NCBI GenBank assembly: GCA_913060495.1
Contig: CAJXRP010000002.1
Span: 124,001 to 188,000 of the forward strand
Source: an uncultured Gammaproteobacteria bacterium
Lineage (GTDB): Bacteria; Pseudomonadota; Gammaproteobacteria; Pseudomonadales; Pseudohongiellaceae
Length of the DNA stretch: 64,000 bases
Direction: 5' to 3'
The notes below the pieces were generated by a model. The model searched no databases. It worked only from the letters and a program-made list of their open reading frames with translations, and was not told the origin of the DNA. Shown piece after piece: positions 1-64,000 of this stretch (positions are counted from its first letter, which is position 1; the number at the start of each line of letters is the position of its first letter). The position numbers and the translations under genes were made by a program.

Positions 1-7
1 GCAAATT

Positions 8-1066
8 ATGACGCCTGACAGTATCACCGAAGTTACTGAACCAATGCCGGTCAGCGATACTGAGGAAACAAGTAATACTACTAAAATAGACGCAGCCGTT
101 GACGTTTTAAACAGACTGAGCTCTGCCGTAAAACAGCAGGTTCTTGGCCGTGATGATGTGATTGAACTAACCCTCATCGCGTTAGTCGCTGATGGGCATG
201 TGCTGCTCGAAGATTTTCCAGGCTCAGGCAAGACCACACTTGCGAAAGCGCTAGGTGAGGCGATCGTCGACGATGGCAGTGATAAGAATCGTGCAGATTT
301 CATCCTGCCCTTCCGCCGCATCCAATTTACTCCAGACCTACTGCCTTCGGATGTTACCGGCGTACCGGTATTCGATAGCAACAGCAACGCTTTCCACTTT
401 CGACATGGCCCTCTGTTTGCCCACGTGGTTCTCGCCGATGAGATTAATAGAACTTCGCCAAAAGTTCAGTCCGCCATGCTTGAAGCAATGGGTGAGAAGC
501 AAGTTACCGTCGACAACATCACCTATCATCTCGACGCTTTGTTCTTCGTGATTGCCACGCAGAACCCGCTGGACCTCGTAGGCACCTATCCACTACCAAC
601 GCCGCAACTAGACCGCTTCCTATTTAAGATAACTATGGATCACATCGATCGTGAATCCGAATTGGATGTTCTCGACACATACAAACAGCGAAGAGATCTA
701 AAGCAGGAAAAAATTACAGTAACTCGCGATGAGGTCTTATTCGCCAGAGAGCAGATCGACGCAGCAGTCACAATCAGTAGCAGCATCAAGTCTGCTCTCG
801 TCGACATTTCTAGGAACCTACGCGAGGACGAAAGAGTTCTACAAGGCAACTCCACACGGAGCATGGTACTTATGCTCCCTGCCCTGCAGGTTGCCGCCGC
901 ATTACGCGGTAGAGACTATGTGAGCGCCGCAGACATCGAACTACTATTACCTCGCGTCTTAGGCCATCGTATCGAACTGGCTCCAGGGGTGGCAGACTTG
1001 AACAAAGTACTTGTCGATGCCATGCGCGGACCTATGGAACAACTAGCACGAGGCACGCTAGCCTAA
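8..1066 (+). CDS. MoxR-family AAA+ ATPase
   Basis: This is a cytoplasmic AAA+ ATPase of the MoxR family, which act as chaperone-like remodelling factors, often with VWA or DUF58 partner proteins. Seen: Walker A PGSGKTT at about residues 71-77, Walker B LADEINR at about 142-148, the sensor-1 region IATQNP, and the usual C-terminal lid. The length of 352 aa is normal for the family, plus an acidic N-terminal extension of about 30 residues. The stop overlaps the next ATG (TAATG), so it is translationally coupled to the exported TPR protein. The usual DUF58/VWA partners would have to lie upstream of the window. The target is unknown. Confidence 0.92.
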   Translation: MTPDSITEVTEPMPVSDTEETSNTTKIDAAVDVLNRLSSAVKQQVLGRDDVIELTLIALVADGHVLLEDFPGSGKTTLAKALGEAIVDDGSDKNRADFILPFRRIQFTPDLLPSDVTGVPVFDSNSNAFHFRHGPLFAHVVLADEINRTSPKVQSAMLEAMGEKQVTVDNITYHLDALFFVIATQNPLDLVGTYPLPTPQLDRFLFKITMDHIDRESELDVLDTYKQRRDLKQEKITVTRDEVLFAREQIDAAVTISSSIKSALVDISRNLREDERVLQGNSTRSMVLMLPALQVAAALRGRDYVSAADIELLLPRVLGHRIELAPGVADLNKVLVDAMRGPMEQLARGTLA

Positions 1067-3129
1067 TGTACAATGGGAAACTTAAGCTATGGCCGCGGCA
1101 TACGCTCGCCGGTCTCAGCTTGCTTACGATTCTCATCAGTGCCGGCAACGCCTCTGCCCAAGACGACTCTCTCTCCCTCGAAAGCATTGAGATACCTCAG
1201 GCTCAGCGCCAACTTTGCTTCGGCTTCGCCGATGTTAGCGACCCGAAAGCACTTGCTGTTTGCGACGCATTGAATCTTGATCTAAATGTGAAAGCTCGTG
1301 AACTAAGCGAGCAATGGGTGCGCCAAGAGCCGAACTCCCCAGCAGCACAATTTGCTCTCGCTGAAGTCCTACTGACCATCGAAGGCAATATGCCTAGGGC
1401 ACTGTTCCACCTAAATCGCGCGGAAGAACTAACTAACTACAACGACATACCCGAGGCATTAGAGTCGGGCAATCTACAATGGCATTACCTAACACTGAGC
1501 CAGCTGTCTTATGTACATCAACTCATGGGTGACCAACTCCGCTCTTTGGAATATCTAGATCGGGTAGAGGAAGTCTACGGCCAAGATGTCGAATCCTTCC
1601 GCGGCTGGCCGCTCATTAAACTCAAGCAATACGATGCGGCTCGCGATAGTGCGAATCTAGTTCTACAAAATAGCGACAACGAACGAGAGCGGGCCCGTGC
1701 CTGGAACACTATCTGCGCAGCCGACTTAGCCAGCCTACAACCCATCGAGTCCTTAACAGCATGCGACCGAGCAGTCAGCGAGGACGAAGATTTCGCCGAT
1801 TCGGTGAGTGACTACGACACGGTCTACTTAAGCAACGCAGCGGAAGTATCCCTAAGCCTATTACGAATGGATGAGGCAGAAGAGTATCTCAACCGTGCGA
1901 CTCGCTACCTTAATGCAGATAGCGTGGCGAACCCATGGATCTACAAATTGTATTTACTGATGAATCAAGGCCGCTTCGATGAATCTCGCGAGGCACTGGA
2001 TCGCATGCTGGTGTGGCGCGAAGCCCAGGAACCGATAGTCAACGTGATGAATCGTGCTGAACACTTCCTCGTTACCGCAAGCTTTTTCCTGCTCGCGGGA
2101 TATAGCGAAGACGCGATCAAGCTCACCACAACCGCGCTAAACCAACCCGACCGCAATGGCTCCTATAGCGCCGACGATGCCCAGAAAGACTCCATGGCCG
2201 CCCTGATCAATATGATGGCCAACCGACTCGAATACCAGATTCAACTAGAGAAGATCTCCACCATGGACTTCTTTGATTCTCTGTCTGCACGCGTGGATGC
2301 CCTCAGCTTTCAAGTCAGCGCATGGCGTTCGGAGCGCCGAGCAGCAGCGCTATTCGCCGAATTCGATGTACTACAGAATCGATTACGCCCTTATGCACCA
2401 CTGGATGTACATATCCCCGAATGGATCGAGCCCGAAATTATCGGCAGCATCGGTACGGGAGTCATGAGTAACATTATTGAACAGGCAAACAGCAACGGGG
2501 CCTTTATGCTCAATGCAGGCTATTATCACGCCTACAAGACAGAGGTAGCAGCACTAGACAATGATCGCGCCGCGATTTTGCGCGAAGGCGCTGCGGCTCT
2601 AAGCCAGCTACCCACACAGGAAGTATTGCTGCGCGCTCGAGTGGCTGCACAGATGGGAAAAGCTGCCTGGCTACGCAATGACTATGGAGAGGCGCTGACC
2701 CTCTTTGAAACCGCCTACCAGCAAGATCCCAGCATATTGCGCCGGCTTGCTATAAGCCTACCGGTAGATATCAGCAATGATGGGGCAGAGTTTTCAGAAC
2801 AGGTAGCAGACTACCTCGCCGCTTCACCACGATTTTCTCAGGATGCGAACGGTCTGGGCTTGGAAGTTAGTGCCTCCCCCGACCTATCGATCTGCCTTAA
2901 AACAAGAACAGGCACCATCCTGTCGTGCTACACTATGGCCGCTGCCGAAAGTGAGAGCAGCAAGTGGAATGCTCAACAACTGACACAGATGTTTCATACC
3001 CAAACCTTCGGTTTAGGTTACGAGATTAGTCAGGCTCAGCGCTCCATCTTGATGGGATCAAGCGTTATCCTCAGCTCGCAAAACGACCGTTCTCTGCAAC
3101 GCAATCGAGAAGCTGTACTGGATCGCTAA
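1066..3129 (+). CDS. exported TPR-like repeat protein coupled to MoxR
   Basis: A 687 aa protein with an N-terminal signal peptide (hydrophobic core, cleavage near ASAQ at about residue 32). The rest is almost wholly alpha-helical with degenerate tetratricopeptide-type repeats (recurring A..L..A and Y-A-A-R patterns). No enzymatic motif is seen. It overlaps the MoxR gene by one base, so the two are made together. Inference: a periplasmic scaffold or sensor working in the same process as the ATPase, although the ATPase is cytoplasmic. The family is not recognised beyond the TPR-like fold. Confidence 0.75.
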   Translation: MYNGKLKLWPRHTLAGLSLLTILISAGNASAQDDSLSLESIEIPQAQRQLCFGFADVSDPKALAVCDALNLDLNVKARELSEQWVRQEPNSPAAQFALAEVLLTIEGNMPRALFHLNRAEELTNYNDIPEALESGNLQWHYLTLSQLSYVHQLMGDQLRSLEYLDRVEEVYGQDVESFRGWPLIKLKQYDAARDSANLVLQNSDNERERARAWNTICAADLASLQPIESLTACDRAVSEDEDFADSVSDYDTVYLSNAAEVSLSLLRMDEAEEYLNRATRYLNADSVANPWIYKLYLLMNQGRFDESREALDRMLVWREAQEPIVNVMNRAEHFLVTASFFLLAGYSEDAIKLTTTALNQPDRNGSYSADDAQKDSMAALINMMANRLEYQIQLEKISTMDFFDSLSARVDALSFQVSAWRSERRAAALFAEFDVLQNRLRPYAPLDVHIPEWIEPEIIGSIGTGVMSNIIEQANSNGAFMLNAGYYHAYKTEVAALDNDRAAILREGAAALSQLPTQEVLLRARVAAQMGKAAWLRNDYGEALTLFETAYQQDPSILRRLAISLPVDISNDGAEFSEQVADYLAASPRFSQDANGLGLEVSASPDLSICLKTRTGTILSCYTMAAAESESSKWNAQQLTQMFHTQTFGLGYEISQAQRSILMGSSVILSSQNDRSLQRNREAVLDR

Positions 3130-3196
3130 TTCAATACTCGCAGTTTCTGACTGCCTAGGGTCTCATCAATGTTCACGCCGTTGATGGAAAATAATT

Positions 3197-4396
3197 TTGC
3201 CTACTCGCACATCATTATCAAAGACTCTCATCGTCTTGCTTGCAGCCACGTCCGCACTCGGACCCGCTTCCATGCAAATCTTGTTACCCGCTCTGCCGGT
3301 AATTAAAGAAACCTTCGAAGTAAGCACCGAAGTCGCACAGCTGACCCTCAGCCTCTCGATGCTAGCCATTGCCTTAGGCACTCTATTTTATGGACCTCTA
3401 TCCGATAAGTACGGACGCAAGCCTGTCATGTTACTTGGCCTCTCGATCACTCTCATTGGGTCGATATTCTGTTTCCTAGCGAATACCATCGAATTACTTA
3501 TTCTGGGAAGGATCGTGCAGGCCTTCGGTGGAGCCGTGGGTCTCGTTCTGGCACGCGCTATAGTGCGTGATGTATACGGCGCACAGGAGGCTGCCCGCGT
3601 CATCGCGACACTGGTCATGGTTATGGTAGTGATACCTATGCTCTCGCCTGCTTTGGGCGGCGAGCTGATGCTACGCCTTGGCTGGGAGTACGTATTCGTG
3701 CTAATTGCCATCGCCTGTATTGTGATCTTTTTACTACTCCTCCAAAGCCTGCCAGAAACACTCAAGGAACCGGTGCCCTTCACAGGCGTTGCCGCCATGC
3801 TTAGCAACTACGTTCTGCTATTTCGGTCACGCGCATTCTGTGGCTATGCCTTCTGCGTAACTTTCGTATCGGTAGTCTTCTTCAGCTTTATCTCTGCCGC
3901 ACCAGAGATCATGGTTACGGTTTTAGAACGCCCTCCTACTGAATACGGATACTATTTCGTAATGATCCCCATGGGATTTATGGCAGGGAACTACTTCGCG
4001 CGGCACTTCGGTAGGTCGATGGAACTGAACCGTATGATCAGTATTGGCGCAAGCATAGGTGTAGGAGGAATATCTCTCGCTATTGCATTGCAGCTCATGG
4101 GATTTCACCAACCAATCGCCCTGTTCGCTCCGGTTGCCTTGGCGGTACTAGGCAATGGAATCACCCTACCAAATGCCCAGGCAGCAGCAATTAACCAATT
4201 CCCAAAATTTGCAGGTAGCGCATCCGGCCTAACAGGCTTTCTACAGATGTTCTTCTCTGGCATTGCCGCACAATTGGTTGCCGTAATCTTTAACGGAACT
4301 GTCTATCCTCTGCTGATCATGATGTTAATAGCATCGCTATTATCGCTGATATTTTTTAATCTAGGCGTGAGAGTTAAACCCCTAACTACTGACTGA
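3197..4396 (+). CDS. MFS transporter, Bcr/CflA drug-resistance type
   Basis: A 399 aa inner-membrane protein with about 12 hydrophobic segments. The first loop has the DHA1 signature (LYGPLSDKYGRKPVMLLG region, about residues 62-80), and LPALPVI in TM1 is typical of Bcr/CflA exporters (bicyclomycin, chloramphenicol and related drugs, or small metabolites, by proton antiport). The start is a TTG with a weak purine stretch upstream; no in-frame ATG is available nearby. It stands alone between the TPR protein and a cytochrome lipoprotein. The substrate cannot be told from sequence. Confidence 0.88.
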   Translation: MPTRTSLSKTLIVLLAATSALGPASMQILLPALPVIKETFEVSTEVAQLTLSLSMLAIALGTLFYGPLSDKYGRKPVMLLGLSITLIGSIFCFLANTIELLILGRIVQAFGGAVGLVLARAIVRDVYGAQEAARVIATLVMVMVVIPMLSPALGGELMLRLGWEYVFVLIAIACIVIFLLLLQSLPETLKEPVPFTGVAAMLSNYVLLFRSRAFCGYAFCVTFVSVVFFSFISAAPEIMVTVLERPPTEYGYYFVMIPMGFMAGNYFARHFGRSMELNRMISIGASIGVGGISLAIALQLMGFHQPIALFAPVALAVLGNGITLPNAQAAAINQFPKFAGSASGLTGFLQMFFSGIAAQLVAVIFNGTVYPLLIMMLIASLLSLIFFNLGVRVKPLTTD

Positions 4397-4485
4397 TTTA
4401 GAGTAAAAATACTGACTAGAATCAAGCTTGAACCCTGCGGGTCGTGCTACCATATTCTTATACATTGGAAAAAGGAGTAATTCTC

Positions 4486-4938
4486 ATGAAGAGTCAAAAT
4501 AGTAAGCCAGCCCTCAAAGCTGTCATTTCTCTAATCGCTGTTTTCGCATTAGCTGGGTGCAGCACGAATTCAGATAGCTTTCCACAGATAGCGAACCCGC
4601 CACCCTTCGACTATATCGATGGAGAGGACCTGCGCTCGAATATGCACCAACTTGCATTCGAATTGCAGCAACTCGATATGGCCTTGCTTGACGCTTATGT
4701 TGACCGACCAAGCTTTCAACGCCAGATCGTAGACAGCATTCAAAATATCGAACGCATTGGAGGCTTCATCCAGGAAACTGACCTAGCGGTAAGACACCCG
4801 TTTCTGCAGGATGACATGGACAGGTTTCTAAGCGATGTGCGCAGAGCAAGAATGGATGCCGAAAGAAACGTGCCGCGCTACTACATGGCGGGTCGTATTT
4901 CCGGTGGTTGCATCAATTGCCACAGCGATAATCGCTAG
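4486..4938 (+). CDS. helical monohaem lipoprotein with C-terminal CxxCH (cytochrome c'-like)
   Basis: A 150 aa lipoprotein. The lipobox LAGC at about residues 21-24 follows a lysine-containing, hydrophobic leader. The mature part is predicted helical and ends with CINCH only a few residues from the C-terminus. A helical bundle with the haem motif at the C-terminal end is the arrangement of the cytochrome c'/c-556 class, so a similar fold is inferred. The ATG at 4486 is chosen because GGAG lies just upstream and the leader starts there; an upstream in-frame start at 4444 would spoil the signal sequence. Probable role: periplasmic electron carrier or gas/redox sensor. Confidence 0.72.
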   Translation: MKSQNSKPALKAVISLIAVFALAGCSTNSDSFPQIANPPPFDYIDGEDLRSNMHQLAFELQQLDMALLDAYVDRPSFQRQIVDSIQNIERIGGFIQETDLAVRHPFLQDDMDRFLSDVRRARMDAERNVPRYYMAGRISGGCINCHSDNR

Positions 4939-4981
4939 CCCAATAAACTGAAGTTCCACAATACGCAAATAGGAGTGAGTC

Positions 4982-5161
4982 ATGTCTAGAGAATCAGGAG
5001 ACCGATATCATTGCGACAGTTGCGGCGCAGAGCTTGTCTACGAAAAGCCCTGCCCCTGTGGCGACAATATGGTGCATTCAGAAATTTGCTGCGGAAAGCA
5101 GATGACGAAAATCAAAAGCCGCACAGCTGGACCCTCTCGGTCGACGACAGCTGACTATTAG
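4982..5161 (+). CDS. small zinc-ribbon / desulforedoxin-like protein
   Basis: A 59 aa ORF with a good ribosome-binding site (AGGAGTGAG) seven bases ahead of ATG. It carries two CxxC knuckles (CDSC near residues 12-15, CPC then CC further on), giving five or six cysteines suited to binding one Zn or Fe. There is no signal peptide. It lies 43 bases after the cytochrome lipoprotein and may share its transcript. The function is unknown; rubredoxin-like electron transfer or a structural zinc site are both possible. Confidence 0.7.
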   Translation: MSRESGDRYHCDSCGAELVYEKPCPCGDNMVHSEICCGKQMTKIKSRTAGPSRSTTADY

Positions 5162-5185
5162 AACAGACAGTAATTCGCCCTACTA

Positions 5186-5226
5186 CTCTTCTGCTGCTAT
5201 CCCTAACGAGGTAGTCAGCAGAAGAG
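5186..5226. terminator. hairpin between convergent genes
   Basis: A perfect 11-bp inverted repeat (CTCTTCTGCTG / CAGCAGAAGAG) with a 19-base loop sits exactly between the plus-strand zinc-ribbon gene and the minus-strand redoxin/monooxygenase gene. No clear U-tract follows on either strand, so termination is inferred from position and stem strength. Confidence 0.5.
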
Positions 5227-5227
5227 C

Positions 5228-6916
5228 CTATTTCTCGTAGTACGTTACATAGCCCGTGAACATTTCATCGTAGCTCTCTAAGCCGAACGTTACCTCTTCA
5301 CTAGGGTCAGGGTTAAACGGGTTCGAATAGGAATTATCGAAAGCACCACTCACCTGAATACTCTCACCAGCATCTAAGGTCAGCGCCTCACTCAAATGAT
5401 AGTGCGGCTGCCAGCCGTAATTGTAGGCAGGAACGCTGAGGACGTCACGCTGAGAGCCAGCTGCCGTCTGAACGGCAAACTTCATCTTCTTACCGCGAAA
5501 ATTCATTCGGGGCCGAACGCTCGTAACAACCACCGGCTTTTCAAACTGATAGCTAGCCTCCATGGCATGATTCGGGTCATAAGGCTCAATCACGAAACGA
5601 GGTGAGATCGCCTTCGTCAGTAATTCCTTTTCCGGCGGCTCGTCATAAAAATACAAGCCTATGGAGGTTTCATCCGTGGTGGCCAGGCCATTTGTCACAT
5701 AGTGAAACTGCAGTGACAACTTATGTCCCTTAGGGATGAGGATACCCGTGCCTTCTTCAAAGACAGTAGCGGGATTGTTGCCAGGAATAAAACTACCCAA
5801 GAAGCGACGTGTGCTGACCTCGTTCTCGGCCTCGTCTCCCCAGAAATCTTCATCTGCTGGTGAAATAAATGTCATAAGATGGTGAAGAACAGTCTCTTTG
5901 CCAGGGTTGTATTGAAACCCACGCACCCAAACATCACGATCGAATGGAAGTGTCGTTTCTGTGTAAAGATAATCTTGTATCCCAACAGCGGCAATCTCAT
6001 TCGCTGGCGTCTCAACGATATAATCAGGCTCGCCCAGCTCCCATTCGAAGATCTTCTCAGTGGGTACGAGCTCTAATGGATCAACAGGGTTATCGCCTCT
6101 AGGCGCTCCTGCATCCATCCAGTGCACTAAGGTCTGAAGCGTTTCAGCGGACAAATATTGCGCACTATTGGTATGACCTATCATCGGGTCGACTTGCATG
6201 GGCGGCATGCGCTTATTAAGCACCACCTCCCGAATCATCGGCGACCAACCTAAAAGCGAAACATAACTGTCCAGAGCAAATGGACCCGCGCCACCCCAGC
6301 GATGACATTCGGAACAGTTGGCTATAATAATCGGTGCAACTTCGGTTGTGTAATCGGGAGGGCTTGCTAGCAACTTGTCACGCATTGGATACGCTATGGC
6401 ACACCCAGAAACAGCGTTCTCAATCGTGTCATCGACATCACCATCAAGCAATGTCTGCAGGGTTACATCCAAAGATTGGTTGGCTGCGCCACGATAGAAT
6501 AAGGAGAGCCGCTCTGGATTGAAGACGATAACTTCTCCGCCCTGCTCAATCTGCAGCGCCGCACTCACCAGTTGAGAAGCGTCATCGAGAAGTGGGAATT
6601 CCAAGCCCCGCTCATTCGCTTCAACCCTACCCACACCGGATGAATCAAGCAGCAAAAATTCCACGTCTTGGTCGGCATACTTCGCATTCAACTGGGAAAG
6701 GTAGTTCACGCTCTCAGAAATATTGGCACAGCTTGGATGATAAGACATCATCACTACCGCCTTACGGTGCTGATAACGGCTGATCTGATGAAATTCACCA
6801 CGGTCATCGAGCAGCGCAAAATCTCCTACTCTATCCAAAGACCCAAAGGCTTGAGTCATTAACACGCTTGTTCCTAGCGCCATTGTGAACGTGGCTAAAC
6901 TTCTGAATACTGTCAC
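5228..6916 (-). CDS. exported redoxin-cytochrome c-copper monooxygenase-like fusion protein
   Basis: About 562 aa with a signal peptide. Three parts are visible: a thioredoxin/AhpC-like N-terminal domain with a single reactive-type cysteine (SCANIS) and no CxxC; a class I cytochrome c-like module with CSECH near residue 203 and MPPM as probable axial-ligand region; and a C-terminal domain resembling the catalytic half of copper type II ascorbate-dependent monooxygenases, with HH in LHHLMTF near 345, QFHY near 405 and PHYH near the end. The GTG at 6916 is chosen because AGGAAG lies six bases before it; a TTG at 6940 is the alternative. It is 42 bases downstream of the 6959-8095 gene, probably one operon. 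Inference: periplasmic copper/haem oxygenase; substrate unknown. Confidence 0.78.
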   Translation of the reverse strand: MTVFRSLATFTMALGTSVLMTQAFGSLDRVGDFALLDDRGEFHQISRYQHRKAVVMMSYHPSCANISESVNYLSQLNAKYADQDVEFLLLDSSGVGRVEANERGLEFPLLDDASQLVSAALQIEQGGEVIVFNPERLSLFYRGAANQSLDVTLQTLLDGDVDDTIENAVSGCAIAYPMRDKLLASPPDYTTEVAPIIIANCSECHRWGGAGPFALDSYVSLLGWSPMIREVVLNKRMPPMQVDPMIGHTNSAQYLSAETLQTLVHWMDAGAPRGDNPVDPLELVPTEKIFEWELGEPDYIVETPANEIAAVGIQDYLYTETTLPFDRDVWVRGFQYNPGKETVLHHLMTFISPADEDFWGDEAENEVSTRRFLGSFIPGNNPATVFEEGTGILIPKGHKLSLQFHYVTNGLATTDETSIGLYFYDEPPEKELLTKAISPRFVIEPYDPNHAMEASYQFEKPVVVTSVRPRMNFRGKKMKFAVQTAAGSQRDVLSVPAYNYGWQPHYHLSEALTLDAGESIQVSGAFDNSYSNPFNPDPSEEVTFGLESYDEMFTGYVTYYEK

Positions 6917-6958
6917 CGCAAACTTCCTTTGTTGTTGCAAATATTTAATTTCTAGACA

Positions 6959-8095
6959 CTACTGTGGCATCGGAAATTTACTGATATGTGGGTTTTCCTG
7001 ACGGTCGCGAGAGTAGTTACGATCCGGCCTTTCCATTCCGCCCCTTGCTGGCCCACCGGCATTGTAGATGCCGCCGCGCAACACAGAGATCAAGTAATCA
7101 CGGTGGCTAAATAAGTACTCATCCTTATTAGTGTAGTCAGCGACCATGGCTTCGATTGCTTCCGGGCGGCCCATCAATTCGGGGTAGGCCAAGACATCGC
7201 CTATCACAACCTTCAATGCTTCGATGTTATCCACGATAGCAGAAGCCTCGGGATGGAAGGTGTAGAAATTAGGCGCTATGACTGGGATGGTTGGAATATC
7301 TGAAGGCAAAGAAACCAGGCTGCCGTGTAGGCGAGTTGTTTTCTCTTTGTAGTATTGCAACACGTTCTCGACATCACGAATCTTAGCTTCTTGATCTCCA
7401 GCGGTTGCCACTACTTCCAGAGTCGCGATCTTTAGCCATTGCGAAGCCCAAGTTAAACCACTCAACTGCGGAAAGCCAACACGGTAGGAATAGGCATAGG
7501 GGTGATCCGCTAGCAATTCATCAGACTTTGGCAGAGAAGCAACGGAGTGTTTGTCGTCGCTCAGGTAGCGCTCGACGGCTGCATCGACAGCGACCTTCTT
7601 GTCATCATAGGAATCATCCAAATAAATCTCTAACAGCTCTTCCACGAATTCGCGACCACGCTTCAATGTCTCTACGGCTACTGCTGGCAATGTGCCACTC
7701 TCCGTTAGAGCCTCTGCAGCCTGCTCGGCTGACTGTTCACGATTAATGGTAACAATGATACCTGGCACCGCACGGCTTTCGAAAACGCGATGAGGTCCTA
7801 GCATAGCCAAATGATCGCCTGCGGAGTGATAATGAGACGCCGTTGCTTCAGCCAATTCCTCCAGCTGCTCCATTAAGAGGCGCTTTCCGATTGCAGCCGA
7901 TGGAGCTTCGTTTGTCGCCTCGATTTCCTCAAACACGCGAGCATGCAACACATCGTGAGCATGCAATAGATTCACCATCTCCGGGAAGAGCTGATTCAAC
8001 ACAGGGCTATCGGCCATAACCACGTTCGGACGCAGCAACAATAGAGTGCATAGTCCAGTTAAGGCGAATTGTGATAGCAGCGAGAGCTTGCGCAT
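6959..8095 (-). CDS. exported protein of unknown function
   Basis: A 378 aa protein with a signal peptide (cleavage near VMADS) and a good ribosome-binding site (GGAGAA). The body is mostly helical, His- and Glu-rich near its N-terminus (LLHAHDVLHARVFEEIEA), with no recognised motif and no metal site I can name with confidence. It is first in an apparent two-gene operon with the redoxin/haem/copper protein, so a shared periplasmic process is likely. It could be a partner, a chaperone or an independent helical sensor. Confidence 0.65.
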   Translation of the reverse strand: MRKLSLLSQFALTGLCTLLLLRPNVVMADSPVLNQLFPEMVNLLHAHDVLHARVFEEIEATNEAPSAAIGKRLLMEQLEELAEATASHYHSAGDHLAMLGPHRVFESRAVPGIIVTINREQSAEQAAEALTESGTLPAVAVETLKRGREFVEELLEIYLDDSYDDKKVAVDAAVERYLSDDKHSVASLPKSDELLADHPYAYSYRVGFPQLSGLTWASQWLKIATLEVVATAGDQEAKIRDVENVLQYYKEKTTRLHGSLVSLPSDIPTIPVIAPNFYTFHPEASAIVDNIEALKVVIGDVLAYPELMGRPEAIEAMVADYTNKDEYLFSHRDYLISVLRGGIYNAGGPARGGMERPDRNYSRDRQENPHISKFPMPQ

Positions 8096-8407
8096 AATTT
8101 TCTCCGGTGTATCCCAACCATCAGTCAGGACGAGTCTATGTAAAGGAGGCTATTTTATAAGATGCCCCATGCCTATGCGACATAATGTCTCAGCCAGATC
8201 ATGATGAAAATAGGGGAATAAAAATAATTATCAGCTATATTAATAGCTTAGCTAGGAAAAATGGCAAAATAAACTAGGGAGTGTCACAAAAAACTACAGA
8301 TCTAGAGGCTGAACAACTAGCAGTGCATGACCTTTTCATTGGAAAGCAGCAACCCCATCTCTGTTTCACCACAAACAAAGACGGGGTTCGACCAGCAAAT
8401 TAGATAT
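8096..8407. other. 312-bp intergenic region with one strong hairpin
   Basis: No coding sequence is supported here. At 8350-8388 an imperfect inverted repeat (AACCCC..TGTTT / AAACA..GGGGTT) can form a long hairpin just downstream of the minus-strand arylsulfotransferase gene; it lacks a U-tract. The remainder is AT-rich and probably holds the promoter for the 8095-6959 operon. Confidence 0.45.
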
Positions 8408-9859
8408 CTATGGCTCTGCAGGTATCCTGAATTCACCTAAAGCGGGAGGTATCACAGCTCTTTCTCTAGGCGTATCCAGCTGAGGTATCCACGCATAGGG
8501 AACTCGATAAGCCCGATAGACTCTATGACTGGGTGTGTTATCGTCGCTAAAAAATGGACTCACGAATTCCCAAACCAGCTCCTTCTCTTCCGTTAGTTCG
8601 AAGATTCGACCATTCATTCCTTCGTTGATCATAGTGTTGCCATTAGGCAGGCGCTGAGCGTTACTCACATACCAGCTATAGAACTGAAAGCTTTCGGTAC
8701 CTGGACCGATCGAATATTCCCAAACCACCTCAAATGTCACCGGGTTGATTTCCAATACTCGAGAACTGTCTCGCGTCATAGCGTTAGTGCCATCTGGCCG
8801 TGCAGGATTCGCACTTCCATAGCCACCGTGACCGCCATTGTCGAACACCAGCAAATTGCCTGCACCTGGAAGACCCTGGGGAATGATGTGCGGATTATGC
8901 TGACCAATAATCTGGCCGAGCTCAGCCAAGGGCTTTGACTCCGTATAATCCGGACCCATCCGCCAGACGATGCTACCGTCCCGAGCGATGATAGCGACTA
9001 TGTTCGCTGTGCGACTGCTGATCATGATGTGCTCCGGGTGGAACCGCTCATCACCTGCGTCATACCACTTATTCGGCCCTAAGTAGGTTGCCGAATTAAC
9101 ATGCAGCCAGTCCGCACTCTGTCTCGCTTCATTGAAGCCTACGGATCTATAGATCGCATTACGTGCATCTTGCGAAAAACCCATCTCATCTATGTGATCA
9201 CTTGCCGACCATTCCCAGAGGACTTCGCCCTCCCAGGAGACTTCGTAGATATAATCATCCTCGAGCCGTTTATCTGAAACATCCAGGTTTATCACGTTCT
9301 TATGGCTAAGAATCAGGGTATTGCCGCTTGTTGCATTGGGCGTCAAATCAGGAGAGTAATATCCAACAGGGTTACCTTCTCTTTGCCAATCATGATGCTG
9401 ACGCGCAGTCCAGACAGCTGGCGCGTCATCACCCTGTGCCGCTTGGCCTTCAGCTTCACCCTCACCTTCATCACTGCTCGTCGGCGCAGCCACCATATCG
9501 ATACGATCAAAGCGCCAAATTTCGTTACCGTCCCAGTCGAACTCAACTAGCGCAACAGACTCCTGATAGGGATTCCTAAATTCATCACCACCCATTACAT
9601 AGCCACCGGGATATAACCGAAATGGCCCCATGCCTGACAATTCAGGCCAACGCCTGAGAACAGTGCCATTCATATCAATAAGAGCAGCTCCATTGCCATC
9701 TGCCGTGTCTAGTAGTGTATAGCCATTCCAAGTCTTATCCGGCTGATAAATGGTTGTACCTGTGGGATAAATCGAAACCACCGCATTAATGACCGGGGCT
9801 GAGAAAACAATAGTTCCAGCTACTGCCAGCAATGGCAGCATTAGTCTTCGCTTTTTCAT
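8408..9859 (-). CDS. arylsulfotransferase (ASST)-like exported beta-propeller protein
   Basis: About 483 aa with an N-terminal hydrophobic leader. The sequence follows the arylsulfotransferase/ASST-like pattern: repeated beta-propeller blades with G-N-T-L/M and W-E-W/W-E-Y turns (LWEWSASDHI, EVVWEYS, LVWEFVSP), H-H-D-W near the centre and LPNGNTMINEG near the end. Family members transfer sulfate between phenols in the periplasm, but many homologues are uncharacterised. The ATG at 9859 is chosen because GAGGAG lies just before it; the ATG at 9877 lies upstream of that site. A Glu/Gly/Ala-rich low-complexity insert occurs near residue 130. Confidence 0.75.
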   Translation of the reverse strand: MKKRRLMLPLLAVAGTIVFSAPVINAVVSIYPTGTTIYQPDKTWNGYTLLDTADGNGAALIDMNGTVLRRWPELSGMGPFRLYPGGYVMGGDEFRNPYQESVALVEFDWDGNEIWRFDRIDMVAAPTSSDEGEGEAEGQAAQGDDAPAVWTARQHHDWQREGNPVGYYSPDLTPNATSGNTLILSHKNVINLDVSDKRLEDDYIYEVSWEGEVLWEWSASDHIDEMGFSQDARNAIYRSVGFNEARQSADWLHVNSATYLGPNKWYDAGDERFHPEHIMISSRTANIVAIIARDGSIVWRMGPDYTESKPLAELGQIIGQHNPHIIPQGLPGAGNLLVFDNGGHGGYGSANPARPDGTNAMTRDSSRVLEINPVTFEVVWEYSIGPGTESFQFYSWYVSNAQRLPNGNTMINEGMNGRIFELTEEKELVWEFVSPFFSDDNTPSHRVYRAYRVPYAWIPQLDTPRERAVIPPALGEFRIPAEP

Positions 9860-10419
9860 TTCGAACTCCTCATTCATTTATTATAATTTTTGGCTGTTCG
9901 GTCAAACAGAACCCGACATCCACATTTATGACATGGACAGGAATGATAGTCGAGCCATATCAATGGCCCCTAACTCCACCATGAGCTAGAGAATGTGTTG
10001 CTGTAGAGCCAAGGTATCAACGAACTGAGCAAGAAACTATGGACGCAGGAACCCATGTGATTATGTACAGCGATTGAGACGTAAGTTGATCACAAAAAAA
10101 CAGAGAAGAAGACGCTGATTAAAACCAAAAACGGTCAAGCCGAAGTGATAGACGCGCAACCATCCAAAAAATATTTCTACTCATACGCCCTCATTCTGCA
10201 ACTCTTTCGAACCTCCACTAGCATCACAAAATTAGTAGCAATCCTATTAAGGAATAACGCGGCACGTCAATAAATCAACTTTGGCTCAGTTATGAATCTA
10301 TTTTATATTTTCGCCTAATAAGTGAACCGGATGTGGAATGTCCCCGTTTGTAGAGGTGTTACCTTTTTAATTAAACTTTTATTCAATTTATTATCAATCA
10401 TCGCTTTCCTGGAGAAAAC
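9860..10419. other. 560-bp intergenic region between divergent genes
   Basis: This stretch separates the divergent arylsulfotransferase-like and fasciclin genes and should hold both promoters. It is AT-rich, especially the last 100 bases. I see no convincing ORF, tRNA or strong hairpin. Confidence 0.4.
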
Positions 10420-10905
10420 ATGAACATCGTAAAACGAAATTTGATCGCCGCCCTAGCCCTATTACCCCTAGCACTTGCAAGTGTGAGCGCTAAGGCTGAT
10501 GACATAGTAGAAACTGCGATAGCTGCAGGCTCATTCTCAACGCTAGTTGCTGCAGTAGAGGCGGCAGGGCTAGTAGACACACTTAAAGGCGAAGGCCCGT
10601 TCACTGTGTTCGCCCCAACAGATGAAGCATTTGCCGCCTTACCTGAAGGCACAGTAGAGAACCTGCTAAAGCCGGAGAACAAGGACCAGCTGATTGCCAT
10701 ACTTACCTACCATGTCGTATCTGGAAAGATCATGTCTGCCGACATCGCTGGCAAGACAGCTGAAGTTGATACTGTGCAAGGCAGCAAGATTAGCGTAGAT
10801 GCTACTGACGGCGTAAAGGTAGACAACGCCACAGTAGTGATGGCTGATATCGAAACTTCGAATGGTGTGATTCATGTAATTGACGCTGTTGTGTTGCCTA
10901 ACTAG
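10420..10905 (+). CDS. exported fasciclin (FAS1) domain protein
   Basis: A 161 aa protein: signal peptide (cleavage near AKA at about residue 22) followed by one complete FAS1 domain. The two FAS1 signatures are clear: H1 [15 protein letters not shown] at about residues 62-76 and H2 [14 protein letters not shown] at the C-terminus, with YHV between. FAS1 domains mediate adhesion or protein interaction outside the cytoplasm. There is a ribosome-binding site (CTGGAG) eight bases before ATG, and the gene is monocistronic with its own terminator. Confident family call; binding partner unknown. Confidence 0.93.
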
Positions 10906-10930
10906 AGATTCACTTCCCTGGCAATTTTCT

Positions 10931-10959
10931 AAAGGCTGACTTTGTCAGCCTTTTTTACA
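10931..10959 (+). terminator. Rho-independent terminator of the fasciclin gene
   Basis: GGCTGAC-TTT-GTCAGCC is followed immediately by TTTTTT, 25-50 bases after the stop codon. This is a textbook intrinsic terminator. Confidence 0.9.
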
Positions 10960-11038
10960 ATTTAGTTATGGCTAGAATCTATCGTCCATAGCAGCACTTG
11001 TAAAACGAACACGTCTCTATCTGGAAATGAATCCAATT

Positions 11039-11770
11039 CTATTGATCCGACATCGAGCGATTTCGGTAAAGATTGTTATTGAGGCGACCCATGAATTGAT
11101 CAACTTGCTGTAGCTTTTGCTCATCGAACAAGGCATCCATTTCCATTCTGGCATGCATAAACGAAGCACTCTGTTTTTGAATCAGTTCGTCAACATTCTG
11201 CGCATCCATTCGACCGCTATCACCTTGCGCCATGCGAATATGTTTTACGATTGTCTCTAGGACCAAATCCTTGTCGGCTTCATTTAGACTGCCAGTCGTG
11301 CGCGACAGTTCTTCGGCGTAACCGCTCTTCAGCTGCTCATCTGTCGCCCCACCACGCTGCGCATCGATCACAGCAAGTTCCACTACGCTTAGCAAAGGCT
11401 CGAGTCGAGAGCGAACATATTCATAGTCGCTGATTGCCTTAAGCTCACTTGTTGAAGCTTGATTCTGCGCGACCTTCAAACTCAGTTCCGCGCGCTCACT
11501 TAACAATTCCACTAGAACCGCCTCAACTTGCCTGCGCTTCGTAGGCTGAGTGGCTATCGACCTGAGAAAGTCACCATACTGCACATCCATCTGCACTCGC
11601 GCCGTCTGTTCGAATTGAGTGTCTGCCTGGCTACGCAGAATCATGTCTCGAACAGACTGGGGAACGCCTGTATCACTTGTTCCTTGGGCAAAACTACTCG
11701 TTGCACAAGCAAAGGCTAGAACTGAGATTACGGAAAGTACGATTGATTTTTTCATAGTGAAACGAAGCAT
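11039..11770 (-). CDS. exported helical protein of unknown function
   Basis: A 243 aa protein with a signal peptide (cleavage near SSFAQ). The mature part is helical and charged, with long amphipathic stretches (ALVEL-type heptads, QKLQQVDQFM near the C-terminus) suggesting a coiled coil. No recognised domain. The first ATG at 11770 has GGA six bases upstream; an ATG five codons later (11755) gives a more compact leader and is equally possible. It lies 30 bases downstream of the exported methyltransferase gene and probably shares its transcript. Confidence 0.6.
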   Translation of the reverse strand: MLRFTMKKSIVLSVISVLAFACATSSFAQGTSDTGVPQSVRDMILRSQADTQFEQTARVQMDVQYGDFLRSIATQPTKRRQVEAVLVELLSERAELSLKVAQNQASTSELKAISDYEYVRSRLEPLLSVVELAVIDAQRGGATDEQLKSGYAEELSRTTGSLNEADKDLVLETIVKHIRMAQGDSGRMDAQNVDELIQKQSASFMHARMEMDALFDEQKLQQVDQFMGRLNNNLYRNRSMSDQ

Positions 11771-11800
11771 AATGATCCAAAAGCTTGAAGTCTAGTACGA

Positions 11801-12604
11801 TTAATTAGCGGGTTTTTCAAAACTTAGGACAAAACGATCTGTCTGACCTTTTATGTCCGAATCAAAGACGATCATGGAACGATCGTCGATCGGGTTTCGC
11901 AGAGCATCGCTACTTTCTTTGAAGCGAAACCCTACACTCTCGACTTCGCTGCGCGCCATAGCCTCGACCATGCGATGCAGATCGAACACCTCCTCACTGC
12001 CCAGCGATGGGTCCCCCGCGTGCTCCACTACAACGAAACGGGAACCAGGCTTTAGTGCAGCATAAATCTGTTCGAGAAAATAAGTCGCGTTCGCGGGCCT
12101 GCCCACCGGCACATACTCTTCGCCGTTATAGCGCTTAGGAATGACGTAGATATCGTGTAGCGCCATGACGATGACGGCACCATCCATAGTATCTTCACCT
12201 AGATCGAGATTAATGCCGCTGCGGGTATGACGCTTGATGTTTCCGGGGTCTCGTTTATCGAAGCGATCACTAAGCCCGTTAATACCCCAAGCCTCGAAAC
12301 CATCGTTGTTGTGTAACCAGACTTCTCCACCTTCCCCCACCACAGCTGCGAGGAGCTCGCTGTAATAGCCCCCACTACCAAATATATCTACGACTTTAGC
12401 CCCCTGTTCGATATGCAATAGTGGAATCACCGCCTCGGGTAAGCTACGGCTATCTCTAGCAATGTCATCTGCCAATCTGCCTTCTACACGCATAGCCGCG
12501 CGCACTGCTGCCACATCAATCTCAGCGGCGTTGACAGCTGTGCTACTCAGCCCCACCACTAACCAAACCAAGAGGGCGAAGTATTGTTGAACAACAGAAC
12601 GCAT
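11801..12604 (-). CDS. class I SAM-dependent methyltransferase-like protein with signal peptide
   Basis: About 267 aa. The core is a Rossmann-type methyltransferase: motif I VVDIFGSGGYYSELL, an acidic end of strand 4 (DGAVIVMALHDIY) and a post-motif (LKPGSRFVVVEHA). Ahead of it is a clear hydrophobic leader ending near NAAEI, so the protein looks exported even though SAM is cytoplasmic. The ATG at 12604 is chosen because GAGGCAGGG precedes it; the GTG at 12619 overlapping the upstream stop is the alternative. It directly follows the cupin gene. Either it is a membrane-tethered enzyme or the domain has another role outside the cytoplasm. Confidence 0.75.
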   Translation of the reverse strand: MRSVVQQYFALLVWLVVGLSSTAVNAAEIDVAAVRAAMRVEGRLADDIARDSRSLPEAVIPLLHIEQGAKVVDIFGSGGYYSELLAAVVGEGGEVWLHNNDGFEAWGINGLSDRFDKRDPGNIKRHTRSGINLDLGEDTMDGAVIVMALHDIYVIPKRYNGEEYVPVGRPANATYFLEQIYAALKPGSRFVVVEHAGDPSLGSEEVFDLHRMVEAMARSEVESVGFRFKESSDALRNPIDDRSMIVFDSDIKGQTDRFVLSFEKPAN

Positions 12605-12618
12605 AGGACCCTGCCTCA

Positions 12619-13107
12619 CTAGTCTTCGTCTCTCAACTCGAAACGTAAATTTAGATACACGATTGAATCGGTTTGCTTGATGCCATGTGGCACACCCGGC
12701 GGAACAAAAACAACATCACCCGCCTGTATCAGGCGCTCATGCCCACCACGAATCGCGCTTCCTCTAAATTCCCCAACGCCAGCCCCCGCTTCCTTATCTA
12801 TCAACTCGCCACCGGTAGCCACGATTCCAGATCCCTCACGAATAACCCAGATCTCGCTGATACGGCCGTGTTGAAGTGCCGTCTCTGCACCTTGGATATG
12901 CCGGACGTTGACACTAAAGATACCACCTTCGAGCATGCGCTTGGTGGATATGCCGGCATCCTTTAAGTGCTGCGCGGCAGCCTCAAGCTCAGCTAAGGAC
13001 ATGTCCACCGCAGCGTCTTTAGGTGCTAGTGGCGCACCGGCTGTTTGCGCAAGCGCCGGTGTCGACAGCAGCGCTAAAGCCATCAATGTACACTTCAATA
13101 GTTTCAT
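12619..13107 (-). CDS. exported cupin-domain protein
   Basis: About 162 aa: signal peptide (cleavage near ALAQT) then a single cupin barrel. The cupin motifs are visible as a degenerate H-G-R-I-S-E-I-W-V-I...G (motif 1) and GDVVFVPPGVPHGIK (motif 2, with the metal-type His). The ATG at 13107 has GAGGC just before it. It is coupled to the exported methyltransferase (next gene begins at its stop). Cupins of this size may be isomerases, dioxygenases or sugar binders; the substrate is not predictable. Confidence 0.8.
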   Translation of the reverse strand: MKLLKCTLMALALLSTPALAQTAGAPLAPKDAAVDMSLAELEAAAQHLKDAGISTKRMLEGGIFSVNVRHIQGAETALQHGRISEIWVIREGSGIVATGGELIDKEAGAGVGEFRGSAIRGGHERLIQAGDVVFVPPGVPHGIKQTDSIVYLNLRFELRDED

Positions 13108-13198
13108 GGTGTTGCCTCGCATTTTCTCGGGTTAGCTTGAATTAAAAACTAGTCTACTCCACGTTTCTAAAATAGCACAAACTCACTACTCGAATTAT

Positions 13199-14704
13199 CT
13201 AGTTAGTGCTCTGCATGCGCCGTATTACGAAAAGTCCCGCGATCTGCGCCGCTACTGCAAGAAAAATTATCAGTGCTGACCCCGTCACACCCGCTACAAC
13301 AAATGCGCTTAAGCTTATAGCACCGTTGAATAGCGCATACGGTAGTTGAGTACGAAAGTGATCTATCTGCGAACAACTAGCCCCTGTGGAAGAAAGAATT
13401 GTTGTCTCCGAAATTGGCGAGCTATGATCGCCGAACAATCCACCCGACAGCACAGCCCCCATGCAAACATGTAACGGCGCATCAATTGCCACCGCCGTCG
13501 GTATGACTAGTGGCAACATAATCGCAAACGTTCCCCAGGATGAACCCGTTGCAAAAGAAATTATGGCTGACAAAATAAAGACTACTGCAGGCAACAACCA
13601 ATAAGGCAGACCAGCCTGAGCTACTGCGGCAATATATTCTGCCGCACCTAACATTTTCCCTATGTCGCTAAGCGCCCAAGCCAGAAGCAGCGTCACAGCG
13701 ACCAGAGTCATCCCAGTCATGCCCTTGAGATAAACCTCAACGCTACTCAGAACCTCACGCACCTTAAGCGCGGCCATCAGAACTATCAGTAGCGTGGCAG
13801 CGGCGAGATACGCCGTAGAAAGCCCTGCTCGAAAATCTGTGCCAGAGACTTGTGCGAAGGGAAAGCCCAACGGCACCAGCATGATTCCCAAAACTAGCGC
13901 CAGAACGATAAGTGGGGCCCATACCAAAATTGGTTTCGCATTTGGATGCGTAAAGGCTTGGAACTGAATCTGACTCTCACCCTGTTCGGCAGCTGTCGAA
14001 TGCTCATCCTCGTCGCGTTGGGCAGCCTGCTCTGCTCTGGCCATCGCGCCGAAATCGAAGCGCAGGAACGTGAGTAGTGGCACCATCATCACGGCGAGCC
14101 AAGCATAGAATTGAAAAGGGATGGTTCGGATGAAGGCGGTGAACTCACTCTCTTGAATACCTAGCGCCTCATATTCCTGATAGATCAAACTCATGATATA
14201 CACACCCCAACCAATAAATGGCACGAGGATAGCGACAGGAGAAGACGTTGAGTCGATGATAAAGGCGAGCTTCTGCCTCGAAATTCGCAACCTATCCATC
14301 AGCGGCCTGAACACTGGGCCGACGATCAACGGGGTACCGAGATCTGAAAAAAAGATCGCAATACCACCAAACCAGGCCGCAATCTGAGCCTGAAGGCGCG
14401 ACTTAACCCAGCGATTAATAGAAGCAGCAAAAGCTGTGCCGCCGCCACTGTTTTCAACCAGCGCAACGAAGCCACCAATAAAAGCTAGCAGAATTAGCAC
14501 GCCAGCATTATAGCTATCGGTAAGCTCTGGAATAAGATGCTCTTTCACCATGATGCCAGCACCAGCTAATGGATTGGGTCCATTTAGCATTAGCACTCCC
14601 ACGAACACACCCGTGAAGAGACCGACGATTACATTGCGGGTATATAATGAAAGTCCCAAGGCAAGCGCTATGGGTATGAGTGAGGTGATGTCAGATGATG
14701 GCAT
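13199..14704 (-). CDS. NhaC-family Na+/H+ antiporter
   Basis: A 501 aa polytopic protein with about 11-12 membrane segments and a charged cytoplasmic loop at about residues 225-250 (EQAAQRDEDEHSTAAE). The C-terminal half carries the NhaC signature around TGSSWGTFAIMLPL and GGLFGDHSSPISETT. Members exchange Na+ (or amino acid/malate-lactate in NhaC-like variants) for protons. A monocistronic arrangement is likely. The ribosome-binding site is weak. Confidence 0.88.
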   Translation of the reverse strand: MPSSDITSLIPIALALGLSLYTRNVIVGLFTGVFVGVLMLNGPNPLAGAGIMVKEHLIPELTDSYNAGVLILLAFIGGFVALVENSGGGTAFAASINRWVKSRLQAQIAAWFGGIAIFFSDLGTPLIVGPVFRPLMDRLRISRQKLAFIIDSTSSPVAILVPFIGWGVYIMSLIYQEYEALGIQESEFTAFIRTIPFQFYAWLAVMMVPLLTFLRFDFGAMARAEQAAQRDEDEHSTAAEQGESQIQFQAFTHPNAKPILVWAPLIVLALVLGIMLVPLGFPFAQVSGTDFRAGLSTAYLAAATLLIVLMAALKVREVLSSVEVYLKGMTGMTLVAVTLLLAWALSDIGKMLGAAEYIAAVAQAGLPYWLLPAVVFILSAIISFATGSSWGTFAIMLPLVIPTAVAIDAPLHVCMGAVLSGGLFGDHSSPISETTILSSTGASCSQIDHFRTQLPYALFNGAISLSAFVVAGVTGSALIIFLAVAAQIAGLFVIRRMQSTN

Positions 14705-14774
14705 TTAGAGTTCTGCTGAATTCCACATAGATAAGGCGAATATCCATCTTATTACAAGCCTAAGAATGGAAATA

Positions 14775-14813
14775 AAAAAGGAGCACACCTTGCTAAGAGG
14801 CCGTGCTCCTATT
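14775..14813 (-). terminator. Rho-independent terminator of the minus-strand lipoprotein gene
   Basis: On the minus strand AGGAGCAC ... GTGCTCCT forms a stem around a 16-base loop and runs straight into TTTTTT. It lies 20 bases after the stop of the lipoprotein gene. Confidence 0.85.
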
Positions 14814-14834
14814 CATTTATTCACGAAGACTTTG

Positions 14835-15197
14835 CTACTGCCGAGTTCCAGTCACATTAAAATCACCAAAATCACTAGCGAATGCTCCGATCAGGGAATC
14901 GCCTTCTACTACTCCACTAAAACGTAGGGTCAAAAACTGCCCGCCAGCATCAACATCGAGATCGAAGCTTACATTGTTGCCATCTACAACTATGCCATCG
15001 ACAGGCTGTTCGCCCTGATCACTAGACATGATGCCAGTGCCGTCATCAAGGATTGTCCATACGGAAGACTGATCTCCTAATGGGGTGGTTGCCATCGTGT
15101 CCCAAGTTCCTGCAAAGGGATTGGAATTGCCAGCAGCACAGGCTGCCAAAATCACCAGCATCGCCGCGGCGACTGTATTTCTCGTTGTTCTCAACAT
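14835..15197 (-). CDS. small lipoprotein, beta-rich (lipocalin-like repeat pattern)
   Basis: A 120 aa lipoprotein: lipobox LAAC at about residues 17-20, then a beta-strand-rich mature domain (GTWDTMATTPLGDQSS, VVDGNNVSFDLDVDAGGQ, LRFSGVVEGDSLIG). The pattern of alternating strands with G-x-W near the start resembles small calycin-type lipoproteins. GGGAG ribosome-binding site. Own terminator. Function unknown. Confidence 0.75.
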   Translation of the reverse strand: MLRTTRNTVAAAMLVILAACAAGNSNPFAGTWDTMATTPLGDQSSVWTILDDGTGIMSSDQGEQPVDGIVVDGNNVSFDLDVDAGGQFLTLRFSGVVEGDSLIGAFASDFGDFNVTGTRQ

Positions 15198-15276
15198 TTT
15201 GAGCTCCCTAGATTGTTTTCGATATTACAGTGCATTATTTTTTTAATTCAATAGTGTGATCTGACAATTCCTGCAA

Positions 15277-15984
15277 CTAACGCGCAAGTGGACCTCGATA
15301 TCCATAATTCAAGGTAGGTTGAGTATAGCCCGGCTGCGGCGCAGAAAGCGTGAGTTGCGGCCTAGAAGGCTGAGAGACATTGTGACTATGAAACGCTTCA
15401 TTCTGGCGCATAAGGTAACTGCTGCTACGTCGCTCAACCTGAATCAATTGCAAATATTCGCGTTGTATCTCACCGATTGTCATTAATTGCGCGAACAGAT
15501 TCGGATGAACAATAGCCAGCGACTCTATCTCTTTTTGTAAGTCCTGGACTCGAACGCTAGCCTTGTTTCGAAGCAGCCGCTCTGCGCGTTCTTCAGGCGA
15601 CTGAAATGTATTTCGAATGCGTCCAAAGAAGCTTGTTTGTGCTTTGGCATTTTTTGCGAGCTCTGCATCGACTTCTTGCCTGATCCCTTCTAGAAAAACG
15701 GGCTCACAAAGCTGAGTCTTTGTTTCTATCTTCTCGACAGTTATAGCTGAACAGATTACATCGTTCTCATCTGAGCTATTAAGCGTGTTGAACAGCGCGT
15801 ACAGAGCACGCTCATTCTGCTCGAGGTCATTCAACAATATTTCTGGGGTCTTAGCATCGCTCGAGGGTTGCTGCTGCGTCTCGTTAGTTTCCGATTGGGC
15901 GAAAACAGGCACAGACATTGAGATATTGACGACAACTAGAGCGAATAGCATTTGAACTATCTTCTTAAATAAACACGGTTTCAT
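15277..15984 (-). CDS. exported helical protein of unknown function
   Basis: A 235 aa protein with a signal peptide (cleavage near VFAQS) and a strong ribosome-binding site (GGGAG). The mature part is helical with a Gln/Glu-rich N-terminus, a probable coiled coil at about residues 125-185, two cysteines (ICSAI, LCEPV) that could pair, and a Pro/Tyr/Gln-rich tail. No family recognised. Confidence 0.62.
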   Translation of the reverse strand: MKPCLFKKIVQMLFALVVVNISMSVPVFAQSETNETQQQPSSDAKTPEILLNDLEQNERALYALFNTLNSSDENDVICSAITVEKIETKTQLCEPVFLEGIRQEVDAELAKNAKAQTSFFGRIRNTFQSPEERAERLLRNKASVRVQDLQKEIESLAIVHPNLFAQLMTIGEIQREYLQLIQVERRSSSYLMRQNEAFHSHNVSQPSRPQLTLSAPQPGYTQPTLNYGYRGPLAR

Positions 15985-16098
15985 CGCTTATCTCCCGAGG
16001 ATCAATTCTGTCTTAGACAGGTGGCAGTATAGCTCTATTCGCACAGCTGTGCAGCCGTATACCTCTATAGATAATACTGATATTTAACAGTTAGTTAG

Positions 16099-17037
16099 CT
16101 ATTTCCAGACTTTGGCAATGCCTCCACTGAGAGAAGCTGGATGCACCTCTGGATGCAGGGCCTGCGCAAGAATCTCTAGACTCTCCACAAGCCGTGGCCC
16201 TGCCCTGCTAAAATAGGCATTACCGTCAGTATAGTAGACTCGCCCATTTCGAACACAGGGCAGATCAGCCCACCCGGGCAAGCGCTCCAGTAGAGGCAGG
16301 TCTAGCTCGGTACGCGCCAGATCGAAACCACACAGAGCTACAAATAGCACATCAGGCTGAGCCTCAAGCAAAGCATTTTCTGTAAGGCTGACAGATGGCT
16401 GCTTAAGATTGCCTAGACAATCTATGCCACCGGCCATAGCGACCAATTCAGGCGTCCAGTGTCCAGCATTGAACAGCGGGTCAATCCATTCCAACATTGC
16501 TACACGAGGCCTAGATTTATCTTCTATTGCAGCCGAGCGCTCAGCGATAGTATCAACTCGGGCCTGCAATACTTGCACCACACTAGCCGCCTCTGACTCT
16601 CGTTGTGTCGCGCTGCCAAGCAAGGTAAAAGTATCCAGTACCTGCTGAAGACTCATGGGTTCTAAGTTTACGATCTGGGGGTTGCCGGGCAAACGACAAG
16701 CAACCTCTTCCACCTCAGCTGCGGACACTGCGCAAACATCGCACAGCGCCTGCGTAACAATATGAGTAGGCTTAAGTGCTAACAGAGCATCCACGTTCAG
16801 GTGATAAAGCGCCGCATCTGTTTGCAATAACTCGCGTACTTTCTCATCGATGGCTTTGCTATCCAGCCCCTTAGGAATTGCAGTATTAGTAACAAGAGGC
16901 AAGTCTGCCACTCCAACAGGAAAGTCACATTCGTGACTGACGCCTACCAGGTACTTCTGCAAACCCAGCGCACAGACAATTTCTGTCGCGCTAGGCAGCA
17001 AAGAGACTACTCGGATATCAGCTGCGCTCTGTGACAT
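16099..17037 (-). CDS. btuF: BtuF-like cobalamin-binding protein without a signal peptide
   Basis: A 312 aa periplasmic-binding-protein fold of the BtuF/FecB class: RVVSLLPSATEIVCALG at the N-terminus, VGVSHECDFP, a central alpha-helix, and PDVLFVALCGFDL. The ATG at 17037 starts the conserved domain directly and gives no signal peptide; a longer in-frame ORF to 17109 does not supply one either. It overlaps the DUF6580 gene by 20 bases in the riboswitch-controlled operon, supporting B12 as ligand. Either it works in the cytoplasm (B12 chaperone) or export is not classical. Confidence 0.8.
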   Translation of the reverse strand: MSQSAADIRVVSLLPSATEIVCALGLQKYLVGVSHECDFPVGVADLPLVTNTAIPKGLDSKAIDEKVRELLQTDAALYHLNVDALLALKPTHIVTQALCDVCAVSAAEVEEVACRLPGNPQIVNLEPMSLQQVLDTFTLLGSATQRESEAASVVQVLQARVDTIAERSAAIEDKSRPRVAMLEWIDPLFNAGHWTPELVAMAGGIDCLGNLKQPSVSLTENALLEAQPDVLFVALCGFDLARTELDLPLLERLPGWADLPCVRNGRVYYTDGNAYFSRAGPRLVESLEILAQALHPEVHPASLSGGIAKVWK

Positions 17038-17548
17038 TTTGTCTCGAAGACAGCTGTTGCAGAAACGCGAAAACACCGAAGAACAGTGAGCTATAGAGCA
17101 TGTTCCCAAAGAGAGTCCGAACTAGGTAAGGCAGCCCCAAGGTATAGCACTCGACTATCCCGGCCCAAGTATGCGGCTGATAGACCCACCAGTTGCCTAT
17201 ATTGGAAATCAGATAGAAACCTAGGGACGCCGCGACAACTGCGATAGGCAATTGAGTCGACAGTGCTCGGTCCCGCACTAAATAACGACCACATAGCGCC
17301 GACACTAGATGTCCTGTATACACGAAGAACATGATCAATACGCTGTACACACCTATCGTTGTCAGGTCGGCAAACAGAGCCGCTGCAACTGGCAGCAACA
17401 GAAAACCCTGTTGACGAATATGAGCTCCTGCAAACAGACCGAGAGCACCAATAGGAGTTACATTCGCCGGATGAGGCAATACCGCACTGATCGCCACTAT
17501 TCCCAGTAGAAACCAAACTTCCTTATTCGCTGATATAAGTTTCAACAT
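17018..17548 (-). CDS. DUF6580-type membrane protein, probable cobalamin transporter component
   Basis: A 176 aa inner-membrane protein with about five hydrophobic segments. The start of the domain (HPANVTPIGALGLFAGAHI) and the later SNIGNWW and LVRTLFGNMLYS motifs are those of DUF6580, whose size and topology resemble ECF-type S components. It sits between btuB and the BtuF-like gene in a cobalamin-riboswitch operon, and no BtuC or BtuD is present. Inference: it carries B12 across the inner membrane, alone or with a shared ECF module elsewhere. Confidence 0.75.
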   Translation of the reverse strand: MLKLISANKEVWFLLGIVAISAVLPHPANVTPIGALGLFAGAHIRQQGFLLLPVAAALFADLTTIGVYSVLIMFFVYTGHLVSALCGRYLVRDRALSTQLPIAVVAASLGFYLISNIGNWWVYQPHTWAGIVECYTLGLPYLVRTLFGNMLYSSLFFGVFAFLQQLSSRQNVTERS

Positions 17549-17567
17549 AAGCAGACTCCTAGAATTG

Positions 17568-19388
17568 TTAGAACGTATAGTTCAGCGAAAGTTGTGCCGT
17601 GCGATCCTGAGTATTGAAGCCATCAACAATCTGATATTCCTTATCGAATAGATTCCCAATTCGCAGCCGCAGACCAATCTCATCATTGATTCGATAACCG
17701 GCTATTAGATTCACCACGCCGAAGCCACCAACTGTCGAGCTGCCAAAGCTAACCGGATCGATATCCAAGTGCTCGTTTTGTGCCAATAAATTTACAGCGA
17801 AGTCGAACGCGCCGAACTCTCTAGCAACATTCAAGGAGAGTGTCTGTTCGGGTCTTCTCAATAAATTGACCCCAGTACCGCGGTTCTCGTGATCCAGTAA
17901 AGTGAGAGCCGCATCCAATTGCCAACCAGCTACGGACGAACTGACGGTCGCCTCCATGCCATCGATTCGAGCCTCTTGGATATTCGCCAATGAGGTAAAT
18001 GTCGCATCGCTGGAGATCAAGTCATCGATGTCGTTGCGAAATACATTGAACTGCCAAGTCGCGCCCAAAGCATCAGCCTGCAAGCTCAATTCCAGACTCT
18101 CTGCAGTTTCTGGCTTGAGATTCGGGTTCGCAAAGAAAAAGAAGGAAGGAAAATCCACATACAGGTCGATAAGATTCGGCGCCTTAAATGCTGTGCCATA
18201 ACTCACCCAGGCACGCACCGACTCGCTAAAATTACTACCAATGGCGATACTGCCAGTGCTGTGATTGCCGAAGCGCTCGTTGTCATCGTTGCGTAGTGAA
18301 AGTGTAAAGTCCAAGGGACCGGTCTCGCGAATGTAAACTGCGTACACGCCGTCGTTGTCCCGCGAGGTATCCGTCTGCAGCGCACCGAAGGTGGAGTAAC
18401 GCAGCTCCTGCTCTTGATGATCGACACCAAAAGACAATAGATTGCTAGCATCGAAGGTATAGGTGTTCTGCCAGCTAAGCTTGGTGTTCTCAGTGCTACT
18501 GTTGGTCAGCCCGAATGCACCAGCATCCATGTTGTCTTCTTCGAATTGCTCAAAGATGAGGCTCGAGTCCCACTGCTCAGTAAACGCAGCCGAGACTGTA
18601 GTGCTGATTTGCTGGCTATCTGTATCCACCACTCCATCGTCGTAGTCCGATTCCGCATCAAAACTAGAATAAGTAGAGGACAAGCTAAACCTCTCACCGA
18701 ACTGATGAGAGAGAGACAGAGAGAACGAATCATTTTCATAACCGTCATCATCTGCGCTTCCGCGTTCGCTATTGTCGATGCCATCTGTTTCGCGGCTAGA
18801 CGCATTTAGTGAAAGAGCAGTATTCCCGACTCGCCCTTGCAGACCAATATTCGCGTTACTGCTATTCTCAGTGCCCGCCATCAAGCTTACCGAACCACTG
18901 AAGTCTTCCTGAACATTAGGTTTGGTAATTATGTTTATCACGCCACCGATAGCTTCCGAGCCGTACACGCTGGACCGTGGGCCACGCACAATTTCAATGC
19001 GCTCGATCTGATCCAGAGGAATAAATTCTAATCGCCCTGCTGGCCCGCTATTAGTCGTCATCTGCACACCATCCACCAGAATCAACGTATGGTCCGACTC
19101 GGTACCGCGCATGAATAAACTAGTTTGTGCGCCCTGCCCGCCGGAAGGTGAAAACTGCATGCCGGGCACGCCGGCTAGCAAACCAGCTAGATTTTGTGCA
19201 GAAGACTGCCGAATAGCTTCTTTGTTTATGACTGTAGTCGCTGCCAATACTGTGCTGAGCGATTGCTCAATACGATTGGCCGCGACAATTATTTCTTCAG
19301 GAGCGTTGTCACTTTGTGCTTGGGCCTGCACTGCAGACACGCTCAGACAAACACCCATCAAGAGTGATGAGTTGGTAACTAGTTTCAT
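17568..19388 (-). CDS. btuB: TonB-dependent vitamin B12 receptor BtuB
   Basis: A 606 aa outer-membrane receptor: signal peptide (cleavage near AQAQ), a TonB-box region (EEIIVAANR), the plug domain (GVPGMQFSPSGGQGAQTSLFMRG is its core), the IERIEIVRGPRSS motif, and a 22-strand-type barrel ending in ...YTF with terminal Phe. The length equals E. coli BtuB. GAGG ribosome-binding site ten bases before ATG. It is first in the operon with the DUF6580 and BtuF-like genes and directly follows a cobalamin riboswitch, which makes the ligand assignment strong. Confidence 0.92.
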   Translation of the reverse strand: MKLVTNSSLLMGVCLSVSAVQAQAQSDNAPEEIIVAANRIEQSLSTVLAATTVINKEAIRQSSAQNLAGLLAGVPGMQFSPSGGQGAQTSLFMRGTESDHTLILVDGVQMTTNSGPAGRLEFIPLDQIERIEIVRGPRSSVYGSEAIGGVINIITKPNVQEDFSGSVSLMAGTENSSNANIGLQGRVGNTALSLNASSRETDGIDNSERGSADDDGYENDSFSLSLSHQFGERFSLSSTYSSFDAESDYDDGVVDTDSQQISTTVSAAFTEQWDSSLIFEQFEEDNMDAGAFGLTNSSTENTKLSWQNTYTFDASNLLSFGVDHQEQELRYSTFGALQTDTSRDNDGVYAVYIRETGPLDFTLSLRNDDNERFGNHSTGSIAIGSNFSESVRAWVSYGTAFKAPNLIDLYVDFPSFFFFANPNLKPETAESLELSLQADALGATWQFNVFRNDIDDLISSDATFTSLANIQEARIDGMEATVSSSVAGWQLDAALTLLDHENRGTGVNLLRRPEQTLSLNVAREFGAFDFAVNLLAQNEHLDIDPVSFGSSTVGGFGVVNLIAGYRINDEIGLRLRIGNLFDKEYQIVDGFNTQDRTAQLSLNYTF

Positions 19389-19459
19389 TATTAAATCCTC
19401 GATGAAAATAAAATTTCATGAGGGAGAGACAAGAAGTAGCAGGTAGGATGCCTAGGCAA

Positions 19460-19675
19460 GAAACCGACTACCGATGAGCCCTCCGCTGCATCGTTTTGAC
19501 ATTGCATAGCAATGACGTAGTCTGTTTCAGGCCGGTATCGGGCTCACCTGCTCGTGAATCTTAATTCGAGCAAGCTTACCGTTGCGGGGGCAGCGTCGGT
19601 TTCTCACCGAACTTCCCGTTTAACCAATGTGAAATCTCTTCCAGAATTGGCACCTGATGCAGGTGGCGTAACCTT
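19460..19675 (-). promoter_or_regulatory. cobalamin (AdoCbl) riboswitch
   Basis: On the minus strand the leader of btuB contains the conserved cobalamin riboswitch core: CAGGTGCC at its start, CGGGAAG...GGTGAGAAACCGACGCTGCCCCCGC-type core split over the P4-P6 region, ACGGTAA, and the B12 box AGCCCGATACCGGCC at 19530-19544, followed by a pairing element overlapping the expression platform. B12 binding is expected to lower expression of btuB and the two downstream genes. Confidence 0.92.
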
Positions 19676-19827
19676 AGTCAAACTCATCGAGGGGGTCAAG
19701 CTATTAACCTCTTGAGCTAAAGTAAATCGAAATTTCCGAGCAATATATTTTGCTGCAAATCAACGCCACGCGAACATCTCTGTGCTTAAATAAGATAAAC
19801 TGATAGCAATATTACGGAGAGGTTTTC

Positions 19828-20448
19828 ATGAAAACACTAGGCAAATTATTGTTAGTAAGCTATCTACTGATTTTCGCAGTAGGCTGTGCTGATAACCGCA
19901 GCGGTTACAATCCTCTAGCTGACTTTGAGCAGCTCGACCCAGCCACCATCTTCGCTATGCCTGAGGCCATACCCTCACCCAACTATTCTACCGAGCAATT
20001 GCAACGCGGCAGATACATGGTTGGTCTATTGGGGTGCGGTAGCTGTCATACCGATGGCGCACTCGTGGGCAACGTCAATCAGTCTCGCCTACTAGCGGGC
20101 TCCGGCACGGGTATCGCATACTCGAGCCCATTCATTGACGACTTCCCAGGCATTGTGTACCCGCCGAATCTGACACCGGACATGGAGACGGGTCTAGGAA
20201 GTTGGACCATGAACAGACTAGTTCAAATGATTAGAGTTGGTACTACCGATCACAGCTCAAGAAGTCTTCCCGTAATGCCCTGGCCAGCTTTCGTAAACAT
20301 CACCGAGGAAGACGCATTTGCTGTAGCAGCTTATCTGAAGAGCCTAACTCCAGTTAAACACCAAGTGCCTAGCAACGTGAGTCGCGGACAGCGATCTGTC
20401 GCACCTTATGTGCATTTTGGGGTCTATCAGAGCCTGCCTACTGATTAA
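19828..20448 (+). CDS. class I cytochrome c lipoprotein
   Basis: A 206 aa lipoprotein: lipobox AVGC at about residues 17-20; one haem motif CGSCH at about 70-74; probable Met ligand in LPVMPWP. The spacing and the conserved NLTPDMETGLGSW segment match cytochrome c subunits of membrane alcohol/gluconate dehydrogenases, though those usually carry three haems and this has one. GGAG ribosome-binding site. No dehydrogenase gene is adjacent, so the electron donor is unknown. Confidence 0.85.
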   Translation: MKTLGKLLLVSYLLIFAVGCADNRSGYNPLADFEQLDPATIFAMPEAIPSPNYSTEQLQRGRYMVGLLGCGSCHTDGALVGNVNQSRLLAGSGTGIAYSSPFIDDFPGIVYPPNLTPDMETGLGSWTMNRLVQMIRVGTTDHSSRSLPVMPWPAFVNITEEDAFAVAAYLKSLTPVKHQVPSNVSRGQRSVAPYVHFGVYQSLPTD

Positions 20449-20765
20449 GCCTAAAAATAGGATTTCTGCTTTATGCCGCTTGTGAGAGCTCACGCTTCGC
20501 CGCGGCAATACATTCATGCCATAGCCTTTCGATCGCAAGAGATTACGAAAAAACCTATGCAGAGAATCAGCAGAGCCTTGGTGAACTATCCAGGGTATTT
20601 GTCACATGCTTCGAAGGCTAAAAGACCAAGAATTCCCATGCCTTAGAGATACTAAGTGTGGACTGCAATTCTAGAGCGGCGCGCCTTCCTATTCATTAAA
20701 ATAAAAAAGACACTAACAACTGAAAGCGTTTCTATCTTAAGTCGTTAGTGTTCTCTTAACTCCAA
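20449..20765. other. intergenic region between convergent genes
   Basis: Apart from the terminator at its right end I see nothing in this 317-bp stretch: no coding frame with a ribosome-binding site, no tRNA, no extended repeat. Confidence 0.4.
20703..20752 (-). terminator. Rho-independent terminator of the minus-strand 123-aa gene
   Basis: On the minus strand ACACTAAC ... GTTAGTGT forms a stem and is followed by CTTTTTTATTTT. It begins a few bases after the stop codon of the 123-aa gene. Confidence 0.8.
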
Positions 20766-21137
20766 TCAGTCGTCCGATCTAGCCCGAAGAATCCGAGCCC
20801 AGATGTTCTTGTCGGTAGTCTCTATGAGTTCGCGCAGTAATAACCGAAAGTTCAAGTTGCTTTGTGCCGCGGTTTCAATCTTGTCGATGTATTCCACGCC
20901 ATGCAATTCAACCAACTCTTCCAAAGGTCCTGCGGCAAGATGGTGCACCACAATATCGGATGTGGTTAAGGAGATAATCTGCAGCATGGCTGCCCAGTTT
21001 AGATCTGGATGGTCCATTTCCATATCCGCGAATTTTTCAATCGCCCAATAACAAGGGTGATTCTCATTCGACGAATTTTCGCTTTCGTGAACTTCAATAT
21101 AGGCATTGACCCACTCGTTTAACTCTTCCATTTCCAT
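20766..21137 (-). CDS. small cytoplasmic protein, DUF6869-like
   Basis: A 123 aa acidic, soluble protein without signal peptide or membrane segment. The pattern AAGPLEELVELHG in the middle and DKNIWARILRAR at the end resembles DUF6869, a family of unknown function; this is from memory and not verified. It has its own terminator. Upstream, 37 bases away, is a VOC-family gene on the same strand. Confidence 0.6.
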   Translation of the reverse strand: MEMEELNEWVNAYIEVHESENSSNENHPCYWAIEKFADMEMDHPDLNWAAMLQIISLTTSDIVVHHLAAGPLEELVELHGVEYIDKIETAAQSNLNFRLLLRELIETTDKNIWARILRARSDD

Positions 21138-21174
21138 GCTGCACTATCTCTTTGTCTTATCTAGATTTATCGAT

Positions 21175-21552
21175 TTAGATTCTATGCAGAGCACATATCT
21201 TATTGCCGGATGGGTCACGCAAATACGCTAGGTAAAGGGAGCCCGTAGTACCCTCGCGCGCGCCTGGTGGATCCTCGCAGTCTGTGCCGCCATTCGCTAG
21301 ACCGGCAGCATGCCAGGCATTCGCCGCCTCAGTGCTCGCCGCGCTAAAGCCTAATGTGCTGCCGTTGCCATTGCAGGCAGGCTCGCCATCAATAGGCTTA
21401 CTTATTGAGAATATGCCAGTCTTATTCATCCAGAATACGCGACCCTTGTCGTCCATAACGCCTGGCTCGTAGCCTAGTGCGCCTAAAATGGCATCATAAA
21501 AGGTCTTGGATTTTTCGACGTCACTGGCGCCGAGCATTACGTGACTAAACAT
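21175..21552 (-). CDS. VOC-family (glyoxalase/dioxygenase fold) protein
   Basis: A 125 aa single-domain VOC protein. It begins MFSHVMLGASDVEKSKTFYD (metal-type His at residue 4), contains LGFSAASTEAANAWHAAGL and ends with YLRDPSGNKICALH, all typical of the glyoxalase/bleomycin-resistance superfamily. AAGGAAC ribosome-binding site. The substrate is unknown. Confidence 0.88.
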   Translation of the reverse strand: MFSHVMLGASDVEKSKTFYDAILGALGYEPGVMDDKGRVFWMNKTGIFSISKPIDGEPACNGNGSTLGFSAASTEAANAWHAAGLANGGTDCEDPPGAREGTTGSLYLAYLRDPSGNKICALHRI

Positions 21553-21681
21553 TGGCTGTTCCTTATCTTCTGGTTATTTCTTACGAAAGAAGCTGCTGAT
21601 TGATTTGATTCAGAATAATACCTAGCCAACTAGCTATCAGCCAGCGATCACTGCAAATTGTTTGAAGATAAGTAGCGGCAG

Positions 21682-23106
21682 TTAATCTAAGCCAGACAAA
21701 TCATCCAGCTGACCGAGGAATTCATCTACATCGCGCAGACAGCGTAGATCGAATAATAGTCGACCGTCGGAGACCCGCCCTATAACCGGTTTCGGCAATG
21801 CACGAAAAGCCGAAGATAAGCGTTGCAAGGCCTCATCAGTCTTGCCCTTCTCGGCAATCGGAGTAATACACAACGCGCGACTCTCCATCAGATCCAAAGG
21901 CAGTGCCCCGCTGCCAATCTGGCTTTTGCAGGTCTGCATGGTCACAACGGCCTTCTCTACAAGTCTCTCGCTTATGGGGACAATCACTCTTGCAGCAATT
22001 TTCTCGATTTCGGCAACAGGCCTTGCGAGATCTGCCAACATAGGCAGGCGTGACTCCAAGCGGTCTGGGTCTTTGTAGATATTGATTACCGCTAACAGTG
22101 CGGCCAAGGTGATTTTGTCGACCCTGAGGGCACGCTTCAGCGGATTGCTCTTTACTCGCTCTATCAACTCACGTTTGCCCACTATGATGCCCGCCTGGGG
22201 ACCACCAAGCAGCTTATCGCCACTGAAGGTAATTAGATCGGCACCCATTTCGACGGTATCGCTAACAGTGGGCTCATACGGCAGATTAAATTGCCGCAGA
22301 TCTACTAGTGAGCCACTTCCTAAATCCGATACAAAGGGAATGTCCCTTTCCTGCGCCAACTTACTCAATTCAGACTCAGGCACAGAATTGGTGAAGCCTC
22401 TTATCTCGTAGTTGCTAGTATGTACCTTCATCAATAGACCGGTATCGTCACTAATGGCAGCGGCATAGTCTTTCAAATGGGTTCGATTGGTGGTGCCTAT
22501 TTCACGTAATGTACAGTGCGCACTCTCCATCACATCGGGAATGCGGAAGGCGCCACCTATCTCAACAAGCTCACCGCGAGAGATAATGACTTCCTTGTTC
22601 AACGCCAAGGTATTAAGCACCAACAACACAGCGGCCGCGTTGTTATTCACAACCGTTGCCGCCTCTGCTCCTGTCATCTCACAAATAGCGCGCTCTAAGT
22701 GCGAGTCTCTATCGCCGCGCTTACCACTACTTAGATCGTATTCCAGGTTGGTAGCATGGGTCGCGGCAGTGACCATGGATTCAACCGCCTCTGCGGGGAG
22801 GCTAGCCCGGCCAAGATTCGTATGCACAACAGTACCCGTTAGATTGAAAACCGGTATCAAGGTGCTAGAAAACTGGCCCTGAACTGCTTTGGAAATCTGC
22901 AGACAAAACTCTTCGAAGAAATCAGACGTAGACATCCAAGCCAAGGCGTTGACTTCTTTTTGCAACAAAGCCTCTCTCAAGCTATTGATCTGACGCCTCG
23001 ACTCATCCTTGACACTTTTATGTCCGAATTTAGCTATCTGAGACGAAAGCGAATCTGATTGAAGGAGCTTGTCAATTGACGGAAGATTTTGAAGATGGTT
23101 TTTCAA
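21682..23106 (-). CDS. selA: L-seryl-tRNA(Sec) selenium transferase
   Basis: A 474 aa PLP enzyme converting seryl-tRNA(Sec) to selenocysteinyl-tRNA(Sec) with selenophosphate. Seen: N-terminal LPSIDKLL, VVHTNLGRASLP, NNNAAAVLLVLN, ELVEIGGAFRIPDVM, and the PLP-lysine motif SGDKLLGGPQAG; length is standard. The start is TTG at 23106, required because the family's N-terminal motif begins at residue 7 and no ATG lies before it. Unusually selB is not adjacent (it lies 24 kb away), and selD is not in the window. Confidence 0.96.
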   Translation of the reverse strand: MKNHLQNLPSIDKLLQSDSLSSQIAKFGHKSVKDESRRQINSLREALLQKEVNALAWMSTSDFFEEFCLQISKAVQGQFSSTLIPVFNLTGTVVHTNLGRASLPAEAVESMVTAATHATNLEYDLSSGKRGDRDSHLERAICEMTGAEAATVVNNNAAAVLLVLNTLALNKEVIISRGELVEIGGAFRIPDVMESAHCTLREIGTTNRTHLKDYAAAISDDTGLLMKVHTSNYEIRGFTNSVPESELSKLAQERDIPFVSDLGSGSLVDLRQFNLPYEPTVSDTVEMGADLITFSGDKLLGGPQAGIIVGKRELIERVKSNPLKRALRVDKITLAALLAVINIYKDPDRLESRLPMLADLARPVAEIEKIAARVIVPISERLVEKAVVTMQTCKSQIGSGALPLDLMESRALCITPIAEKGKTDEALQRLSSAFRALPKPVIGRVSDGRLLFDLRCLRDVDEFLGQLDDLSGLD

Positions 23107-23311
23107 ATTATAAGCCAGCTAGGATAGGCAGTGAGTATTGAAGTTTTGAGACTGAGAGCGCTGCAGCAATTGCGCATTTGATCCAAGGATCTCTAATCTA
23201 TGCAATATATCGTACGGTTGCAACCAATTGAGAAATAAAAAGATTCTATTGCACATCAAGCATTCAAATGAATACACTTAATCGCTGAATGCATAGCTAA
23301 AAGATATTCCT

Positions 23312-24253
23312 ATGACCACTAAACCGTCTGTACTCATAGCAAATCGTTTCCATCCTGAAACCATTCAAAAATTGGATGAGAAATTCGAGACACATCATCT
23401 ATGGAACCTGTCATCCGATGAAAAGAACAATACCATCCAGAAACTGCAGGGGAAATGTGAAGCTATAGCTACCGCCTCTTGGATGCTTGATGAAATGGTC
23501 TATGAACTAGATTCACTCAAGATGGTTTCTTGCTTCGGCGTGGGTGTAGATGCCGTAAATTTTGAAATAACCCGCAGCCGAAACATTCGCGTAAGCAATA
23601 CACCGGATGTGCTTAACGATGCTGTCGCTGACATAGCTATCGCTCTTGTGTTGGCAACCACCCGAAACATTGTTCAAGCCGACCGCTTTGTCCGCAAAAA
23701 GGAATGGTCTCAAGGCCCATTCCCATTCGGCATGGGTTTAGCAGGCAAAACTCTCGGAATACTAGGTTGCGGTCGAATTGGCGAAGAAATTGCCAATCGG
23801 GCTCTCACTTTCGGCCTGAAGATTGCTTATCACAACCGAAGCCCAAAAGACCTGCCCTACAGCTATTATTCCAGCATCGCTGGTCTAGCTGAGACAGCTG
23901 ACATATTGCTCTGTATGCTGCCAGGCGGTGAAGATACTAGGAACGCCATCAACGCAGATATATTAAAAAAGCTAGGCCCCTCGGGGATTTTCATCAATGT
24001 TGGTCGGGGCTCCAGCGTCGATGAAACAGCACTCGCATACGCCTTGCAGGAGCGGCATATCTTCGCAGCAGGCTTAGATGTGTATGCAGACGAACCCAAT
24101 GTTCCGGAAGAACTACTCGAAATGGATAACATAGTGTTATTACCGCACATCGGAAGCGCAACTATAGAAACAAGAAGAGCTATGGGTCAGCTAGTGATAG
24201 ATAATCTAGACGCCTATTTTGCTGACAAACCCCTTCTTACCGAGGTGGTTTGA
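23312..24253 (+). CDS. D-isomer-specific 2-hydroxyacid dehydrogenase
   Basis: A 313 aa NAD(P)-dependent dehydrogenase, probably reducing glyoxylate/hydroxypyruvate or a related 2-keto acid. Seen: nucleotide-binding GILGCGRIGEEIA near residues 148-160, the catalytic Arg segment FINVGRGSSVDE, the Glu in YADEPNVPEELL, and the catalytic His in LLPHIGSAT. No signal peptide. It is followed after one base by the CPXCG gene, so the two are probably cotranscribed. Confidence 0.9.
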   Translation: MTTKPSVLIANRFHPETIQKLDEKFETHHLWNLSSDEKNNTIQKLQGKCEAIATASWMLDEMVYELDSLKMVSCFGVGVDAVNFEITRSRNIRVSNTPDVLNDAVADIAIALVLATTRNIVQADRFVRKKEWSQGPFPFGMGLAGKTLGILGCGRIGEEIANRALTFGLKIAYHNRSPKDLPYSYYSSIAGLAETADILLCMLPGGEDTRNAINADILKKLGPSGIFINVGRGSSVDETALAYALQERHIFAAGLDVYADEPNVPEELLEMDNIVLLPHIGSATIETRRAMGQLVIDNLDAYFADKPLLTEVV

Positions 24254-24254
24254 G

Positions 24255-24446
24255 ATGCTACTTCAGGAAAGTGTAGAGAGCTATTGCCCATCCTGCGGTG
24301 AGCCAATACAACTTCTCGTAGACTGCTCTATCCCCGAACAAGAGTATATTGAAGATTGCCAAGTATGCTGCCGGCCTATTCAAGTGAAGACACAAGTGGA
24401 CTCACAGGGAATCCCCGCAATCACGGTACAGAGTGAATCAGAGTAA
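24255..24446 (+). CDS. CPXCG cysteine-rich small protein
   Basis: A 63 aa protein with two knuckles, CPSC near residue 11 and CQVCC near 36, and an acidic middle segment; this matches the CPXCG-motif small-protein family common in Gammaproteobacteria, thought to bind zinc. The ATG at 24255 starts one base after the dehydrogenase stop; a longer in-frame start at 24219 would run inside that gene. It converges with the cyclase gene 12 bases away. Confidence 0.8.
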   Translation: MLLQESVESYCPSCGEPIQLLVDCSIPEQEYIEDCQVCCRPIQVKTQVDSQGIPAITVQSESE

Positions 24447-24458
24447 GTGCCTATACGC

Positions 24459-25871
24459 CTATTCCAACAAATGGAAGTAGATGTATTTTGCCTCATTGTC
24501 GTACATCAGATGAAAGTCTTTCTCCACTAGGCGCTTATCAGCCAAGTCGATTTCCGTGAATAAATCTCGATAGGACGGACTAAGAGAATTATAGACAAAC
24601 TCCTGAACGATCAAAATATTGAAATCCTTTAAGCCCCGTTCGCGCGCATGCTCGCAAAAAATATCCCAGAGCACCGGCTGCTTCCTAAGCTCCTCATACT
24701 TTGCCGCCTGTATTAGTGCGTCCCCAAACAAATCGTATGAACGGATACCACCACTTTGGAACGTACCCTGTACCGAATTGTAGGCCAAGCCCATCGCGCC
24801 TTTTATTGGCCGAGAGTAGTTAAACTTCTTAACTTCAAAGTTAAAGGCTTCAAACATAGTCAATGCAGTGGACACTGCGCTATCCGCTAGAGATCGAGAA
24901 TCAATCGGCAGAAAGGGGTAGCCGACAGCACTAATAAATCCGTCGCCCGTCTCTTTCAATCTAAAAGCCCGAGACCTGAGCGGATTGTGCTCATAGCCCT
25001 TCATACACACTTGTAGAAACGATTGAAAAATACCCATGAAAAAATCTTGCGTCTTTTCATGGCGAATCTCACCGGAGCGCTGCACATCAAATACATTGAT
25101 AATGGCCTTGCCCTCTTTCAATGGCATGGTGTTCTCGAGCTCGTCTCCCAATTTTATCCGCTCTAACTGATGGGGATAAACCAGCTTTGATAATTGGTTG
25201 TATAGGTGTTGGCGAGTATCTGCATCGGTTGATTTCAAATAGAATCGTGTGCGCACGGCATCAAAGAAAACCCAGCTAACCATAGTCCCGCCCAACATGC
25301 CCTGAACAAGAAGTATGAAATAAATTTGATTCGCAGCAGCACCAATTGAATTAATGATTACTGCAACAGCTAAAGTAAAAGCGATATTTCTAAGAAAAGT
25401 GTAAAAATATTTAGACTTGTAAGAAAATGCTGTACCCAACATCAAGATAAAACCTATTTGCCCAAATACGGTTTCAAATAATTCTTGAAGCTCTTCATCA
25501 GTGCTAGCACCCAGAGAATAAATAAATAGAACAGCACAGAAGCCCATCAATCCTGAAAAAGACAGAAAGTCTAAAACCAAAGCACTTCTCTTATTTAACT
25601 CAGTAGCAACTAGGGTTATCAATGGAAATAAAACCAAAAGAACTATGGGAATGGCATATGTAAACAGCATGTACACTGCATACAAATTGTCTTTGGCCAA
25701 GGCATCGCTGTAATTTATGATAGAAGAAAGCGCCAACAAGATAGCGCCAGACCTTCCCACCCAGCCCCTTAAAGCTTTCGATGCAACTTGGCCCAATTCG
25801 GTGCGAAATTCTTCTATATGATCATTGCAATAAACTGAGTACTTATCGCCACTAAAAGCTGTATTATTCAC
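24459..25871 (-). CDS. membrane-anchored class III nucleotide cyclase-like protein, active site degenerate
   Basis: A 470 aa protein: about six membrane segments (residues 40-205), then a cytoplasmic domain. A short linker (LSKLVYPHQLERI) precedes a class III cyclase-like fold with metal-Asp candidates FD at 261-262 and KETGDGF (Asp 310). The segment normally reading G-x-x-V-N-x-A-A-R reads GDALIQAAK (383-391), so the transition-state Asn and Arg are replaced by Ile and Lys. It may therefore be inactive or regulatory, or make a different product. GTG start. Divergent from the ICMT-like gene; the whole block is AT-rich. Confidence 0.75.
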   Translation of the reverse strand: MNNTAFSGDKYSVYCNDHIEEFRTELGQVASKALRGWVGRSGAILLALSSIINYSDALAKDNLYAVYMLFTYAIPIVLLVLFPLITLVATELNKRSALVLDFLSFSGLMGFCAVLFIYSLGASTDEELQELFETVFGQIGFILMLGTAFSYKSKYFYTFLRNIAFTLAVAVIINSIGAAANQIYFILLVQGMLGGTMVSWVFFDAVRTRFYLKSTDADTRQHLYNQLSKLVYPHQLERIKLGDELENTMPLKEGKAIINVFDVQRSGEIRHEKTQDFFMGIFQSFLQVCMKGYEHNPLRSRAFRLKETGDGFISAVGYPFLPIDSRSLADSAVSTALTMFEAFNFEVKKFNYSRPIKGAMGLAYNSVQGTFQSGGIRSYDLFGDALIQAAKYEELRKQPVLWDIFCEHARERGLKDFNILIVQEFVYNSLSPSYRDLFTEIDLADKRLVEKDFHLMYDNEAKYIYFHLLE

Positions 25872-26067
25872 TCGCTATTCTCACGTGCAATCAGGCATGG
25901 AGGCATAAGTAGCCACGATTGCCATTTTTTGGAAAATTAGACTTAATGCAGAAGACTCTTAACTGTTTTAGCCAAAATACGGCAAACCGTAGAAATCACT
26001 CAAAGAAAACACTATACCGCAATCTGATTGACGGCTTACACCAACTAATCTTTAGCCATAACTCCCA

Positions 26068-26625
26068 GTGAATACAATTACATACCTAGCAATCGCAACC
26101 TATATAACGATAATTCTGAGCCTAATATGGGCTCGATTTCGGTTTTTTAGCACTCAGGCAACAGAAATTACACTTTGGGTTCGCTTATACGATCCTGTTG
26201 TTGCCATCCAAATTCTCACAAGTCTATATCTGTTTTATATCGCTCCCGAAAGCACTGCACTTGCTTCCAGCGTCTGGCTGGCCGCTCTTTTAACATCCCT
26301 ATGCCTATTTTGGTGGGCAATTTTGACTGCAAGAAACCTGGATTTCGCGTTTAGTAAAAATGTGGGAAAGCTCCTCACATCAGGGCCCTATGCAATAGTG
26401 CGCCATCCTTTCTATACTTCATACATCCTTATATGGGCTTCAACTACTATTTTATTCAATTCCGTTTTCCTCTGGATTACATTATTCTATTTGCTAACTT
26501 TTTACTTAATGTCCGCAAGAGACGAAGAGAAGGTTATTTTGAGCAGCGAGCATTCAAAAGAGTATTTTGAATATCGTCAACGAGTAGGAATGTTTATACC
26601 GAGGATTACAAAATGGAAAAGTTAG
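26068..26625 (+). CDS. isoprenylcysteine carboxyl methyltransferase-like membrane protein
   Basis: A 185 aa protein with about five membrane segments. The C-terminal signature GPYAIVRHPFYTSYI, followed by an ARDEEKVI helix and a final EYRQRVGMFIP, is the SAM-binding region of the ICMT/PEMT-like methyltransferases. The natural acceptor in bacteria is usually unknown and need not be isoprenylcysteine. GTG start. It overlaps the next gene by 13 bases, so the two are coupled. Confidence 0.82.
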   Translation: MNTITYLAIATYITIILSLIWARFRFFSTQATEITLWVRLYDPVVAIQILTSLYLFYIAPESTALASSVWLAALLTSLCLFWWAILTARNLDFAFSKNVGKLLTSGPYAIVRHPFYTSYILIWASTTILFNSVFLWITLFYLLTFYLMSARDEEKVILSSEHSKEYFEYRQRVGMFIPRITKWKS

Positions 26626-27230
26626 CATTTAGAGAGATCGAAACTAGAACTGAAACAGAGCTTTTTATAGAGAAATTTGAAGTTACCGGAGGGGTCAGGT
26701 TACCTTTAGATTATGTCGAAAATAGCCAAGTTATAGGAGTTTTCTTACACGACAAATTGGTGGCCGGCTACATGATCGTCACCAGCCCCGGATACAGAAG
26801 CCTTATGTTTGTTCCTGATAAAATAAAAAATTCAAACGATTTTTTTAAGAATAATCAAGATGACATGCTTGAAGTCAATGGTCTATGGATTGGCCCATCA
26901 ATTAAAACACCAAAACAGCAGTTTAAAATTTGGTTTCATATGGCACGAAATGTAATTACATCAAGAAAAAAATATGTATTGCTGATGAGCAATTCAAAAA
27001 ACAAAAATATACAAGCTTTGCATGGGCTAATTAAGTCAGTTCCAGTTTATGAGGGAGCACCAAACTTGATGGTCGGCGATGAAAGTCATGAAACAATCAA
27101 GGTTGGGTACACAACTCCTTGGGATTGTCTTGCTTGTGTTCCGAAATACTGGGTTGCAGTCGTTCAGAATCGTCAACGCAGACTACGCTTAAAGATGGCG
27201 TCCAGACAACGTCAGCTGGCCCGCGCATAG
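26613..27230 (+). CDS. uncharacterised protein, possibly acyltransferase-like
   Basis: A 205 aa soluble protein without signal peptide. The order of elements (an N-terminal helix, LVAGYMIVTSPGYR strand pair, EVNGLWIGPSI, then a long basic helix and a C-terminal Arg-rich tail) is loosely like a GNAT fold, but no acetyl-CoA loop (Q/RxxGxG/A) is visible. It overlaps the ICMT-like gene and is clearly AT-richer than neighbouring genes, suggesting acquisition. Family not recognised. Confidence 0.6.
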   Translation: MEKLAFREIETRTETELFIEKFEVTGGVRLPLDYVENSQVIGVFLHDKLVAGYMIVTSPGYRSLMFVPDKIKNSNDFFKNNQDDMLEVNGLWIGPSIKTPKQQFKIWFHMARNVITSRKKYVLLMSNSKNKNIQALHGLIKSVPVYEGAPNLMVGDESHETIKVGYTTPWDCLACVPKYWVAVVQNRQRRLRLKMASRQRQLARA

Positions 27231-27587
27231 CTATTTAGGCTGTTTACGCAGGCTGTGGCGCTCTCTTTGAAGCATCACAATTGTTTGCTGCGCGCTCCTC
27301 AATCTCGCACATAAGCTAGGTCCTAATCCTCGGGCTTGGCTATGTTCGCGGGTATGCCATCCATGCTGGATTTTGACGTGCAAGTGCATTATTCTCCCCT
27401 ACCCGCACAGGACGGCAATTTGGCGTCCTATCTGTGCATAAATCGAGCAGCTAGCTTTCGCTGAAAGCACTATCGGCACTGTCCTGCAGACAGTCCCCCT
27501 AGGCTGCCCCGACGAACGTCCCTTCCCCTCGTGGGTTGGGGGAAAAACGGTGTAGCTTTAAATAAGAAACAAGGTATTTTTCGCGCT
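27231..27587. other. structured 357-bp region with four successive hairpins upstream of ppdK
   Basis: No ORF is supported. Four perfect or near-perfect hairpins follow one another: 27405-27437 (GCACAGGACG / CGTCC..CTGTGC), 27454-27468 (GCTTTC-GCT-GAAAGC), 27478-27494 (ACTGTC-CTGCA-GACAGT) and 27523-27544 (TTCCCC / GGGGAA). This may be a long 5' leader of ppdK or a small RNA gene; no known RNA family was recognised. Confidence 0.5.
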
Positions 27588-30335
27588 ATGAGCAGAACTC
27601 AGACCAAGAAACCCAATACGACCAAAAAATCACCCAAGAGCAAGAAATTCGTCTACGAATTCGGCAAAAAGACTGATGGCAACACGACTATGCGTGAGCT
27701 TCTCGGTGGCAAGGGCGCGAACCTAGCCGAAATGGCCTCTATAGGCCTACCGGTTCCTCCTGGTTTCACCATCAGCACCGAAGTCTGCACCTACTACTAT
27801 GATCACCAGCAGCGTTATCCTGCCTCCCTTCGGCCGTCTGTTGAGAGCTCAGTGAAGAGTGTTGAAAGACAGCTGGGCAAGAAATTCGGTGGTCGCAAAA
27901 ATCCATTGCTTGTCTCAGTTCGATCCGGTGCTCGAGATTCCATGCCTGGCATGATGGACACTATCTTAAACCTCGGCCTGAACGACGATACCGTCGAAGG
28001 CTTGGCTGAGGTATCAAATAACCCGCAATTTGCGTGGGACTGTTACCGCCGCTTCATTCAGATGTACGGCGGCGTGGTGATGGGCGTTACGTCACGCAAT
28101 GAAGAAGAGGAAGACCCCTTCCATCTTATTTTAGAGAAACTCAAAAATAAGCTGCACATTGCTAACGATAACGAGCTGACCACAGAAAACCTGCAGACTC
28201 TAGTGACCCAATACAAGACGCTGATTCACAAGCGCACACGCAGCGCATTCCCACAGGATGTCATGCAACAACTTTGGGGAGCCATTAGCGCCGTGTTCGG
28301 CTCTTGGAGAAACGAGCGCGCCATTCTTTATCGTCAGGAATACGGCATTCCCGCCGAATGGGGCACTGCAGTCAATGTCCAGGCTATGGTATTCGGCAAC
28401 GCAGGCAATGACAGCGCAACCGGTGTCGCCTTCACTCGCGACCCAGCCAATGGCGAGAAGCTTTTCTACGGTGAATATCTGATCAACGCCCAAGGCGAGG
28501 ATGTGGTAGCCGGCCTACGCACACCAAACGCCATCAGCAAGCTTGCCAAGGAAATGCCTAAGAGCTTCAAGGACCTCGAGAAGGTTCGCTCCAAGCTGGA
28601 GAAGCATTTTAAAGACATGCAGGACTTCGAATTCACCATCGAGAAGAAGAAGCTATTCATTCTGCAAACTCGAAACGGTAAGCGCACAGGCTTGGCTGCG
28701 GTAAGAATCGCCGTAGAGATGCAGAAAGAACGGCTAATGAACGTAGAGACGGCGTTATTGAAGATACCCGCCGAGTCTATCGATTCGCTGCTGGTGCCAG
28801 TTTTCGATCCGAAGGCGCTGAAGGCCGCGACAGTTATCGCTACTGGCCTGCCTGCAGGCCCTGGCGGCGCAACCGGACGCATCGCATTCACAGCTGCCCA
28901 AGCCGAGAAAGCAACACGCGAGGGCAAGAAGGTAGTGCTTTGCCGCACAGAGACCTCACCTGATGACCTCAAGGGCATGCTGCACTCACAAGGTATTCTC
29001 ACCTCGCGCGGCGGCGTTTCTTCGCACGCCGCACTCGTTGCCCGTCAATTGGGCAAGGTTTGTGTCTGTGGTGCCAGCGACATCAAGATCAACTACGAGA
29101 AGAAAACCTTAACTGCGGGCAAGACTGTCCTCAATGAAGGTGATTACATCTCCATCGATGGCACCACCGGCGCCATCTACAAAGGCATGATCGCGAGCAC
29201 CGATTCTGAAGTGAAACGCGTGCTAGACGGCAGCTTAAAGCCAGCCAAGAGCTACACATACGAACTGTTTCAGACTGTCATGAAATGGGCAGACAAGCAT
29301 CGTTCAATGAATATACGAACCAATGCCGACACACCGAACATGGCGAGTCAGGCCGTGGCATTCGGCGCCGAAGGTATCGGACTGTGCCGTACTGAGCATA
29401 TGTTCTTCGAAGGTGATCGCATTGACTACATGCGTCAGATGATCCTCGCCGCTGATGAAGTGCAGCGCCGCTCTGCCTTGAAGAAGTTGCTGCCTTTTCA
29501 GAAGAAGGATTTTGTAGGCATATTCAAAGCTATGAACGGCCGACCAGTAACCATACGTTTACTGGATCCACCGCTACACGAATTTCTACCCCAGGATGAT
29601 GTGGTAAGACGCCAATTGGCAGAGAGACTAGACGTGCCTCTCGATTTCGTTATCGATCGCATTAAGTCTCTGCACGAAGAGAACCCCATGCTCGGCTGCC
29701 GTGGCTGCCGTCTGGGCATCATCTACCCTGAGATTACAGAGATGCAGAGCCGAGCAATCTTCGAAGCGACCGCACAGGTTCTGAAGGGCAAGAAGAAGAT
29801 CAAGGTAAAGCCAGAAATTATGATTCCTCTGGTGGGCTTCCGCGAAGAATTGGCAGACCAGCTCGCCATCGTGCATCGCGTTGCGAAAGAAGTAATGAAG
29901 AAACGCAAAGTTCGCTTCAACTACTTAGTCGGCACCATGATCGAAGTGCCACGTGCTGCCATAACCGCCGATGAAATCGCCAAAGAAGCAGACTTCTTTA
30001 GCTTCGGCACCAATGATCTTACCCAAACAGCTCTCGGCTTAAGCCGCGACGACATGGGCTTGTTCTATGACGAGTATCAAAGCAAAGAAATCTACAACAA
30101 AAACCCGTTCGCCAGCATCGATCAACGCGGCGTGGGCAAACTCATGGAATTCGCAGTCGAACGCGGGCGCTTTACCAAGCCGGATATTAAACTCGGCATC
30201 TGTGGCGAACACGCAGGCGACCCAAATTCTATCGATTTCTGCCATCGTGTTGGGTTGAACTACGTGAGCTGCTCACCACCACGTGTGCCAATAGCCAGAT
30301 TGGCTGCGGCGCAGGCGAAGCTGCGTAATAGCTAA
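27588..30335 (+). CDS. ppdK: pyruvate, phosphate dikinase
   Basis: A 915 aa enzyme interconverting pyruvate + ATP + Pi and PEP + AMP + PPi. Domains in order: ATP-grasp-type nucleotide-binding domain ([30 protein letters not shown]), central swivelling phosphohistidine domain with [15 protein letters not shown] (catalytic His near residue 480), and the PEP/pyruvate TIM barrel ending with [13 protein letters not shown]. The length is standard. The ATG at 27588 begins a basic linker before the conserved domain; a longer in-frame start at 27531 lies in the structured leader. It is monocistronic with its own terminator. Confidence 0.97.
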
Positions 30336-30336
30336 A

Positions 30337-30372
30337 CCAACCGGGAGAACTAGTAATTAGTTCTCCCGGTTT
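30337..30372 (+). terminator. intrinsic terminator downstream of ppdK
   Basis: AACCGGGAGAACTA-GTAAT-TAGTTCTCCCGGTT: a 14-bp perfect stem beginning two bases after the ppdK stop and followed by a short T-rich run. Confidence 0.85.
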
Positions 30373-30535
30373 CAGTTCAGCCCTAGCTTTTTCACTTCCA
30401 CTTGGCATCATCTCAATTAGCTACTCCAATCCGATTGACTTAATTGACACTTCTATTGGTAATAACACCCACGTTAGCCGTAAAATCAAAAACATCGAAT
30501 TAAAACAATGGCTATCTAAATCGCTGGAGCATGAC

Positions 30536-31549
30536 ATGCGTAAATGCAAAAATTCCAAGTCCCTATCTCTCTCGGGCGTGCTGCTACTATCATTTAACTC
30601 ACTTGCGTTTGCTCAGGGGGGCGATTACACCCCCCCACAACTTAGCTTTGGCGTGCCAGATTTACAGGGAATCTGGAGCTACGAAACCCGCACTGGCTTG
30701 CAGCGCCCAGCTCACTATGAAGAGGCCGGCCTAGAAATTGATGAAGCGGTTATGTTGGACACTTTGGAGCCCACCGATCAAATTCTGGATGACTATCAAA
30801 ATTTCGGTACAAACAGGCGCGACGATGAGACCAATGTAGGCGGATACGATCCAATCTACTTCAGCATTGGTGAATCACTGGCTCTCATCGATGGAAAGTA
30901 TCGAACTTCCATCATCGTCGACCCCGCCAATGGCAAAATCCCTTTTAAAGAACAGGCATCGGCAACCCGCCGGCAACTAGCCAATAGCGTGTATGCATTT
31001 CCCGCCTCACTAGGTCGTAGTGACGGCCCCGAAGGCCGAGCCTTGTCCGATCGCTGCCTGAAAGCGTTTTCCTCTAGCACCCCCTTCCTGAGCAGCGTCT
31101 ACAACAACAACATGCAGATCGTGCAGAGCCCAGATCATGTCGTTCTAGTTGTGGAGATGGTGCACGATGCGCGAATAGTCAAAATCGACCAGGAGCACCG
31201 TGACTTGCCCTATGACAAGTGGTTAGGTGATTCGATAGGTTATTACGAAGATGACACGCTCTTGGTGGTGACTAAGAATTTCAACCAGTGGGAAATAGTT
31301 AATGGCTATGGCATTAGCCCATCAGTCAATACGATTGTTACAGAGAGGTTTACTCGAACTGCTGACGATCAAATTCTGTATTCCTTTACCATCGATGATC
31401 CTGATCTCTACACACAACCCTGGACCGGCGAGATGCCAATGCGCCCATCAGAGGGAATGTATGAATACTCCTGCCACGAAGGCAATCATGCCCTGCCTGG
31501 AATTCTTGCCGGTGAACGCCGGCTAGAACAAGATGCCGAGAGCAAATAA
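30536..31549 (+). CDS. uncharacterised exported protein, paralogue of the 53373 gene
   Basis: A 337 aa protein with a signal peptide (cleavage near LAFAQG). It shares with the 53373-54380 product an N-terminal PDLQGIW / PDIQGTY motif, a DRC motif, YNNNMQIVQ, H-x-ARI, a D-x-L-x-V-x-TK-x-F segment and a C-terminal Y-x-CHEGNH..L-GILAG motif. The two conserved cysteines could form a disulfide. The family is widespread in Acidobacteria and marine Proteobacteria (recalled) and has no assigned function. A hairpin follows at 31567-31624. Confidence 0.78.
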   Translation: MRKCKNSKSLSLSGVLLLSFNSLAFAQGGDYTPPQLSFGVPDLQGIWSYETRTGLQRPAHYEEAGLEIDEAVMLDTLEPTDQILDDYQNFGTNRRDDETNVGGYDPIYFSIGESLALIDGKYRTSIIVDPANGKIPFKEQASATRRQLANSVYAFPASLGRSDGPEGRALSDRCLKAFSSSTPFLSSVYNNNMQIVQSPDHVVLVVEMVHDARIVKIDQEHRDLPYDKWLGDSIGYYEDDTLLVVTKNFNQWEIVNGYGISPSVNTIVTERFTRTADDQILYSFTIDDPDLYTQPWTGEMPMRPSEGMYEYSCHEGNHALPGILAGERRLEQDAESK

Positions 31550-31566
31550 ACAACAACTAGAGATCC

Positions 31567-31624
31567 GGGACACCATAATTTGGCAAGCTAGACACCTCTT
31601 TGAGTTGCTAGATTGCCGGTGTCC
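31567..31624 (+). terminator. probable terminator hairpin
   Basis: GGACACC ... GGTGTCC enclosing GCAAgCTAG / CTAGaTTGC gives a long interrupted stem 18 bases after the stop codon of the 30536 gene. Only a short T run follows. Confidence 0.6.
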
Positions 31625-31743
31625 TTCTCGACTAATCATGCAGCACTTTCTTCTTCGATTTCCATCAGCTTAGCCTGCCAACTAATACCAGCACTACAAA
31701 TAGCAGAACTTAAAGGGTGACAATCCAGCACCGTTTCTTATAG

Positions 31744-31762
31744 AATGAGAATGATTCGTATT
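31744..31762 (+). promoter_or_regulatory. Fur-box-like operator
   Basis: AATGAGAATGATTCGTATT closely resembles the AATGAGAATGATTCTCATT form of the Fur box and is an imperfect palindrome. It lies 22 bases before the ATG of the PepSY protein, a family often iron-regulated. Confidence 0.65.
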
Positions 31763-31783
31763 TGTATTATATTTTAGTGGTCC

Positions 31784-32935
31784 ATGATGTTTAGAAAATC
31801 GATCTTCTGGCTTCACTTAGCCTGCGGCGTGAGCGCTGGCCTAGTAGTTCTAATGATGTCCGTAACTGGCGTTATTCTAACCTACGAACGACAAGTTCAA
31901 GTCTGGGAAGACCGCAGCTACTACGCCGAGTCTGAAGCGGGTCAGCAGATGATGACCGCCGACCAGCTTATTGCGGCTAGCCAGAATCTTGAGGGGTTCG
32001 AGCCTACCAGCTTGATGTTAAGTTCAGACTCGACCGCCCCTGCCATGCTCCGACAAGGTCGTAGCCAAACCAAATATCTCAATCCCTATACTGGTCAGGC
32101 CTACCAACCACATTCTGATTCCTTCAGCGCCTTCTTCTCAACTGTGCGTGGCTGGCACCGCTGGTTCAACATGACAGGTGATAGTCGCAGCTCGGCACGG
32201 GTTGTTACGGGTGCTGCCAATCTAATGTTCCTCTTCTTAGTGCTCAGCGGCATCTATCTTTGGCTTCCAAAAATCTATGTCTGGGCAACGATACGTGCGC
32301 GTCTGTGGTTCAACACATCGAACATCAATGCCAATGCGCGGGACTTTAACTGGCACCATGTGTTCGGTTTTTGGGCCGCTATTCCGCTTGTGGTAATCAT
32401 TTCTACGGCTACCGTCTTCAACTACTCTTGGGCCAACAATCTTGTCTATCGACTTGCCGGCGAAGAGCCTCCCGTAAGAGGAAGATCTGCCAGCGCTGAA
32501 ACAACAGAGCCCGCACCTGTAAGCCGACTACCTTATGCCGACTTAGTAAGCACTGCAAAAACATACAGTGATGACTGGCGCACGATTACTCTCGCCATAC
32601 CCGCCGCAGAAGCCAACACTGCAAGCTTGACGCTAGATGAGGGTGACGGCGGGCAACCGCAGAAACGCCATGTGCTCACACTGGATGTCAGCGACGGCGA
32701 TGTCGTTAAGTGGGCCCCTTTCACCAGCCAAACAGCAGGTGCGCAGGCAAGACGTTGGGTACGGTTTCTGCACACCGGCGAAGCACTGGGTATAGCTGGG
32801 CAGACAATAGCAGGCATAGCATCATTCGCTGCCATACTCATGGTATGGACTGGCCTTGCACTTGCGCTGCGCCGCTTCCTGCGCTGGCTCGAAAAACTAA
32901 AGCGCAACAGAGAAGCAGAAGTTGCCTCGACCTAG
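31784..32935 (+). CDS. PepSY-associated transmembrane protein
   Basis: A 383 aa inner-membrane protein of the PepSY-TM family. N-terminal segment FWLHLACGVSAGLVVLMMSVTG with the GLHL-type His, a periplasmic PepSY-like region, RGWHRWFNM with conserved His before TM2, FNWHHVFGFWAA at TM3 and a final membrane helix with HTGEALGI before it. Such proteins are usually iron-repressed and act as ferric-siderophore reductases or accessory factors; the Fur-box-like site upstream agrees. No receptor gene is adjacent. Confidence 0.88.
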   Translation: MMFRKSIFWLHLACGVSAGLVVLMMSVTGVILTYERQVQVWEDRSYYAESEAGQQMMTADQLIAASQNLEGFEPTSLMLSSDSTAPAMLRQGRSQTKYLNPYTGQAYQPHSDSFSAFFSTVRGWHRWFNMTGDSRSSARVVTGAANLMFLFLVLSGIYLWLPKIYVWATIRARLWFNTSNINANARDFNWHHVFGFWAAIPLVVIISTATVFNYSWANNLVYRLAGEEPPVRGRSASAETTEPAPVSRLPYADLVSTAKTYSDDWRTITLAIPAAEANTASLTLDEGDGGQPQKRHVLTLDVSDGDVVKWAPFTSQTAGAQARRWVRFLHTGEALGIAGQTIAGIASFAAILMVWTGLALALRRFLRWLEKLKRNREAEVAST

Positions 32936-33071
32936 ATGCGTGCCCAGCAGAATGCTAGCTAATTCTGCAAAGGCGCTCTCTGTAGAAAATTCACTAGGAT
33001 GACACCCCGCCCCCGCTATCTTTGATAACATCCCCTCTTCTGCAATTAACCACAAATGTGCTGCGGGCAAA

Positions 33072-35630
33072 ATGTTAAAGATACTCACTCTAGGCGTCCT
33101 GCTCGCAACCACAGTAGTGAGTTGCGCCACAAAGATAGCTCCCACCGATCAGGGCATCCCTTGGGAACTTGCGGAGCTTCGCAGCGACACCCTCTCCGAT
33201 CTGCGCTATCACTTTGCGCTGGAAATTCCATCTTCGCCCATAGAAGCCATTACTGGCATGTCCAGTATTACTCTTGATTGGGATGACCCAAGCGCACAGC
33301 CCCTAACTGTAGACTTCCTCTTGCCAGAACAGAGGGTGCATTCCGTCTTGGTAAACAACGTAGCTGCGAACTGGCAACCGCTGAATGACCATATTGTCAT
33401 TCCTGCTGCTGCGCTGAAAAAGGGAGAGAATCGCATAGACCTAACTTTCGATGCGGGCGATGAAGCCTTTAATCGTCGCGAAAATTTTCTCTACGCGTTG
33501 TTTGTACCAGACCGCGCGCATTTTTCTCTTCCCTTGTTCGATCAGCCCAACCTAAAAGCAAAGGTTACCTGGGACGTGACTGTGCCAGAGCAATGGAAGG
33601 TGATAGCGAATGGACCAGAGGCTTCTGCAAGTACGCAGAATGGCCGTACACATTTCACCTTTCTCGAGACCGAGCCGATGCCTAGCTACTTGTTTGCAGT
33701 AGCGGCAGGCATATTCGAGAGAGAAACTGCGGTGATTAATGGCCGCACTTTTAACATGTATCACCGTGAGACTGATGCAGACAAAGTTGCGCGTAATCGC
33801 GATGAAATATTTCAGCTACATGCCACGACGCTAGACTGGTTAGAGGACTACACGCAGATCGACTACCCGTTTCAGAAGTTCGACTTCGTGCTGATCCCGT
33901 CGTTTCAGTATGGCGGCATGGAGCATCCCGGCGGAATTCTCTACCGTCAAGCGAGCATCTTTCTGGATGAGACTGCCACTCAGAATCAGGTGCTAAGTCG
34001 CGCCTCGCTTATCGCACACGAGACAGCACATATGTGGTTCGGGGATCTCGTTACCATGAATTGGTTCGACGATGTTTGGACCAAGGAAGTGTTCGCCAAT
34101 TTTATGGCGGCAAAAATTGTGAACCCCTCTTTCCCCAAGGTTGACCACGAACTCCGCTTTCTAACAGCGCATCATCCGACGGCCTACTCCGTAGATCGTA
34201 CAGATGGCGCAAATCCAATTCGGCAGCCTCTAGATAACTTACGATTCGCTGGCACTCTTTACGGGGCAATCATTTATCAGAAGGCGCCCATCGTGATGCG
34301 TCATCTAGAGAATCGCGTAGGAGAAGAGTTATTTCGCGATGGTATGCGCGAGTATCTAAGTACTTATGCCTACGGCAACGCTACCTGGCCCGATTTGATT
34401 ACCATACTCGATACGCGATCTGAGCAAGACCTCGCCGCATGGAGTCAGGTATGGGTAGAAGAAGCAGATCGGCCAACCATCAGCGTCGTCAGAGAGGGCG
34501 GCGATGTCGTTGTTGAGCAACAAGACCCTGCGGGACTAGGGCGCATATGGCCACAGACACTAGAGATGCGTATAGGTTCGATCCAAGCAAACGCCCCAGT
34601 AACCATAGAGTTAGGGGTAGAGGCACAGCGCCTGCCCGGCCTAGGGAATGCAGAGTTTATCTTGCCGAATGGTAGCGGTGTCGAATATGGCGCGTTCATT
34701 CTAGACGCACCTAGCCAAGCCTATCTGCTCGCTCACTTGAACGAATTAGCCACCCCGCTGCTGCGTGGGGCAACTTGGGTCACTTTGTGGGATCAGCTCT
34801 TGGAAGGGCGTCTCGCTCCTAATTTGTTTATGCAAGCCGCGCTTGAAGCACTAGCAATCGAGCAAGATGAGCTAGTCGTTTCCCGAGTTATCAGTTATAC
34901 CAGTGCTGTCTACTGGAACTATCTAAGCAATGTCGACCGGCGAGGCTGGAGCTCCGAAGTTGAAAACTTACTTTGGACACAAGTGATGAGCGAAAGGTCT
35001 CGTTCGGGCCGATCCTCCTTCTACTCTGCCTATCGAAACCTCGCTATCACCGATGAAGGGGTCGCTCGATTACAGAGGTTGTGGACAGGCGATGAGCAGG
35101 TAGCCGACTTACCGCTCTCCGAATTAGACCAAATAGCCTTAGCTAGTGGGCTTGCCATAAAAGGTGTCGCCAATGCCGAAGCAATCCTAACAGAGCAGCA
35201 AGAGCGCATCGAAAATCCTGACCGACATGCACGATTCAAATTTGTGCGCGACTCCCTCTCGGCCGACCCATTGCTTCGGGCTAACTTTTTCGAAACACTT
35301 AAGCTGGAATCGAATCGCGACCGTGAGGCCTGGGTAATAGCAGGATTGAATAACATCCATCATCCACTACGTGCAGAGGAATCTATCGATTTGATAGCAC
35401 CAGCATTGAACATGATCACAGAGATTCAGGAGACTGGGGATATTTTCTTTCCGGGGCGCTGGCTGGGCTCGACACTGCAGGGGCACAATTCAGTCGCCGC
35501 AGCAGAAATCGTTACACTCTTCATGAAATCAACACCTGACCTTTCATCACGTCTGAAATCAAAGGTTTTACAATCAGCCGATAGCTTATTTCGTTCTGCG
35601 TGGCTTCTCCATGGCTGGAGTGCGGAGTAA
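33072..35630 (+). CDS. M1-family zinc aminopeptidase, lipoprotein
   Basis: An 852 aa lipoprotein (lipobox VVSC at about residues 15-18) with an M1 metallopeptidase core: exopeptidase motif GGMEHPG at 281-287, HETAHMW with zinc His 316 and 320 and catalytic Glu 317, and a third ligand Glu in WTKEVFAN near 339. A long helical C-terminal domain (ERAP-type) follows. The mature enzyme should sit on the periplasmic side of a membrane and trim peptides from their N-terminus. Monocistronic. A strong call for family; peptide specificity unknown. Confidence 0.93.
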   Translation: MLKILTLGVLLATTVVSCATKIAPTDQGIPWELAELRSDTLSDLRYHFALEIPSSPIEAITGMSSITLDWDDPSAQPLTVDFLLPEQRVHSVLVNNVAANWQPLNDHIVIPAAALKKGENRIDLTFDAGDEAFNRRENFLYALFVPDRAHFSLPLFDQPNLKAKVTWDVTVPEQWKVIANGPEASASTQNGRTHFTFLETEPMPSYLFAVAAGIFERETAVINGRTFNMYHRETDADKVARNRDEIFQLHATTLDWLEDYTQIDYPFQKFDFVLIPSFQYGGMEHPGGILYRQASIFLDETATQNQVLSRASLIAHETAHMWFGDLVTMNWFDDVWTKEVFANFMAAKIVNPSFPKVDHELRFLTAHHPTAYSVDRTDGANPIRQPLDNLRFAGTLYGAIIYQKAPIVMRHLENRVGEELFRDGMREYLSTYAYGNATWPDLITILDTRSEQDLAAWSQVWVEEADRPTISVVREGGDVVVEQQDPAGLGRIWPQTLEMRIGSIQANAPVTIELGVEAQRLPGLGNAEFILPNGSGVEYGAFILDAPSQAYLLAHLNELATPLLRGATWVTLWDQLLEGRLAPNLFMQAALEALAIEQDELVVSRVISYTSAVYWNYLSNVDRRGWSSEVENLLWTQVMSERSRSGRSSFYSAYRNLAITDEGVARLQRLWTGDEQVADLPLSELDQIALASGLAIKGVANAEAILTEQQERIENPDRHARFKFVRDSLSADPLLRANFFETLKLESNRDREAWVIAGLNNIHHPLRAEESIDLIAPALNMITEIQETGDIFFPGRWLGSTLQGHNSVAAAEIVTLFMKSTPDLSSRLKSKVLQSADSLFRSAWLLHGWSAE

Positions 35631-35719
35631 TCCTGAGTTGCTGCTAACTTAAGATACAAATGATGAAAGACCAACGAATGCTCGCAGAATGATCTATTCT
35701 CTGCCGTCTTCCCTCAATC

Positions 35720-36736
35720 TTACTCGGCAAAATATTCGGCTGCCTCACCTATCGCTGACAGGTCTCTAAGCATATAAATCGTGTAAGTTTTTTCACCTTC
35801 ATTGATCGTTTTAATACGAACTCTCACGCCAATGGTTTCACCCTCAGCGTCTTCCATCCATGAATCAAATTCTTTGTACTCTTCAACATCCTTGTGAAAG
35901 TAATTATCGACAAAGAAATCATCTATGTGCACCTTCCCGATAGCCTGTTCAGGGGTATAGCCAAACTTCGCCTCAGCTCCCTTATTCCAAGTAGTAAGCA
36001 GGCCAGCACTGTTTACCGCGACTATAATATCCATCGAATAGTCCAGTATAAACTGCACATTTGCTTCCGACTGAATTCGGCGACGCAGCAACGCCTTCAC
36101 TTTTTCATGTGTTGATTGAACCTCGAACAGATGAAGCGCAGACAACAATGCCGGAAACAACATGAGCTCAAGAAAATAGAGGAGGTAGACTATCTCCATC
36201 GAACTTGAAATAGGGATTCCTAGACGAAGAATCAACAATACAACGCTACTAATAAGCAGGAGAACTCTGCTCGTAGATGATTTCAAACTAACTCGAAACA
36301 GTTGCAGAAAAATTAGCAAGCTTACAAGGATTGTCGGAATAGAAATGAAATACCAAACGGTAACAGTCTGCGGCAGGCCAATAAATGCAAGATAGGCTGC
36401 TGCACAAATCCAGGCAGCAACCAAAACAGCCAACACAGCCTTCTCCTGCCTTACTAGTTCTCCCTTCATTCTCATTAGAGACCCGAGAAAAACCCAGGAT
36501 GCAAGAAATTGCAGGCAGGATGATGCCAGATAGTTCAGGTTAGACTGTGGGGAAAAGGCGAGCAGGACATCTGGAATCTGTCTCGCGACTGCAATAAGCC
36601 CCGCGGCACACGCCCATGCAAGGTAAGGTTTATGCGAACTCAGATAGTCAACCCGCAGCCCTAAGGTAGGCATGAGGGTCAGGAAGACTATAAAAAAGCC
36701 CGCAATTAAACTGTAAGAAGCATCTGTTTCGATCAT
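35720..36736 (-). CDS. membrane protein with cytoplasmic PAS domain, no output domain
   Basis: A 338 aa protein with about seven membrane segments (residues 8-200), a short helical linker and a C-terminal PAS domain (LDYSMDIIVAVNSAGLLTTWNKGAEAKFGY starts it; split here for length at NKGAEAKF). The chain ends right after the PAS fold with no kinase, cyclase, GGDEF or HTH domain. It may sense a signal and act through protein contacts. No partner gene is adjacent. Confidence 0.78.
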   Translation of the reverse strand: MIETDASYSLIAGFFIVFLTLMPTLGLRVDYLSSHKPYLAWACAAGLIAVARQIPDVLLAFSPQSNLNYLASSCLQFLASWVFLGSLMRMKGELVRQEKAVLAVLVAAWICAAAYLAFIGLPQTVTVWYFISIPTILVSLLIFLQLFRVSLKSSTSRVLLLISSVVLLILRLGIPISSSMEIVYLLYFLELMLFPALLSALHLFEVQSTHEKVKALLRRRIQSEANVQFILDYSMDIIVAVNSAGLLTTWNKGAEAKFGYTPEQAIGKVHIDDFFVDNYFHKDVEEYKEFDSWMEDAEGETIGVRVRIKTINEGEKTYTIYMLRDLSAIGEAAEYFAE

Positions 36737-36907
36737 ATGAAATAACTTATTATTATGATTGCAGCACTTTGAACTACGTTTCGAGAGCGTGCAATACTAG
36801 CCCACCCACCCAGCTTGAACAAAGAGAAGTGAGAACAAATTGCTAGTAATTACTTCAGGCCCCGTATATTCCAAACAATTAGTCTATAAGCATTGATCTA
36901 TAGGCTT

Positions 36908-37477
36908 TCATATCAGCGGCTTTACCATCTTTATTACCGTGTTTTCAGACCCATTGGCAGCTGTATCAACCTTGCGATCCACTTCGACATAGCCACGAAC
37001 CCGATACAGAGGCTCACCTGGAACAGTTGAGCCTAGCTCGATGGTCATAAACCCCGCCTTTCGCGCTGCTTCCTCGCCTAGCTCCAGCAACAAAGTACCT
37101 ATACCCTTTCGCGTCCACTGGGGGTGAGTATACATCGCCCGTATACGTGCGGCGTCAGTTGATGGACTACTGAGGCTATCATCGCGGCCAACCGTGTGGT
37201 CACCACCGTACAAGGTCTTGCGCTTTCCCCAACCACCGCAACCTACCAGCACTAGCCTTCCCTCATGAACTGTCTCTATCAAAAAATAGGTTCCATCCTC
37301 GATCAGCGTTTTGTCCACGCCCATCGTTTCCTTCGCCGCCTCGATCTCACTAGCCGACAGAAAAGCCTTCATGTTTTCGGCTATCGATGCCTGCATCAGT
37401 TGTCGTATGGATTCTGTGTCAGCTGCTTGCGCGACACGGTGAGTAAATACGAAGGAAGGTTCTTGCTGGTCAGCCAT
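36908..37477 (-). CDS. GNAT-family N-acetyltransferase
   Basis: A 189 aa soluble protein. The N-terminal R-x-A-x-x-D-T-E-S-I-R-Q-L-M pattern and the acetyl-CoA loop HPQWTRKGIGTLLLELGE, followed by AARKAGFMTIEL and a C-terminal YRVRGYVEVDR strand pair, are those of a GNAT enzyme. The substrate is unknown. Confidence 0.88.
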   Translation of the reverse strand: MADQQEPSFVFTHRVAQAADTESIRQLMQASIAENMKAFLSASEIEAAKETMGVDKTLIEDGTYFLIETVHEGRLVLVGCGGWGKRKTLYGGDHTVGRDDSLSSPSTDAARIRAMYTHPQWTRKGIGTLLLELGEEAARKAGFMTIELGSTVPGEPLYRVRGYVEVDRKVDTAANGSENTVIKMVKPLI

Positions 37478-37598
37478 ACCATTATCCGGTGTAGATCATT
37501 CAATTATGCATTCTTGCGAGACCGAAAGAATAACAAACTATTCGCAGACTAGAGGCTTAAAAAATTTAATTACTCTCTTCGTCTCTAATTTGACGAAA

Positions 37599-38834
37599 CT
37601 ACCAACGCCTATCGATCCGGTAGGGCTCGCAATCCACCGGCGTTTCTTTGTCACCCGCCAAGGCAGCCAGTATGGCGCCTGTTATCGCCGACTGAGTCAG
37701 CCCCAGATGGCCATGACCAAACCCAAAAAAGACATTCTGGTAATGAGGCGAAGCTGAAATCACCGGGATTGAGTCTGGAACGCTAGGACGAAACCCCATC
37801 CAACATACACCCTCTTTAGTTTGCAGACCGGGCAACACATTGGCCGCGCATTTAGCCAGATGCTCTGCTCTGGAATAATCCGGCGCTGCGTCTAGTCCAG
37901 CGAACTCAACTGTGCCAGCGAGACGCAAACCGTCCTGCATCGAGGTTGCTGCGAATCCACGCACAGGAAAAATCAAATTATGGTGCAAGTCCATGCCGGG
38001 GCGGGGCAACATCAGGTGATATCCCCGCTCAGTATCCAAGGGAACCTTACTTCCTAACTGCTTTGCCAAGACCCCCGAATAGGCACCGGCTGTGACGAAG
38101 ACCTCGTCGACATCTATTTCCTGCTCGGCCTGAATCGCTGCAACGGTGCTACCATCACAAGTAAAGCCACTCACCTGTTCCTGAATGTATTCACCGCCCT
38201 GCTGACTAAACAATTCAAAAAACTTTTGCGACAGAGCCAATGGAGAAATTGTGTGCGCCGAGTTTGGCGTGAGAATAGCGCCAGCGAGGTTGACGCTAAG
38301 GCTAGGCTCCAGTTTATGAAGCGCTACTCCATCGAGCAATTGATAGACAACACCCCTACGATCACGATACGCACACTCTTCTTTAGCCTTAGCGAACTCA
38401 GCCTTGGTTTCATAGACATAGAGTGTGCCATGCTGTCGAATTAACTGTTGCGCACCTGCCTTGGAGAGCAGCGGCTGGAAATGCTCTAGTGCTGAGGCGG
38501 ACAGCGCGGAGATTGCAATAGAGGCCTGCTCGGCTGTTTGCACATTGCCATTGCGCAAGAAACGAACAAGCCAAGGAAGAAATTCGAAAAGATAGCTTGG
38601 CCGCAGCCGCACTGGCGCCATCCAATTCAACGTCATCGCAGGAATTTCCTTCCACATACCCGGCATCGATTCCGGATGCACCGCTCCGGTGGAAATGATC
38701 CCAGCATTACCTGAACTAGTGCCTTCACCGGGTAGCAATCGATCTATTAATACTACCTGACGGCCACTCTCCTGCAGGGATAGGGCAGTTGCTAATCCAA
38801 CAATGCCCGCACCAATCACACCGCTTCGTTTCAT
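37599..38834 (-). CDS. FAD-dependent D-amino acid dehydrogenase-like (DadA/DAO family)
   Basis: A 411 aa flavoprotein of the DAO superfamily: FAD dinucleotide motif GVIGAGIVGLATALSL at the N-terminus, a second FAD segment VFVTAGAYSGVLAKQLG, and the C-terminal GHGHLGLTQSA typical of DadA. Members oxidise D-amino acids or related secondary amines. It lies 34 bases downstream of the TetR regulator gene on the same strand and may be in one operon with it, so TetR could control amine catabolism as well as the divergent receptor. Confidence 0.85.
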   Translation of the reverse strand: MKRSGVIGAGIVGLATALSLQESGRQVVLIDRLLPGEGTSSGNAGIISTGAVHPESMPGMWKEIPAMTLNWMAPVRLRPSYLFEFLPWLVRFLRNGNVQTAEQASIAISALSASALEHFQPLLSKAGAQQLIRQHGTLYVYETKAEFAKAKEECAYRDRRGVVYQLLDGVALHKLEPSLSVNLAGAILTPNSAHTISPLALSQKFFELFSQQGGEYIQEQVSGFTCDGSTVAAIQAEQEIDVDEVFVTAGAYSGVLAKQLGSKVPLDTERGYHLMLPRPGMDLHHNLIFPVRGFAATSMQDGLRLAGTVEFAGLDAAPDYSRAEHLAKCAANVLPGLQTKEGVCWMGFRPSVPDSIPVISASPHYQNVFFGFGHGHLGLTQSAITGAILAALAGDKETPVDCEPYRIDRRW

Positions 38835-38868
38835 TGGCCAAATATTCTCAATGCTTAAATAAAATAAA

Positions 38869-39462
38869 CTAAGTGCTCGCTAAATGTGGATCCAATACGC
38901 TCATTGCCGTGTTAACAACATTACGCATCTTCTGCTTGCTGGGGTTAATTCTAGACAATACTCGAATGCCTTGCACGCTGTGCTGAAAAAACTGAGCATA
39001 AGCCTTCGTGTCAATTTCTGGCTTGAGCTCGCCAACTTTAACTGCTCGATCCAATTGCTTCTTAAAAAATTTCTCATTATCACTATGAACAGAATCGATG
39101 AACTCAGCTATTTTAGCGTCTTGCGATTGTTCTATGGTGGCATTAGTGATCATACAGCCATTTGTTCGTGACTTATCTACGGCTCGCGCAGCGATAGCAT
39201 CCCAGTACTTCCTGAAGCCACGAATCGGGGACTCGTCTTTCTCGATCAATTCAAACAAAAACTGAGAGTGCTCGCGATAACGCTGCAAAGACTGGATATA
39301 CACTTCCCGCTTGCTACCGAAAGTATTGAACAACGAGCCCTCCGATAGACTAGCACTCGTCGCTAACTGCTTTGTTGTCGTCGCCTTGAAGCCTTGCTGC
39401 CAGAATAGTTTGAGCATCTGGTCCAGCGCTTCATTTACGTCGAAGTGTAATATGTCAGGCAT
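38869..39462 (-). CDS. TetR/AcrR-family transcriptional regulator
   Basis: A 197 aa regulator. The N-terminal DNA-binding domain is clear: FWQQGFKATTTKQLATSAS, then LSEGSLFNTFGSKREVYI as recognition helix and downstream TetR helix. The C-terminal ligand domain is TetR_C-like. Divergent from the TonB-dependent receptor; the shared 184-bp gap has two palindromes with the half-site AGTGA/TCACT. The ATG at 39462 is preferred over the TTG just before it. Confidence 0.92.
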   Translation of the reverse strand: MPDILHFDVNEALDQMLKLFWQQGFKATTTKQLATSASLSEGSLFNTFGSKREVYIQSLQRYREHSQFLFELIEKDESPIRGFRKYWDAIAARAVDKSRTNGCMITNATIEQSQDAKIAEFIDSVHSDNEKFFKKQLDRAVKVGELKPEIDTKAYAQFFQHSVQGIRVLSRINPSKQKMRNVVNTAMSVLDPHLAST

Positions 39463-39505
39463 CAATCCGTTCCGCAGTCTCGATAGTCACAATCAGTTAG
39501 CGTAA

Positions 39506-39516
39506 TCACTAAGTGA
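39506..39516. promoter_or_regulatory. palindromic operator candidate near tetR start
   Basis: TCACTAAGTGA is a perfect 11-bp palindrome 44 bases upstream of the TetR start codon. It uses the same half-site as the palindrome at 39554-39563. Confidence 0.5.
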
Positions 39517-39540
39517 ATTCTTACAAATTGTAGCAGCTCG

Positions 39541-39570
39541 TTGACATTCTTTGAGTGATCACTTTAAGAT
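39541..39570 (+). promoter_or_regulatory. sigma70-type promoter with embedded palindromic operator
   Basis: A consensus -35 TTGACA (39541-39546) is spaced 18 bases from TAAGAT (39565-39570). The perfect palindrome AGTGATCACT (39554-39563) lies between the two boxes, the classic position for repression. It points to the TonB-dependent receptor. Confidence 0.6.
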
Positions 39571-39646
39571 CAAAATCGCTTTCGTGCAAGCAGTATTGAT
39601 CCAGCAGTGGCTCTACAACAATAATTCGAAAATAGGATAGTTGAGC

Positions 39647-41797
39647 ATGGTAAATATGCGCTATACAAAGAACCGGCTCCTAGGCCTCATTCTCCTAACA
39701 CTACTCTGCGCCAGCAATTTTGCCCATGCGCAAGATTCGGAGGACGATAACACTACAATAACCTTTCCCGCCTCTTACTTTGCACAATTTTCTCCGACTA
39801 CGATTAACGACATGCTGGACCGTGTGCCCGGCATCGAACTGATTCGTGCCGGAAGCGGCACGCTAGCAAGTGATGGCGACCGCGGGCTAGGCTCTGAATC
39901 GCCAATTTTGATTGATGGTAAACGCCTGGCTGGCAAAGCTAGCGAAGCGGACAGCCAGCTCGCGAGAATCTCTGCCGATGAAGTCGACTACATCGAAATA
40001 ATACGCGGCACTTCCAGCGACCTGGACGTGCAGAACTCTGGTCAAATCGTGAATATCGTTCTGTTAGAGTCTCAGTCCCGCTCCACCATCGCCTCCGAAT
40101 TGACTCTTAATCACCACGAAGATGGCACAAGCAATCCTGCCGGCTCAATCTCCTGGAGTCGGCAAACAGGTGCCTGGTCCTACTTGCTGAACGGCCAGAT
40201 AAAAAATACCTATACCCATCAAGAAAACTTCGAAGAAAGCCTCTATCCTGATCTATCCCTGAACGAATACATTGACTGGGATCGCATTATCGATGAGACG
40301 CAATATGAAGTTAACGCGAACATTACTTACAGTCCCAGCAACCGTGACAGATTCGCACTCAATCTACTCTATAACGAAAGCGAACCCGAGAATAATGTGT
40401 TTCGAGTGTTTACTGACTTCAATAGCACGACTCCATTCTCCTATCATGATCGAGAAACACTCCCCTCCAACAAAGAAAACTGGGAAATTGGTGGCGACTT
40501 TCAACACGGGTTCGAGAATGGCAATCGCATCAAAGCATTATTCATCGTCAACAAAGAGGACAAAGCAACGCTAAGACAGCGTTTCAGGGCGGCTACCGTC
40601 GGCGGCGCGGAGAGCCCCATTCTCTATCTCGACACATCGAGCCGCTATCAGGAACGCATCGTTCGCTCTTCTTACATTGCGAATTTAACCGCCAATCAGG
40701 GCTTGGAATTTGGCATCGAGGCCGCGCAAACCATTCTAGACTCAAATTTGCTGATAGCCGTGCCGTCCTCCACACCGGGAAACCCGCTCTATAATGGACT
40801 GACTTCCAGACCCCTACCGAATGCAAACTCAACGGTAGAGGAAGTACGCTTCGAACCTTTTGTCATACACAACTGGCAGATCAATTCGCGTATGTCTCTG
40901 GAAAGCTCTCTCGTTGCGGAGTGGTCCGAAATCACACAGAGTGGAGACTTAAGCAATAAACGTGATTTCAATTTCGTAAAACCCAAATTCGATTTCCGTT
41001 TCAACATAAGTAATTCGCTGCAGGCTAAGGCGTCATTCGAGAAGGTTGTTTCGCAGCTGAGCTTCGGCGACTTTTCTCAGAACACTAACAATAACGACGA
41101 CGACCAAGACACTTTTGCTGGCAACCCATCGCTAGAACCCGAAGAGAGTCTGAGAGCCGAGTTTGGATTGGACTATCGCCTACCTAATGATGGTGGCGCG
41201 ATTAACGCGCGCTATTTCTATTATGATTTCGATAACAAAATCGGCAAGATCGACATCTCACCCAGCATTGACAATTTACAGTCAACAAACGGCAATGTTG
41301 GGCCCGGGCAAGCCTATGGCCTGATTCTAAACACCAGCATCAGACTGGGCTTTCTCAATCTCCCATCCGCGTTGCTGACTGGCGTATTGACGCTACAGGA
41401 ATCTGAATTTGATGACGACCCCTTCACTCCCAGAGAGCATGGCTTCGCCCCCTTCGATAGGGGCGGGCTGCGGCTGGGCTATAGACACGATGTCACTGCG
41501 CTCAATCTGAGTTACGGTTTCAATTGGCTGCTGTTGATTAAAGATGGACGTCGAGGCTTCGATGTAAATACCGAATTTGATTTCGTTAGACCGGATCTAA
41601 TAACAGCCTTTGTGGAGAAAGTTGGCTACGCGGGCATTACCTACCGACTAGAAGCAAACAATATCGACAATCACAACCCCTGCGGCATTCGCTATCGTTA
41701 CAATGGCTATGTAAGAGACAACGATGTGCGAGAGATCGAACAGAACTGCTACACTAACGGAGTTAGCGTTGCCTTCAAGATGCGAGGCACGTTCTAA
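39647..41797 (+). CDS. TonB-dependent receptor-like outer membrane protein
   Basis: A 716 aa receptor: signal peptide (cleavage near AHAQD), plug domain (TINDMLDRVPGIEL, ILIDGKRLAGK, IEIIRGTSSDLDVQNSG), and a long beta-barrel ending in Phe (MRGTF). The plug is of the 'RVPG / GKR' class used for varied substrates, not a clear siderophore type. The ATG at 39647 has AGGAT at the right distance; a TTG two codons upstream is the alternative. The promoter region suggests control by the divergent TetR regulator. Confidence 0.88.
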   Translation: MVNMRYTKNRLLGLILLTLLCASNFAHAQDSEDDNTTITFPASYFAQFSPTTINDMLDRVPGIELIRAGSGTLASDGDRGLGSESPILIDGKRLAGKASEADSQLARISADEVDYIEIIRGTSSDLDVQNSGQIVNIVLLESQSRSTIASELTLNHHEDGTSNPAGSISWSRQTGAWSYLLNGQIKNTYTHQENFEESLYPDLSLNEYIDWDRIIDETQYEVNANITYSPSNRDRFALNLLYNESEPENNVFRVFTDFNSTTPFSYHDRETLPSNKENWEIGGDFQHGFENGNRIKALFIVNKEDKATLRQRFRAATVGGAESPILYLDTSSRYQERIVRSSYIANLTANQGLEFGIEAAQTILDSNLLIAVPSSTPGNPLYNGLTSRPLPNANSTVEEVRFEPFVIHNWQINSRMSLESSLVAEWSEITQSGDLSNKRDFNFVKPKFDFRFNISNSLQAKASFEKVVSQLSFGDFSQNTNNNDDDQDTFAGNPSLEPEESLRAEFGLDYRLPNDGGAINARYFYYDFDNKIGKIDISPSIDNLQSTNGNVGPGQAYGLILNTSIRLGFLNLPSALLTGVLTLQESEFDDDPFTPREHGFAPFDRGGLRLGYRHDVTALNLSYGFNWLLLIKDGRRGFDVNTEFDFVRPDLITAFVEKVGYAGITYRLEANNIDNHNPCGIRYRYNGYVRDNDVREIEQNCYTNGVSVAFKMRGTF

Positions 41798-41838
41798 TTT
41801 CAAGAGCAGAAAGACTAGCGGCATAGGGCGCACAAAAT

Positions 41839-42132
41839 ATCTTACACATTATTTTTCATTTCCTAGTACCGCTGCCTTTTTCCGCAGGCATCTATAAGAA
41901 AGCATGGTTGAAAAACTATGCCCTGATGCTTGCCGGGCTGCTGATTGATATCGACCATCTGTTAGCCGATCCAATCTATGATGCCGAGCGCTGCAGCATC
42001 GGCTTTCATCCTCTACACACGCCCATTCCTATATTCCTCTACGTCATGCTGTTAGTGCACCCAAAGACTCGAGCGCTCGGCATCGGCTTGTGTCTGCACA
42101 TATTGCTAGATGCTGTCGATTGTCTTATTTAG
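41839..42132 (+). CDS. DUF6122 membrane protein with no ATG at its start
   Basis: About 97 aa, membrane protein of the DUF6122 family, recognised by LIDIDHLLADPIYD and CSIGFHPLHTPIPI. The conserved family N-terminus (here LHIIFHFLVP) lies upstream of any ATG, GTG or TTG; the first usable ATG-like start there is ATC at 41839 with AGGG ten bases before. The frame is blocked by a stop at 41824. The TTG at 41908 would lose the first membrane segment. Either an AUC start, a sequence error or a start mutated from ATG. Function unknown. Confidence 0.7.
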   Translation: MLHIIFHFLVPLPFSAGIYKKAWLKNYALMLAGLLIDIDHLLADPIYDAERCSIGFHPLHTPIPIFLYVMLLVHPKTRALGIGLCLHILLDAVDCLI

Positions 42133-42152
42133 TGACCAACCAAGCAGGCAGT

Positions 42153-44084
42153 TTAGCCCGCAAGCAAAGGCGGAACTGGACAGTCGATAGTCGCCGCAAC
42201 GGCTCGCAGCAGCTCCACCTCTATTGGCTGAATCTTACCATCGGCAGTAATACAACAAACACAGGCTTTTAGTAAGGCCGGTTTCTGCAGGGGTTTTAGA
42301 TCTGCAAGATCATCCAAGGCATTGTTCAAGGTATCGAAATCAATCTTGCTCACTTCAAGAAGCTGCAATGGCAACTTCAATGCATCGGCACCCGCTGCGA
42401 AAGTCTCCTTGCTAGTCTTTCCATCTTGAACAGTTGAATGAGTAAGTATCGAAAGCAATACGGAAATGGATTGCACACAGCTCTTCAGATTTTTCTTTCC
42501 AAAATACGGTGCCGCCCCTTTCTTGAATACGGCATCTAAGCTGTGCATCACTATTTTTTGCAGAGACCATTCTAGCAAACTGACTTTCTTATCTATCTCC
42601 ACAAGTGTTTTGAAGTTAGACCTGAACAATTGATACTGACTCTGCGACAACTGACGCAAGCTCGACAAGGCGATGGTTATCAAGGCCAGGCGCTGTTCGG
42701 CAGCCACGACTTGCTCAGACTGGTATACTCTCTGCAACTCCTCGAACACACCGACATCTGCGCTGCCTTGTAATACTTGCAGCTGCTTGACTCGAACCGA
42801 CTCGTCTTTGCTCAGCACCAGAAAATAAACGATCGCTCGCGCTCCAGAAGGTTCTCGCGCAGCATCGAGGAACAGTTGCGGAATCTGTTTCACTAGTGCA
42901 TCTGCGTAATCTAAATGCTTGCTATCTGGATTCCCCACTTGATTGATCACAGCATCTGCCAAAAGTACACCGGTCGCTCCAGTTAGTATCGCCGCCGCCT
43001 TCTCCTGCTGACTCGCTCCAGAAGGCGCCTTCTGCTGCTCCTCGGCTTCGGTTGCTGCAAGCGCCGATCGATCCCATTCGCTTTCATCATAGTCACCCCT
43101 CCAGCGAGGCAAGATAGCGAGTATGCGATCGTTCAGGGGTGGATGAGTCGCATACAGACGACTAAGCGCCGTAACCTGCCCCTCTTCAAACAGAGCGTGG
43201 CTAATTTCTGCGCTCTTCGGATTCTGCAGATAGGATCGATCTTGATTGCGTGCGATCTGCATCAACGCCTGACCTATGCCATCTGGGTTGCGGGTAAATT
43301 GCACCGCGGAGGCATCCGCCAAGTATTCGCGCTGCCTACTCACAGCAGCCTTTATCAAGTTGCCAAAAAATGTACCTACGAACCCCACGATGACTAAACC
43401 TAGGCCGAGAAACACGATCCCACCGGAATCTTTTGAGCGGCGACTATAACGCCCACTTCTAAGCAGGTGATAACCAATAATCCCCAACACCATAATGCCG
43501 TGTAATACGCCAATCAGACGAATGTTAATACGCATGTCACCGTGCAGGATATGGCTGAACTCGTGTGCAATAACGCCCTGTAGTTGATCGCGACTCAGTG
43601 TGTCGATAGCACCTCGCGTGACTGCCACTATAGCGTCGCTAGGCGAGTAGCCTGCCGCGAAGGCATTGATGCCACTTTCCTCCATTAGGTACACCGGAGG
43701 AATCGGCGTACCAGAGGCAATTGCCATTTCTTCAACGATATTCAGAATGCGTCTCTGTGCCGGGTCTTGAGAGCCAGAGACCAGCAAGCGCCCGTTCATC
43801 ATTTCGGCGATACGGGCACCGCCACCGGAAAGAGAACTAATTTTATAGAGGCTGCCGAACAACACTACCGAACTAACGATTGCTCCGATAACTAAAAATT
43901 GGAGCGGATCAAAATGAAAGCTGGACGTGAACGCCATGCTCGTCATGGCGGTGCCGCCGAAAGAAAACAGCGCCATCACCAGAAGATTGGTAATTACAAT
44001 TAGAGATAATACCGCTAGAGCGAACAGGAAAATTAATCTTCCTGTATTACGCTTAGCCGTATCTTGCGATTCAAAGAAATTCAT
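42153..44084 (-). CDS. HtpX-like M48 zinc metalloprotease with long C-terminal extension
   Basis: A 643 aa protein: two N-terminal membrane helices, M48 peptidase core with HEFSH at 174-178 (zinc His, catalytic Glu) and the ESGINAFAAGYS motif, two further membrane segments, then a C-terminal region of about 300 residues that is soluble and helical, with a final stretch (LKACVCCITADGKIQPIEVELLRAV) of the TerB/tellurite-resistance type. Directly downstream of LemA, a common M48 partner. Membrane quality-control protease is the likely role. Confidence 0.88.
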   Translation of the reverse strand: MNFFESQDTAKRNTGRLIFLFALAVLSLIVITNLLVMALFSFGGTAMTSMAFTSSFHFDPLQFLVIGAIVSSVVLFGSLYKISSLSGGGARIAEMMNGRLLVSGSQDPAQRRILNIVEEMAIASGTPIPPVYLMEESGINAFAAGYSPSDAIVAVTRGAIDTLSRDQLQGVIAHEFSHILHGDMRINIRLIGVLHGIMVLGIIGYHLLRSGRYSRRSKDSGGIVFLGLGLVIVGFVGTFFGNLIKAAVSRQREYLADASAVQFTRNPDGIGQALMQIARNQDRSYLQNPKSAEISHALFEEGQVTALSRLYATHPPLNDRILAILPRWRGDYDESEWDRSALAATEAEEQQKAPSGASQQEKAAAILTGATGVLLADAVINQVGNPDSKHLDYADALVKQIPQLFLDAAREPSGARAIVYFLVLSKDESVRVKQLQVLQGSADVGVFEELQRVYQSEQVVAAEQRLALITIALSSLRQLSQSQYQLFRSNFKTLVEIDKKVSLLEWSLQKIVMHSLDAVFKKGAAPYFGKKNLKSCVQSISVLLSILTHSTVQDGKTSKETFAAGADALKLPLQLLEVSKIDFDTLNNALDDLADLKPLQKPALLKACVCCITADGKIQPIEVELLRAVAATIDCPVPPLLAG

Positions 44085-44156
44085 CGTGAGCGTCGCTAAC
44101 CTATAAATCCAAAATTATCTTTCTGTATAACAACCAAGGGGAAACCCTAATCGATG

Positions 44157-44753
44157 TTAGAAAGAGACCTTTGGCGCCGCCTGTATCGCTTCGCTATCTT
44201 CAAATTCGAGCAGGCTTGCATCGCTGCCATGACCGAAGAACCCAGCCACAGCGACAGGCGGGAAAGACTGACGATAGATGTTGTAGGCCATGACTTGGTC
44301 GTTGAAAGCCTGCCTAGAAAACGCCACCTTGTTCTCCGTTGTAGTGAGCTCTTCACTCAGCTGCATCATAGTCTGATTAGCTTTCAAATCTGGGTAGGCT
44401 TCCATAACCACATTGAAACGGCTCATCGCACCGGCGAGCGCGCCCTCTTGACCCATAAGCTCCTGCATCGCTGCAGCGTTGCCGGGATCGGATGCGGCGG
44501 CAGCCAAGCCTGCAGCAGCAGAGTTACGCGCGGAAATAACAGCCTCTAGAGTTCCTTTTTCATGCTCCATATACGCCTTCGCCGTCTCCACTAAATTAGG
44601 AATCAAGTCATAGCGACGCTTAAGCTGGACCTCGATCTGCGCAAAGGCATTCTGGTAACGATTCTTGAGGCTAACTAACTGGTTATAAATACCAACAATA
44701 TAGAAGAATAGGACAGCAACAATTACTAGCACCACAATCGTTGAAATTTCCAT
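44157..44753 (-). CDS. lemA: LemA-family protein
   Basis: A 198 aa protein with one N-terminal membrane anchor ([19 protein letters not shown]) and the LemA helical domain ([20 protein letters not shown] then [27 protein letters not shown]). A strong ribosome-binding site (AGAAGGAG). It is the first gene of an operon with the M48 protease 72 bases away; the pairing of LemA with M48 proteases is common. Confidence 0.92.
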
Positions 44754-44931
44754 AGTTTGGCTCCTTCTGAGGGTGAGTTTTGCGCCCGCGAAATTGGGCA
44801 GCGGCCCCCATTATTCCACTAATCAGCGCTCTTGTCCCCGTAGGATATGCCTTTAAACAAATGGGTTTCTCAGATTCTGGATTATCTGCTAAGCTGCGAA
44901 ACATCGCTCACTCCTAAGAAGAATAACTATT

Positions 44932-46716
44932 ATGAGCACTGGAATCCTCGCCCTTCTATCGCTTCTGCCTATCATTTCCGTTGCTGTTTTTCTGGTATTA
45001 CTACGCTGGCCTGCAAGCCGCGCTATGCCAATCGCCTATGTGGTGGCGGCTGCACTCGCTTTTTTCGTCTGGCAGGTGCCCGTCAATAAGGTGCTTGCTG
45101 CGAGTGCTAACGGCCTCTGGGTAGCCGCTACGCTCATTTATATTATCTTTGGCGCAATCTTGCTGCTTAATACACTGCAGCAAAGCGGTGCCATTCGCGC
45201 CATTCGCCAAGGCTTCTCAGACATCACACCGGATCGCCGCATTCAAGTAATTATCATCGCCTGGCTATTCGGCTCCTTCATCGAAGGCTCAGCAGGCTTC
45301 GGAACGCCTGCCGCGGTGGCCGTGCCGCTAATGGTCGGACTGGGTTTTCCGGCGATGGCAGCGGTAGTCGCCGGCATGATTATTCAAAGCACTCCAGTAT
45401 CATTCGGCGCCATGGGCACTCCGATCATGGTCGGCGTAAACACAGGACTTTCAGCAGACCCAGAGATGGCAGCCTATGCTGCCCAATTGGGATTCGCGGA
45501 GTGGGACCAATTCCTAGCGTTCATCGCGACGAAGATCGCATTGATCCACGCGATTGCCGGCACTTTTATTCCACTTCTAGTCGTAGCAATAATGACTCGC
45601 TTCTTCGGCAAGAACAGAACGTTCTCCGAAGGCTTTAAGGTATGGAAGTTTGCCTTATTCGCGGCCTTCGCCATGACCGTCCCCTACCTCTTAGTAGCCA
45701 CCTATTTCAGACCCGAATTCCCATCGCTTATCGGTGGTCTGGTCGGACTCAGCGTTGTCGTCAGCGCAGCAAAGGCTGGTTTTCTATTACCGAAAGAAGA
45801 TGAAATCTGGGACTTCGACGACAAAGAGAACTGGGATGAAGAATGGACTGGCAATATGAAACTGGAAGCCGAAGATGAGAGCGTTCCAATCATGGGCATT
45901 GTCCGAGCCTGGTCGCCCTACTTATTTGTCGCCGGCTTATTGGTTATAACTCGCCTACCCTATTTCAATCTAGAACCAGTCTTGCGTGGACCGGGCATCC
46001 TAACAACTTGGTCATGGGGACAAATTTTCGGTAGCGACATTACTGCTTCTTTCCAGCCGTTCTGGTCGCCTGGCACAATATTCATTATCGTCTCACTCAT
46101 CACCATGGGCCTACATAGCTTAAAACCATCGGAATACAAGATCGCTTTCGGTAAATCCTTGAAAACACTAGTCCCCGCTTCAATGGCACTCGTGTTCACC
46201 GTTCCTATGGTTCAGGTTTTCATCAATTCCAGCGGCGGTGCTGCGGGTTATGAACAGATGCCACTCGTGCTTGCCGAGGGAGTTGCTAATCTTACCGGCT
46301 CAGCGTGGCCCTTCTTCTCCACCTTTATCGGCGGACTCGGCGCCTTCGTCGCAGGCAGCAACACTGTGAGCAATATGATGTTCTCTCTATTCCAGTTTGG
46401 TGTGGGCGAACGCATCATGGCAGACCCAACATGGATCGTTGCCTTGCAAGCCGTAGGTGGAGCTTCTGGCAACATCATCTGTGTTCACAACGTGGTTGCC
46501 GCGTCGGCTGTCGTAGGCTTAGTTGGTAAAGAAGGCGCAGTAATACGCAAGACCCTGCTACCGTTCTTCTACTATGCGCTTCTGTCCGGCTCGATTGGTT
46601 ACGGAATTGTGAACATGAGCACCGGCATTCTCAACGCAGGCTTCATATTGGCTGCGCTAATATTCGCCACGATGATCTTTTTTATCATCAAGTTCAATCG
46701 AAGCGGCTCGACCTGA
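44932..46716 (+). CDS. lctP: L-lactate permease family transporter
   Basis: A 594 aa inner-membrane protein with 12 or more membrane segments. The signature [21 protein letters not shown] at the fourth to fifth segment and [12 protein letters not shown] with [12 protein letters not shown] near the end define the LctP family of lactate/glycolate:H+ symporters. A charged loop of about 45 residues separates the halves. No lactate dehydrogenase gene is adjacent; lctP stands alone upstream of selB. Confidence 0.93.
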
Positions 46717-46796
46717 CAGCTGAGCAGCACTAGCCTATACTGAGCCCTTCGATCATTAGCTAACCTCTCACAGGTTCTCCGTTGTGCCCTTTAGTT

Positions 46797-48770
46797 ATGC
46801 CTGAAGCCTCAGAGAAAAATTCCCGCTCTCTCATATTTGCCACTGCCGGTCACGTCGATCACGGCAAGACCTCATTGGTCGCCAATATCACCGGCACCAA
46901 TACCGATACTCTCGCAGAAGAAAAGAATCGTGGCCTGACCATCGTTCCTGGCTACGCCTACCATCACTTCGCCAGCGTCATCGATGGACAGGAATGTGAC
47001 AACACGCTGGGCTTCGTCGATGTCCCCGGCCATATTGATTTCATCAACAATATGCTGGCCGGCGTGGGAGCGGTTGACGGTGCATTACTAGTTATCGCCG
47101 CCGACGATGGCATCATGCCGCAAACACGAGAGCATCTTGCGATACTCGATCTGTTAGCAGTTTCACGCGGCGCTATAGCGCTGACAAAGACCGATCGCTG
47201 CGAACCCGATCGCGTGCAAACTGTCACCAAAGAAATCAGACAGCTCCAAGCCACCACCAGCCTAAAGGACGCGCCTATCTTTGCCCTCTCGAATGAGAGT
47301 GGTGAGGGCATAAGCGAGCTCAGCGACTATCTGCAGAATCAGTTCAAGGATGACAGCGCCCTAAAGAAGAACAGTAATGAGGACCAGTACTTCCGTTATT
47401 TGATCGACAGAAGCTTCGTCGCCAAGGGAATCGGTACAGTATTAACCGGTAGCGTCCGTGCAGGCTCGATCAAGACAGGCAACAGCCTTAAGCACACCGC
47501 AACTGGCGAACTAACCAAACTGCGAAGCGCTAGATTGGACAAGACTGAGCTTAGCGAAGTCCACAAAGGCCAGCGCGCCGCAATGAATGTAAGCCTGGAC
47601 CACAAGCTTGTAAGCAGAGGTGACTGGCTAGTCGATGAGAAACTCTTTCATCCGGTCAATCGCCTAGATACAACAATAAATTTCATAGACCCGGACTTTA
47701 CATTGCAGAGCAGTGCGCAATACCATCTGCACATCGGCGCCTCTCATCACGTGGTTAATATTAGACACCTGGGAGAGAGCCTATATCAGATAAAATGCCT
47801 CGACCAAATGATTGCCCATCACGACGATCGATTCATCATACGCGACCCAGCATCACAACATACACTAGGCGGCGGCAGCGTTATCGATATTTTTATACCG
47901 AAGCGTAAACGCAGCAGCGAATCACGACTCGCACAACTTAAAGCAATGCAACATGGCGCCTTTGAGTCACTAAAGCAGCTTCTCAAAGCGCAAGTCGACG
48001 GTGTCAAGCTACAAGAATTTTCAAGCTGTCGGAACATCAGCGATATTGCTATAGAAAAATTACTCGCTAATCTAGAACAAGAGAATGTAGGCTTTCACTC
48101 TCTCAACTTGGAAAAATCCTCACTACCCGTACTACTGCATAAAAATTACTATGACGAATACTCCAGCAATATTCTGAGTTTCATCAAGAATTTTCACCAA
48201 CAACAAGCCAATCAACAAGGTATTAGCGAGCCTGCCCTCAGCCACGGGGTCGACTTCGCTAGCTCCCACCTGCTGTTCCACGGCATCCTACAGAGCCTGT
48301 TAGACTCGAACACAATCAAGCGCACCGGCACGCTTCTCCATCTACCTAGCCACAAGGCCTCGCTGAGCGCAGAAGAAGAAGCCTTCCTAGAGCAAGTACG
48401 CCCCTTATTATTGAAGGCAGGCTACGTGCCACCGCGCACACGCGAATTGGTGGAGATGACAAATATTCCACTAATGACACTGGAGCGAATCCTGCGCGAG
48501 TCGGCCAAAGCTGGCACGCTGATCAAGATTGCGGAAAACCGCTACTACCTGCCCGAAACCATCATGACTCTTGCCGGCTTTATAGAACAGTTACTAGAAG
48601 CCGAAAGTGAGGGCAGCGGATTCTCAGTTATTCAGTTTCGCGACGCATCAAAAATAGGGCGAAACCTCTGCATCGAGATCCTCGAATATTTTGACAGCGT
48701 TGGCTTTACACGCAGAGACGGCAATAGCCGCTTCGTTCGCACAAACAAAGAAAACATATTCGGGAAGTAG
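46797..48770 (+). CDS. selB: selenocysteine-specific elongation factor SelB
   Basis: A 657 aa GTPase that brings Sec-tRNA(Sec) to the ribosome at UGA codons with a SECIS. Seen: G1 GHVDHGKTSL at about residues 18-27, G3 DVPGHIDFI, G4 TKTD, then EF-Tu-like domains and a C-terminal string of winged helices (LVEMTNIPLMTLERILRES, FSVIQFRDASKIGRNL). The ATG at 46797 is preferred; TTG at 46782 is in frame but lacks a ribosome-binding site. selA is elsewhere, so the two are not co-regulated by one operon. Confidence 0.95.
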   Translation: MPEASEKNSRSLIFATAGHVDHGKTSLVANITGTNTDTLAEEKNRGLTIVPGYAYHHFASVIDGQECDNTLGFVDVPGHIDFINNMLAGVGAVDGALLVIAADDGIMPQTREHLAILDLLAVSRGAIALTKTDRCEPDRVQTVTKEIRQLQATTSLKDAPIFALSNESGEGISELSDYLQNQFKDDSALKKNSNEDQYFRYLIDRSFVAKGIGTVLTGSVRAGSIKTGNSLKHTATGELTKLRSARLDKTELSEVHKGQRAAMNVSLDHKLVSRGDWLVDEKLFHPVNRLDTTINFIDPDFTLQSSAQYHLHIGASHHVVNIRHLGESLYQIKCLDQMIAHHDDRFIIRDPASQHTLGGGSVIDIFIPKRKRSSESRLAQLKAMQHGAFESLKQLLKAQVDGVKLQEFSSCRNISDIAIEKLLANLEQENVGFHSLNLEKSSLPVLLHKNYYDEYSSNILSFIKNFHQQQANQQGISEPALSHGVDFASSHLLFHGILQSLLDSNTIKRTGTLLHLPSHKASLSAEEEAFLEQVRPLLLKAGYVPPRTRELVEMTNIPLMTLERILRESAKAGTLIKIAENRYYLPETIMTLAGFIEQLLEAESEGSGFSVIQFRDASKIGRNLCIEILEYFDSVGFTRRDGNSRFVRTNKENIFGK

Positions 48771-48898
48771 TAAAAGGCCTGAAGAAAAAAGAAAAAATAC
48801 GGCAAGGCTTTGATCCAGTCGATTTTCCAAGACTGGATAAAACTGCTAGTCTAAACCGAACAGGAAATCATAAATTGACTGCTAAGTAGGGCGACGAA

Positions 48899-50374
48899 AT
48901 GGGTCTAGAGATAGACAAGACAGACTTTACCGCAAGCGACTTTGAACATTTCGGGACCCGCCTGCGTGACAATCTGAAGGCGCTTGAAATAGTTTTAGCG
49001 CGACCAGACTTCGGCGAGGGAGAACTCTCATTCGGCGCCGAACTCGAATTGTACATCGTCGACAAAGACTGCAGGCCTCTGCACATCAATCAAGAAATCA
49101 TCGCTAAACTCAACGATCCGCAACTTACTCTAGAATTGAATCGCTACAACCTTGAGTACAATTTTAATCCTTCGCTAATTAAAGATAATTGCTTCGCCGC
49201 AACTGAGAAGGAAGCGCTAGCAGCCATGGACAAGATAAATGGCGCAGCTGCGGATTGGGGCGGCCAAGTCGTACCTATCGGCATTCTACCCACCCTCGAG
49301 CAATCCGACACCGGTTACCACGCGATGACCAAGCTCCCAAGATTCGAGGCGCTTACCAAGGAACTTACAGACATACGCGGCGGTCCGTTTACCATCGCGA
49401 TAGAAGGCGAAGAGAAACTTCAGCTCGCCATGGATGACGTTACGCTTGAGGGCGCTAACACTTCTTTTCAGATACACCTTCGAGTGCCCGCCGCCGAGTT
49501 CGCCGATTTTTATAACGCGATGCAGTTGGTCACGCCGCTAGTGGTAGCCATGGCTGCGAACTCACCGACCTTGTTCGGCCATCGTCTTTGGCAAGAGACA
49601 CGCATCCCCCTCTTTAAACAGTCTATTGATTGCCGCCCAGAGGATTCATTGAACCCTATTCCTGCGCGAGTAAACTTTGGAAATAACTGGATACGCGAGA
49701 GCGCTTACGAATTATTTGCAGAAGCCGCCCTACTCTACCGCCCTATTCTGCCGGATTGCTCCGAAGAAGATTCCATAGCGATAGCCAAGGCTGGTGGCAC
49801 ACCTAGCTTGCATGAGATGCGTCTTCATCAAGGTTCCGTTTGGCTGTGGAATAGACCTGTATATGACCCAACAGGTGCAGGTCACCTGCGTATTGAACTG
49901 CGCGCCTTCCCAGCAGGCCCTAGCATCACAGATATGCTCGCAAATGCAGCGCTGGCAATAGGGCTCGCCAAGCTAATGCAGCCGAGCATCAAACAACTCT
50001 TGCCGGCTATCCCCTTTACCTATGCGATAGCGAACTTTTATCGTGCGGCTCAGAAGGGGCTCTCTGCAGAACTATTCTGGCCGTCCCTGACTCAGAGTCA
50101 GCCAGAGTACAAAACTGTGCCTGAAATACTTAAAGACTTGCTACCTCAAGTTCCAGAGCAACTAGCTGCCATGGGCTTTGTCGGCAGCGACTATGAACCA
50201 CTTATTCGCGTCATCGAAGAGCGGCTCGCCACCGGGCAGACTGGCGCTCAGTGGCAGCTAAACAAACTCGCCGAGCTCCGTAAAGAAATGCACAAACGTG
50301 AGGCTCTAACCGAAATGTTCAAACAGTATCAGAGCAACAGCGCAGCAAATAAACCGGTTGCCCAGTGGAAATAA
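48899..50374 (+). CDS. GCS2-type glutamate-cysteine ligase-like protein
   Basis: A 491 aa carboxylate-amine ligase-like enzyme of the GCS2/YbdK class: FGAELELYIVD near residues 42-52 (catalytic Glu cluster), LELNRYNLEYNFNPS, DDVTLEGANTSFQIHLR and HLRIELRAFPAGP match the ATP- and glutamate-binding pattern. Members make gamma-glutamyl peptides or related amides. Its stop overlaps the M14 deacylase start, so both likely act on the same small molecule. The true amine substrate is unknown. Confidence 0.8.
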   Translation: MGLEIDKTDFTASDFEHFGTRLRDNLKALEIVLARPDFGEGELSFGAELELYIVDKDCRPLHINQEIIAKLNDPQLTLELNRYNLEYNFNPSLIKDNCFAATEKEALAAMDKINGAAADWGGQVVPIGILPTLEQSDTGYHAMTKLPRFEALTKELTDIRGGPFTIAIEGEEKLQLAMDDVTLEGANTSFQIHLRVPAAEFADFYNAMQLVTPLVVAMAANSPTLFGHRLWQETRIPLFKQSIDCRPEDSLNPIPARVNFGNNWIRESAYELFAEAALLYRPILPDCSEEDSIAIAKAGGTPSLHEMRLHQGSVWLWNRPVYDPTGAGHLRIELRAFPAGPSITDMLANAALAIGLAKLMQPSIKQLLPAIPFTYAIANFYRAAQKGLSAELFWPSLTQSQPEYKTVPEILKDLLPQVPEQLAAMGFVGSDYEPLIRVIEERLATGQTGAQWQLNKLAELRKEMHKREALTEMFKQYQSNSAANKPVAQWK

Positions 50375-51426
50375 CCACAGATATAGCCGAAGGATCGGCA
50401 AGCGAAGTCGGGAACATATTCACCTGGAGCAACCCGAAAGCAGCAGACATCGGAAACTCCGCCGTCGAATTTCTCAAGGCGTTGCCCGGCCCCACACACA
50501 TACACCTCAAAGGTAGTGATTCTTCGCGCTCGCGAGCAGCAGTAACACTAATGCATGGCAACGAGCCCTCGGGGTTATTTGCAATTTTTGCCCTGCTCAA
50601 GCGCGAGCTCAAACCTGTAGTCGATCTGCATTTCTTCATTCTTAATGTAGACGCCGCGAGGCAATCACCGGGGTTTATCTATCGAATGCTTCCCCAGCAC
50701 AAAGACATGAATCGTTGCTTCACGGAACCCTTCGGTGATTCGGAACCAGAACTGGTAGCGAAAAACCTCCTCGAGAAACTTCAACAACTGCAGCCTGAAT
50801 GCGTCATCGACATACACAACACCTCCGGCTCCAGCCCTTCATTCGGCGTTACTACTTTCATGGATGAACGCCACGACGCATTGGTCTCACTCTTCACCCA
50901 CCGCATGATCGTGACAGACTTGAAACTCGGTTCGCTGATGGAAATCAGCGACGCCATGATGCCGACGGTCACAATAGAGTGTGGTGGAGCCCAAGATTCA
51001 GAATCGAATATTCTCGCGACGGAAGGCCTAAGTCGCTATCTCACACTGGACGATGTTTTGTCGAAGCAGCACGGTGATATGACATTGGAGTTTTTCCACA
51101 ATCCGATGCGCCTGGAACTGCATGAAGATAAAGATATTGCCTATGGAGACCACAGCCTGATCGAAGATGGTGTGACGCTTTTGCCTAGTGTGGAGAACTA
51201 CAATTTCGGCTATGTTGACTCGGCAACGCGTCTCGGCTTTGTCTCTGGCGGCCTAGCAAAAACATTGAGCGTAAGAGACAACTCTGGAGAGGAGCGAATC
51301 TCAGATTACTTCGAGCTTCGTGATGGCGAGCTGTACCCGCGCAGAAAAATCAAACTATTCATGGTGACCGGAAATCCAGAAATCGCCCGCAAAGACTGCC
51401 TGTTCTATCTTGTTGAACCGGATTAG
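50365..51426 (+). CDS. succinylglutamate desuccinylase/aspartoacylase-family (M14) hydrolase
   Basis: A 353 aa zinc hydrolase of the AstE/AspA class: first zinc motif LMHGNEPSG near residues 56-64, DMNRCF, CVIDIHNTSGSS with the second zinc His near 152, and the catalytic-type Glu in TVTIECGGAQ. It starts with GTG inside the last codons of the GCS2-like gene (10-base overlap). Members cleave an N-acyl group from an amino acid. No astABCD genes are present, so arginine catabolism is unlikely. Confidence 0.85.
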   Translation: MEITTDIAEGSASEVGNIFTWSNPKAADIGNSAVEFLKALPGPTHIHLKGSDSSRSRAAVTLMHGNEPSGLFAIFALLKRELKPVVDLHFFILNVDAARQSPGFIYRMLPQHKDMNRCFTEPFGDSEPELVAKNLLEKLQQLQPECVIDIHNTSGSSPSFGVTTFMDERHDALVSLFTHRMIVTDLKLGSLMEISDAMMPTVTIECGGAQDSESNILATEGLSRYLTLDDVLSKQHGDMTLEFFHNPMRLELHEDKDIAYGDHSLIEDGVTLLPSVENYNFGYVDSATRLGFVSGGLAKTLSVRDNSGEERISDYFELRDGELYPRRKIKLFMVTGNPEIARKDCLFYLVEPD

Positions 51427-52694
51427 TCCAGCGGCTGCAGCTTCACTGGCAAAGTCATATAGCCCTTTACGAAACTCGAGTACACGCGCTCAGGCTCACC
51501 AACCACTTCCACCTTGTGAAAGCGTTTCATAATTTCTTCCCACACTATGTTCAGCTGCATCTCAGCTAATCTATTTCCCATACAGCGATGCAAACCGAAT
51601 CCGAAGGAAAGGTGTTGCCGCGCATTTGGCCTGTCGATGAGGAACTCATTCGCTCGCTCGATGACTTCGTCATCACGATTACCCGAGGCATACCACATGA
51701 CGACCTTGTCGCCTGCCTTGATCTGCTTGCCACCTAGCTCTGTATCCACAAGTGCGGTGCGGCGCATATACGCTAGTGGTGTCTGCCAGCGAATAATCTC
51801 AGACACCATGTTGCGAATCAGCACAGGTTTCGCACGCAGCTTGTCGTACTCAGCTGGATTCTCATTCAAAGCGAGCACACCACCGGAGATGGAGTTTCGT
51901 GTTGTGTCGTTTCCGCCGACTATCAGAAGAAGCACATTGCCTAGGTATTCCTCCTGCGGCATATTGCGCGTGGCTGCACCGTGGGCAAGCATAGAGATTA
52001 AGTCGTTGCCCGGCTTTTCGTTAACACGCTCGTTCCAAAGACGGATAAAATACGCGAAGCATTCCTGTAGTGCCTCCCAGCGTTCCATCTGATCACTAAC
52101 GACTCCCCCGCCGGGAATTGCCGTCGCCGCATCCGACCAGCGGGTTAGCTTGCTTCGGTCCTCAAATGGAAAATCGAACAGTGTGGCGAGCATCTGCGTG
52201 GTGAGCTCGATTGAGACACGCTCAACCCAATCGAATTCTTCGTCGATCGGCAAATCATCGAGGATTGTGCATACTCTCTGCCGAATCAGGCCTTCTAGAT
52301 TTTTCAAATTCGAGGGAGCGACCACATCCTGAACAACGCGGCGTTGCTCGTCGTGTTTCGGCGGATCCATGGATATAAAAGCGGGGAGCGTGAACTCTTC
52401 AAAGCTATCGACAATGCCGATAGTTGGTTCGGAAGAATAAATATGCGGTGACGTATCCACCTCCATAATATCCTTGTACTTCATAATCGACCAATACGGG
52501 CCAACCGCGGACTCTGGGCAGTAATGAACTGGTGACTCAGCGCGCAGGCGTTCCATGAAAGGCAAAAATTCATTCGCCCTCCATATACCAGGATGGGATA
52601 GATCGATCTTCTCGATTGACATGGAATAGGGATCCTTTCCTACCATGCTCCACTTGCTTTGCTTAGGCACTTGGCCACTCGACACATCGCTCAT
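51423..52694 (-). CDS. CYP153-like cytochrome P450
   Basis: A 423 aa soluble P450: oxygen-activation motif GGNDTTR at 260-266, ExxR at 299-302, and haem loop FGFGLHRCMGNRLA with ligand Cys 371. The flanking text (AEMQLNIVWEEIMKRF and VVGEPERVYSSFVKGY) is that of the CYP153 family, which hydroxylates the end carbon of alkanes and fatty acids. The cognate 2Fe-2S ferredoxin lies just upstream on the same strand; no ferredoxin reductase is adjacent. Its stop overlaps that of the convergent M14 gene. Confidence 0.9.
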   Translation of the reverse strand: MSDVSSGQVPKQSKWSMVGKDPYSMSIEKIDLSHPGIWRANEFLPFMERLRAESPVHYCPESAVGPYWSIMKYKDIMEVDTSPHIYSSEPTIGIVDSFEEFTLPAFISMDPPKHDEQRRVVQDVVAPSNLKNLEGLIRQRVCTILDDLPIDEEFDWVERVSIELTTQMLATLFDFPFEDRSKLTRWSDAATAIPGGGVVSDQMERWEALQECFAYFIRLWNERVNEKPGNDLISMLAHGAATRNMPQEEYLGNVLLLIVGGNDTTRNSISGGVLALNENPAEYDKLRAKPVLIRNMVSEIIRWQTPLAYMRRTALVDTELGGKQIKAGDKVVMWYASGNRDDEVIERANEFLIDRPNARQHLSFGFGLHRCMGNRLAEMQLNIVWEEIMKRFHKVEVVGEPERVYSSFVKGYMTLPVKLQPLD

Positions 52695-52748
52695 ACTGCC
52701 ATCCCCCCACAGGATATTGATTGAGTTTTAAATCACTCGCTCAAAAAA

Positions 52749-53069
52749 TTAGAACTGAAACTCAGGCGTGGTAACAACCAAGCCATCTAACTCCTCAGTC
52801 ACCGGAATCTGGCAAGACAGACGAGAGTTATCTTTGCGATCGGTGCTCAAGCTGAGCATCGCTTCCTCGGTGGGGCTTAGCTCCCCCACCTTCCCTAGCC
52901 ACTCTTCTTTTATATAGACATGACAGGTAGCACAAGAGCAAGAACCGCCACAGTCTGCATCGATGCCCGGCACGCCATTGGTTACAGCCGCCTGCATTAC
53001 AGACCCCCCTGTTGATACCTCTACAGGATGCTCGTTACCGTCATGCTCGATGAATAGTATATTTACCAT
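52749..53069 (-). CDS. 2Fe-2S ferredoxin, adrenodoxin/putidaredoxin type
   Basis: A 106 aa ferredoxin with cluster cysteines in the C-x5-C-x2-C...C pattern (Cys 40, 46, 49 and 86), matching electron donors of bacterial class I P450s. AGAAGGG ribosome-binding site. It precedes the P450 gene by 54 bases and is expected to be cotranscribed and to deliver electrons to it. Confidence 0.93.
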   Translation of the reverse strand: MVNILFIEHDGNEHPVEVSTGGSVMQAAVTNGVPGIDADCGGSCSCATCHVYIKEEWLGKVGELSPTEEAMLSLSTDRKDNSRLSCQIPVTEELDGLVVTTPEFQF

Positions 53070-53372
53070 GAAACCAAAACCCTTCTCTCAGGAAAAATCG
53101 AAGCCGCAACAATAGCAAGGAATCCCGGCAAGAAAAAGACGGTTTCCTCATTTGTGGCCAATTCATAGGGACTGGCATCATCAGGACTGGAGCCTACAAC
53201 AGCCGGATTGATAAAAGCCTGCAGCCAGTATCAGGCTTCAGATCGAACTGAGCAGAGACCGGCCTACCTGGTGATGATACGGAATTCCCTTGAAGTTTTG
53301 TGCATGCAGAGTTAATTTGAATTCGTACTATCGCCATCCAACCGTTAATCCGACAATGATTTGGAGAACACG
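53070..53372. other. intergenic region between divergent genes
   Basis: This 303-bp stretch should hold the promoters of the ferredoxin/P450 pair and of the 53373 gene. A small hairpin GCCTG..CAGGC is visible near 53217-53238. No coding frame or RNA gene is seen. Confidence 0.35.
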
Positions 53373-54380
53373 ATGCTTCAACGAATTCTTAGCACACCCT
53401 ACTTTGGCTTTGGCTTACTCCTGCTAGCGCCTGCCCTAATGGCGCAAGATAGCGCTAACCCGCGCACGGAATATGGCCAACCCGACATTCAGGGTACCTA
53501 CACTTTCAGAACACTGACGCCACTGAATCGTCCGCCGGAACTCGCAGATAAAGCGACTCTGACCGCAGCAGAAGTCGCCGAATGGGAACAATTCGAATTA
53601 CGCCGACAGAATCGCGATCTAATTATCGACTCAGTAGGCGGCGCGGGTTATCCACCAGGGGTGATTTCCTACAATAATTTCTGGTACGAGAGAGGCACCA
53701 ATGCCCTAGGCGACTATCGAACATCGCTTATCTACGATCCTCCCAATGGTAGACGCCCACCCTTGAATGCAGCTGGCACGGAACGCCGTGAGGCTCGACA
53801 GCAAATGTTGTTTGAAAGCGCAGGACCTGAAGGTCGCACCACAGTCGATAGATGTCTTACCGGCTTCGTTGCTGGGCCGCCGATTGTCCCCGGTGGTTAC
53901 AATAACAATATGCAAATAGTACAAACCGCGAATCAAATCATGATTCTCAACGAGATGGTGCATTCAGCACGCATCATACCCATCGCAGATGCGCGAGAAA
54001 CGAAACAATTATTATGGGAAGGCAATTCCGTCGCCCACTGGGAGGGTGATACGCTCGTTATAGAAACGAAAGACTTCTATCACCACTACAATGAAGAGGG
54101 TATTTCTGAGCAGGCCAGGGTGACCGAGCGTATAAGTCGCATTAACGAAGAAATGCTGGAATATGACTTCACCGTTGAAGACCCACTGTCATGGGATATT
54201 CCCTGGTCCGCCAAATTTCCTCTGCAGGTTTCGGCCGACCCTGTTTATGAGTATGCCTGTCACGAGGGCAATCATGGCCTAGTAGGCATCTTAGCTGGAT
54301 GGCGACGTTATGAGTCTATGGGCATGAATGGAGACGGCACGCCACTTGGAACAAATGGAACTGTGGCCGCTGATGAGTAG
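53373..54380 (+). CDS. uncharacterised exported protein, paralogue of the 30536 gene
   Basis: A 335 aa protein with signal peptide (cleavage near LMAQD). It shares the PDIQGTY, DRC, YNNNMQIVQ, H-x-ARI, GDTLVIETKDF and YACHEGNHGLVGILAG motifs with the 30536 product. The His- and Cys-bearing C-terminal motif suggests a metal or active site, but no activity is known. The ATG at 53373 follows GGAGAA closely; the TTG at 53361 is upstream of that site. Divergent from the P450 pair. Confidence 0.78.
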   Translation: MLQRILSTPYFGFGLLLLAPALMAQDSANPRTEYGQPDIQGTYTFRTLTPLNRPPELADKATLTAAEVAEWEQFELRRQNRDLIIDSVGGAGYPPGVISYNNFWYERGTNALGDYRTSLIYDPPNGRRPPLNAAGTERREARQQMLFESAGPEGRTTVDRCLTGFVAGPPIVPGGYNNNMQIVQTANQIMILNEMVHSARIIPIADARETKQLLWEGNSVAHWEGDTLVIETKDFYHHYNEEGISEQARVTERISRINEEMLEYDFTVEDPLSWDIPWSAKFPLQVSADPVYEYACHEGNHGLVGILAGWRRYESMGMNGDGTPLGTNGTVAADE

Positions 54381-54441
54381 CTAGGTAGCAGCAATTGTTT
54401 ATCGATTAACAAATTACAAAGTTGGAATTAGCGGAAAAGGC

Positions 54442-54954
54442 ATGGATCTAGAACAGGCAGCATTTGTAGCAGAAGTAATCAGTGGAATAGGCGTTATTTT
54501 ATCTTTAATCTATCTGACATCTGAGGTACGCAGAAGCACAAAACAATCGCAACGGGAGTCTATGGCTTTGTTAACTGCGAAGCGAACCGAAATAATGTAT
54601 CAAGTAACAGACAACCCCGAGTTGGCATCTATTGTTTGGCGCTGTTTGTCGGGAGCCCGAGTTCCCGCTCACCAATGGGCCCGGTACAGTCTTTATCTCA
54701 CCACCACCATGGTGACGATTGAGATGGGGTTTAAGAAAATCTGGGACAACGAGGTAGACGCTGTAACCGCCAAAACCTGGCAAGAGGGAGCGGATTTTTG
54801 GTTTAAGTATCCTGGCATGAGAACGTGGTGGAAAGCCGGTCAAATAGGCTTTTCCGATATGTTCCGCGACTACATCGATGAACGGTTTAAAGTTGTTGAG
54901 GTGGACGGTAGCGATGCTAAGCAGATTGTTGCTTCGTTACCTAGTGCTGATTAG
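54442..54954 (+). CDS. membrane-anchored protein of unknown function
   Basis: A 170 aa protein with one N-terminal membrane segment (EVISGIGVILSLIYLTSEV) directly followed by a positively charged helix, then a cytoplasmic helical domain rich in Trp (FWFKYPGMRTWWKA). This layout is common among unnamed marine proteobacterial proteins. It follows the 53373 gene by 61 bases and may be cotranscribed. Confidence 0.65.
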   Translation: MDLEQAAFVAEVISGIGVILSLIYLTSEVRRSTKQSQRESMALLTAKRTEIMYQVTDNPELASIVWRCLSGARVPAHQWARYSLYLTTTMVTIEMGFKKIWDNEVDAVTAKTWQEGADFWFKYPGMRTWWKAGQIGFSDMFRDYIDERFKVVEVDGSDAKQIVASLPSAD

Positions 54955-55201
54955 ATCCTGCTCTTACCTAGCTAAGAGAAAAAAGTTATTAAACTATAGA
55001 GAATTTGCCAAGCAGCTTAGTTAAACGTAAGTTGAAGGTAGATACAGAAATGGTCTTAGAAATCCAATATTCCAACCTACTTAATTCCATTGATGCAATT
55101 CTCTGTTGTAAGCACTCCGTGAACAAAGGCTGGGAAATTGACATCTAAAGTCGCTTCCATTTCTTGCATATTGAATGCGCCAATTATGTCTTTCAATAAA
55201 G

Positions 55202-55228
55202 CGAGTTGGCGGAGAGGCAGGAGTCGAA
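55202..55228 (-). repeat. partial tRNA-Sec 3'-end copy (att-like repeat, left)
   Basis: 27 bases match the 28 bases at 57462-57489 (3' end of tRNA-Sec and its immediate flank) in direct orientation, with a single one-base deletion. Copies of a tRNA 3' end at a distance from the intact gene are the usual mark of site-specific integration. Confidence 0.8.
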
Positions 55229-55274
55229 TTTTATTTCTATCTTATTGTTTTATAATACTATTTTAGTATAAAAA

Positions 55275-55294
55275 CTCGGTTCGTGTTACATTAG
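55275..55294. repeat. inner direct repeat, left copy
   Basis: CTCGGTTCGTGTTACATTAG recurs as CTCGGATGCGTGTTACATTAG at 57338-57358, just upstream of the integrase stub. It may be an older junction or an integrase arm site. Confidence 0.55.
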
Positions 55295-55344
55295 GCCAAA
55301 GTCAACGGCTTATGCAGCTCCCAAGTCCTACTTCTTGGAAATAG

Positions 55345-55794
55345 CTAATCAATAGCTATCTGAGCTTGATTCTTACCCCTGCGAATACTGTGTGCAAAGT
55401 ACAAACTGACAATGAACAGAAACAATGGCAAACCGACTCGCCCAGCTAGGACCCAATAATCGCTAGCCGTCCTCAGGTAATAAAAATTGATTTGCTCCAT
55501 CCATTGTATGTTGACCATTGATAGAACGAGTACCTGAGCTACAAGGGACATATAAACTAACGAATAGCTTATAACTGCCATCCAGAATTGAGCCTGCGTT
55601 AGCTTATGTCCAACCAAATAACTTGCCGTCAACCAACCAAAGAGTATCGTTATCCATAATTCATAAGCCGATGCAACCATCGCTTCATTTGCGTCGAGAT
55701 GCTCAACAACCTCAGCGGTGGTCAACCCATTATCTGTTTGAGCTGTGGCCAAGGATGAGATTGTGAGTAGCAGCACTAAGATGATTAATCGCAT
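55345..55794 (-). CDS. membrane protein of unknown function inside the selC element
   Basis: A 149 aa protein: signal-like N-terminus (cleavage near ATAQT), then three to four hydrophobic segments and a short basic tail (HSIRRGKNQ). Family not recognised. It diverges from the Sel1-repeat gene and is AT-rich, consistent with cargo of an acquired element. Confidence 0.55.
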   Translation of the reverse strand: MRLIILVLLLTISSLATAQTDNGLTTAEVVEHLDANEAMVASAYELWITILFGWLTASYLVGHKLTQAQFWMAVISYSLVYMSLVAQVLVLSMVNIQWMEQINFYYLRTASDYWVLAGRVGLPLFLFIVSLYFAHSIRRGKNQAQIAID

Positions 55795-55894
55795 GAGTCA
55801 TTCCAAATCAGAAGCCTATTCCCTGAATTCAAGGAATATAATAATTTGGCCTAAGTGTACCTGCCAATGCCTCTTTTTCAAGCATAGGGAGCGT

Positions 55895-56611
55895 ATGTCC
55901 GCGCTAACAAATACCTATATATCCAAGGGAAAGGCTTTAACTACCCTCCTCTTATCGATTATTCAATTGACCCCCGTAAAAATCCAAACTAATCTCTGTG
56001 ACAGCATCCTAATAATAACCATAGGGAGCGGCACTATCGTTACCGTTAATTACTTAATCCCACGGCTACTAACAATATTTTTCGCCATATTCCTATCTTC
56101 CACATCAGCTATGGCTGCCGAAGAGGATATGAGCTTTAAAGCTGTTATGGCTAGGGCTGAACAAGGGGATGCAGCCGCTCAGTCCAACTTAGGCTTTAAG
56201 TACGAGTTCGGAGACGGTGTTTATCAGGATTATGCCGAAGCATATAAGTGGTATCGGTTAGCAGCTGATCAAGGGGATGCAAACGGTCAGTGGAGCTTAG
56301 GCTCTTTTTTCTCCTTCGGAAAAGGTGTTGCTCAGGATTATGCCGAAGCATATAAGTGGTATCGGTTAGCAGCTGAGCAAGGGGATGCAAGCGCTCAGGA
56401 AGAAGTAGGCTCTATGTACTACTTCGAACAAGGTGTTACTCAGAGCCTAATAAAGGCTTATGCATGGTATTCACTAGCAGCAGCTCAGGACCACGAAAGG
56501 GGTCGAACGAATAGAGACATATTGGCAAGATCACTAACGCCAGACCAGCTCTCCCGAGGACAAGAGATTGCCACGCGTTGTTTCAATTCAGACTATAAAG
56601 ACTGTGATTAA
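55895..56611 (+). CDS. Sel1-repeat (SLR) exported protein
   Basis: A Sel1-like repeat protein with about three 36-residue repeats (A-x-x-Y-R-W/K-W-Y-R-L-A-A-x-Q-G-D-A type) and a C-terminal cap with two Cys. With the ATG at 55895 (AGGGAG three bases before) it is 238 aa, but a normal signal peptide (LLTIFFAIFLSSTSAMAAEE) then starts near residue 52. A second AGGGAG stands seven bases before ATC at 56036, which would start directly at that signal peptide. SLR proteins bind partners in the periplasm. Two repeats are almost identical in DNA (56225-56285 and 56333-56393). Confidence 0.7.
   Translation: MSALTNTYISKGKALTTLLLSIIQLTPVKIQTNLCDSILIITIGSGTIVTVNYLIPRLLTIFFAIFLSSTSAMAAEEDMSFKAVMARAEQGDAAAQSNLGFKYEFGDGVYQDYAEAYKWYRLAADQGDANGQWSLGSFFSFGKGVAQDYAEAYKWYRLAAEQGDASAQEEVGSMYYFEQGVTQSLIKAYAWYSLAAAQDHERGRTNRDILARSLTPDQLSRGQEIATRCFNSDYKDCD
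56225..56393 (+). repeat. tandem Sel1 repeat with near-identical DNA
   Basis: 61 bases starting at 56225 recur at 56333 with two mismatches; the period is 108 bases, one Sel1 repeat. Such high DNA identity shows a recent tandem duplication. Confidence 0.85.
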
Positions 56612-56624
56612 CTAGGACGCATCA

Positions 56625-57014
56625 ATTAAAAAACTAACAACACTAATCCTCCTACTCCTATCACCTCTAGTCACAGCGCAAGAGAAACAGATTTGGACTT
56701 GTCAGCAGCTGGCAGGAACACAGCTTATTTGGGAGAACGGCGCTTGGAAACAGGTTAGTGTAGAGCCTACACGTGTTCTACTCAGATTAGGCGGCGAATA
56801 TTCCAGCTATAGAATGTTGGAAGAGGAGAGGCTGCTAGATTGCTCGGAAGCCTTAGATGGGAAAGTTAGTTGTTTAGATTCGCTAGGCTCTAAACTTATA
56901 TATATTGATTCAACCTCTGGCAAGATGGGAAGGTCTACCTTGCTTGGCGCAGTACAGGCTGAAGATAGCAGGAGCGCATTAGCTACCGAAATTTACAACT
57001 GCACTAAGCTCTGA
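56625..57014 (+). CDS. small exported protein with apparent ATT start
   Basis: The open frame gives 129 aa: basic start KK, hydrophobic core and cleavage site (LTTLILLLLSPLVTAQ), then a mature domain of about 110 residues with three or four Cys (WTCQQLAG, LLDCSEA, VSCLDS, YNCTK). The only start that fits is ATT at 56625, with AGGAC seven bases before; the first in-frame ATG (56814) would remove the leader and half the domain. Family not recognised. It follows the Sel1 gene by 13 bases. Confidence 0.6.
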   Translation: MKKLTTLILLLLSPLVTAQEKQIWTCQQLAGTQLIWENGAWKQVSVEPTRVLLRLGGEYSSYRMLEEERLLDCSEALDGKVSCLDSLGSKLIYIDSTSGKMGRSTLLGAVQAEDSRSALATEIYNCTKL

Positions 57015-57069
57015 GCTTCTTGCTTCTAAAACCCGATACTAGCTATGCCCACCCTTTTTGAATTAATTG

Positions 57070-57213
57070 TTATGTGTCAATTAGTTCGTCCTCAAAGACC
57101 CAATACTCTCGCTCTGCTGCGCTATATTCATTTTCTGACATTAGGCCCTCATCAAAGATTGATTTCAACTCTCTTTGTTGAGTAGCAATATCATTAGCTC
57201 CTGAAAGAGCCAC
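57070..57213 (-). pseudogene. SHOCT-like C-terminal fragment
   Basis: A 47-codon minus frame from GTG 57213: after about 14 residues it reads RELKSIFDEGLMSENEY, a SHOCT-type short helical motif. It overlaps the integrase stub in another frame, as if the C-terminal end of another gene was joined to it by deletion. Confidence 0.5.
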
Positions 57214-57325
57214 TGGGCTTAATTTTGAGCTGCAAACCGCCAGGGTCTGACAAGTTGCATTCCTTGTCCTTAGATTTGGCTCTCTTGACCTGTGTGTCGC
57301 CCAAAAGAGCTGCCGTATTGCCCAC
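57194..57325 (-). pseudogene. truncated tyrosine integrase, N-terminal DUF4102 arm-binding domain only
   Basis: A 43-codon frame from GTG 57325 with AGGAG eight bases upstream. It reads LLGDTQVKRAKSKDKE then CNLSDPGGLQLKIKPSGS, the start of the DUF4102 domain that opens P4-type tyrosine integrases. The catalytic domain (R-H-R-Y) is gone: the frame stops right after KPSGS. It points away from the nearby tRNA-Sec gene, 142 bases from its 3' end, the normal place for an integrase of a tRNA-targeted island. Confidence 0.78.
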
Positions 57326-57337
57326 GATTCGACTCCT

Positions 57338-57358
57338 CTCGGATGCGTGTTACATTAG
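57338..57358. repeat. inner direct repeat, right copy
   Basis: CTCGGATGCGTGTTACATTAG, the partner of 55275-55294. It lies 12 bases upstream of the integrase stub's start codon. Confidence 0.55.
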
Positions 57359-57461
57359 TTACTAGATAAGACAAGATGGCACTGGACAACAAAAGACGAA
57401 ATATGTGTTTTTTTATAGTGTTCTAAGAAGTTTAAGATTTTGTTGGGCGCTAAAAGAAAGT

Positions 57462-57489
57462 CGAGTTGGCGGAAGAGGCAGGAGTCGAA
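57462..57489 (-). repeat. att-like repeat in tRNA-Sec 3' end (right)
   Basis: The 3' end of tRNA-Sec plus five flanking bases; its near-identical copy lies at 55202-55228. The intact gene on this side would have been regenerated on insertion. Confidence 0.8.
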
Positions 57490-57562
57490 CCCACCAAGCC
57501 TGTCATTAACAGACTTCACCGGGTTTGAAGTCCGGGCACCCCACCGGGGATGATACTCTTCC
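57467..57562 (-). tRNA. selC: tRNA-Sec (UCA anticodon)
   Basis: 96 bases including encoded CCA. The acceptor GGAAGAG pairs with CTCTTCC, the discriminator is G, the anticodon loop is CTTCAAA (UCA, reading UGA), the variable arm is long (GTGAAGTCTGTTAATGACAG region with an internal hairpin), and the T loop is TTCGACT. The arrangement matches E. coli selC, whose 3' end is a known target of P4-like and phi-R73-type elements. It serves SelA and SelB, both in this window. Confidence 0.95.
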
Positions 57563-57609
57563 GCCGTCGAGTTTAGCATAATCAGTATTGGAGTCACCCT
57601 CCCCAATAC

Positions 57610-58443
57610 TTACGGAGTATCGTTCAGACCCCAGTCATATTTGAGATGACGAATGCGAATGTCATCAGCCAGAAGCTTATTTGTGGTCGCTTCGTCAACG
57701 TTCAACTCAGCCCCATAGGCAGCCAAAAATTCGGCCACCGAGTCGACTCCACCCCAACCCTTCTCAAAATCTTCTTCGTACCAATCGAAGATGCTCGAAA
57801 TATACATGCGCCCATTATCGAAATAGTTACGGCTTCGGTCACTTAAGAACTTTTTCGTGCTGTCCTCCAGTTGCATCTCCAACTTGTCACTCACAAACGC
57901 CTCGCCACGAAGTGCTGGACATCCAATGGCAGCACAATTCACGGCGAAGTGAATCCGAGGCTCATTGTAGAGCCCCCAACCACGGATCATTCCATGTTCG
58001 ATATCATCGAGGGTTACTGGCTCACCGAATAGCTTCGCGAAATTCTGATTCCATGCAGAGGATAAGAAAAAACCGATATCCCTGATGGAATCGATATCGG
58101 GGTATTCCTGCAGAATCACATCCACAGTGTAAGCATTGTAGGCGTTGATCAAGAAGGCTAGCTGAGCTGGCGTGGACCAGCTATCGAAAGTACTGCGCGG
58201 TACTTCGGCAATCCCGGCAAGATAGATCTGCAACTCCCGCCGGTCTGCTGCCATTCCCGAATAATCAAGCTGTGTGGCAACTCCACCATCGATCACTCTT
58301 ACATGTTCTCGAAGCAGACGATCCCAGTCACCGTGATCGAAATCCGCTAGAGCATGAAGTGGAAGCATCAGTAAGATGCCAGCGAATGTTTTTAGCAATG
58401 GATTCAAGTTAATTACCCTATCTGTGTGTGACGACTTTCTCAT
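57610..58443 (-). CDS. DUF547 exported protein
   Basis: A 277 aa protein with a hydrophobic leader (LLKTFAGILLMLPLHALA) after a short basic N-terminus. It shows the DUF547 pattern: LAFLINAYNAYTVDVIL, FGEPVTLDDIEHGMIRG, EPRIHFAVNCAAIGCPAL with its Cys, and WYEEDF near the end. Function of the family unknown; a Cys/His/Asn-type hydrolase fold has been suggested. It starts 48 bases beyond the tRNA-Sec 5' end. Confidence 0.88.
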   Translation of the reverse strand: MRKSSHTDRVINLNPLLKTFAGILLMLPLHALADFDHGDWDRLLREHVRVIDGGVATQLDYSGMAADRRELQIYLAGIAEVPRSTFDSWSTPAQLAFLINAYNAYTVDVILQEYPDIDSIRDIGFFLSSAWNQNFAKLFGEPVTLDDIEHGMIRGWGLYNEPRIHFAVNCAAIGCPALRGEAFVSDKLEMQLEDSTKKFLSDRSRNYFDNGRMYISSIFDWYEEDFEKGWGGVDSVAEFLAAYGAELNVDEATTNKLLADDIRIRHLKYDWGLNDTP

Positions 58444-58701
58444 TCTCTAGTTAAAGTGCTGGAAGCTGCCCACTCACTGGGCTGGAGGCTATCATGGCCT
58501 GAAAAAATGAAGTATGCTGCGAGCAACTATGACACGCTACCCCGATCACACCAAAACAATGTTTCACGCAGTAAAGATTAATTTCCAGCGGTCAATATAA
58601 CAAGAAAGGGTTTAACCGAATCTATTTCAAAATAATTCACTTTTTGCCAATTCGATCCTCGAGAACCGAATTGCAAGGCATCGAGAGCTTGGAGAATCAC
58701 C

Positions 58702-59796
58702 ATGAAGCACGCTGAAATTACCGGATGGGGAAAATGTGTACCACCTGCGGTACTCAGCAATGATGATCTTGCCACTTTCATCGACACTTCCGACGAATGG
58801 ATCGAGTCCAGAACCGGCATACGCGAGCGTCGTATCTGCCATACTAACTTTTCGGACATGGCAATTGTGGCGGCGAAGCACGCACTAGCGGCGGCCGACA
58901 TGGATCCTATGGAGCTGGATCTCATCCTACTCGGCAGCCTGACCAACGACAGCCTCTGCCCTAACACTGCCTCATTGGTGCAAGACGCCATTGGCGCCCG
59001 CAATGCCGCATCGATTGACATCAACTCTGCCTGCACCGGCTTCCTTTACGGCCTGCACATTGGCACGAACCTCATCCGCACCGGCGCGCACAAAAAAGTA
59101 TTGGTTATCGGTGGTGAATTTATTTCCCATTACATGAACTGGGCTAGACGCGACGTTGCGGTTTTATTTGGCGATGCATGTGGCGCTGTAGTCATAGAAG
59201 CTACCGACAAAGAGGTCGGCCTTCTAGCGGCTAAGATCGGTTGTGAAGCCGATGCAAAATACGCCATCCAAATTACTAATCTCGGCTCAGCCTATAGCCG
59301 ATTGAGCGACGAATTCTTGTACGTTGGTTGGAATTTCGAAGGGCAGGAAGTCTTCAAGCGAGCAGTAAAGGCGATGTCACAAGCCTGTCTGGACGTTTTG
59401 GAAGAGACCGGCGTGAGCCTCGATGAGGTAAACCTTGTTGTGCCTCATCAGGCGAACAAACGCATCCTCGATGCCCTCGCCAAGCGAGTAGGCATTCCGC
59501 AGGAAAAGGTTTTCGTCAATGTTCACAAATACGGCAATACTTCTGCGGGCACTATCCCGGTAGCACTCACCGAGTCGTTAGAAGAGAACCGAATCAAGCC
59601 CGGAGATTATGTGCTTTCTGCTACTTTTGGCGCTGGACTTACTTGGGGAGCTGCTCTTATACGCTGGGGAGACCGCGTTACTCCACTAAAGCTAAGCGAC
59701 GCCGAGATGCCCCCTTGCAATCAAACCGCATTGGAAATACTTGCACCTCACATTAAACGTTATTCAGAGCACGCCGCAAAATCTGCGGCGGATTAA
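58702..59796 (+). CDS. beta-ketoacyl-ACP synthase III (FabH-like)
   Basis: A 364 aa condensing enzyme with the KAS III catalytic triad Cys 111 (INSACTGF), His 249 (VPHQANKRI) and Asn 279 (KYGNTSAG). Longer than housekeeping FabH by about 45 residues at the C-terminus. It is not in a fab cluster, so it could serve a secondary lipid or fatty acid pathway as well as or in place of standard FabH. A strong ribosome-binding site (GGAGAA). Confidence 0.88.
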   Translation: MKHAEITGWGKCVPPAVLSNDDLATFIDTSDEWIESRTGIRERRICHTNFSDMAIVAAKHALAAADMDPMELDLILLGSLTNDSLCPNTASLVQDAIGARNAASIDINSACTGFLYGLHIGTNLIRTGAHKKVLVIGGEFISHYMNWARRDVAVLFGDACGAVVIEATDKEVGLLAAKIGCEADAKYAIQITNLGSAYSRLSDEFLYVGWNFEGQEVFKRAVKAMSQACLDVLEETGVSLDEVNLVVPHQANKRILDALAKRVGIPQEKVFVNVHKYGNTSAGTIPVALTESLEENRIKPGDYVLSATFGAGLTWGAALIRWGDRVTPLKLSDAEMPPCNQTALEILAPHIKRYSEHAAKSAAD

Positions 59797-59868
59797 TTGT
59801 CTGTGCTATACAGGTAGGCAAAGCGACTACTGCAGACCTGCCCTAATCAAACCTTTCCCGCTACACAA

Positions 59869-60219
59869 ATGGAATCTATTGTGACTCTGTCTTTTCTCAT
59901 TTGGAGTACTGTGATCGCGGCCTTCATCGGCTTCTGGTGGGGCGGCGACAAAGTTAAGAGTCTTGCCATGACCCACGTATACAGACTCTGCAAAGAACAG
60001 AACCTGCAACTCTTGGATCAGACCATGGTCTTGAAAGGCGTTTGGCCGGTGCGCGACAGCGAGGGCTTGATGCGACTAAGAAGGCGTTACAGCTTCGAGT
60101 TCACATCAACCGGCGAGGCCCGATCTCAAGGCACCGTGGAACTACACGGCATGCGCTTGAACAAACTGCATCTCGACCCCCACATGCTTCCCGAAGACCA
60201 CGACAAGTTTCTACACTAG
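59869..60219 (+). CDS. DUF3301 membrane-anchored protein
   Basis: A 116 aa protein with one N-terminal membrane segment and a conserved body (WWGGDKVKSLAMTHVYRLCKEQ, QLLDQTMVL, RLRRRYSFEFTSTG), matching DUF3301, a family almost confined to Gammaproteobacteria. Function unknown. Its stop overlaps that of the convergent MATE gene by four bases. Confidence 0.85.
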   Translation: MESIVTLSFLIWSTVIAAFIGFWWGGDKVKSLAMTHVYRLCKEQNLQLLDQTMVLKGVWPVRDSEGLMRLRRRYSFEFTSTGEARSQGTVELHGMRLNKLHLDPHMLPEDHDKFLH

Positions 60220-61559
60220 CGTTCCTGCTCAGCATCGATCGACTTCCGCAGGGCAGGATAAAATAATAGTAGCGCATCCGCTCGAGCAGCCACATAAATT
60301 ATCATTGCCCACCACAGCCCGTTTACCCCAAATCTATCCATTAGTACCCACCACGCAAGCAGAAAAACTGCGATGGAGAGAATGGCAGCATTACGCATTT
60401 GACGCGTAAACGACGCGCCGATAAATATTCCATCCAACTGGAATGCGGCAAAGGAAAAGAAGATGTAGATTGCCGCTAGGAATACCGAACTGCGCGCCGC
60501 ATCTTGAACCGGCTCGATGTCGGTGAGCAAAGCCACCGCTTCATTTCCAAAAAGCAGTAGCAACAACGCCAATGCAGCCGCAGTCACAAGCGCGAGAATA
60601 CTCGAGCGCTTTACCGCAACATCAAAAGAGTCTCGACGCTTCGCGCCCACAGAAGAGCCAACCAAAGATTCGACAACAAATGCATATCCGTCGAGGAAAA
60701 ACGCCGCGAAAGAGATAAGCTGCAACAAGATGTGATTCGCGGCGAGCACAACATCGCCGAACTGCGCACTCTGATTAATAAAAAAACCAAAAGAGAAGAC
60801 CAGGACTAGCGTGCGAATCATGATATCTCTATTCGCTGCCAACATTTTTCTAAATGAGGCGGAATCCAGCACGCGAGACCGCGGCCAAAATTCGCTACCG
60901 GGCGTACGACGAGAATCTAACTCACGCACGATAAGCCAGACAGCAAATATCACCGTAGACCATTCAGCGATGACAGTACCTAAAGCAATGCCCGCGGCAC
61001 CCCAGCCTAGAACTCCTGCAAAGTAGATATCCAGGCCAATATTAAGCCCGTTAAGAAACAGCTGTACCAGCAGCAGCTGACGGCTATTACCCAAGCCAAT
61101 CAACACACCCATCAAGGCAAATGTAGCTAGGGTGGCAGGTGCACCCCATATACGAATATTAAAGTACTGCTGGGTGACTTCTTCAACGGGAGCACTACCA
61201 TCCAACAAAGACAGAGCAACAAGCCGGATCGGCAACTGTATCGCTATCAGCAATAGACCAAGCCCGACGGCCAATACCAGCGCCCTGCCCAGAATCGCGC
61301 GAATTTCTACCTGATCACCTGCCCCCAAGGCCTGGGCAACAGAACCTGTAGTCCCCATGCGCAGAAAACCAAAACTCCAGTAGACGAAGGAAAATATTAA
61401 CGCTCCAAAGGCTATGGCACCCAAGTCGGTGACACTGCCTACGTTGCCAATAACGGCAGTATCAACAAGACCAAGCAGCGGCACAGCGGCATTCGCAAGA
61501 ATGATAGGCCAGGCTTTTTCGAGTAGGTAGCTATAGCTTATGGATTCGGGGTTCTTCAT
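60216..61559 (-). CDS. MATE-family efflux transporter (DinF subfamily)
   Basis: A 447 aa protein with 12 membrane segments in two halves. The start (WPIILANAAVPLLGLVDTAVIG) and the GAGDQVEI and QLDGIFIGAS motifs are those of the DinF branch of MATE exporters, which use Na+ or H+ gradients to export cationic compounds. Monocistronic. The substrate is unknown. Confidence 0.92.
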   Translation of the reverse strand: MKNPESISYSYLLEKAWPIILANAAVPLLGLVDTAVIGNVGSVTDLGAIAFGALIFSFVYWSFGFLRMGTTGSVAQALGAGDQVEIRAILGRALVLAVGLGLLLIAIQLPIRLVALSLLDGSAPVEEVTQQYFNIRIWGAPATLATFALMGVLIGLGNSRQLLLVQLFLNGLNIGLDIYFAGVLGWGAAGIALGTVIAEWSTVIFAVWLIVRELDSRRTPGSEFWPRSRVLDSASFRKMLAANRDIMIRTLVLVFSFGFFINQSAQFGDVVLAANHILLQLISFAAFFLDGYAFVVESLVGSSVGAKRRDSFDVAVKRSSILALVTAAALALLLLLFGNEAVALLTDIEPVQDAARSSVFLAAIYIFFSFAAFQLDGIFIGASFTRQMRNAAILSIAVFLLAWWVLMDRFGVNGLWWAMIIYVAARADALLLFYPALRKSIDAEQER

Positions 61560-61674
61560 AGTTCTGAAAATTGCGTAGTTGAAAATCTAGTTAGATAGCA
61601 CTCGGCATGGCGTCGGATGAAACAACATGAGACCATCCAAATACTAAGCGAAGCTATAGAACAAGGCATTTACT

Positions 61675-62292
61675 ATGATTTTACTTCACCATTTACGCAT
61701 TGGCCGTTCACTTTTTACTGTGTGGCAGCTAGAAGAGCTTGGGATTGAATACGATCTCAAAGTTTACCACAGACATCCTGAAACATTTCTCGCCCCCGTC
61801 GAGCTCAAGGCAGTTCATCCTCTCGGCAAATCCCCAGTAATCGAAGACGGAGACCTCATACTCTCTGAGTCCAGCTCTATCACTACCTATCTGTTAGAAA
61901 AGTTTGATACGCAGAATAAATTCTCGCCTTCGAGAGACGATATCGCCAACTGGGCGAACTTCACTCAGTGGCTGCACTATCCGGAAGGCTCGGTGTTCTG
62001 CCCACTGTTGGTGAAGATGTTGTTGCTACGCTCAAATGAACCTCACATAACCCTAACTCCTTATAGCGAACGAGAAACAGCTCTACACCTCAGCCATATC
62101 GCAAATCAGTTAGGCGACAATGAATACATAATGGGTGAGAATTTTACGGCGGCAGATTTTGGTGTGACCTACGTTGTTTCGCTAGCGAAGCGTTTAGGCT
62201 TACTGGATTCTTATGGGAGTTTGAATGACTATTTGGAGCGGAACCTTGCTAGACCCGCGTTCAAGCAAGCCGTGGAGAAGGCGGTAGAATAG
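61675..62292 (+). CDS. glutathione S-transferase
   Basis: A 205 aa GST: N-terminal thioredoxin-like domain (HHLRIGRSLFTVWQLEELG with Ser at the catalytic place, AVHPLGKSPVIEDGDLILSES for glutathione binding) and all-helical C-terminal domain with the N-cap FTAADFGVTYV. Cytoplasmic; substrate unknown. Confidence 0.9.
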   Translation: MILLHHLRIGRSLFTVWQLEELGIEYDLKVYHRHPETFLAPVELKAVHPLGKSPVIEDGDLILSESSSITTYLLEKFDTQNKFSPSRDDIANWANFTQWLHYPEGSVFCPLLVKMLLLRSNEPHITLTPYSERETALHLSHIANQLGDNEYIMGENFTAADFGVTYVVSLAKRLGLLDSYGSLNDYLERNLARPAFKQAVEKAVE

Positions 62293-62572
62293 ACTGGATG
62301 GACTGCTGCTCTTTGACTATCTAGTAAGGGCAGCGATTTCTTCTAGCACCTTTAGCTTTTCAGCAAATCGAATCTCTTCCCTTGATGCAGTAGTTTTCAA
62401 CCTTACCCGAAAATCAATGTTTTACCCATGAGTACCGCTATTTACTTGAAAGCGCTTCGATATGCCCCCTATACTAGTGGCAACTTATAGAATTGCCAGT
62501 TAAAACTATCAGTCGGCATACACAAAAAGACCGACATTGGCGCCTCTGAACTTCATGAAGAAGGACACAGCC

Positions 62573-63298
62573 GTGACTGATACGAATCAAGCAGAAAAGA
62601 GCATGCCTGCTGGCATGTTCGATATAGCCATTAATATACTGACCTCTCCTACTGAAGCATTCAATGAGCTACGGCTGCGTCCTAGCAAGCTATTTCCTCT
62701 GGCCGTTATAGTCCTTAGCACCGCCGCTGTAATGTTTTGGTATTTCACTGTTGTGGACTTCGATTGGTATATCGACGACACGCTTTCAGTACGAGATCTT
62801 ACTGAAGAGCAAACCGAAGCCGCACGTGAACAAATGACATCGATGTCGCAGTCAACATTCAGATTGATAAGCACTTTAGGCAGTGCCTTCGGCATACTCA
62901 TCGTCTATATCTTGCAAGCTGGCTATTTCAGTCTAACTTCGGCCATCAGTGGCAGCGGTCAAAAATTCGGCCATTGGTTCTCACTCGTGCTTTGGACAGG
63001 ACTACCTTACATACTCTCTGTTGTAGGAATGATAGTCACCCTCTCCTTAAGCCCTAATGGGCAATTAGCAGCATACGATCTAGATCCGCTAACCCTTGCC
63101 AATTTAGGCCTTCAGTCCAACAACAGTTCTCTTATGACAGTTTTCCAGAACATCAATTTGACCATGATGTGGAGCCTGGCACTGACAGTAATGGGATACA
63201 AACAGTGGATCGAGTGCAGCATACTCAAAGCTTTGGCGGTAGTTTTGGCCCCCTACGCAGTAATAATGTTGATTGGAGTGTCTTTCGCACTCGCTTGA
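62573..63298 (+). CDS. Yip1-family membrane protein
   Basis: About 241 aa with five membrane segments. SPTEAFNELRL before the first helix, SGQKFGHWFSLVLWTGLP in the middle and YKQWIECS before the last are characteristic of bacterial YIP1 proteins. The GTG at 62573 is chosen because AGAAGGA lies seven bases before it; in-frame ATG 62555 and TTG 62537 lie upstream with no ribosome-binding site. Precedes the efflux adaptor, so a link to transport is possible. Confidence 0.8.
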   Translation: MTDTNQAEKSMPAGMFDIAINILTSPTEAFNELRLRPSKLFPLAVIVLSTAAVMFWYFTVVDFDWYIDDTLSVRDLTEEQTEAAREQMTSMSQSTFRLISTLGSAFGILIVYILQAGYFSLTSAISGSGQKFGHWFSLVLWTGLPYILSVVGMIVTLSLSPNGQLAAYDLDPLTLANLGLQSNNSSLMTVFQNINLTMMWSLALTVMGYKQWIECSILKALAVVLAPYAVIMLIGVSFALA

Positions 63299-63419
63299 CC
63301 CCAATTATGTTAGCTTCCAACCTATAAATGGTAACTCTGAGAATCGACAACCGTTATAACGTTGTGAATTATTCGGTTTATCACTTGTCTGATGACTTTC
63401 AGGAACATGGACTCGTACT

Positions 63420-64000
63420 ATGAATGCAAAGAAATTGATATTGGTCGTGCTCATTGCAGGGTCTGTAATTGCCCTACCGTTTATTAACCGGGCATTTTTT
63501 GGTAACGACGCGAAGGAGGTCAATGTATCGACTCTATCGCAGCGCGTAATTAGCCCATCAATTCTCGCCTCGGGTTTTCTCGCTCACGAGGAAGAGGTCA
63601 TGCTCAGTTCCGAAGTTATCGGAAAAGTCTCTCAGCTGTTCGTTGAGGAAGGCGACACTGTCATCGAGGGTCAATTGCTTCTGCAGGTAGATGACAAGAA
63701 CTTCATCGCTGGACTGGAACAGTCCGAGGCCGCCGAGCGTATTAATACCATCGACATAGAGAGGCAGGAAGTTCGTATCGAGAACCTGTCCCGACAATTC
63801 GAACGCAGTAAGAGCCTGCACCTGCGCAAGATGATCGGTGACGATGAGTTCGACACTATCAAGAATCAACTAGACCTCGCTCGCATCGATTTGAAATCTT
63901 CTACAGAACGACTTACACAAGCTCGCGCACAACTAGACCAGGTGAATGACAACCTAAGCAAGACGAAGATTGTTTCCCCAATAGAAGGCGTTATCACTAG
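63420..64000 (+). CDS. RND/HlyD-type periplasmic adaptor, 5' part (runs off the window)
   Basis: The first 193 residues of an efflux adaptor: N-terminal membrane anchor (LILVVLIAGSVIALPFI), the first half of a biotinyl-lipoyl domain (GKVSQLFVEEGDTVIEGQLL), a long coiled-coil hairpin (IDIERQEVRIENLSRQF, SSTERLTQARAQLDQVND), and the return strand KIVSPIEGVI at the end. It is cut by the window edge. Such proteins bridge an RND or ABC exporter to the outer membrane; the pump would be downstream. Confidence 0.85.
   Translation, partial: MNAKKLILVVLIAGSVIALPFINRAFFGNDAKEVNVSTLSQRVISPSILASGFLAHEEEVMLSSEVIGKVSQLFVEEGDTVIEGQLLLQVDDKNFIAGLEQSEAAERINTIDIERQEVRIENLSRQFERSKSLHLRKMIGDDEFDTIKNQLDLARIDLKSSTERLTQARAQLDQVNDNLSKTKIVSPIEGVIT

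Follow-up and report, generated by a model that had tools for sequence, protein, structure and literature searches.

A cobalamin riboswitch operon with btuB, a DUF6580 membrane protein and a leaderless BtuF-like protein as a candidate extra route for vitamin B12 in a cell with BtuCDF

Introduction

How does vitamin B12 pass the inner membrane when the operon for its uptake encodes an outer membrane receptor and no ABC transporter? This question is raised by an operon in the window, by which we mean the whole stretch of 64,000 nucleotides of gammaproteobacterial DNA that was analysed. The initial annotation of this DNA proposed that the cell has no BtuCD, that a DUF6580 membrane protein serves as a solitary S component for B12 and that a BtuF-like protein accepts the vitamin in the cytoplasm. 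Here we examine the operon, the fold and distribution of its two less familiar proteins and the B12 transport genes in the rest of the genome.

The operon and its riboswitch

The operon exists as described: the cobalamin riboswitch, btuB, the DUF6580 gene and the leaderless BtuF-like gene were all found, on the minus strand, and neither a permease nor an ATPase lies within the operon. The riboswitch aptamer upstream of btuB (19513..19672, minus strand) matches the whole of the Rfam covariance model RF00174 (model positions 1-189) with 70.1 bits and an E-value of 2.9e-15, above the gathering score of 31.5 bits. This aptamer, read from 19672 to 19513, is the sole RF00174 match in the entire genome. 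A cobalamin aptamer is also present at 12 of the 13 related loci L086-L098, which are among the best 80 of 136 relatives.

The btuB gene (17568..19388, minus strand) encodes a TonB-dependent vitamin B12 receptor of 606 amino acids, for which TIGR01779 (TonB-B12) ranks first of 32 models, with 480 bits against a model cut-off of 599.7. It is followed by the gene of the DUF6580 membrane protein (17018..17548, minus strand; 176 amino acids), a candidate solitary corrinoid carrier that matches its Pfam family (Pfam: PF20221) with 122.3 bits at a cut-off of 27. The family is listed at NCBI, presumably, under the name 'putative transport protein'. The third gene (16099..17037, minus strand) encodes the leaderless BtuF-like protein, here called BtuFL, a putative cytosolic corrinoid binder of 312 amino acids with a PF01497 match of 66.5 bits. 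Its ATG at 17037 gives a 20-base overlap with the DUF6580 gene, and an alternative reading of 336 amino acids begins at an upstream TTG.

Fold of DUF6580 and comparison with BtuM and CbrT

The AlphaFold model of DUF6580 (pLDDT 89.7, pTM 0.84) has the six-helix S-component fold, as seen in the model and in fold searches. With Foldseek, BtuM is found at rank 1-2 (probability 1.00, TM 0.69, E about 0.02), and the comparison of the model with BtuM gives a VIA Z of 14.3 and an rmsd of 3.0 over 161 aligned residues with 14% identity. BtuM is followed by FolT, RibU, ThiT, PanT and BioY; most other S-components have a Z of 11-13 and unrelated rows are below 8, with the exception of MreD. MreD and sensor kinases are themselves described as having the S-component fold in passages of PMC11109136. 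The DUF6580 profile has a single PDB match under an E-value of 1, a weak one to CbrT (6FNP chain A, E 0.0026) that covers nearly the whole length.

BtuM of Thiobacillus denitrificans is a solitary B12 importer with S-component fold (PMC6072759). DUF6580 resembles it in being a small membrane protein of the same fold, with BtuM as its best solved match, in the linkage of its gene to btuB and in occurring mostly in genomes without BtuCDF or an ECF module. However, the invariant cobalt-ligating cysteine in loop 3 of BtuM is without counterpart in DUF6580. The only common cysteine is residue 134 (80 of 119 proteins), near helix 5, and loop-3 position 68 is Tyr in 78 and His in 32 of the 119 proteins, with no conserved Cys in the loop. 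We therefore rejected membership in the BtuM family by this cysteine and do not file DUF6580 as BtuM; that it would work like BtuM is the proposal we keep. The setting differs as well, since the genome of the window does have BtuCDF.

CbrT is the cobalamin S-component of ECF-CbrT and works only together with its ECF module (PMC5997447). The pduO gene often lies near CbrT, according to the same paper, and near DUF6580 in the loci compared here. In contrast, no EcfT was found in 40 of the 44 DUF6580 genomes, the other four having weak matches. The same holds here, where a search for CbiQ/EcfT, one of the checks proposed with the initial annotation, detected none in this genome. Moreover, the AXXXA motif in helix 1, which passages of PMC11109136 give as a mark of module-bound ECF-type S-components, is present in 8 and missing in 111 of the 119 DUF6580 proteins (shuffled mean 25, range 16-38). 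On these two counts we rejected the idea that DUF6580 belongs to a module-bound ECF transporter.

DUF6580 and BtuC-type permeases across the class

Among 274 genomes of the same class, a strong FecCD permease, defined by an E-value below 1e-20, is missing in 42 of 44 genomes with DUF6580 compared to 86 of 230 without it (Fisher p 9.5e-14, a test that ignores kinship, with the 44 genomes spread over 31 families by hand count). In the 199 genomes that bear a riboswitch the numbers are 29 of 31 and 36 of 168 (p 1.2e-14, likewise regardless of kinship). Five families (f89, f120, f137, f140 and f150) hold one genome of each kind apiece. The FecCD matches below this strength range from 8.5e-4 to 4e-12, and one that was checked is an ABC-3 permease; two genomes counted as DUF6580-less (G051 and G058) might hold fragments. 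G025 is one of the two exceptions that combine DUF6580 with a strong FecCD; there the FecCD lies 8 kb from DUF6580, its binding protein scores only 56 bits to the BtuF of the genome of the window, and it may therefore not be a B12 importer. DUF6580 and the BtuC-family permeases are thus nearly mutually exclusive across the class. A B12 riboswitch was found in 17 of the 43 DUF6580 stretches that were fetched.

Because of the S-component fold, BtuM as best match, CbrT as the only profile match and the exclusion of FecCD, DUF6580 probably carries B12 on its own and takes the place of BtuCDF in many bacteria, transport being what we infer from this combination. The proposal of a solitary S component for B12 is upheld to this extent. 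As to the cargo, CobS was the salvage gene tested. It was found in none of the 16 genomes searched, which included both operon types, so that a cobinamide-only route feeding CobS was rejected and complete cobamides are the likelier cargo.

BtuFL, a leaderless relative of BtuF

BtuFL is without signal peptide or lipoprotein leader, as had been noted before. In its relatives, e.g. MRIVSLLPSATE, the start codon stands immediately before the first strand, and all aligned relatives are leaderless, so that a periplasmic protein with a misread start was rejected. The AlphaFold model (pLDDT 89.9, pTM 0.88), the PF01497 match and the fold searches agree on the class III binding-protein fold, that of BtuF and heme-binding proteins. 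The model aligns with BtuF (1n2z) at Z 23.4 and rmsd 2.5 over 240 residues.

BtuFL differs from BtuF in more than the leader. Six residues are invariant in 19 of 19 sequences (H36, C38, C100, C103, H194 and C237), W195 is invariant too, and BtuF lacks this set. In place of the Glu pair with which BtuF docks, the protein of the window has Asp and Asn, and its relatives vary at these positions. BtuFL is probably a family of cytosolic corrinoid-handling proteins. Of the cytoplasmic B12 acceptor proposed at first, the location is borne out by the missing leader, while the acceptance of B12 is a putative role.

A possible reading, though one we consider on the unlikely side, is that BtuFL binds a metal, an iron-sulphur cluster or heme rather than a corrinoid, and that its place in the operon reflects the regulation of a B12 enzyme or a salvage step. 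The invariant histidines and cysteines would suit a metal site, heme-binding proteins are as close to BtuFL as BtuF in the fold searches (rows within about 1 Z), and at the three BtuFL loci without DUF6580 whose neighbours are readable (L081-L083) no B12 gene was recognised alongside. However, in DUF6580 genomes BtuFL is found in B12-riboswitch operons with btuB, PduO, DUF71, cobO or btuF, and the position of Y50 of E. coli BtuF lies between H36 and C38. In G119 the DUF71-family protein (Pfam: PF01902) is encoded between DUF6580 and BtuFL, whereas it is missing from the operon of the window; a DUF71-B12 subgroup is linked to B12 transport genes and salvage in passages of PMC3541065.

The branch of the window

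The protein of the window belongs to a derived DUF6580 branch that keeps both systems and sits on a long tree stem (1.83). Of the 136 relatives found, the best 80 are the loci named here, and 28 of those 80 had their genomes searched for FecCD. Within this set, there are 15 related loci with tested genomes in which BtuFL follows DUF6580; 13 of them have a strong FecCD, and the eight closest tested relatives (L086-L093) all have one. BtuFL was found in 14 of 15 FecCD-bearing compared to 4 of 54 FecCD-less DUF6580 genomes (p 2.8e-10), a link that comes partly from loci fetched by likeness to the protein of the window and mostly from one clade. This count excludes L092 and L126, which are contig ends, as well as the broken L093. 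L098 and L109 were treated as duplicates of G235 and G119, whose contigs they match in length.

The locus L093 has a broken DUF6580 and no detectable BtuFL, yet btuB and a strong FecCD are intact, and the DUF6580-BtuFL pair is therefore dispensable. Furthermore, the branch has lost R22 and Y124, which are kept in 107 and 109 of 119 proteins, respectively, and carries one additional residue close to the counterpart of loop L3. Because of these changes the function of DUF6580 may have changed in this branch.

This brings up the rather unlikely reading that DUF6580 in the branch of the window is no longer a carrier and has become a remnant, a sensor of corrinoid or an accessory protein that hands corrinoid over to BtuFL. 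The lost residues, the insertion, the long stem and the broken copy in L093 all speak for it, as does the use of the S-component fold in receptors (passages of PMC11109136). Against it, the dN/dS of DUF6580 to its closest relatives is 0.165 (L087) and 0.107 (L086), and selection therefore still keeps the gene. In addition, P25, H26, N29, D61, N116, W120, G130 and P140 are kept in the protein of the window, and DUF6580 stays in the B12 operon in those relatives that have a complete locus.

BtuCDF elsewhere in the genome

The claim that the cell is without BtuCD does not hold. A FecCD permease (E 1.3e-84) with an adjoining ABC ATPase is encoded at C2:5441-7190, on the same contig as the operon, and a btuF gene overlaps cobO on another contig (C16). 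The permease has BtuC as its best NCBIfam models and BtuC among its PDB matches. The best NCBIfam model of the binding protein is BtuF, its best PDB match is Vibrio BtuF, and it has a hydrophobic signal-like leader (read by eye). The docking residues E72 and E202 of E. coli BtuF and R56, R59 and R295 of BtuC are all kept in these proteins. A genome lacking BtuCD is ruled out by the btuCD pair, the btuF gene and the kept docking residues, and DUF6580 need not be the sole route here, a complete btuCDF set being what the initial annotation itself had named as evidence against its proposal. We conclude from the sequences that these genes most likely work like BtuCDF and are BtuCDF. They lie outside the riboswitch operon and are without their own RF00174 match.

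It is improbable that the cargo of the BtuCD pair and the second binding protein is heme or a siderophore, with B12 left to DUF6580. This reading draws on the missed NCBIfam curated cut-offs (BtuC 250.4 of 461 and 226.6 of 334, BtuD 140.3 of 281, BtuF 185.9 of 234), on the ATPase, whose best NCBIfam model is that of an F420-0 transporter and not BtuD, and on the near-equal scores of FhuB, BtuC and HmuU in the PDB search with the permease. Despite the sub-cut-off scores, however, the B12 models rank first for both permease and binding protein, and for the latter clearly so (185.9, about 186, compared to 104.5 bits for the next model). Besides the overlap of btuF with cobO, the riboswitch operon itself continues after btuFL with cobO-btuF in L091 and with btuF-btuC-btuD in L094. 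The C2 FecCD is also the only strong FecCD permease in the genome; a second match, which is weak, belongs to an ABC-3 (zinc-type) permease.

Very improbable is the original version, with DUF6580 as the sole inner membrane route in this cell and BtuFL as acceptor, which has in its favour that the btuB-DUF6580-btuFL operon is the one place here with a riboswitch and that DUF6580 replaces BtuC-type permeases across the class, and against it the btuCD pair and the BtuF beside cobO with their docking residues, and a strong FecCD in each of L086-L093 (among the best 80 of 136 relatives), one of which has a broken DUF6580.

Discussion

We read the locus, with a probability of roughly 0.6, as a B12-responsive uptake operon in a BtuCDF-bearing cell, in which DUF6580 is an extra inner membrane route and BtuFL a cytosolic corrinoid binder. 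Low B12 would relieve the riboswitch, which is predicted to control btuB, and BtuB would carry B12 across the outer membrane. BtuCDF, whose genes lie at two other sites in the genome, would take it through the inner membrane. DUF6580 would act as a solitary carrier of the S-component type, unbound to an ECF module, and would open a second way through the inner membrane, or a way for a corrinoid that differs somewhat. BtuFL would stay in the cytosol, bind the incoming corrinoid via its conserved histidines and cysteines and supply the adenosyltransferase or B12 enzymes with it.

A wider proposal can be put forward tentatively, with the odds against it. DUF6580 proteins would be widespread, as yet unassigned solitary S-component B12 importers that replace BtuCDF in many Gram-negatives without an ECF module or the cysteine of BtuM, perhaps ligating cobalt by the conserved H26 or the Tyr/His in loop 3. 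BtuFL would be a cytosolic corrinoid chaperone of bacteria, derived from a binding protein by loss of the leader and acquisition of a His-Cys site at which incoming B12 could be ligated, reduced or decyanated ahead of adenosylation.

The name DUF6580 was not found in the open-licence PMC papers searched, and no paper listed in searches of these for a leaderless BtuF or for relatives of BtuM reports either family in its title or at the start of its abstract. BtuN is the name of a predicted B12 transporter in passages of PMC8954225 and PMC7038796 that come without a sequence; if BtuN is DUF6580, the prediction of a transporter is already in databases.

For the window itself, the outcome corrects the initial proposal, since the cell does have BtuCD. 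With an ordinary B12 importer encoded elsewhere in the genome, the operon would be an additional route rather than the sole one. For the family, DUF6580 is a strong candidate for a B12 carrier, being linked to B12, having the right fold and being present where BtuC-type permeases are missing. The BtuFL family in turn leads one to ask how bacteria handle B12 in the cytosol after its import.

The operon and a probable second B12 route in the genome

The operon lies on the minus strand and starts with a cobalamin riboswitch (19672-19513, RF00174), which is located 5' of btuB (19388-17568) and is the only RF00174 match in a whole-genome search. btuB is followed by the gene of the DUF6580 membrane protein (17548-17018) and finally by the gene of BtuFL, a BtuF-like protein without a leader (17037-16099), the last two overlapping by 20 bases. 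This is the composition described in the initial annotation. The gene order is kept in the close relatives L086, L087, L088, L090 and L091, and the contig of L089 begins within btuB. The cobalamin aptamer is present in 12 of the 13 loci L086-L098.

The initial annotation further proposed that this operon provides B12 uptake without BtuCD. For this cell the proposal is not supported. The genome (45 contigs, 3.6 Mb, completeness rating 100%) contains one strong FecCD permease (BtuC-family match, E below 1e-20) with an adjoining ATPase at C2:5441-7190. For the permease, BtuC models top the NCBIfam ranking with scores under their cut-offs; the other FecCD match is weak and was identified as an ABC-3 permease. 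Just two proteins of the genome match PF01497: BtuFL and one of 296 aa on contig C16. The latter has a hydrophobic leader, and its gene overlaps one for a CobO-type adenosyltransferase. BtuF is the top-scoring model for this protein, with 186 bits (runner-up 104.5), and its closest solved relative is Vibrio BtuF (5ysc). Identities to the E. coli K-12 proteins are 38.6% for BtuC, 35.7% for BtuD and 35.1% for BtuF, and compared with these the docking glutamates of BtuF and docking arginines of BtuC are retained. In the related locus L091, cobO and btuF come after btuFL and share its orientation, and in L094 btuF, btuC and btuD do; this arrangement connects the genes with B12. EcfT, a component of ECF modules, was not found in this genome.

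Besides the B12 genes, the window carries a selenocysteine tRNA (57471-57562, minus strand, RF01852, 66.9 bits) and a SelA-like ORF read by eye (21682-23106, minus strand), so the organism probably makes selenoproteins.

Structural similarity of DUF6580 to S-components

The predicted DUF6580 model, built on 50 eligible sequences, has a pLDDT of 89.7 and a pTM of 0.84. The top two Foldseek matches in the PDB are both BtuM (TM 0.69, probability 1.00, E 0.018 and 0.026), and S-components make up most of the next good matches. VIA-align gave a Z of 14.3 across 161 residues for BtuM and 11-13 for most other S-components, far over unrelated rows. The loop-3 cysteine of BtuM has no counterpart in the DUF6580 alignment. 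When the family profile was compared with PDB sequences, the sole match with E < 1 was weak (E 0.0026), namely the 182-residue chain A of 6FNP, which we take to be CbrT. An excerpt of PMC5997447 gives 6FNP as ECF-CbrT.

EcfT was not found in 40 of 44 DUF6580 genomes. The AXXXA motif in S-component helix 1 binds EcfT, according to an excerpt of PMC11109136; it occurs in helix 1 of 8 of 119 DUF6580 sequences, more rarely than in shuffled helices.

Distribution of DUF6580 and FecCD

Out of 274 sampled genomes of the Gammaproteobacteria, 44 have DUF6580, 146 a strong FecCD and 199 a cobalamin riboswitch. Strong FecCD occurs in 2/44 DUF6580 genomes versus 144/230 others (Fisher p 9.5e-14), and among riboswitch-bearing genomes in 2/31 with DUF6580 versus 132/168 without (p 1.2e-14). 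In each of five families, one sampled genome has DUF6580 but lacks a strong FecCD, and another is of the reverse type. A riboswitch anywhere in the genome is unlinked to DUF6580 (31/44 versus 168/230), but riboswitches do occur close to the gene. In the 43 fetched DUF6580 stretches (5-15 kb each), RF00174 or RF01689 was found in 17, where simple arithmetic gives a chance expectation of less than one, and a btuB-like receptor in 19. The class-wide pattern is what a replacement of BtuCDF would show.

Neither DUF6580 nor strong FecCD is present in 36 of the 199 riboswitch-bearing genomes, whose inner-membrane B12 route is explained by neither. The sole cobalamin riboswitch of genome G025 (L202, on contig C5) adjoins a gene only distantly btuB-like (22 bits) and lies on a different contig than DUF6580. 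A SAH riboswitch is found near the DUF6580 operon in L060 and L056, in L060 5' of a metH-like gene. Among the best 80 of 136 relatives, DUF6580 is widespread outside Proteobacteria (L108-L165: Planctomycetes, Patescibacteria, Bacteroidota, Ignavibacteria and others), and some of these genes, Patescibacteria included, adjoin metH, btuB or a CobO-like adenosyltransferase.

Two kinds of DUF6580 operon

In the named genomes among the best 80 of 136 relatives, two operon kinds were compared. Where DUF6580 occurs with a PduO adenosyltransferase and without BtuFL, none of 9 tested genomes has a strong FecCD, versus 13 of 15 where DUF6580 is followed by BtuFL. In a tree of 66 DUF6580 proteins, 15 come from FecCD-bearing genomes, and 14 of these cluster in a single group of 16 that nests among FecCD-less ones (the fork has support 91/84 and no star). 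The window's subgroup branches off on a long stem, and R22 and Y124 have been lost from it. With dN/dS values of 0.165 to L087 and 0.107 to L086, the window's DUF6580 is still under purifying selection. In L093, an uncultured Pseudomonadales, DUF6580 (L093:6001-6406) has four stops, spread over two segments that differ in reading frame, and no BtuFL could be detected; btuB is intact and the genome retains a strong FecCD. The two operon kinds, the tree and this decay indicate that in the window's branch the DUF6580-BtuFL pair supplements BtuCDF and is dispensable.

BtuFL as a discrete family

BtuFL is a discrete family: 5 of 398 genomes in the phylum match above 330 bits (next best 78), and 7 of 274 in the class above 230 bits (next best 63). 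None of the 19 aligned members has a leader, and all of them have H36, C38, D39, Q97, C100, C103, W185, H194, W195 and C237 (alignment numbering, which runs one ahead of a count from the true Met). BtuF differs in sharing only D39 of these, although the BtuF of this genome has W185 as well, and the position of BtuF Y50 is flanked by H36 and C38 in BtuFL. The predicted model (pLDDT 89.9) folds like BtuF and like heme-binding proteins. The operon of genome G119 consists of btuB, DUF6580, a gene for a DUF71-family protein, btuFL and pduO; metH is located close by. No B12 neighbours were recognised next to BtuFL in three readable loci from genomes without DUF6580 (L081-L083). From its place, fold and residues, we infer that BtuFL is a cytosolic corrinoid-handling protein.

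DUF6580 as a putative B12 carrier

The DUF6580 family is not named in the open-licence PMC papers searched, although BtuN may already be a name for it. BtuM is a known example of a solitary S-component that imports B12, so the novelty is moderate. What stands of the initial view of DUF6580 as a B12 route is its part on the family: by fold, context and exclusion, the DUF6580 family is supported as a putative solitary S-component B12 carrier.

Follow-up and report, generated by a model that had tools for sequence, protein, structure and literature searches.

Mobile DNA frequently lands in the gene for tRNA-Sec (selC), and the question raised by the present locus is what a 2.2-kb stretch beside such a gene represents. 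We analyzed a window of 64,000 nucleotides (the whole stretch of DNA studied here) within a 241-kb contig of a 3.6-Mb genome, which comprises 45 contigs and is rated 100% complete. The genus of the host consists of marine gammaproteobacteria, chiefly metagenome derived, and the named records closest to the right-flank gene were uncultured Pseudomonadales and Gammaproteobacteria bins, some labelled SAR86, and one Pseudohongiella. tRNA genes were called with ARAGORN, domains were assigned with Pfam, and att copies were searched through the whole genome. The genus comparison covered 84 genomes including the host's own; the 83 others all represent other species. With a probability of roughly 0.9, we read the stretch as a P4-type element that integrated at the 3′ end of selC and then decayed to a 2.2-kb remnant. 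An initial annotation had called it a decayed, selC-targeted P4-type element or island, which proved essentially right and withstood the two checks proposed with it, a comparison with related genomes and a profile search with the stub. Features of the locus are collected in Table 1.

Table 1. Features at and around selC, in window positions
Feature	Position	Strand	Basis
Left-flank gene, beside selC in G033 and G077	53361-54380	+	Genus comparison
DUF6082-like gene (weak), outside the att pair, inside the variable stretch	54442-54954	+	Pfam E=0.0013, below cut-off
attR core: displaced tRNA 3′-end copy, short of 1 base	55203-55228	-	Repeat alignment
Putative integrase arm site CTAATGTAACACG, far side	55282-55294	-	Exact 13-mer, ~53 bp inside attR
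Membrane-type protein, no family match	55345-55794	-	Pfam and phrog searches
Sel1-repeat protein, start inferred	55895-56611	+	PF08238 E=3.6e-25, 3 repeats; 108-bp repeat units
Small Cys-containing protein, signal-peptide-like start	56625-57014	+	Relatives 76-84% identical
Short frame, possibly the end of a different gene fused to the stub by deletion	57070-57213	-	SHOCT E=0.038, below cut-off; weak
Integrase stub covering an N-terminal portion of the arm-binding domain (PF13356)	57194-57325	-	Pfam, BLAST, position
Putative integrase arm site CTAATGTAACACG, integrase side	57346-57358	-	Exact 13-mer, upstream of the stub
attL core: tRNA 3′ end plus 5 bases past the tRNA end	57463-57489	-	Direct repeat with 55203-55228
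tRNA-Sec (selC), integration target, intact	57468-57563	-	ARAGORN; sole tRNA found
DUF547 gene, right flank, syntenic with selC in the genus	57610-58443	-	Pfam, alignments

The selC target and the boundaries of the insert

The att cores lie ~2.2 kb apart in the same orientation and align at 26 of 27 positions, with a longest ungapped exact block of 16 nt; the direct copy of the tRNA-Sec 3′ end that the initial annotation reported is therefore present, short of one base. A search of the 3.6-Mb genome with the 22-nt tRNA 3′ end, allowing up to 3 mismatches, returned just these two places, and shuffling 6 kb 200 times never produced a tRNA-end copy within three edits. The insert is thus bounded by a direct repeat of the tRNA 3′ end, as a selC element should be. 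Its G+C content is 0.40 to 0.46, compared with ~0.50 in the surrounding DNA. A gene for selB (TIGR00475, above cut-off) is located at 46782-48770 (+), ~9 kb from selC, so this tRNA-Sec gene lies near its own elongation factor. Positions 55289-55328 were considered as a multicopy repeat and set aside; elsewhere they were found just at one contig end, in G078.

If the stretch is an island, related genomes should lack it, and none of the 83 other genus genomes searched carried it at selC. Alignments to the closest relatives begin at 57463-57469, at the tRNA end, and run rightwards through the DUF547 gene. Two genomes have near-empty sites, in which the left-flank gene is 55 bp (G033) and 180 bp (G077) from selC. 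Compared with these sites, variable DNA extends past attR to 54381, adding a segment (54381-55202) that the initial annotation had overlooked.

An integrase stub and a pair of putative arm sites

Residues 8 to 40 of the stub match positions 1 to 31 of the 83-position PF13356 profile (Arm-DNA-bind_3, formerly DUF4102) with E=0.0045 and 17.5 bits. With just 31 of the 83 positions present, the score falls short of the curated 27-bit cut-off; position and BLAST also support the identification, and the minus-strand DUF4102 N terminus proposed beside the tRNA stands. The stub's nearest relative is an integrase fragment at selC in G040 (75% identity over 40 residues, E 7e-17), and from the tRNA through the stub the DNA of these two loci aligns at 79% over ~370 bp. 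The stub starts 239 nt from the 5′ end of selC, compared with 251 to 252 nt for the intact integrases of G023, G024, and G049 and for the G040 fragment; both its distance from selC and its orientation are usual for selC integrases. What caused the G040 truncation was not found, and one transposase-like frame after it had no Pfam match.

A complete integrase, such as that of G023, comprises PF13356, a central domain, and PF00589. Similarity of the stub to integrases stops near 57206, leaving PF13356 in part and no catalytic domain, so the element would be a descendant of a P4-type selC element and is no working member of that family. The short frame next to it suggests that a deletion fused the start of the integrase to the end of another gene. 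With full-length relatives as queries, no further integrase pieces were detected in the 16 kb downstream. A profile search of the host genome gave no PF13356 match elsewhere at E≤0.1; this search also overlooked the stub, which means that fragments could escape it but an intact domain would not.

Beyond the features described in the initial annotation, we observed a 13-bp repeat pair, one copy inside each att core. The motif CTAATGTAACACG has two exact copies in the window, in the same orientation, versus 0.04 expected with one mismatch allowed. For related integrases, the spacer separating the gene from the tRNA contains GTAACA repeats, frequently 12 bp from one another. Across the order, most of the stub's nearest relatives have such repeats, and these integrases are found beside tmRNA, selC, and Arg or Leu tRNA genes; other PF13356 integrases have different iterated motifs at the spacer position. 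In two intact islands of the genus, G069:C4 and G037:C16, each end bears the GTAACA motif in the same orientation, and on the far side it lies ~60 to 85 bp inside the core. Lambda-type integrases contact arm-type sites through their N-terminal domain and the core through the C-terminal one (PMC2951348). Considering these domain roles, the layout of the congener islands, and that of an Escherichia coli selC island (see below), we read the two 13-mers as surviving putative arm sites, one per side. The locus would then have arm-type repeats inside both att cores, as a P4-type selC element should.

Integrases related to the stub (G069:C4, L161; G037:C16, L162; and L264-L287) are mostly located at tmRNA, with GTAACA repeats before the gene, and an inverted GTAACA copy at the start codon is frequent among them. 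Upstream of the stub, AGGAGTCGAA at 57329-57341 is an inverted match to the tRNA T-arm and overlaps the ribosome-binding site. It is common to four selC loci (G000, G040, G049, and G070) and did not turn up ahead of the other integrases listed. We make no claim for it as an inverted core, as it coincides with the ribosome-binding site.

Cargo, origin, and rival readings

The three genes between the att cores—those for a membrane-type protein, a Sel1-repeat protein, and a small Cys-containing protein—are as the initial annotation described them. The membrane-type protein has one close relative in the genus, which is truncated, and no relative among the viral contigs searched. The Sel1-repeat protein has a hydrophobic leader, as judged by eye. 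The gene for the small Cys-containing protein has ATT where five relatives have ATG. Across the loci compared (L145-L152, the window included), this gene changes place between species: elsewhere in the genus, it adjoins the left-flank gene (G023, G063, and G078) or lies elsewhere (G073, G075, G077, and G079); it is ~240 bp from a tRNA-Leu gene in G073 and frameshifted in G078. Since its relatives occupy such varied places, it may not belong to the original cargo. Of the frames enclosed by the att sites, none was recognized as a relaxase, coupling, or secretion gene, and on gene content the ancestor could have been a phage satellite as readily as an integrative and conjugative element (ICE) or an integrative and mobilizable element (IME).

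An origin consistent with these features can be outlined as follows. An element with a P4-type (PF13356) tyrosine integrase would have inserted into the 3′ end of selC by site-specific recombination, the incoming copy of the tRNA end restoring selC and the displaced copy becoming attR, 2.2 kb away. Its integrase gene, oriented away from selC, would have begun ~240 to 250 bp from the selC 5′ end. This gene was probably later truncated past about codon 40, with the likely loss of further element genes (the order of losses is our supposition). The outcome would be three small genes between two att ends, each end with a core and a putative arm site. As the rest of the genome yielded no P4-type integrase, the element has probably become immobile and fixed in place.

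The variable DNA left of attR raises the possibility of two tandem elements: a younger one at 55229-57467 and, at 54381-55202, an older remnant that includes the DUF6082-like gene. Such an arrangement would account for the extra DNA starting at 54381 relative to the empty sites, and a tRNA-end-like GCGGAAAAGGC at 54431 matches at 10 of 11 bases; moreover, decayed elements commonly have others accreted in tandem beside them (PMC5704250). However, GCGGAAAAGGC coincides with the start of the DUF6082-like gene and its ribosome-binding region. The leaders of this gene's relatives are purine-rich too, and chance alone would yield 1.87 matches per window to a pattern based on GCGGAAAAGGC if 3 mismatches are tolerated. 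Relatives of the DUF6082-like gene occur near the left-flank gene in G073 and in other places in G019 and G031. We regard the older remnant as unlikely, though worth bearing in mind.

Two further readings give the surviving parts a function. The 2.2-kb unit might be a non-autonomous mini-island that persists through its retained cores and arm sites and is excised or re-inserted in trans by visiting selC-targeting P4-type integrases. Its ends look complete, with both cores and one putative arm site per side; the genus commonly has related integrases at selC; and elements retaining attL and attR without an integrase, termed cis-mobilizable elements (CIMEs), are a described class (PMC5704250). 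Yet the host genome has no detected PF13356 integrase, no second genome has the unit, the far core is short of a base, and the integrase side carries a single full arm motif, compared with the usual two in relatives, which together make such mobility quite improbable. The stub itself could still function as a small protein: its arm-binding domain, on its own, would sit on arm sites and keep incoming elements from recombining. Its frame is open and its start region is kept, integrase starts persist at selC in several genomes, and it also matches phrog_3423 (E=7.5e-9), a family of 157 positions with no function assigned in PHROG. But the stub retains under half of the domain (31 of 83 positions), the break points vary among genomes, and a piece surviving beside an essential-type tRNA end is expected from chance deletion; a blocking role is very hard to credit. 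A decayed P4-type element thus remains the preferred reading.

selC as an integration site in the genus and likeness to known systems

Intact P4-type integrases follow selC in G023, G024, and G049, and broken ones do so in G000, G040, G047, G069, and G070. A second, unrelated integrase family (DUF6538 plus PF00589) is also found at selC: it is long in G073 (L058, 107-1810) and G035, but its matching part is down to ~44 residues in G030 and ~75 in G015, where just the N-terminal start is kept. The G030 locus (L062) is an integrase-less island with a stub of the DUF6538 integrase and a far copy of the selC 3′ end ~7.6 kb away, with one mismatch. Integrase pieces in G065 and G018 were not counted as stubs, as their contigs end inside the gene. 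Since selC, with selB nearby, is presumably kept by selection, the tRNA-proximal start of an integrase is the piece that would be expected to survive. In this marine genus, selC is therefore a recurrent integration site for at least two integrase families and has repeatedly been left with integrase stubs. For the stub's integrase group, the GTAACA pair may serve as a practical marker of the true far end of an island, even after integrase loss. What the locus adds is the pair of putative arm sites and the evidence for selC as a hot spot; otherwise, it is ordinary genome decay.

By the make-up of its ends and content, the locus is a decayed tRNA-targeted island of a known kind, CIME-like if descent from an ICE or IME is left aside. 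CIMEs keep attL and attR, have lost the integrase, and derive from ICEs or IMEs (PMC5704250); mobilization in cis, once they have accreted with an incoming element, also characterizes the class. The element resembles them in having retained attL and attR, lost its integration genes, and come, as we read it, from a larger integrative element; it differs in that no conjugation or mobilization gene is left to tie it to an ICE or IME and in that an integrase stub remains.

The P4-type (CP4-like) selC islands of E. coli, such as GIselC17584/1 (PMC6174562), share the target and the start of the att core, TTCGACTCCTG, as well as the PF13356 class of integrase reading away from the tRNA. In a published E. 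coli selC island, TTCGACTCCTGTGATC occurs at 299 and 48,813 and a GGGGGTA-type repeat occurs at 433 and 48,737 (PMC6174562), so that there, as here, a core is accompanied by a second, inner repeat pair at similar distances. The inner motif is GGGGGTA in the E. coli islands and GTAACA in the element. The former span tens of kilobases and have integrases and known cargo, whereas the latter is 2.2 kb long, has a stub only, and resides in a marine gammaproteobacterium. The tmRNA islands G069:C4 and G037:C16 differ in having an intact integrase, ssrA as the target, and att cores ~9.6 and ~17 kb apart, respectively, but are like the element in the PF13356 integrase beside an RNA gene and in GTAACA motifs at both ends, with the same orientation and similar distances to the cores.
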